Shown piece by piece: positions 1 to 20,709 of a stretch of DNA of 20,709 nucleotides. How positions within the stretch are numbered: position 1 is the stretch's first letter; every line of letters starts with the position of its first letter. Position numbers and translations under genes: made by a program. Under the pieces are notes generated by a model. It saw only the letters and a program-made list of their open reading frames with translations, did not search any database and was not told the origin of the DNA. The stretch is taken from contig DHJA01000106.1 in NCBI GenBank assembly GCA_002404095.1, positions 1 to 20,709 of the forward strand, given 5' to 3'. The DNA is from Planctomycetaceae bacterium UBA4732. GTDB lineage: Bacteria > Planctomycetota > Planctomycetia > Gemmatales > Gemmataceae.

Positions 1-27
1 TCCTATAGGACCTATAAGACCTATTGG
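1..27. repeat. CCTATAGG-type short tandem repeat
   Basis: Three degenerate 8-10 bp units of the form CCTATAGGA (TCCTATAGGA, CCTATAAGA, CCTATTGG) lie just downstream of the BMC-P gene on its coding strand. A related pair of units occurs at 6398-6416. The function is unknown; it is an intergenic repeat at the 3' end of a gene. Confidence 0.6.
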
Positions 28-36
28 AAAACCGTT

Positions 37-348
37 TTACTCCCTCGCCGAGAAGACCGTCCGGCCCTCGACGTTGACGCTGTCCACGATGCCGATGACG
101 GCCGCGTCGATCGGCAGCTTTTCCGTCTCCGGCGTAAAGCGGGCGCTCGACCCCTGCGAAATCAGCACCATTTCGCCCTGGCCCGCGCCAACGGCGTCCA
201 CCACCACGAAGGTGCGGCCGGTGCCGACGAGACGGTCGCGCTGCTGCGGATCGACCCGCAACGGCTCGACGGTCAGCAATTTATGCCCCGTCATGGATGC
301 GACCTTCTGCGTCGCCACGACCACGCCGGTGACCTTCGCCAGGAACAT
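37..348 (-). CDS. BMC-P shell vertex protein (EutN/CcmL family)
   Basis: This 103-residue protein belongs to the EutN/CcmL/BMC-P family, whose pentamers cap the vertices of microcompartment shells. The N-terminus MFLAKVTGVVVAT, the central VDAVGAGQGEMVL segment, the GSSAR turn and PIDAAVIGIVDSV near the C-terminus are family hallmarks, and the length is normal. The gene starts 15 nt after the acetate kinase stop codon, with a weak GAGG ribosome site, so it is translated from the same mRNA. PVM-type loci usually carry several BMC-P paralogues in a row; further copies would lie beyond the left edge. No lesions are visible. Confidence 0.96.
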   Translation of the reverse strand: MFLAKVTGVVVATQKVASMTGHKLLTVEPLRVDPQQRDRLVGTGRTFVVVDAVGAGQGEMVLISQGSSARFTPETEKLPIDAAVIGIVDSVNVEGRTVFSARE

Positions 349-363
349 GAACGCCTCGCTCCG

Positions 364-1548
364 TTATTGCGCGTCCAGCAAGGCTTTCGCCTGCCGGGCC
401 ACGACCAATTCCTCATTCGTCGGCATGATCCATATCTGCACACGGCTGGCGTGGGCGTGGATCGCGGCTTCGCCCTTCGCGCCGTCGTTTTTCAGCCGGT
501 CGAGAGCGATGCCGAACCAGTCCAGATTGGCGCACACCGCCTCGCGCATCCGCGACGAGTTTTCGCCGATGCCGCCGGTGAACACGATCGCGTCGGCGCC
601 GCCGAGCAGCACGAGATAGGCGCCGAGATACTGCCGCACCGACGCGGTGAATACGTCGAGCGCCTGCTGCGACACCGGGCCGCCTTTGCGGGCGTCCTCT
701 TCAATATCGCGAAGGTCGTTGTAACCGCTCAATCCCAGCAGGCCCGAACGGTTCGCCAGATCGTCCAGCAATTGTTCCAGCGTCTTATCCGTCGCCCGCA
801 TCAGAGCCGGCAGGGCGAACACATCGAAGTCGCCGACGCGGTTGTTTTGCGGCAGGCCGCTCTGCGGACTCATGCCGAGGCTGGTGGCCTGCGATTTTCC
901 CTCTTTAATGGCGCACAAGGAGCTGCTGCCGCCGAGGTGACACGAAATGATCTTCGCGTCCGGCTTGTTCAGCAGCTGTGCCGTGCGTCCCGCAATGTAG
1001 CGATGACTGGCGCCGTGGAAACCCCAGCGACGGACGCCGTACTTCGTCGCCCATTCCAGCGGCACAGCGTACAGATACTCCGCCGGCGGAATCGACTCAT
1101 GAAACCCCGTCTCGAACGCGGCGATCAACGGGATTTCAGGCAGTTCCCGCGACAGCAGCCGCATGGCCGCGATGTAGGGCGGGTTATGGGCCGGCGCCAC
1201 GTCGGCATATGCTTCCATCGCTGACAATACCTTGTCATCGACGCGCTGTACGCCCGTCACGTCCTTAGCGTGGACGGCCTTGAAACCGATGGCCGCCAGC
1301 TCCGACGGGTCTTTCAAACAATGCCGCTTCGGGTCGGACAGCTGTTGCAAACAGAGCCGCACGGCCGCGGCGTGGTCGCGCGCCTCGACGGTCGCCTCGT
1401 CGCGGACGCCGCCGGCCTCGACGAAACAACGCGACTGGGCCGAGCCGATGCGCTCGACGCCGCCGCGCGCCAGCACACGCTCGTCCGCCATGTCGAAGAG
1501 GCGGTACTTGAAGCTGGTGCTGCCCAGATTGGCGACAAGTATTTTCAT
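364..1548 (-). CDS. ackA: Acetate kinase-family protein (microcompartment-associated)
   Basis: 394 residues, matching the AckA/BuK family length. The enzyme would convert an acyl-phosphate plus ADP to a carboxylate plus ATP, completing substrate-level phosphorylation after PduL. Visible motifs: NLGSTSFK at the N-terminus (family N-x-G-S-S-S-x-K), GFHGASHRY with His178, CHLGGSSS near residue 203, Arg237 in NNRVGD, GGIGENS, and PTNEEL near the C-terminus. It is divergent: the usual catalytic D-T-A-F-H motif reads ETGFH (Glu146), and the usual HLGNGAS reads HLGGSSS. The start is placed at the ATG at 1548 because the family begins M-K-I-L-V; an upstream in-frame ATG at 1593 lies in an inverted repeat and adds an unnatural leader. 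No good Shine-Dalgarno precedes it. The true substrate may be lactyl- or propionyl-phosphate. Confidence 0.92.
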   Translation of the reverse strand: MKILVANLGSTSFKYRLFDMADERVLARGGVERIGSAQSRCFVEAGGVRDEATVEARDHAAAVRLCLQQLSDPKRHCLKDPSELAAIGFKAVHAKDVTGVQRVDDKVLSAMEAYADVAPAHNPPYIAAMRLLSRELPEIPLIAAFETGFHESIPPAEYLYAVPLEWATKYGVRRWGFHGASHRYIAGRTAQLLNKPDAKIISCHLGGSSSLCAIKEGKSQATSLGMSPQSGLPQNNRVGDFDVFALPALMRATDKTLEQLLDDLANRSGLLGLSGYNDLRDIEEDARKGGPVSQQALDVFTASVRQYLGAYLVLLGGADAIVFTGGIGENSSRMREAVCANLDWFGIALDRLKNDGAKGEAAIHAHASRVQIWIMPTNEELVVARQAKALLDAQ

Positions 1549-1559
1549 AATGGAAACTA

Positions 1560-1642
1560 ACCGCCAAGACGCCAAGAACGCCAAGAAAGACAATTCAAAG
1601 TAAATCCGCCGTTCTTCTTGGCGTTCTTGGCGTCTTGGCGGT
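1560..1642. repeat. Perfect 28-bp inverted repeat between shell gene and ackA
   Basis: The arm at 1560-1587 is the exact reverse complement of 1615-1642, separated by a 27-nt spacer. Each arm is built from iterated 9-nt units close to CGCCAAGAA. It fills the gap between the second BMC-H gene and ackA, so the operon mRNA would fold a long hairpin there. There is no T-tract, so it looks more like a mobile repeat or mRNA processing/stability element than a simple intrinsic terminator. Confidence 0.9.
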
Positions 1643-1650
1643 GAAATATC

Positions 1651-1956
1651 CTATTTCCCAAGAAACGTCTCGATCACGTCCCGTTCCGGGCGCGGGATGA
1701 CATGCGCGCTGATCAGCTCGCCGTTGGCGCCGGCCGCCGCGGCGCCGGCGTCCACCGCCGCTCGCACCGAACCCACGTCGCCGCGCACGAACGTGGTCAC
1801 GAACGCATTGCCGATTTGCACCTGGCCGGCCAGCGTAATGTTGGCCGCCTTGCACATCGCGTCGGTCGCCGCGATGGTCGCGATCAGGCCCTTCGTCTCG
1901 ATCAGGCCCAACGCCTCGCCGTTGCCGTTACGACCGTTGTCGTGGTTGCTCGCCAT
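1651..1956 (-). CDS. BMC-H shell protein (hexamer), second copy
   Basis: 101-residue bacterial microcompartment hexamer-forming protein. The fold signature is clear: [45 protein letters not shown] and a C-terminal [10 protein letters not shown]. Compared with its neighbour at 1996-2313 it has an extra polar N-terminal stretch ([12 protein letters not shown]). The pore-loop region reads QIGNAF instead of the common KIGSGL, so the two hexamers should form chemically different pores. A good ribosome site (AGAGGA, 8 nt before ATG) sets the start. It is cotranscribed with the surrounding shell and enzyme genes, 39 nt after the first BMC-H gene. Confidence 0.97.
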
Positions 1957-1995
1957 TTATAAGGTCCTCTTTTGGGGTGTTTGTTCATATGCCGT

Positions 1996-2313
1996 TTACG
2001 CGCCAGCCGCGACGGCCGCTTGTTTTTTGCCCGCCAACGGCAGCATGGTGGCGAGGTCTTCGTGCGGCCTCGGAATGACCTGCACGCCGACCACTTCGCC
2101 GACGCGACCGGCCGCCGCGGCGCCGGCGTCGATGGCTGCCTTCACCGCCGCCACGTCGCCGACCACGAAGGCCGACACCAGACCACTGCCGATTTTCTGC
2201 CAACCGATCAAAGTCACGTTGGCCGCTTTCAACATGGCGTCGCTGGCCTCGACCAGCGGCACCAACCCCTTGGTCTCGATCACGCCAAGGGCTTCCAGGT
2301 GGTTGCCTGCCAT
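1996..2313 (-). CDS. BMC-H shell protein (hexamer), first copy
   Basis: 105-residue hexamer-type shell protein that would tile the facets of the compartment. It shows [28 protein letters not shown], the canonical pore segment [27 protein letters not shown] and VQVIPRPH. The C-terminus ends in a short alanine-rich tail ([10 protein letters not shown]). A GGGAGA ribosome site lies about 9 nt before the ATG. It follows pduL after a 56-nt gap containing a REP-like repeat. Pairing of two adjacent BMC-H genes after pduL and before ackA agrees with the known layout of PVM-type loci such as that of Planctopirus limnophila. Confidence 0.97.
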
Positions 2314-2338
2314 TAAAAAGTCTCCCGTTGGTTAGGGC

Positions 2339-2367
2339 CGCGCTCCCCTTCGGGTCGCGGCTAAACG
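2339..2367. repeat. REP-like element, copy 1 (intergenic)
   Basis: This 29-nt stretch is identical to 8274-8302 inside leuS, in the same orientation relative to transcription. On the minus strand its core reads CGACCCGAAGGGGAGCG, which can form an imperfect hairpin with a GAA loop. It begins 2 nt after the pduL stop codon and lies before the first BMC-H gene. Confidence 0.85.
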
Positions 2368-2369
2368 AT

Positions 2370-3050
2370 TTACTTAAACAGTTCCAGTTTCGTGGCGCGC
2401 GGTAGGTTCACCGCGTTGCCCTCGTCCGTGTCCAGATGCACTTCCAGCTTCGCCGCCGGCGATACGCGACAAAGTAGGTCTTCCAAGACCGCTGAACAAT
2501 CGCTCGCAATCCGCAGGTTCAGCCGGTCGCCGTCCTTGACGCCGTAGTACGCGGTGTCGGCCGGCCCCATGTGGACGTGCCGTTCGTGGCGGATCATGCC
2601 GCGCTCCAGGCGGATCATGCCGGCCGGCCCCATCAGGTAGGCGCCCGGCGAATCGCGGTGGTCGCCGCTCTTGCGCACCGGAATGTCCAGCCCCAACATC
2701 ACAGCGTCCGTAAACGCCAGCTCGACCTGGCTGTGATCGCGGCACGGCCCCAGGATGCGCACATTCGTAAGCATCCGGTGGCGTGGGCCGATCACTGTCA
2801 CCGCCTCCTCGGCCGCGAAGAAACCGTCCTGATAGAGCGCTTTGAACGGCGTCAGCGTCCGGCCTTTGCCGAAGAGCCGTTCGAGGTCTTCCTGCGTGAC
2901 GTGGCAGTGCCGCGCCGAGACATTGACCACCAGCTTGTTGGGGGCGGCGGCCTTGCCGTTGTCGGTGTGATAGCCGTTCGTCGTCTGGCCTCGGATGGCC
3001 TCGCGCACCAAACGCTCCACCAGTGAGCGGTCCAGCGTGGCCGTACTCAT
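2370..3050 (-). CDS. pduL: PduL-type phosphate acyltransferase
   Basis: 226-residue PduL, the microcompartment phosphotransacylase that exchanges CoA for phosphate on an acyl-CoA. In PVM compartments the substrate is thought to derive from lactaldehyde. Residues about 6-21 (LDRSLVERLVREAIRG) form an amphipathic helix typical of an encapsulation peptide, followed by a flexible linker to about residue 38. Two PduL domains follow. The metal-binding histidines are visible at 48 and 50 (SARHCHVT), 158 and 160 (RHVHMGP) and 205 (EVHLDTDEGNA). The ATG overlaps the DeoR stop codon (ATGA), and AGGAG sits 8 nt upstream, implying translational coupling. It is the first enzyme gene of the operon; the length is slightly above average because of the N-terminal extension. 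Confidence 0.96.
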   Translation of the reverse strand: MSTATLDRSLVERLVREAIRGQTTNGYHTDNGKAAAPNKLVVNVSARHCHVTQEDLERLFGKGRTLTPFKALYQDGFFAAEEAVTVIGPRHRMLTNVRILGPCRDHSQVELAFTDAVMLGLDIPVRKSGDHRDSPGAYLMGPAGMIRLERGMIRHERHVHMGPADTAYYGVKDGDRLNLRIASDCSAVLEDLLCRVSPAAKLEVHLDTDEGNAVNLPRATKLELFK

Positions 3051-3838
3051 AACTGCTGCTCCTCCGTCGTCTCGTCGGCCACGATCAGCCGGACTTCGCT
3101 TTGTTCCAGAAGCCGCCGCTGGTCCGATGACAAGCCATTGTCAGTGATGAACGTATCCACGGCGGCGAAGTCGCACAGAAACGCCAGCGCCGGCCGGCCG
3201 ATTTTCGTATGGTCCGCGACGACGACCACTTCGTCGGCCGAGCGCAACATCTGCCGTTCGGTCTCGACCAGCAGCAGGTTGCTGTTGAACAGCCCCTTGG
3301 CCGTCACGCCGCCGATGCTCAGGACGGCCTGGTGGACGTGAATCTCGTCCAGCATTCGCACCGTCAGCGGGCCGAGGGCGACGCCCGTTTTCGGATAAAC
3401 GTAGCCGCCGAGGATCACGAGGTCCGTCTCGTGGCTGTTGGCGAACAGGGCCGCGATGGGCAGGCTGTTCGTCACGATCTGCATCGGCCTTCCGACGAGC
3501 AGCCGGGCCACTTCGAGCGTCGTCGTACCGCCATCGAGCAGCACGGCGTCGCCGTCGCGCATCCGGGCGACAGCCGCCTTCGCCACCGCCTGTTTTTCGT
3601 CGCGCTGCGCCGCCGCCCGTTCTTCGAGGGCCGGCAGGGTCGCACTGTCGCCGACGTAGATCGCGCCGCCGTGGGTTCGCCGCAACGCTCCTTGTTGATG
3701 CCAGTAATCGAGATCGCGGCGCAACGTCGATTCCGACGCCTGAACCGCCTGGGCCAAGTCCGTCAGGGCGATGAAGCCGCGCTCACTCACCAGATCAAGT
3801 ACCCGCTGCCGACGTTTTTCGACGAGCACGGCTTCCAC
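3047..3838 (-). CDS. DeoR/GlpR-family transcriptional regulator
   Basis: 263 residues if translated from the GTG at 3838. The N-terminal winged helix-turn-helix is typical of DeoR (KRRQRVLDLVSERGFIALTDLAQAVQASESTLRRDLDYW, then GALRRTHGGA). The C-terminal DeoRC sugar-phosphate sensor carries the expected DAVLLDGGTTTLEVARLL, NSLPIAALF, VILGGYVYPKTGVALGP and ADHTKIG segments. Such proteins usually repress sugar catabolic operons and are relieved by a phosphorylated sugar; here the target is presumably the microcompartment operon it heads. A second GTG at 3826 has AGGTGG about 6 nt upstream and may be the true start, giving 259 residues. It overlaps pduL by 4 nt. A strong promoter with an inverted repeat lies upstream, suggesting autoregulation. 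Confidence 0.93.
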   Translation of the reverse strand: MEAVLVEKRRQRVLDLVSERGFIALTDLAQAVQASESTLRRDLDYWHQQGALRRTHGGAIYVGDSATLPALEERAAAQRDEKQAVAKAAVARMRDGDAVLLDGGTTTLEVARLLVGRPMQIVTNSLPIAALFANSHETDLVILGGYVYPKTGVALGPLTVRMLDEIHVHQAVLSIGGVTAKGLFNSNLLLVETERQMLRSADEVVVVADHTKIGRPALAFLCDFAAVDTFITDNGLSSDQRRLLEQSEVRLIVADETTEEQQL

Positions 3839-3876
3839 CTGCCAGAACTTGAGAGAAATCTTTCACTCCATGATTG

Positions 3877-3905
3877 ATTATGCTAATTTATGACAGCATA
3901 GTCAA
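3877..3905 (-). promoter_or_regulatory. Promoter and candidate DeoR operator of the microcompartment operon
   Basis: On the minus strand TTGACT (3900-3905) and CATAAT (3877-3882) are separated by 17 nt, a near-consensus sigma-70 promoter. Between and overlapping them lies the inverted repeat TATGCT-N10-AGCATA (3879-3900), well placed for a repressor to block RNA polymerase. A second possible -35, TTGACA, lies just upstream (3910-3915). Assignment to the DeoR protein encoded next to it is inference. Confidence 0.65.
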
Positions 3906-3979
3906 CCGTTGTCAAGCACTTCCCGTCACATTTTACCTCGGCGGTACATTTTCACAGGAATTTCGTCGTCGGGAATTGA

Positions 3980-4008
3980 TTGCGACCGCTCGGCAGGATG
4001 GGTATAGT
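3980..4008 (+). promoter_or_regulatory. Promoter of DUF5678-protease cassette 1
   Basis: TTGCGA (3980-3985), a 17-nt spacer and TATAGT (4003-4008) resemble a sigma-70 promoter. The same two hexamers, same 17-nt spacing and the flanking GATTGATTGCGACC and GGGTATAGTGAC words recur before cassette 2 at 5617-5645, while the spacers differ. This supports functional conservation. Confidence 0.65.
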
Positions 4009-4058
4009 GACCATGAGGTGGGAAAAAGCCAGACCTTTATTGGAGAGGAGGAAACGCA

Positions 4059-4304
4059 ATGGAAACGAAGTTTCTGGATATACCTTGGATCGATCCGAAT
4101 TTCGACGAAAATTGTCGCCACATCGCTCAAGAAGAGTTGGACAAATATGCTGGTCGCCACGTCGCTTACAGCTGTGATGGCACGCGCATTGTCGCCAGTG
4201 GAATCGGCTACGATGAATTAGTGCGGAACATTGAGGCCGCCGGCTTCGACCCTAGCCGTGTGGTGTGGGATTATGTGGACTCTGGCGAGGAAAGCAATCT
4301 TTAA
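4059..4304 (+). CDS. Small DUF5678-like protein, cassette 1
   Basis: 81-residue soluble protein. The central segment YAGRHVAYSCDGTRIVASG followed by YDELVRNIEAAGFDPSRVVWDYV resembles DUF5678, a family of short bacterial proteins of unknown function. The start is set by a strong GAGGAGG ribosome site about 8 nt before the ATG. The stop codon overlaps the start of the retropepsin gene (TAATG), so the two are translationally coupled. A paralogue of identical length lies at 5695-5940. Codon usage appears more A/T-rich than in flanking genes. A partner, regulator or substrate-presenting role for the adjacent protease is possible but unproven. Confidence 0.8.
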   Translation: METKFLDIPWIDPNFDENCRHIAQEELDKYAGRHVAYSCDGTRIVASGIGYDELVRNIEAAGFDPSRVVWDYVDSGEESNL

Positions 4305-4765
4305 TGAGCATGAAGTTTCCCTACCAACCCATTAAGTTAAATAAGGCGGCTTGGACCTTGCGCGGCAGGTTCGACCGTCCTCAACCCCTGCTAACGGCGG
4401 CTGTGATCGGCCCTTCAACAGGAGTTACAGTCCCCCAGCTGGGCCTACTGGATACCGGCTCCGACGATACTGTGTTTCCTGAACGATTGGCCGCGCAAAT
4501 AGGCGTCGATCTCACCAACGCCCCGACCGGAGGAGCCTCCGGCGTCGGCGGCGGAACGGCGCTCCTCCGTTACGCGGAAGTTATCTTGCGCCTCTCCGAC
4601 GGCCGCGAACACCGGCAATGGACGGCTCGCGTCGGCTTTACTTCCGCGCCCTTACGGCGTCCGCTGTTCGGCTTCGCCGGCTTCCTGCAATTCTTTACCG
4701 CTTCCTTTCACGGCGACCGCGAGGAAGTGGAACTCACGATCAACGGACTTTATCAAGGGACGTGA
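4304..4765 (+). CDS. Retropepsin-like aspartic protease, cassette 1
   Basis: 153 residues. The segment GLLDTGSDDTVFPE contains the aspartic protease active-site triad D50-T51-G52 followed by Ser53. Downstream, GVGGG (about residues 79-83) looks like the flap, and RPLFGFAGFLQFFTASF near the C-terminus matches the second hydrophobic-hydrophobic-Gly element. One D-T-G per chain implies a homodimer, as in viral and bacterial retropepsins. There is no signal peptide. The start at 4304 overlaps the preceding stop codon (TAATG) and mirrors the second copy. The last 264 nt are nearly identical to the second copy, whereas the first part is strongly diverged. The substrate is unknown. Confidence 0.85.
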   Translation: MSMKFPYQPIKLNKAAWTLRGRFDRPQPLLTAAVIGPSTGVTVPQLGLLDTGSDDTVFPERLAAQIGVDLTNAPTGGASGVGGGTALLRYAEVILRLSDGREHRQWTARVGFTSAPLRRPLFGFAGFLQFFTASFHGDREEVELTINGLYQGT

Positions 4766-4877
4766 TTACACCATGACGATGATGCAAAAGCGAACGGGCG
4801 TCATCGGCTGGCTTCCAATTCCGCCGCCAATCGGGTAACGTGGGGACGCCCCAATGGAAGAAGGGGGGGTGAAGACC

Positions 4878-5579
4878 ATGTTCCTAAAGCAATGGCTGAT
4901 CGCAGCGGTAGTCCTAGCGTCCGTTCTCGCCGTCTACGGAGCGGCGATCCTGAACTCCGGATTGCGTGCGGAGGACAGGAAGGCGGCTGAGTCGCATCCG
5001 CCCGAGGAAGGGCCAGCGCCACAGGCCGAGGCGCGCAGAGACGAGTTGGATAAACGGCTGTTAGGCAAGCAAATCCTGTTTTTTGACGCGACAGTTAAGG
5101 AGGGCGACCCGACGGACCCGACCACCCAGACCCCCGGCGCAACCTATCTCAATTGCCGCGACTCCTACACTTACTTCGTGGAAGCCATCCCGGATGAGTG
5201 GCGCAGCGGCATTTCTCGTCTTTCGGCGAAGTCGCCTTTGAAATACCGGAAGGTTTTCCACGGACTGAGGGTCGTTTATGATGAAAAAGGTAGACTTTAT
5301 AGGATCGAGAATTACTACGCAGGCGACCTCCACGGCCAGTTGGTCGCTTTCCGGGATGGCAAACGCTGGTACGAGATCACTTACCGATACGGAAATCGGG
5401 ACGGCGTATCGCGCAACTACACTCCGGCGGGCAAACTACTCTTGGAGGAGGAGTTCCGTGAGGAGAAGCGGGTGAGCAGTCGCGATTTTCACGACAACGG
5501 ACAGCCGGACACATGGGCCGTCTCCGGCGTCATTCGGGATAAGCGCGACGAAGAAGGAAGGCCCGTCCCGCACAGGTAA
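4878..5579 (+). CDS. Membrane-anchored MORN/YwqK-like repeat protein
   Basis: 233 residues. A single N-terminal hydrophobic segment (about residues 5-25, QWLIAAVVLASVLAVYGAAIL) would act as a signal anchor or signal peptide, followed by a charged, proline-rich linker. From about residue 130 onward, short repeats of the kind YDEKGRLYRIENYYAGDLHG, YRYGNRDGVSRNYTPAGKLL and FHDNGQPD resemble MORN/YwqK beta-hairpin repeats. The ATG at 4878 is preferred because a G-rich Shine-Dalgarno run lies about 8 nt upstream; an in-frame ATG at 4854 would overlap that site. It sits between the two copies of the DUF5678-protease cassette and is 112 nt from the first, so it may have its own promoter. No specific function can be assigned. 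Confidence 0.75.
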   Translation: MFLKQWLIAAVVLASVLAVYGAAILNSGLRAEDRKAAESHPPEEGPAPQAEARRDELDKRLLGKQILFFDATVKEGDPTDPTTQTPGATYLNCRDSYTYFVEAIPDEWRSGISRLSAKSPLKYRKVFHGLRVVYDEKGRLYRIENYYAGDLHGQLVAFRDGKRWYEITYRYGNRDGVSRNYTPAGKLLLEEEFREEKRVSSRDFHDNGQPDTWAVSGVIRDKRDEEGRPVPHR

Positions 5580-5616
5580 TCCGGCGACATGAAAACGCCG
5601 CTTTGCCCGCGATTGA

Positions 5617-5645
5617 TTGCGACCTTCCGGGGAGACGGGTATAGT
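5617..5645 (+). promoter_or_regulatory. Promoter of DUF5678-protease cassette 2
   Basis: TTGCGA (5617-5622), 17-nt spacer, TATAGT (5640-5645). Hexamers, spacing and flanking words match the cassette 1 promoter at 3980-4008, but the spacer sequence is different. Confidence 0.65.
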
Positions 5646-5694
5646 GACGTTAGGTGAGGAAAAGGCGAGCTTTCACCGAACGGGAGGAAATGCT

Positions 5695-5940
5695 GTGGAA
5701 ACGGACTCTGTCGATTATAAGTGGACCCACCCGAATTTCTACGAGAATAGGCGGCATATTTCCCCTGAAGAGCAGGAGAAGTATGCAGGGCGCCATGTCG
5801 CGTTTAGTTGGGATGGTACGCACATTGTCGCTAGTGGGGCCGATTTTGAGGAATTGGATAGGAACGTGACGGCGGCGGGCCTCGATCCTAGCCGTATCGT
5901 CTGGGGCTATATGGACGACCCGAATGTGAGCAACCTGTAA
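5695..5940 (+). CDS. Small DUF5678-like protein, cassette 2
   Basis: 81-residue paralogue of the protein at 4059-4304. Shared landmarks are YAGRHVAFSWDGTHIVASG, FEELDRNVTAAGLDPSRIVWGY and the C-terminal SNL. The GTG at 5695 is chosen because it aligns with the ATG of copy 1 (both read M-E-T) and GGGAGG stands about 8 nt upstream. The stop codon overlaps the next start (TAATG), exactly as in cassette 1. Divergence from copy 1 is spread evenly and length is conserved, so both copies look maintained. The function is unknown; constant coupling to an aspartic protease suggests they act together. Confidence 0.78.
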   Translation: METDSVDYKWTHPNFYENRRHISPEEQEKYAGRHVAFSWDGTHIVASGADFEELDRNVTAAGLDPSRIVWGYMDDPNVSNL

Positions 5941-6395
5941 TGAGCCTGCGCTTCCCTTACACAGCGATAAAGATCCAAAAAGCGGCCTGGACCCTTGGGG
6001 GAAGGCAGGATCGCCCTTACCCTATACTTCTGGCAGGAGTGATTGGGCCGACTCGCACGTTTCCTGTGGAAGGTCTGCTGGATACAGGCTCAGACGACAC
6101 AGTGTTTCCCGAAAGAGTGGCCGCACGCATAGGCGTCGATCTCACCCATGCGCCGACCGGAGGAGCCTCCGGCGTCGGCGGCGGAACGGCGCTCCTCCGT
6201 TATGCGGAGGTTGTCTTGCGCCTCTCCGACGGCCGCGAACACCGGCAATGGACGGCTCGCGTCGGCTTTACCTCCGCACCCTTGAAGCGTCCGCTGTTCG
6301 GTTTCGCCGGCTTCCTGCAATACTTTACCGCTTCCTTCCACGGCGACCGCGAGGAAGTGGAACTCACGATCAACCGCCTTTATCAAGGGACGTAA
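5940..6395 (+). CDS. Retropepsin-like aspartic protease, cassette 2
   Basis: 151-residue paralogue of the protein at 4304-4765. It keeps the active-site segment GLLDTGSDDTVFPE (D48-T49-G50-S51), the GVGGG flap and the C-terminal KRPLFGFAGFLQYFTASF element. Two codons are missing before the active site relative to copy 1. The start overlaps the DUF5678-like stop codon (TAATG). From 6132 to the stop the DNA differs from copy 1 at only 17 of 264 positions by my count, while the first 190 nt are strongly diverged, a pattern typical of gene conversion. The gene converges on leuS, ending 12 nt from it. Confidence 0.85.
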   Translation: MSLRFPYTAIKIQKAAWTLGGRQDRPYPILLAGVIGPTRTFPVEGLLDTGSDDTVFPERVAARIGVDLTHAPTGGASGVGGGTALLRYAEVVLRLSDGREHRQWTARVGFTSAPLKRPLFGFAGFLQYFTASFHGDREEVELTINRLYQGT

Positions 6396-6397
6396 AA

Positions 6398-6407
6398 CCT
6401 ATAGCTC

Positions 6408-6416
<9 letters not shown>
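6398..6416. repeat. CCTATAGG-type repeat overlapping the leuS stop codon
   Basis: Two CCTATAG units (CCTATAGC, CCTATAGG) fill the 12-nt gap between the convergent protease and leuS genes and extend into leuS. The TAG stop codon of leuS (6408-6410 on the minus strand) is part of a unit. The same word family appears at 1-27. Confidence 0.6.
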
Positions 6417-9098
<2,682 letters not shown>

Positions 9099-9163
9099 GT
9101 CGCCCGTCCGTCTACGAGAAATCGAGGAATCCCGGCAAGCGGTTATCCTACGGAATGATCGGG

Positions 9164-9169
9164 TATACT
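9164..9169 (+). promoter_or_regulatory. Candidate -10 box (TATACT)
   Basis: TATACT stands 35 nt before the ATG of the tandem DUF433-like gene, preceded by GGG as in the cassette promoters. No convincing -35 was found at 16-18 nt, so this is tentative. Confidence 0.35.
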
Positions 9170-9203
9170 GGAGGGAAGGGAAATGATCCTAAAGGAGGTT
9201 GCC

Positions 9204-9956
9204 ATGAAGCTGTGGCCCTGGAAATATCTCGAACGGCATCCGCAATCTCATTACACGCAGCTTTTCGTCAAGGGCACGCGCATGCGCGCTCTGTCGATTT
9301 ACAGCATGTTGGTGGACGTCGATCCAGGCGACGAGACGACGCCGGAACAGATAGCCGCGGACATCCATGTGCCGGTCGAGGCGGTGCGCGAAGCCATCGC
9401 CTACGTCGAGGCCGATCCACCGGAAATCCGCGCGGATCATCAGAGGGAGACGGAACATTTTCAAGCCTGGGGCGTGTTGGACGCCGAAGGCAACTATCTC
9501 CGCGGCGACCTTCCCAAGCCGTGCCCGCAATGGCCGACCCCGACGTCGCCGCAGGACAGACTGGAACATATCATCGCTCAAGCGAAACTCTTGGATGGCG
9601 CCATGACGCAGGGCGCCTGGAAATATCTCGAACCCCATCCCATGTCGAATTATGAACAACTTTTCATCATCGGCACGCGCCTCCGCGCGGAGGTGATTTA
9701 CGCCCAGGTGACCGACGTCGATCCGGCTGACGCTCCGACGCCGGAGGAAGTCGCCGAGTCCATGAACTTGCCCGTCGAGGCGGTGCGCGAGGCAATCGCC
9801 TACTGCGAATCGGAGCCGCCGGGGCTGCTTGAGGATCATCGAAGGCAAAGGGAGGATTTGCAAGCAAGAGGCTTGATGGATGCCGAGGGCAACTACATTC
9901 GTCCACCCGGCCGCCTTTCGCCAGAGGAAGAGGAGCGGCTCGGCCTCAACGATTAA
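9204..9956 (+). CDS. Tandem DUF433-like protein (orphan antitoxin-like)
   Basis: 250 residues made of two homologous halves: about 6-101 (WKYLERHPQSHYTQLFVKGTRMR ... VPVEAVREAIAYVEADPPEI ... DAEGNYLRG) and about 139-233 (WKYLEPHPMSNYEQLFIIGTRLR ... LPVEAVREAIAYCESEPPGL ... DAEGNYIRP). Each half resembles a DUF433 protein and is close to the single-domain protein at 13219-13563. DUF433 proteins are commonly encoded before DUF5615 PIN-like toxins and are thought to be antitoxins, but no toxin follows here. The ATG at 9204 is preferred, with AGGAGG six nt upstream; an in-frame ATG at 9183 would bury that site. The second half starts with its own internal Met, consistent with fusion of duplicated genes. 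Confidence 0.78.
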   Translation: MKLWPWKYLERHPQSHYTQLFVKGTRMRALSIYSMLVDVDPGDETTPEQIAADIHVPVEAVREAIAYVEADPPEIRADHQRETEHFQAWGVLDAEGNYLRGDLPKPCPQWPTPTSPQDRLEHIIAQAKLLDGAMTQGAWKYLEPHPMSNYEQLFIIGTRLRAEVIYAQVTDVDPADAPTPEEVAESMNLPVEAVREAIAYCESEPPGLLEDHRRQREDLQARGLMDAEGNYIRPPGRLSPEEEERLGLND

Positions 9957-9981
9957 TGAAACTCTACCGCAACGCGCCGCT

Positions 9982-12900
9982 TCATTTCTTCGGCTCCGCC
10001 TTGGCCGCTTGCGGTTTCGCGGGATCGCCCTTCTCCTCCTTTAACCGTCGCTCTTGTTCCTCCGTCTCCAACAGGCGGGCGCGCTCCCGCGAGGTCACGT
10101 AGTAGACGTTTCCCAGGCGCACGAGCTTCAGGTCGGCCATTTCCGCCAGCAGCACAACGGCCGTGTCCAGCGGTACGCCCGTCAGTTCCGCCGTGATCTT
10201 CGTTTCAGCCGCTTCCCCGAGACGGCTGGCCAGGATCACATTGCTCCCGGTCGTGTGCCCCAACTCCGCCAGCGCTTCCGGGAGGGGAACCTTGTCGAAG
10301 ACCGCGTAGACAAGCGACGAAGGGTTCGTTGCTTTCCGTCCTGGGAAGAACTCGTCCCGGTACGCCCGTTGCGTGGTGATTTCGACGCCGTCTGGGCGGA
10401 TGACGTATCTGAGTTGGTTGTCGGCCGCGTCCGTCGGATATTTCGCTAGCAAAAGTTCAATAACTTGCCGTCGCGGAACGGCCCGTAAGGGATCCACTTT
10501 CTCAATTGTCGTCTTGTGAATGTCGCCGCCCTCATTCTGTTTGTCGAAGGCAGGTGCGCTAACCTTCCAGGGAATATCGCTTCTGGCGAGCAGATCATTC
10601 AGCGCCTTATCCAGCGTGGTATCGATGTCCAACGAATAATCGATCGGCTCGTCCAGCTTCTTCCGGATGTCCACGGCGCGCTGCGCGGCTGTTTGCTTGG
10701 CTATGACGGAAGGCGCGGCTTGCTTGGTCGGCGGCTGGACGCCGTCCACAGGTTTGCTGGGCGCCGACTCTTTGCCCACTTCGATTTCCACCGGCTGGCT
10801 TATGGGCCGCAGAGGCGACACCCCAGCATCGGAAGCATCGGAGCTGAAAGCGACGCGCACCGTATGTTTGCCGGTGGGAACCTGCAATCGCTCGTCCTTA
10901 TCGCCGATCAACTCGCCCCGCTCGCGGCCTGGTCCTTTGAGAACCCAAGAGGCCGCTAGAGACACGGCCACACAGTCATCGACTTCCTCGCCCGGTTGTA
11001 TCGCACTTGACACGCGATCCATCGCGATGCGTCCGGCGTAGACGTACCACTTGCCGTCGAGTTCGATTTCGCAAAACATGGGCAAGCGGCCGAGGGAGAA
11101 TCCGTGTTTTCCTTGATTTCGCAGGTCCAGCGAAAACACTGGCGTTTCACCGACATTCCAGGAGGTTCTGGCCGGCCGAAGTCGAGCCTGCACGCCGTCC
11201 ACCGCCTCGCCCCAGGCCGATTCCTTGCCTACCTCAATCTCGACGGAGCCGCTCACAGGCCGGATCGGCGACTTCTCTCCAAGGACTCCCACTAACGGAA
11301 AGGCAATCCGCAAAGTATGCTTGCCAGGCGGCAGCAACAAGTGATCCTTGGGGCCGAGAACCGGGCCGGGCGACTTATTCACCCAGTGCTCGTCCGGCGA
11401 AACCTTCGCCCAATCGTCGATTTGCTTGCCGGGTTCGAGCGGAGTATCGGCGGCTTTAATGTTGACGGGGCTGCCGTAGAGATACCAAATCCCGTCCAGC
11501 TCGATTTCGCAATCGAAGGGGATGCGCAGACCGTGCGGCGTTTGCTTGCCGTGATTGCGCAGGTCGAGGCTAAAGGCCGGCGCCTCGCCCTCCTTCCAGA
11601 CGGCTCGCGAGCTACGCAGGCGGGCTTGAACGCCGTCCACCGTATCGCCCCAGGCGGACTCCCGGCCCACTTCGATTTCCACGGGATTGCTCACGGGCCT
11701 CATACCGGCATCGGCGGGAACTCCGAAGTTTGGCGCCAACGCGCTCCGCTCAAACACATAGGCGACGCGCACCGTGTGCTTGCCTGCCGAAACCTGCAAA
11801 GCTTCCCCTTTGTCGTCTATCGGGTCGCCCGGTTTGCGGGCCGGAGTCTTGCGAGTCCAGGGAACAGCGAGGGACACGGACGCCCAGTAATCGATCTGCT
11901 TACCGGGCGGCAACATAGAGATTTTGCAATCCACATTGCCGGTGCGGTACTCATACCACTTGCCGTCAAGCTCAAGCTCGCAGAACTGGACCCCACGGCA
12001 GCCGCTTGGCGTTCGTCGCCCCCGGTTCCGCAGGTCCAGGGCGAACTCCGGCGTCTGGCCGTCGTTCCAGGCAGTCTTGCTCGTCCGCAGCCGGGCCTGC
12101 ACGCCGTCTACAGCCTCACCCCACTCCGGTTCCTCCTTTTTAACATCCTCTTTATCCACATTTCTTTCCTTGGGTTGGACAGAGACAACGGGCGGCGCTT
12201 TCGGCACCGGCTTGGGATCCGCCGCCGGGGCGCAATATGCCGCAGTGCCGGCCCCGGCGACAAATACGGCAACCATCGCCAGCAAGGCGGCGCCGGTCGA
12301 GAGTTTGCTAAGTAACATCGCTTTAACCACTCCTTCCGCAAGGGAGGCGACTCGAACCGAGACCACGCCGGCGACGACCGCCTGACCCGCTGCAACCAGA
12401 GATACGGCCTTGACCGTGGAAGCCAAAAGCGTCGGCGGTACGACCGCTGCGGCCGTCGTCAGCGCACCGGCCGACAGCGCCAGGCCAGGGCGGCCAAGAC
12501 GCTTCGCCAACATTCGCCGCCCCGTCGCCAACCGGCTCGACAGCGTGCCTTCGGGTATGCCAAGTTGCCGGGCCGCTTCCTTCCGCGGCCGGCCTTCCAG
12601 TTCGCACAGCACGATCGCCGCGCGGTACTTGTCGGGAAGGCGATTCAGTTCCTGATCCAGCAACGGCAATAGTTCGCTCCAACCGGCGTCCACATCGGCT
12701 TGGGGTTGCGACATCTCCGCCGCCCGCCTCTCTTTTGCCCGGCGCCGCGCGTCGGTGGTCCGCGCCTTGAGGGCCGTCCGGTAGGCCACGCCATACAACC
12801 AGTTGCCGACCTGTTGGCGCGCCCGGATCGACGCCGCTTTGCGCACAAAAACGAGGAAAGAAGCCTGAAATGCGTCCTCGGCGTCCTGCTCGTTGCTCAG

Positions 12901-13083
12901 GACGCGCCGGCAGACGGACCAGACCATTGAACCGTGCCGACGGATCAACGCTTCGAGGGCGGCGCCGTCGCGCCGCGCGACGAAATGGGTCATAAGTTCC
13001 GCATCCGTCAGCCCGGCGCCGTCGCGGGCGAGTACGGCTTGGCGAAGCTGCTGGAAGACCTGAGAATGTCGGCCGGTCGTCAT
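9982..13083 (-). CDS. Giant ECF sigma factor with membrane span and triple-repeat C-terminal region
   Basis: 1033 residues. About 1-195 is an ECF sigma-70 factor: region 2 (FVARRDGAALEALIRRHGSMVWSVCRR ... DAEDAFQASFLVFVRKA) and region 4 (LPDKYRAAIVLCELEGRPRKEAARQLGIPEGTLSSRL). A hydrophobic stretch follows, with a likely membrane helix near 262-283 (STGAALLAMVAVFVAGAGTAAY). Then come a Pro/Lys-rich linker and three repeats of about 150 residues starting near 321, 478 and 623. Each opens WG(E/D)xVDGVQARLR, contains LDLRNxG, CE(I/L)ELDGxWY and PGK-type turns, and ends VEIEVGxESA. The last part (about 805-1000) resembles secretin/STN-like modules (TLDKALNDLL; PLPEALAELGHTTGSNVI; VPLDTAVVLLAEMADLKLV). 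Sigma factors with such tails are typical of planctomycetes. The target regulon and ligand are unknown. Confidence 0.88.
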   Translation of the reverse strand: MTTGRHSQVFQQLRQAVLARDGAGLTDAELMTHFVARRDGAALEALIRRHGSMVWSVCRRVLSNEQDAEDAFQASFLVFVRKAASIRARQQVGNWLYGVAYRTALKARTTDARRRAKERRAAEMSQPQADVDAGWSELLPLLDQELNRLPDKYRAAIVLCELEGRPRKEAARQLGIPEGTLSSRLATGRRMLAKRLGRPGLALSAGALTTAAAVVPPTLLASTVKAVSLVAAGQAVVAGVVSVRVASLAEGVVKAMLLSKLSTGAALLAMVAVFVAGAGTAAYCAPAADPKPVPKAPPVVSVQPKERNVDKEDVKKEEPEWGEAVDGVQARLRTSKTAWNDGQTPEFALDLRNRGRRTPSGCRGVQFCELELDGKWYEYRTGNVDCKISMLPPGKQIDYWASVSLAVPWTRKTPARKPGDPIDDKGEALQVSAGKHTVRVAYVFERSALAPNFGVPADAGMRPVSNPVEIEVGRESAWGDTVDGVQARLRSSRAVWKEGEAPAFSLDLRNHGKQTPHGLRIPFDCEIELDGIWYLYGSPVNIKAADTPLEPGKQIDDWAKVSPDEHWVNKSPGPVLGPKDHLLLPPGKHTLRIAFPLVGVLGEKSPIRPVSGSVEIEVGKESAWGEAVDGVQARLRPARTSWNVGETPVFSLDLRNQGKHGFSLGRLPMFCEIELDGKWYVYAGRIAMDRVSSAIQPGEEVDDCVAVSLAASWVLKGPGRERGELIGDKDERLQVPTGKHTVRVAFSSDASDAGVSPLRPISQPVEIEVGKESAPSKPVDGVQPPTKQAAPSVIAKQTAAQRAVDIRKKLDEPIDYSLDIDTTLDKALNDLLARSDIPWKVSAPAFDKQNEGGDIHKTTIEKVDPLRAVPRRQVIELLLAKYPTDAADNQLRYVIRPDGVEITTQRAYRDEFFPGRKATNPSSLVYAVFDKVPLPEALAELGHTTGSNVILASRLGEAAETKITAELTGVPLDTAVVLLAEMADLKLVRLGNVYYVTSRERARLLETEEQERRLKEEKGDPAKPQAAKAEPKK

Positions 13084-13136
13084 GGGGATGACTTTCCTGA
13101 GCGGAGCGGACCTCGCTCCTAACCCACTATACTGCC

Positions 13137-13177
13137 CGCAAGAGGGCTTGCGCGTCGATGGGTTTTCAGAATAGAAT
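13137..13177 (+). promoter_or_regulatory. Promoter and possible operator of the DUF433-DUF5615 pair
   Basis: TTGCGC (13148-13153), 18-nt spacer, TAGAAT (13172-13177) form a plausible sigma-70 promoter. The inverted repeat CGCAAG-aggg-CTTGCG (13137-13152) overlaps the -35, the usual place for an autorepressing antitoxin to bind. Confidence 0.45.
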
Positions 13178-13218
13178 GAAAAGAAGCGACGTCACAAGCG
13201 AAACTCTAGGAGGTTGCC

Positions 13219-13563
13219 ATGAACCAGACGCAGTGGAAATATCTCGAAGCGCATCCAGGGTCTTCTTACAAGCAACTCTTCCTCAAGGGCACGCGCCTCC
13301 GGGCCGAGATCATTGCCGGTGAGATGGAAGACGGCGAGCCGGACAACCCGGTGACGCCGGAGGAGATCGCCGCCTACAGGGATTTGCCCATCGAGGCGGT
13401 GCGCGAAGCCATTGCCTACTGCGAATCCGACCCGCCGGAGATCGAGGAAGACCACCGGAGAGATAGGGAACATATGCAAGAGCTCGGCGTGATTGACGCT
13501 GAGGGCAACTACCTTCGCGGCACCTTGCCCTACCCGTATCCAGAGAGGCCGAGCGAAAAATGA
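13219..13563 (+). CDS. DUF433-like antitoxin
   Basis: 114 residues, DUF433-like. WKYLEAHPGSSYKQLFLKGTRLRAE at the N-terminus and LPIEAVREAIAYCESDPPEIEEDHRRDREHM in the middle match both halves of the tandem protein at 9204-9956. The family is regarded as the antitoxin partner of PIN-like DUF5615 proteins. The ATG is set by AGGAGG six nt upstream. It overlaps the next gene by 4 nt (ATGA), giving coupled translation. The protein is rich in acidic residues. A possible operator overlaps its promoter, suggesting autoregulation. Confidence 0.82.
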   Translation: MNQTQWKYLEAHPGSSYKQLFLKGTRLRAEIIAGEMEDGEPDNPVTPEEIAAYRDLPIEAVREAIAYCESDPPEIEEDHRRDREHMQELGVIDAEGNYLRGTLPYPYPERPSEK

Positions 13564-13922
13564 AAATCTATCTGGACGATGATTGCGTCGCAGGCAGGCT
13601 GATTCCCGCGCTGCGGCAGGCAGGACACGACGTTCGGACGCCGGCCGAGGCAGGTTTGGCCGGCGCTCATGACGCGCTTCACTTGTGGCAAGCGATTCGA
13701 GAGGGCCGTTCCCTCCTGTCGCGGAACTATACGGATTTCGAGCCAATCAACTTACTTGTCCAGGAATCCAAAGGCCGGCATTCCGGCATTCTTATGATTC
13801 GTCATGACGACCCGAAAAAACGCAGAATGAAGTCGCACGATATTGTTCGCGCCCTCCGTAAATTGGAAACGGCCGGTGCGCCGATCGCGAACGAATACAT
13901 CGTGCTGAATCATTGGCAGTGA
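13560..13922 (+). CDS. DUF5615 PIN-like toxin
   Basis: 120 residues of the DUF5615/Mut7-C-like PIN superfamily. The first strand KIYLDDDC (Asp6-Asp8), AGHDVRTPAEAGLAGAHD, LLSRNYTDF (Asp59) and SGILMIRHDD are the usual conserved blocks; the acidic residues would bind metal for RNA cleavage. It is encoded immediately after a DUF433-like antitoxin with a 4-nt ATGA overlap, the standard arrangement of this type II-like module. Activity as an RNase is known only by analogy to PIN proteins. The gene is full length and converges on the kinase-TPR remnant, with a 23-nt gap. Confidence 0.85.
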   Translation: MKIYLDDDCVAGRLIPALRQAGHDVRTPAEAGLAGAHDALHLWQAIREGRSLLSRNYTDFEPINLLVQESKGRHSGILMIRHDDPKKRRMKSHDIVRALRKLETAGAPIANEYIVLNHWQ

Positions 13923-13945
13923 CGCCGTCCGTGGCATCCGCGGCC

Positions 13946-14635
13946 TTACTTCTTGGCGTCCGCCTTGTCCAGCAACGCCTGCACGTCGGCCCAGAGCTTG
14001 CGACTCGCCTCCTGTTCGTCGGTCGGCAGCTTGGCCAGCTCCGCCGCGTCGCGCAGGCCGGACAAGTCCGTGTCCTGTTGCCAGTGTCGCAACCTTTCTA
14101 CGGCCATCTTTCGCTCCTCCGGCTTATCGCTTGTCAGCCGCTTCCCCCACAGATCGAGGTCGGCTCGTAGCCATGCAAGCGCCTGGCGGCGTAGTTCCGC
14201 TTTTTTCGTCTCGTCCGGCGGCGGGTCGTCCTTGCTCTGGCCGGCGGCGGCCAACGCCGCGTAACAGGCGGCGTTGTAGCGGTTTCCCGTATTCAGATCG
14301 TCGGCCAGCTTCGGGTCGTCGGCGAAGGCGTCTGCGTACATCCGGGAGTTGGCGAAGAATAGCTTTTTGATTTTGCACAAGCGGACCATCATGCGCAATT
14401 CGTCATTCGTCCGGGGCTTGAACTCGCCCTTTTGCAAGGCGGGCAGCTTGTCCTGCAGGGCGGCCATCCCTTCGGCTTCGGCGAGGATAAAGCGGATCGT
14501 AGCGTTCTTGGGGTTGAGTTCGACGGCCTTTCTGTAACAGGCGGCCGCCCCGGCCCAGTCCCCCTGGTTGTACAGAATGCTACCGAGGCTGACGTGGGCT
14601 GGGCCGGACTTAGGGTCCAGTCCGATGGCCTTCTT
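13946..14635 (-). pseudogene. 3' part of broken kinase-TPR gene
   Basis: Downstream of the in-frame TAA at 14636-14638 the same reading frame continues with TPR sequence (KKAIGLDPKSGPAHVSLGSILYN ... AAACYRKAVELNPKN) and then the family's usual C-terminal domain (GMAALQDKLPALQKGEFKPR ... RYNAACYAALAA ... LWADVQALLDKAD). An in-frame ATG at 14467 exists, but it starts in the middle of the conserved domain and is unlikely to be a genuine start. This is most simply the tail of the kinase gene beginning near 16776, separated from it by a nonsense mutation. Confidence 0.8.
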
Positions 14636-15511
14636 TTAGCAGGCGGCGGCCCCCTCCCGGTCCCCCTGAGCGCCCAGCACGACGCCGAGGTTAATGTAGG
14701 CAGGCGCGTTGTCCGGCCGCAGGGCGATTGCCGCCCAAAAAACGCCTGCCGCCTCGTCCAGCGTCGCCGGGTTTTGATGAGACTGGTTCTCCAGGCTGTA
14801 CCCCAAGTCGTAGTGGACCCAGAAGTCCGTCGGGTGCTGGCGCCGCGCCTGACGCAACAGAGTTGCCGCCGCCACCGGCGCCCCGCCACGCCTCAAGGCA
14901 ACGGCCAAGATAACCGCGCTCACCGCGGACAGTTCCTGGCCCCGCGCCTCCACGGCAACGCGCTTTAGCGCGCCCACATCGCCCGCCGATGCCGCCACCC
15001 GGTAACGCCGGCGCCAGGCGTCGTCGTCCGCCCTGTCGGCAACGCCCCGGAGCCACGCTGCCTCCGGGCCGGCGACGCCCCGGAGCCGCGCCAGTTCCGG
15101 GCCGCCGACGCAAGTGGCCCAGTCGTCCAACGCCACGATCAGCGCCAGCCGAACCGCCGGCCGCTCGGCGCGGATCACCGCCGCCGCCTGCCCTTCCGCT
15201 CCCTCCGTTCGCACCCCGTAAGCCTCCAGCGCCGCCGCGTAGGACCGGGCCTCCTTGTCGAAATCGCTTCCCTCCCAGGTGGCGCGAAAGGCGCGTGTAT
15301 GATCCAGGTCATTCAGCAGCTGGGCTTCCCGCTCCGCGCGCTCCAGACCCGCCTCCACCTCCGCACGCCGCGCCGCCAGCCGGCCCCGCGCCTCATTCCC
15401 CGCGTCCGCTTCCAGCGCCCGTCCCGCTTCTTCCACGGAACCCAACGCCTGCCGCCACAACGCCGCCGCCCGCCCCGCCGTCTCCGGCGTCTCCGGCTCA
15501 ACGTCCCCCAC
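14636..15511 (-). pseudogene. Middle part of broken kinase-TPR gene
   Basis: 291 codons in a different frame from the kinase domain. The sequence is the family's helical linker (ALWRQALGSVEEAGRALE ... LLNDLDHTRAFRATWEGSDFD ... RLALIVALDDWATCV) followed by TPRs (LRQARRQHPTDFWVHYDLGYSLEN; AAGVFWAAIALRPDNAPAYINLGVVLGAQGD). It overlaps the kinase frame by 14 nt at 15498-15511. Loss or gain of one base near the AAAGG at about 15520 would join them (…GEQAK to AADRVGD…). It ends at TAA (14636-14638), where the adjacent repeat has TAC (Tyr) in the AACY motif, so a single base change made the stop. Confidence 0.8.
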
Positions 15512-16742
15512 CCGATCCGCCGCCTTTGGCCTGCTCCCCCGCTTGGTCGGCCTGGCCCAGCGCCACGTCCGCCGCCCGCTCCGCCGTCGCCCGCCGCGTC
15601 GCCCGCTCCCACGTCCACCAACCCCAGCCGCCGCCCACCACCAACGCCGTCAACAACACCGAGGCCGCCAGTGCCAACGCCACCCGCCGCCGTTTGCGCT
15701 CCTCGATGGCCTTCACCCTCGCCTCGCCGTTGGCCACCTCCGCTTGTCGCAGCCGCCGCTCCACCGACTCCCGGTACCCTGTCACCGCCGCCGCCACTTC
15801 ACGGGCGTCGCACGGCCGCTCTGCCGGCGCCGGCGCTAAACAACGCTTCGCCAGCGCGATCAATTCCGCGTCGGCCCCGCTGCCGTCCAGCCGGGTGAAG
15901 GCGTCGGCCAAGTCCGCCCGCGACGCCCGTTGCTGAGCCGCCGCGCCTGGACCAGCGAACGGCGGCCGGCCCGTCAGCACCGCGCACAGGATCGCGCCCA
16001 GGCCGAACACGTCCGAACGTTCGTCCACCTTGTCGGTCTCGCCGCGGGCCTGCTCCGGCGCCATGTACGCCGGCGTCCCCAACACCGTCCCCGCCCGCGT
16101 GTCCGAGCCGCCTTGTCCCGTGTCTGAACCTTCGCCGCAAGGCGTCTGGATTCCCGAAACCTCCGCCGATGGGTCCAGCCGTTCCCCGTCCGCCGCCCCA
16201 TCGCGCGTCAGCACCTTGGCCAAGCCCCAATCCATCACTTGCACCTCGCCGAAAGCGCCGACCATGATGTTGGCCGGCTTCAGGTCGCGGTGAATCACGT
16301 CCTTGCTGTGAGCGTAGGCCAATGTCTGGCAGACCTGCTCGAACACCGCCAGGAATCGCATGCGGTCGGCGGCGGGGTCCGCGCGCTCGGCGAGTAGAGC
16401 CGTCAGAGTGCGGCCCTTGATGAGTTTCATGGCAAAGTACGGCCGGCCGTCGGGCATCCGGCCCAGGGAGTAGACCGGCACAACGCCGGGGTGCTGGAGC
16501 CGGCCGGCGATGCGCGCCTCCTCCAGGAAACGCCGCGTCGACTCGGGGCGGCAGCGATGATCCTCTAGCAGCACTTTGACCGCCACGTCGCGGCCGATGT
16601 CGGCGTCGCGCGCCCTAAAGATCGCGCCCATGCCGCCGCGGGCGATCTCTTCCAGCAGCTCAAGATGGGCGGTGTTTGTGGGGTTGTGGTCCGGCGCGCG
16701 ATGCCGCTGAACCGTCAGCGAAATCATGTCGCGGAGCTTCAT
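15498..16742 (-). pseudogene. Ser/Thr protein kinase domain of broken kinase-TPR gene
   Basis: 414 codons encoding a Hanks-type kinase: glycine loop EIARGGMGAIF, VAVK with Lys56, HRDLKPAN (Asp153), DWG at 171-173 in place of DFG (common in planctomycetes), GTPAYMAPEQA and DVFGLGAILCAVLTGRPPF. A single membrane helix follows near 353-375 (RVALALAASVLLTALVVGG). The frame stops at 15498, just before the extracytoplasmic part, which continues in another frame. The 5' end also looks damaged: the ATG at 16776 has an ideal AGGAG site and encodes a family-like leader (MNQPADPNQTVDEAP), but it is one frame off the kinase domain and stops after 38 codons. The ATG at 16742 has no ribosome site. The kinase domain itself is intact and could still be made. 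Confidence 0.82.
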
Positions 16743-16802
16743 CGACGGTCTGGTTCGGGTCGGCGGGCTGGTTCATGGAGACTCCTGTGTGAGATAGGCT
16801 GA

Positions 16803-16818
16803 TCCTACCACGGTAGGA
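16803..16818. promoter_or_regulatory. 16-bp palindrome upstream of the kinase gene
   Basis: TCCTACC-AC-GGTAGGA, perfect 7-bp arms, in the 69-nt gap between the phosphohexomutase stop codon and the ATG at 16776. No T-run follows, so it is more likely an operator than a terminator, though a hairpin is possible. Confidence 0.4.
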
Positions 16819-16845
16819 GACATAACCCAAAGAGTTTCGGGCGCG

Positions 16846-18195
16846 TCACGCCGTCAATAGCGCCCCCGCCGCCCGACATAGTTCCTTCGCCTCCGCCGCC
16901 CACGGCGCCTCGGCGATGACGCGCACAATCGGCTCGGTGTTGCTCGGCCGCACATGCAGCCAACGGTCGGCCCAGTCCAGCCGCAGCCCGTCCGTCCGAT
17001 CCGCCCGCGCCTCCGGCCAGCGCTTCGTCAGCGCCTCGAACAACTCTGGCAGCCGCTCCCGTTCCACGGTATATTTGTCTTTGACGATGTGATAAGTCGG
17101 CAATTCCGCGACCAGCTCGCTTAGCTTCTTTCCCGTCTCGGCCATCAGGTTCAGGATCAGGCCCATGCCGATGAATGGGTCGCGCACCAAGCCGACGCGC
17201 GGGTCGATCACGCCGCCGTTGCCCTCGCCGCCGAACACGGCCCCGACTTCCAGCATTTTGTCCGCGACGTTCGCCTCGCCCACCGCCGAGCGGTGGAACG
17301 CACAGCCGAACCGCGTCGCCACGTCCTCCACCACGCGCGACGTGGACATATTCACCACCACCGGGCCGCGTTCCCGGCTCAGACGGAACCGCGCGGCCAG
17401 GGCCAGCGTCAATTCCTCTCCGATATAGCGGCCGTTCTCGTCGATCAGCGCGAGACGGTCGGAATCGGGATCAAGCGCGAAGCCGATGTGGGCGCCGTGA
17501 ACGCGGACGAGCGGGCCAACTTCGCGGAGATTGGCCTCCGTCGGCTCCGGTTCGTGCAGGAAGGCGCCGTCCGCGTCGCAGCCGTGGCAGACCGTTTCGA
17601 CGCCAAGCGATGCCAAAACCGCGAAACCCAAGGGACCGCCGGCCCCGCCATTGGCGTCGAGGAACGCGCTCAATCCCGCCGCTCGAATCGCTTCCACATC
17701 CACCAACTGCAACACGCGCTCGCGATGGTCGTCTTCCGCCTTGTGATAGTCTTGTACTCCGCCAATCTTGTTCCACGGCACGAGCGCGGCGGCGCCGGTC
17801 TCGAAAAGAGTTTGCACCTTCCGGCCTTCAACTGCGCTGAGAACGCGACCGTCGGGTCCGAACAACTTGAAGCCGTTCCACTCGGCCGGATTGTGCGAGG
17901 CGGTGATCTGCACACCGCCAGCCGCTTGCAGAGTACGCACGGCCAGTCCGACCGTCGGCGTGGGAGCGACGGTCAGGTCGTGGACTTCGCAGCCGGCGGC
18001 GGTCAGGCCGGCCAGGATGGCATGGCGCAACATCGCGCCGCTGGGCCGGCCGTCGCGGCCTACCACGACCGGGCCGCCGTTGACGTAGGCGCCGAGCGCC
18101 GAGGCGAAGGCCAACGCATCCGCCGGCGTCAGGGATCGGCCGATCGCGCCGCGAATCCCCGACACGCTTACAATCAGGCCGTTTGCCGTACTCAT
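16846..18195 (-). CDS. glmM: Phosphohexomutase (phosphoglucosamine/phosphomannomutase type)
   Basis: 449 residues of the alpha-D-phosphohexomutase superfamily, interconverting sugar 6- and 1-phosphates, probably glucosamine phosphate for cell-envelope UDP-GlcNAc. All four signature loops are visible: ITASHNPAEWNGFK with the phosphoserine, DPDSDRLALID binding Mg, GEGNGG for sugar recognition, and RPSNTEPIVRV for the phosphate. GEGNGG resembles archaeal-type GlmM rather than the GEQSGH of E. coli GlmM, so the substrate (glucosamine, mannose or glucose phosphate) is uncertain. The ATG at 18195 has GGAGG about 8 nt upstream; the longer in-frame start at 18327 overlaps the PIN gene and adds non-family sequence. 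The gene follows the PIN toxin gene by 79 nt on the same strand. Confidence 0.9.
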   Translation of the reverse strand: MSTANGLIVSVSGIRGAIGRSLTPADALAFASALGAYVNGGPVVVGRDGRPSGAMLRHAILAGLTAAGCEVHDLTVAPTPTVGLAVRTLQAAGGVQITASHNPAEWNGFKLFGPDGRVLSAVEGRKVQTLFETGAAALVPWNKIGGVQDYHKAEDDHRERVLQLVDVEAIRAAGLSAFLDANGGAGGPLGFAVLASLGVETVCHGCDADGAFLHEPEPTEANLREVGPLVRVHGAHIGFALDPDSDRLALIDENGRYIGEELTLALAARFRLSRERGPVVVNMSTSRVVEDVATRFGCAFHRSAVGEANVADKMLEVGAVFGGEGNGGVIDPRVGLVRDPFIGMGLILNLMAETGKKLSELVAELPTYHIVKDKYTVERERLPELFEALTKRWPEARADRTDGLRLDWADRWLHVRPSNTEPIVRVIAEAPWAAEAKELCRAAGALLTA

Positions 18196-18274
18196 AGTCG
18201 CCTCCTTCCCGACCATCGTATGCCGGGCGGTTCGGGGTGTCCGGGGAAGGCGTGGGGAAGGGCCGTGGCGTTGC

Positions 18275-18700
18275 TCACGGGAAGGAAGCGAGTGTGCGGA
18301 TGAAGGGGAAGGTGGGCCGCAAAGCACGGACCATAGTAGTGTCTGCGGTCACCAACTCGCATTGCTCCTGGTCCGCGAGAGCGACGTAGATGCAGTCGTA
18401 CACTCCAACCCGCATGGTAGAGGAAATGTCGATCGCACGAAGGAGGAAGGGCTGGAATGGGAAGCTACGCGGCGGAGTCGTCAGGATATCCACGAACAGA
18501 GTCCGAGCCTGCCCGATAGCGATGCGCCCCTGTCTCTCGGCTCGTGTCAGAGCATGGGAGGCTTCTACCGTGAAGATTTCAGGTGAAATCAGATCGTGGA
18601 ATGAATTTCGGAGATTGTCGCGGAGCCTGAGGGCCCTGTCCGAATCGGGTTCAGCGAGCACCCATTTGACCATCACCGACGAGTCCATGACGTACTTCAT
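18275..18700 (-). CDS. PIN-domain toxin (VapC-like)
   Basis: 141-residue PIN nuclease. The acidic metal-binding residues are present: Asp6 (YVMDSSVMVKW), Glu46 (FTVEASHAL), Asp102 (YDCIYVALA) and Asp120 (LVTADTTMV). The spacing and length fit VapC toxins, which cleave specific RNAs. Its ATG overlaps the stop codon of the upstream small gene (ATGA), the usual antitoxin-first toxin-antitoxin arrangement. All catalytic positions are retained, so the toxin appears functional. Target RNA is unknown. Confidence 0.9.
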   Translation of the reverse strand: MKYVMDSSVMVKWVLAEPDSDRALRLRDNLRNSFHDLISPEIFTVEASHALTRAERQGRIAIGQARTLFVDILTTPPRSFPFQPFLLRAIDISSTMRVGVYDCIYVALADQEQCELVTADTTMVRALRPTFPFIRTLASFP

Positions 18701-18921
18701 GGGAGCGGGCCGCGCAACTCGCGGATGGCGGGAACGGCGATGTCCACAAGCCCATGCCTCCGGAAGACCTCTTCACGGATCCGACGGCCGCCCTCCTGAA
18801 CCCGATATACGACCTCGGGATCGACGAGAGTTCCGGTAAGGAACGCTTGCATGACCGCCTCTTCGTCGGCCTGAACGGAGGGATCGAGAGATTGATCAGT
18901 GAGGGAGCTGTAACGCATCAT
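18697..18921 (-). CDS. Antitoxin of PIN-toxin pair
   Basis: Up to 74 residues; not a recognised AbrB, RHH or Phd type. The core (DPEVVYRVQEGGRRIREEVFRRHGLVDIAVPAIRELRG) is of the kind commonly found directly before PIN toxin genes, ending in the short C-terminal peptide expected to fill the toxin groove. The start is uncertain: ATGs at 18921 and 18918 have no ribosome site and fall near the predicted transcription start (a leaderless mRNA), while an ATG at 18852 has GAGG about 7 nt upstream and would give 51 residues. It overlaps the toxin gene by 4 nt. Confidence 0.72.
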   Translation of the reverse strand: MMRYSSLTDQSLDPSVQADEEAVMQAFLTGTLVDPEVVYRVQEGGRRIREEVFRRHGLVDIAVPAIRELRGPLP

Positions 18922-18924
18922 GAG

Positions 18925-18955
18925 AGTATTTTCCCAGCAGGGAACATTCTGTCAA
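18925..18955 (-). promoter_or_regulatory. Promoter and operator of the antitoxin-PIN pair
   Basis: On the minus strand a perfect TTGACA (18950-18955) is followed after 19 nt by AATACT (18925-18930). The spacer contains the inverted repeat TTCCC-N4-GGGAA (18931-18944), a likely autorepression site. The 19-nt spacing is long, so the -10 assignment is tentative. Confidence 0.5.
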
Positions 18956-19056
18956 TAGTCGCTTGAAAACGCGACAAGGGGGATATCGCAAATGTACGAC
19001 ATCCCATTTTCCGCACCCGATTTCTCTCCCGGTGTCCCGGCATCGGCGGTCCCTAA

Positions 19057-19239
19057 TCAATCCTTGATACCGAAGTGCTGCTTCAGCCGGTCGGTCGTGT
19101 ACGGCCATTTGGCGTCACGAGGCGCGGCGACGCAGTTCTGATTGCCGAATAAGCCTGGCTCGCGCACAGCCTGGGACAGCGGAACCGATTTGATCCAGCG
19201 AACTCGCGCTACATACTCGCTCAGGTCCGCGTCGGCGGC
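19057..19239 (-). pseudogene. Detached C-terminus of the nuclease gene
   Basis: Beyond the TAA at 19240-19242 the frame stays open for 60 codons and ends at TGA (19057-19059). The translation (SEYVARVRWIKSVPLSQAV, EPGLFGNQNCVAAP, KWPYTTDRLKQHFGI) reads like the conserved tail of this nuclease family, where R-V-K-W-I-K and F-G-N-Q-N-T type motifs are expected. The upstream part is therefore truncated by a nonsense codon. There is no start codon with a ribosome site for independent expression. Confidence 0.75.
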
Positions 19240-20169
19240 TTACTCGCCCATATCCTTGCAGGCAATTCCCGCTTGAAGAAGCGGGACCGTCTCGCCTTTC
19301 TCGTTCTTGACCACGAAATCCTTCACCCGCACGGCGGCGTCCTCAACGATGCCGGCGCCGACGTAGCCCTTTTGGGGCGCATAGACCCAGATTCGGTTGC
19401 CTGGCTTTAGCCGTTGCATCGCGTCACGGAACATCGGGCCGTACCCCGCGCTGACGAAACCGAACCGGCGAGCATCCTCCCAATTACGGAGATTGCACTC
19501 GCCGAAGTTGACGTAGTACTCGCCATTAAACGCGACCCGCTCCCGCGCGGCGGGCGTCGCGGGCGCGCCGCCTTGCGGCGCGTCTATATCGCGCAGCCAT
19601 GCGCGGGTGAGGTATTCCCGATCGCCGTCCCTAAACACACGGAAGAAGGCCGCATTGATCCGCACGTCGTACTCATCCGCGAGATAGCCGACGATGCGCT
19701 CGGTGGCTGCGTCGAGCGTCGCCGCCACAATGACCAGTTCATGTGACGTGTTAAGTGCCTCCAGAGCGGGCAGGTTCCGGAAATGCTCATGGAAGGCCTC
19801 TTCGAGCGTCTTTGCGGGAGATTCAGGAAGGTAATCCTTTTGGTATTTGGCGAAGATGCGCCGCACCTCTTCAGGCTGGATGGTCTTGACGTATGAGCCG
19901 TAGTCGAGCGCCTGGGCGACGACCTCGCGCTCGGTCTTGTTCCGCTTGAGTTCGAGCACAATGAGTCTGCCTTCGCCGTCGATGCAGAGAAGATCGATGA
20001 ACTTGCCCCACGGCGTAGATACTTGGCGCCCGATGACCATCCAGTGCGCCGATGCGATCGAGATATCGCGCGCCAGGATGTCTTCAAGGCGCGACTCAAG
20101 GTCGAGCATTGAAACGTCCACGCGTGTTAGACCGGAATCGATTCGCCATACGGACAGTTCGAGCGGCAT
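19240..20169 (-). CDS. DUF91/NucS-like PD-(D/E)XK nuclease, truncated by nonsense codon
   Basis: 309 residues before the TAA; about 369 if read through. The N-terminal half is a PD-(D/E)XK nuclease domain: Asp59 (GKFIDLLCID), Glu73-Leu-Lys75 (IVLELKRN), then Gln86 in REVVAQALDYGSYVK, with an acidic helix before it (LESRLEDILA). This pattern is seen in NucS/RecB-like DUF91 proteins that act on branched or mismatched DNA or in defence. The C-terminal half (FGECNLRNWEDARRFGFVSAG ... GNRIWVYAPQKGYVGAGIV) resembles an EVE/PUA-like domain that may recognise modified bases. No ribosome site is obvious before the ATG at 20169. The nuclease core is intact, so the short product might still act. Confidence 0.78.
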   Translation of the reverse strand: MPLELSVWRIDSGLTRVDVSMLDLESRLEDILARDISIASAHWMVIGRQVSTPWGKFIDLLCIDGEGRLIVLELKRNKTEREVVAQALDYGSYVKTIQPEEVRRIFAKYQKDYLPESPAKTLEEAFHEHFRNLPALEALNTSHELVIVAATLDAATERIVGYLADEYDVRINAAFFRVFRDGDREYLTRAWLRDIDAPQGGAPATPAARERVAFNGEYYVNFGECNLRNWEDARRFGFVSAGYGPMFRDAMQRLKPGNRIWVYAPQKGYVGAGIVEDAAVRVKDFVVKNEKGETVPLLQAGIACKDMGE

Positions 20170-20325
20170 GAAATGAGTTTACACGAATGGTTCACCTGCG
20201 GCAAAGGAAGCCGCTCAATTCTTACTCGACGAGGACCGGGGAAGCAAAAGCGGCCAGAAATCCCGGCTTGCACTCGCCGGGGCGGGCCAAGGCGCGGTAG
20301 GATAAGGGTGAGGAGAACAGGACCA

Positions 20326-20583
20326 ATGACCAAAACCCTTCAAGCCGTCTATGAAAAGGGTGTGCTCCGGCCCCTTGAACCGCTAGAGTTACGCGACCAG
20401 CAATTCGTCAACGTCACGCTCTCGGACGAAGCGCCGCCGGAGCCTTGGCTCGACGCCGAACGCCTGGCCGCCTGCACTGGGGAAGCGGACGATGCCGTGA
20501 GCCTCGAAGAGTTTCGGGCGGCGCTGGCCAAAATCCCCGGCTCGCTGACGGAAGACTTCATCGCCGAACGTGAAGACCGCTAA
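20326..20583 (+). CDS. DUF104-family antitoxin
   Basis: 85 residues. The N-terminus TKTLQAVYEKGVLRPLEPLELRDQQFVNVTL is the signature of DUF104/AF2212-like antitoxins (compare I-x-A-x-Y-E-x-G-V-L-K-P-L in the family). The C-terminal tail is acidic and would bind the toxin. The ATG at 20326 is chosen because the family starts here, with AGGA and GAGGAG ribosome-like sequences close upstream; a longer in-frame reading from 20173 is not conserved-looking. It is followed directly by a PIN-toxin start, with the stop codon TAA abutting the ATG of the toxin (TAAATG). Confidence 0.85.
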   Translation: MTKTLQAVYEKGVLRPLEPLELRDQQFVNVTLSDEAPPEPWLDAERLAACTGEADDAVSLEEFRAALAKIPGSLTEDFIAEREDR

Positions 20584-20709
20584 ATGTCCGACCACTTCAT
20601 CGACACGAGCGCCCTGGGGAAGTGCTGCCACGCCGACTACCTTGCCGCCTTGTCGTCGTTCCCACGCTCTGCGTGGGAACCCACGCCCGGACGCTCTGCG
20701 TCCCGACTC
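20584..20709 (+). CDS. PIN-domain toxin, 5' fragment running into a repeat element
   Basis: 42 codons to the window edge. The start SDHFIDTSALGKCCHADY matches the first strand and helix of PIN toxins, with catalytic Asp7, and follows a DUF104 antitoxin directly. After about codon 22 the PIN sequence is lost: from about 20658 the DNA is a palindromic repeat element read in frame as SFPRSAWEPTPGRSASR without a stop. The toxin is therefore probably disrupted by the repeat, though the rest of the gene lies outside the window and could resume beyond it. Confidence 0.65.
   Translation, partial: MSDHFIDTSALGKCCHADYLAALSSFPRSAWEPTPGRSASRL
20658..20703. repeat. REP-like double hairpin element
   Basis: Two hairpins with TCT loops: GTTCCCACGC-TCT-GCGTGGGAAC (20658-20680, perfect 10-bp arms) and GGACGC-TCT-GCGTCC (20689-20703). 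This word pair is a familiar dispersed intergenic repeat in many bacterial genomes. It may continue past the right edge. Here it lies inside a toxin reading frame. Confidence 0.85.

Follow-up and report, generated by a model that had tools for sequence, protein, structure and literature searches.

Do the two proteins encoded by a small two-gene cassette that occurs twice on a contig of Planctomycetaceae bacterium UBA4732 act together, and if so, in what capacity? The window, by which we mean the whole stretch of DNA analyzed, is this entire 20,709-base contig out of a genome of 6.8 Mb. The two cassettes are flanked by a DeoR-type regulator gene and a leucyl-tRNA synthetase-like gene, the latter recognized by eye. 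The ORFs and the sequence confirm what the first-pass annotation had described, namely a duplicated pair in which an 81-codon gene is joined by a TAATG junction to a 151- to 153-codon gene encoding a D-T-G protease. Measured from start to start, the cassettes are 1636 nt apart. The features are as follows.

3980..4008, plus strand: promoter-like TTGCGA-17-TATAGT of copy 1 (consensus match only)
4059..4304, plus strand: copy 1 small protein, DUF5678-like, ATG start, 81 aa (ORF list, Pfam, profile–profile comparison)
4304..4765, plus strand: copy 1 retropepsin-like protease, 153 aa, LLDTGSDD, ATG within TAATG (ORF list, sequence, Pfam)
4442..4741, plus strand: copy 1 arm of a 300-nt, 91% repeat, a probable gene-conversion tract in the protease gene (repeat search, dS)
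4854..5579, plus strand: 241-aa ORF separating the cassettes, with a MORN_2 match under the cut-off; at most a possible member of the module (ORF list, Pfam)
5617..5645, plus strand: promoter-like TTGCGA-17-TATAGT of copy 2 (consensus match only)
5695..5940, plus strand: copy 2 small protein, DUF5678-like, 81 aa given a GTG start (sequence, Pfam, profile–profile comparison)
5940..6395, plus strand: copy 2 retropepsin-like protease, 151 aa, LLDTGSDD, TAATG overlap (ORF list, sequence, Pfam)
6072..6371, plus strand: copy 2 arm of the repeat, pairing with 4442–4741 (repeat search, dS)

Two of these genes are listed as longer frames among the ORFs: protease 1 from a GTG at 4265, and the copy 2 small protein as 107 aa from a TTG at 5617. 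The matching promoter predicted for each copy is borne out as a consensus match only, TTGCGA-N17-TATAGT lying upstream of both; the region 3850–6420 contains five promoter-like sites in all, again consensus matches only, against a shuffle mean of 1.0 (sd 0.9). A second repeat (58 nt, 72% identity) is found upstream of the cassettes. Elsewhere in the window, the minus strand encodes between 364 and 3838 an acetate-kinase-like ORF (by eye), a PduL-type phosphate propanoyltransferase (PF06130), and the DeoR regulator, which together resemble a portion of a microcompartment locus of planctomycetes. At 9183–9956, a 257-aa ORF consists of two similar halves of about 130 residues, each with WKYLE.HP.S.Y.QLF (by eye).

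The small proteins match PF18929 (DUF5678), a Pfam family without assigned function, just at its cut-off: E 7.1e-5 and 23.0 bits for copy 1, E 6.2e-5 and 23.2 bits for copy 2, the cut-off being 23.2 bits. In a genome-wide search with PF18929 both exceed the cut-off, one of the two passing only when in-frame neighbors are counted in. At E ≤0.01, PF18929 recognizes 14 of 31 window-type small proteins. When these 31 proteins were compared with 23 other DUF5678 proteins, profile against profile, the match had a probability of 97.4 and an E-value of 1.2e-11, hhalign E-values being those of a single pairwise comparison; comparisons that use the alignment A5, which holds both window-type and L013/L066 members, are less clean. 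Because of the profile–profile match, we consider that the window small proteins belong to the DUF5678 family or sit at its edge. The proteases match PF13650 on either side of its cut-off of 24.3 bits, protease 1 below it (E 3.8e-4, 21.5 bits) and protease 2 above it (E 1.4e-5, 26.2 bits). Both carry the D-T/S-G active-site motif of retropepsins, in the form LLDTGSDD. They share their superfamily with the clan AA aspartic proteases TIGR02281 and TIGR03698 of NCBIfam, to which they show a faint match around the active site, far below the curated scores (12.7 bits for protease 2 vs 57.95).

Between the two copies, the small proteins are 62% identical and the proteases 84%, with dN/dS values of 0.14 and 0.22, respectively; the dS of the small protein is about 2, that is, near saturation. 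In protease codons 1–46, synonymous change goes beyond saturation. It falls to a dS of 0.31 in codons 47–100 and 0.19 in codons 101–151, and these low-dS codons coincide with the 300-nt repeat. As dS is low there and saturated elsewhere and the repeat matches, the 3′ two-thirds of the protease gene were probably homogenized by gene conversion; the differences between copies are therefore left in the partner and in the protease N-terminus. The simplest reading of these values is that the duplication is old, that purifying selection has maintained it, and that gene conversion later affected the catalytic and C-terminal portion of the protease. The earlier view that the preservation of both active sites argues for selection needs a correction, in that the near-identity of the two active-site regions is due in part to probable gene conversion and not to selection alone.

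Is the pairing a peculiarity of this contig? PF18929 matches were sampled in Planctomycetota and Verrucomicrobiota blind to their neighbors: in 59 relatives (12 with matches), 294 Planctomycetota genomes (18 with matches), three genomes of fetched loci (2 with matches), and 240 genomes of the Verrucomicrobia-phylum sample (8 with matches). This yielded 69 matches outside the window, made up of 27 of 29 rows from the relatives (the two window copies left out), 26 of 29 from the Planctomycetota (three rows of the own genome left out), all 6 from the three genomes, and 10 of 12 from the Verrucomicrobia-phylum sample (two already counted). At profile level a retropepsin is encoded directly downstream in 40/69 and fused in 6/69, many of the counted loci being related or overlapping between samples. 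Sample by sample, fused or downstream retropepsins amount to 13/27, 22/26, 2/6, and 9/10 in the above order. Twenty proteases without DUF5678 linkage seeded the retropepsin profile, which was then iterated over the full set of fetched ORFs (90 at the first round, 150 at the last); many DUF5678 neighbors were already found by the first-round profile, and later rounds include tested sequences. The profile for detecting DUF5678 partners was iterated likewise. With Pfam, PF13650 matched 27 of 50 tested ORFs downstream of DUF5678 genes. Among the remaining loci, seven show a D-T-G by eye in the next ORF (L043, L047, L052, L057, L062, L064, and L113) and three are broken (L020, L053, and L055). No retropepsin was found in 13/69 (the second match of L042, L044, L054, L059, L063, L086, where the contig stops 375 nt further on, L091, L093, L097, L109, L110, L114, and L121).

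The genome under study also holds a lone window-type DUF5678 gene on contig C199. On C111 there is a third small-protein/retropepsin pair, whose small protein is related by profile–profile comparison only (probability 94.6). A DUF5678 domain protein, CEP02030, is tabulated for the eukaryote Plasmodiophora brassicae in PMC12135032, so the family may extend beyond prokaryotes.

Seen from the protease side, linkage is tighter within the subfamily and looser outside it. Of the 95 family genomes, 17 encode window-type proteases. Twenty-eight of these proteases were fetched from other genomes (29 nonwindow rows minus G036:C164), and a partner lies upstream in 26, with the partner frameshifted at L143, the protease frameshifted at L138, and at least nine of the 28 loci coinciding with loci of the 59-relative DUF5678 sample and the PF13650 sample. 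Of the two partnerless cases, one is a protease that lacks the N-terminal part, and the other is a fragment located where its contig ends. Tandem arrangements are seen again in G011:C817, with three copies, and in G612:C190, with two. In another protease clade, of 13 loci including at least four query loci (L067, L072, L074, and L076), the partner is upstream in all 12 that have a profile-detected retropepsin; at the thirteenth, L079, only 45 residues matched, with a DUF5678 match immediately before. Among 39 short retropepsins of the PF13650 sample, a profile-detected partner is absent in 28 and present in 11, a lower bound, as L034 has a partner at Pfam level and L013/L066 by profile–profile comparison (probability 94.6). 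DUF5678 linkage is thus one-way and not a property of all retropepsins. The neighborhood check proposed at first reading therefore finds the two families adjacent far above chance in other genomes (46/69; 26/28).

Two further arrangements were seen around retropepsin genes. At L029 1749–2334 (G011:C1204), a retropepsin follows a different small protein of 71 aa without convincing Pfam or PADLOC match; given this layout, other small proteins may also partner retropepsins. Longer PF13650 proteins (frame of about 300 aa) recur in tandem in many of the 59 relatives, for example, at 4234–4533 and 5286–5402 of G000:C159, apparently as a separate two-gene arrangement.

In some genomes, the two domains are joined in one chain. 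Two further proteins of the genome under study (G000:C42 and G000:C187) contain both in the same order as the cassette. The L060 fusion has 1872 protein matches at E 1e-3, and nearly all of its relatives among the 120 listed are 208–227 aa long. By eye, three longer fusions (P0130, P0145, and P0220) have two DUF5678 domains before the protease. A second fusion type is represented by L087, in which both Pfam families are clearly matched, and L100. Searching the 95 family genomes for fusions returned 22 rows: 12 full-length or nearly so, five with the DUF5678 half only, four from two split genes, and one other fragment. No retropepsin ORF of at least 40 codons was found in the five DUF5678-only stretches (L163, L165, L166, L167, and L164, for which a TGA is reported). 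Both the fusions with two DUF5678 domains and the lone DUF5678 genes are as compatible with an adaptor as with an inhibitor.

The predicted structure of the fusion shows an HIV/EIAV-protease fold, and hence the retroviral-protease fold typical of retropepsins in this fused relative, after a small N-terminal domain and a low-confidence linker at about residues 81–100. DUF5678 itself is modeled as helix-helix-strand-strand-helix-strand with moderate scores (pLDDT 80, pTM 0.61). Over 26 pairs, partners and proteases co-diverge (Mantel r 0.53), with a mean identity of 0.31 for the partner and 0.43 for the protease; co-divergence and adjacency would also follow from the joint inheritance of one locus.

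The suggestion that the two proteins work together is supported by adjacency far above chance and by the natural fusions. On this genomic evidence, we hold with considerable confidence that the small protein is a dedicated functional partner of the protease. As the pairing is sometimes fused and recurs in related bacteria, the small protein very probably serves the enzyme as its dedicated controller or helper. Our best reading is that DUF5678 acts as a co-translated regulatory subunit, most likely an inhibitor or chaperone. The DUF5678 protein would be synthesized first, and the overlapping stop and start codons probably couple its translation to that of the retropepsin, presumed to be a cytoplasmic homodimer with one D-T-G per chain. 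The partner may bind its own protease near the N-terminus and the dimer interface, which corresponds to the attachment point in the fusions, and may hold the enzyme in a folded but silent state that ends when a signal or a substrate displaces the partner. DUF5678 would then correspond to a propeptide or inhibitor that is provided as a chain of its own. A folding or restraining subunit is favored by several features taken together: the partner comes first and overlaps the protease gene, this protease subfamily is nearly never found alone, the partner survives alone, and the fusions show where it is attached. We give the two-subunit enzyme as a whole, with its DUF5678 partner holding it folded and silent, an even chance, and its inhibitor or chaperone version somewhat less than that. 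The D-T/S-G motif is altered in about 20 of the 120 window-type homologues listed (e.g., LDIGADD), as identified by pattern and by eye, with the Asp kept where seen. Such alterations are not predicted by a pure protease–inhibitor reading, and they suggest a loss or change of activity in some pairs.

A possible but distinctly less probable explanation is that DUF5678 functions as an adaptor for substrate recruitment or as a specificity domain, binding a target or degron and delivering it to the retropepsin so that each pair cuts its own substrate. An adaptor role is kept open because of the divergence of the partners, the double-domain fusions, and the co-diverging pairs. The greater divergence of the partner relative to the protease fits such a role, as do the fusions with one or two DUF5678 domains and, in the window, the partner and protease N-terminus that stayed diverged while the catalytic part was homogenized. 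DUF5678 genes without a protease (13/69) could serve proteases encoded elsewhere. However, that window-type proteases are almost never partnerless is explained at least equally well by a need for restraint or folding.

It is rather unlikely that the cassette is a conflict module, toxin–antitoxin-like or antiviral, with the retropepsin as effector and DUF5678 as antitoxin or trigger-sensing inhibitor. The gene layout does resemble that of a type II toxin–antitoxin module, with its small first gene, the overlap, and the tandem copies noted above, and its patchy presence in 17/95 family genomes and its orphan partners agree with this. Some linked proteases also have weak to clear matches to PADLOC PDC-M08B and PDC-M52B (best 1.4e-12, L010). 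These candidate systems are, however, unvalidated themselves, and the DUF5678 proteins do not match PDC-M08A, apart from one divergent member at 0.041. Moreover, no match was found for protease 2 in phage records or for the fusion in plasmid records, and the window pair is placed among housekeeping-like genes (by eye).

That DUF5678 is the substrate of the protease rather than its regulator appears very improbable: the gene of a substrate beside its protease would be linked too, and the low-confidence linker in the fusion model would be a natural candidate cut site, but DUF5678 is a compact conserved domain and not a variable cleavage peptide, and the two-domain fusions stay in one frame in many sequences. 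Independent action of two proteins that merely share a common operon is hardly credible, as the linkage spans widely diverged proteases and partners and at least two fusion types.

In its broadest form, the regulatory-subunit reading would make DUF5678 a general and hitherto unrecognized subunit that controls the retropepsins of prokaryotes and arms a family of HIV-protease-like enzymes. It would act like a propeptide, as an inhibitor or gatekeeper in trans or fused in cis, with several copies per genome, private co-diverging pairs, and possibly antiviral or conflict roles; we put this forward tentatively. The pairing gives a first functional handle on DUF5678 and suggests that a class of bacterial retropepsins is regulated. 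As fusions, separate pairs, and orphan partners exist in the same genomes, the restraint of a retroviral-type protease can be put directly to the test, and with small proteins. An inhibitory partner would amount to a protein inhibitor of retropepsins that is genetically encoded; an adaptor would make the pair a modular targeted protease.

How does the cassette compare with known systems? It differs from the retropepsins A2 of clan AA (PF13650, PF13975, and PF00077; HIV and EIAV proteases) in having a small partner upstream or fused and in that some relatives have altered D-T-G motifs. A similar layout is that of PDC-M08, a small protein and a retropepsin. The PADLOC models PDLC04401–04405, PDLC04692, and PDLC04693, the B components of PDC-M08 and PDC-M52, match retropepsins. 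The window proteases match PDC-M08B, a model without stated cut-off, at E 0.0012 and 0.0037, and the best match cited above comes from L010, a protease that is itself paired with a DUF5678-like protein. The 86-position PDC-M08A model, in contrast, did not match the window small proteins at E 1 or any of 42 DUF5678-like proteins, and among 50 divergent ones it gave only the single match already mentioned. Since DUF5678 proteins miss PDC-M08A, we regard the cassette as PDC-M08-like in layout and do not file it as a member. No text on PDC-M08 or PDC-M52 was found in the searched literature; PADLOC PDCs are candidates from a guilt-by-embedding preprint, as described in the accessible part of PMC12988326.

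The searched literature, which leaves out most subscription papers and bioRxiv, contains no description of a DUF5678–retropepsin pair. The accessible text of PMC2642776, on clan AA peptidases, has none of the searched terms, and DUF5678 is mentioned in a single paper (PMC12135032), where it is a name in a table of proteomics data. The window proteases are retropepsin-like enzymes of bacteria, as are RimB and RloA. APRc (PMC4140852) is reportedly another such enzyme. According to the accessible parts of PMC11957791 and PMC12239564, RimB is a binding partner and regulator of RimK, and RloA shares a process with RloB and RloC. The partners there differ from DUF5678, being an ATP-grasp ligase, a phosphodiesterase, or a transglutaminase-like membrane protein, and the term "DUF" is absent from the accessible text of PMC12239564. 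We rate the cassette as a retropepsin whose small partner is both constant and dedicated.
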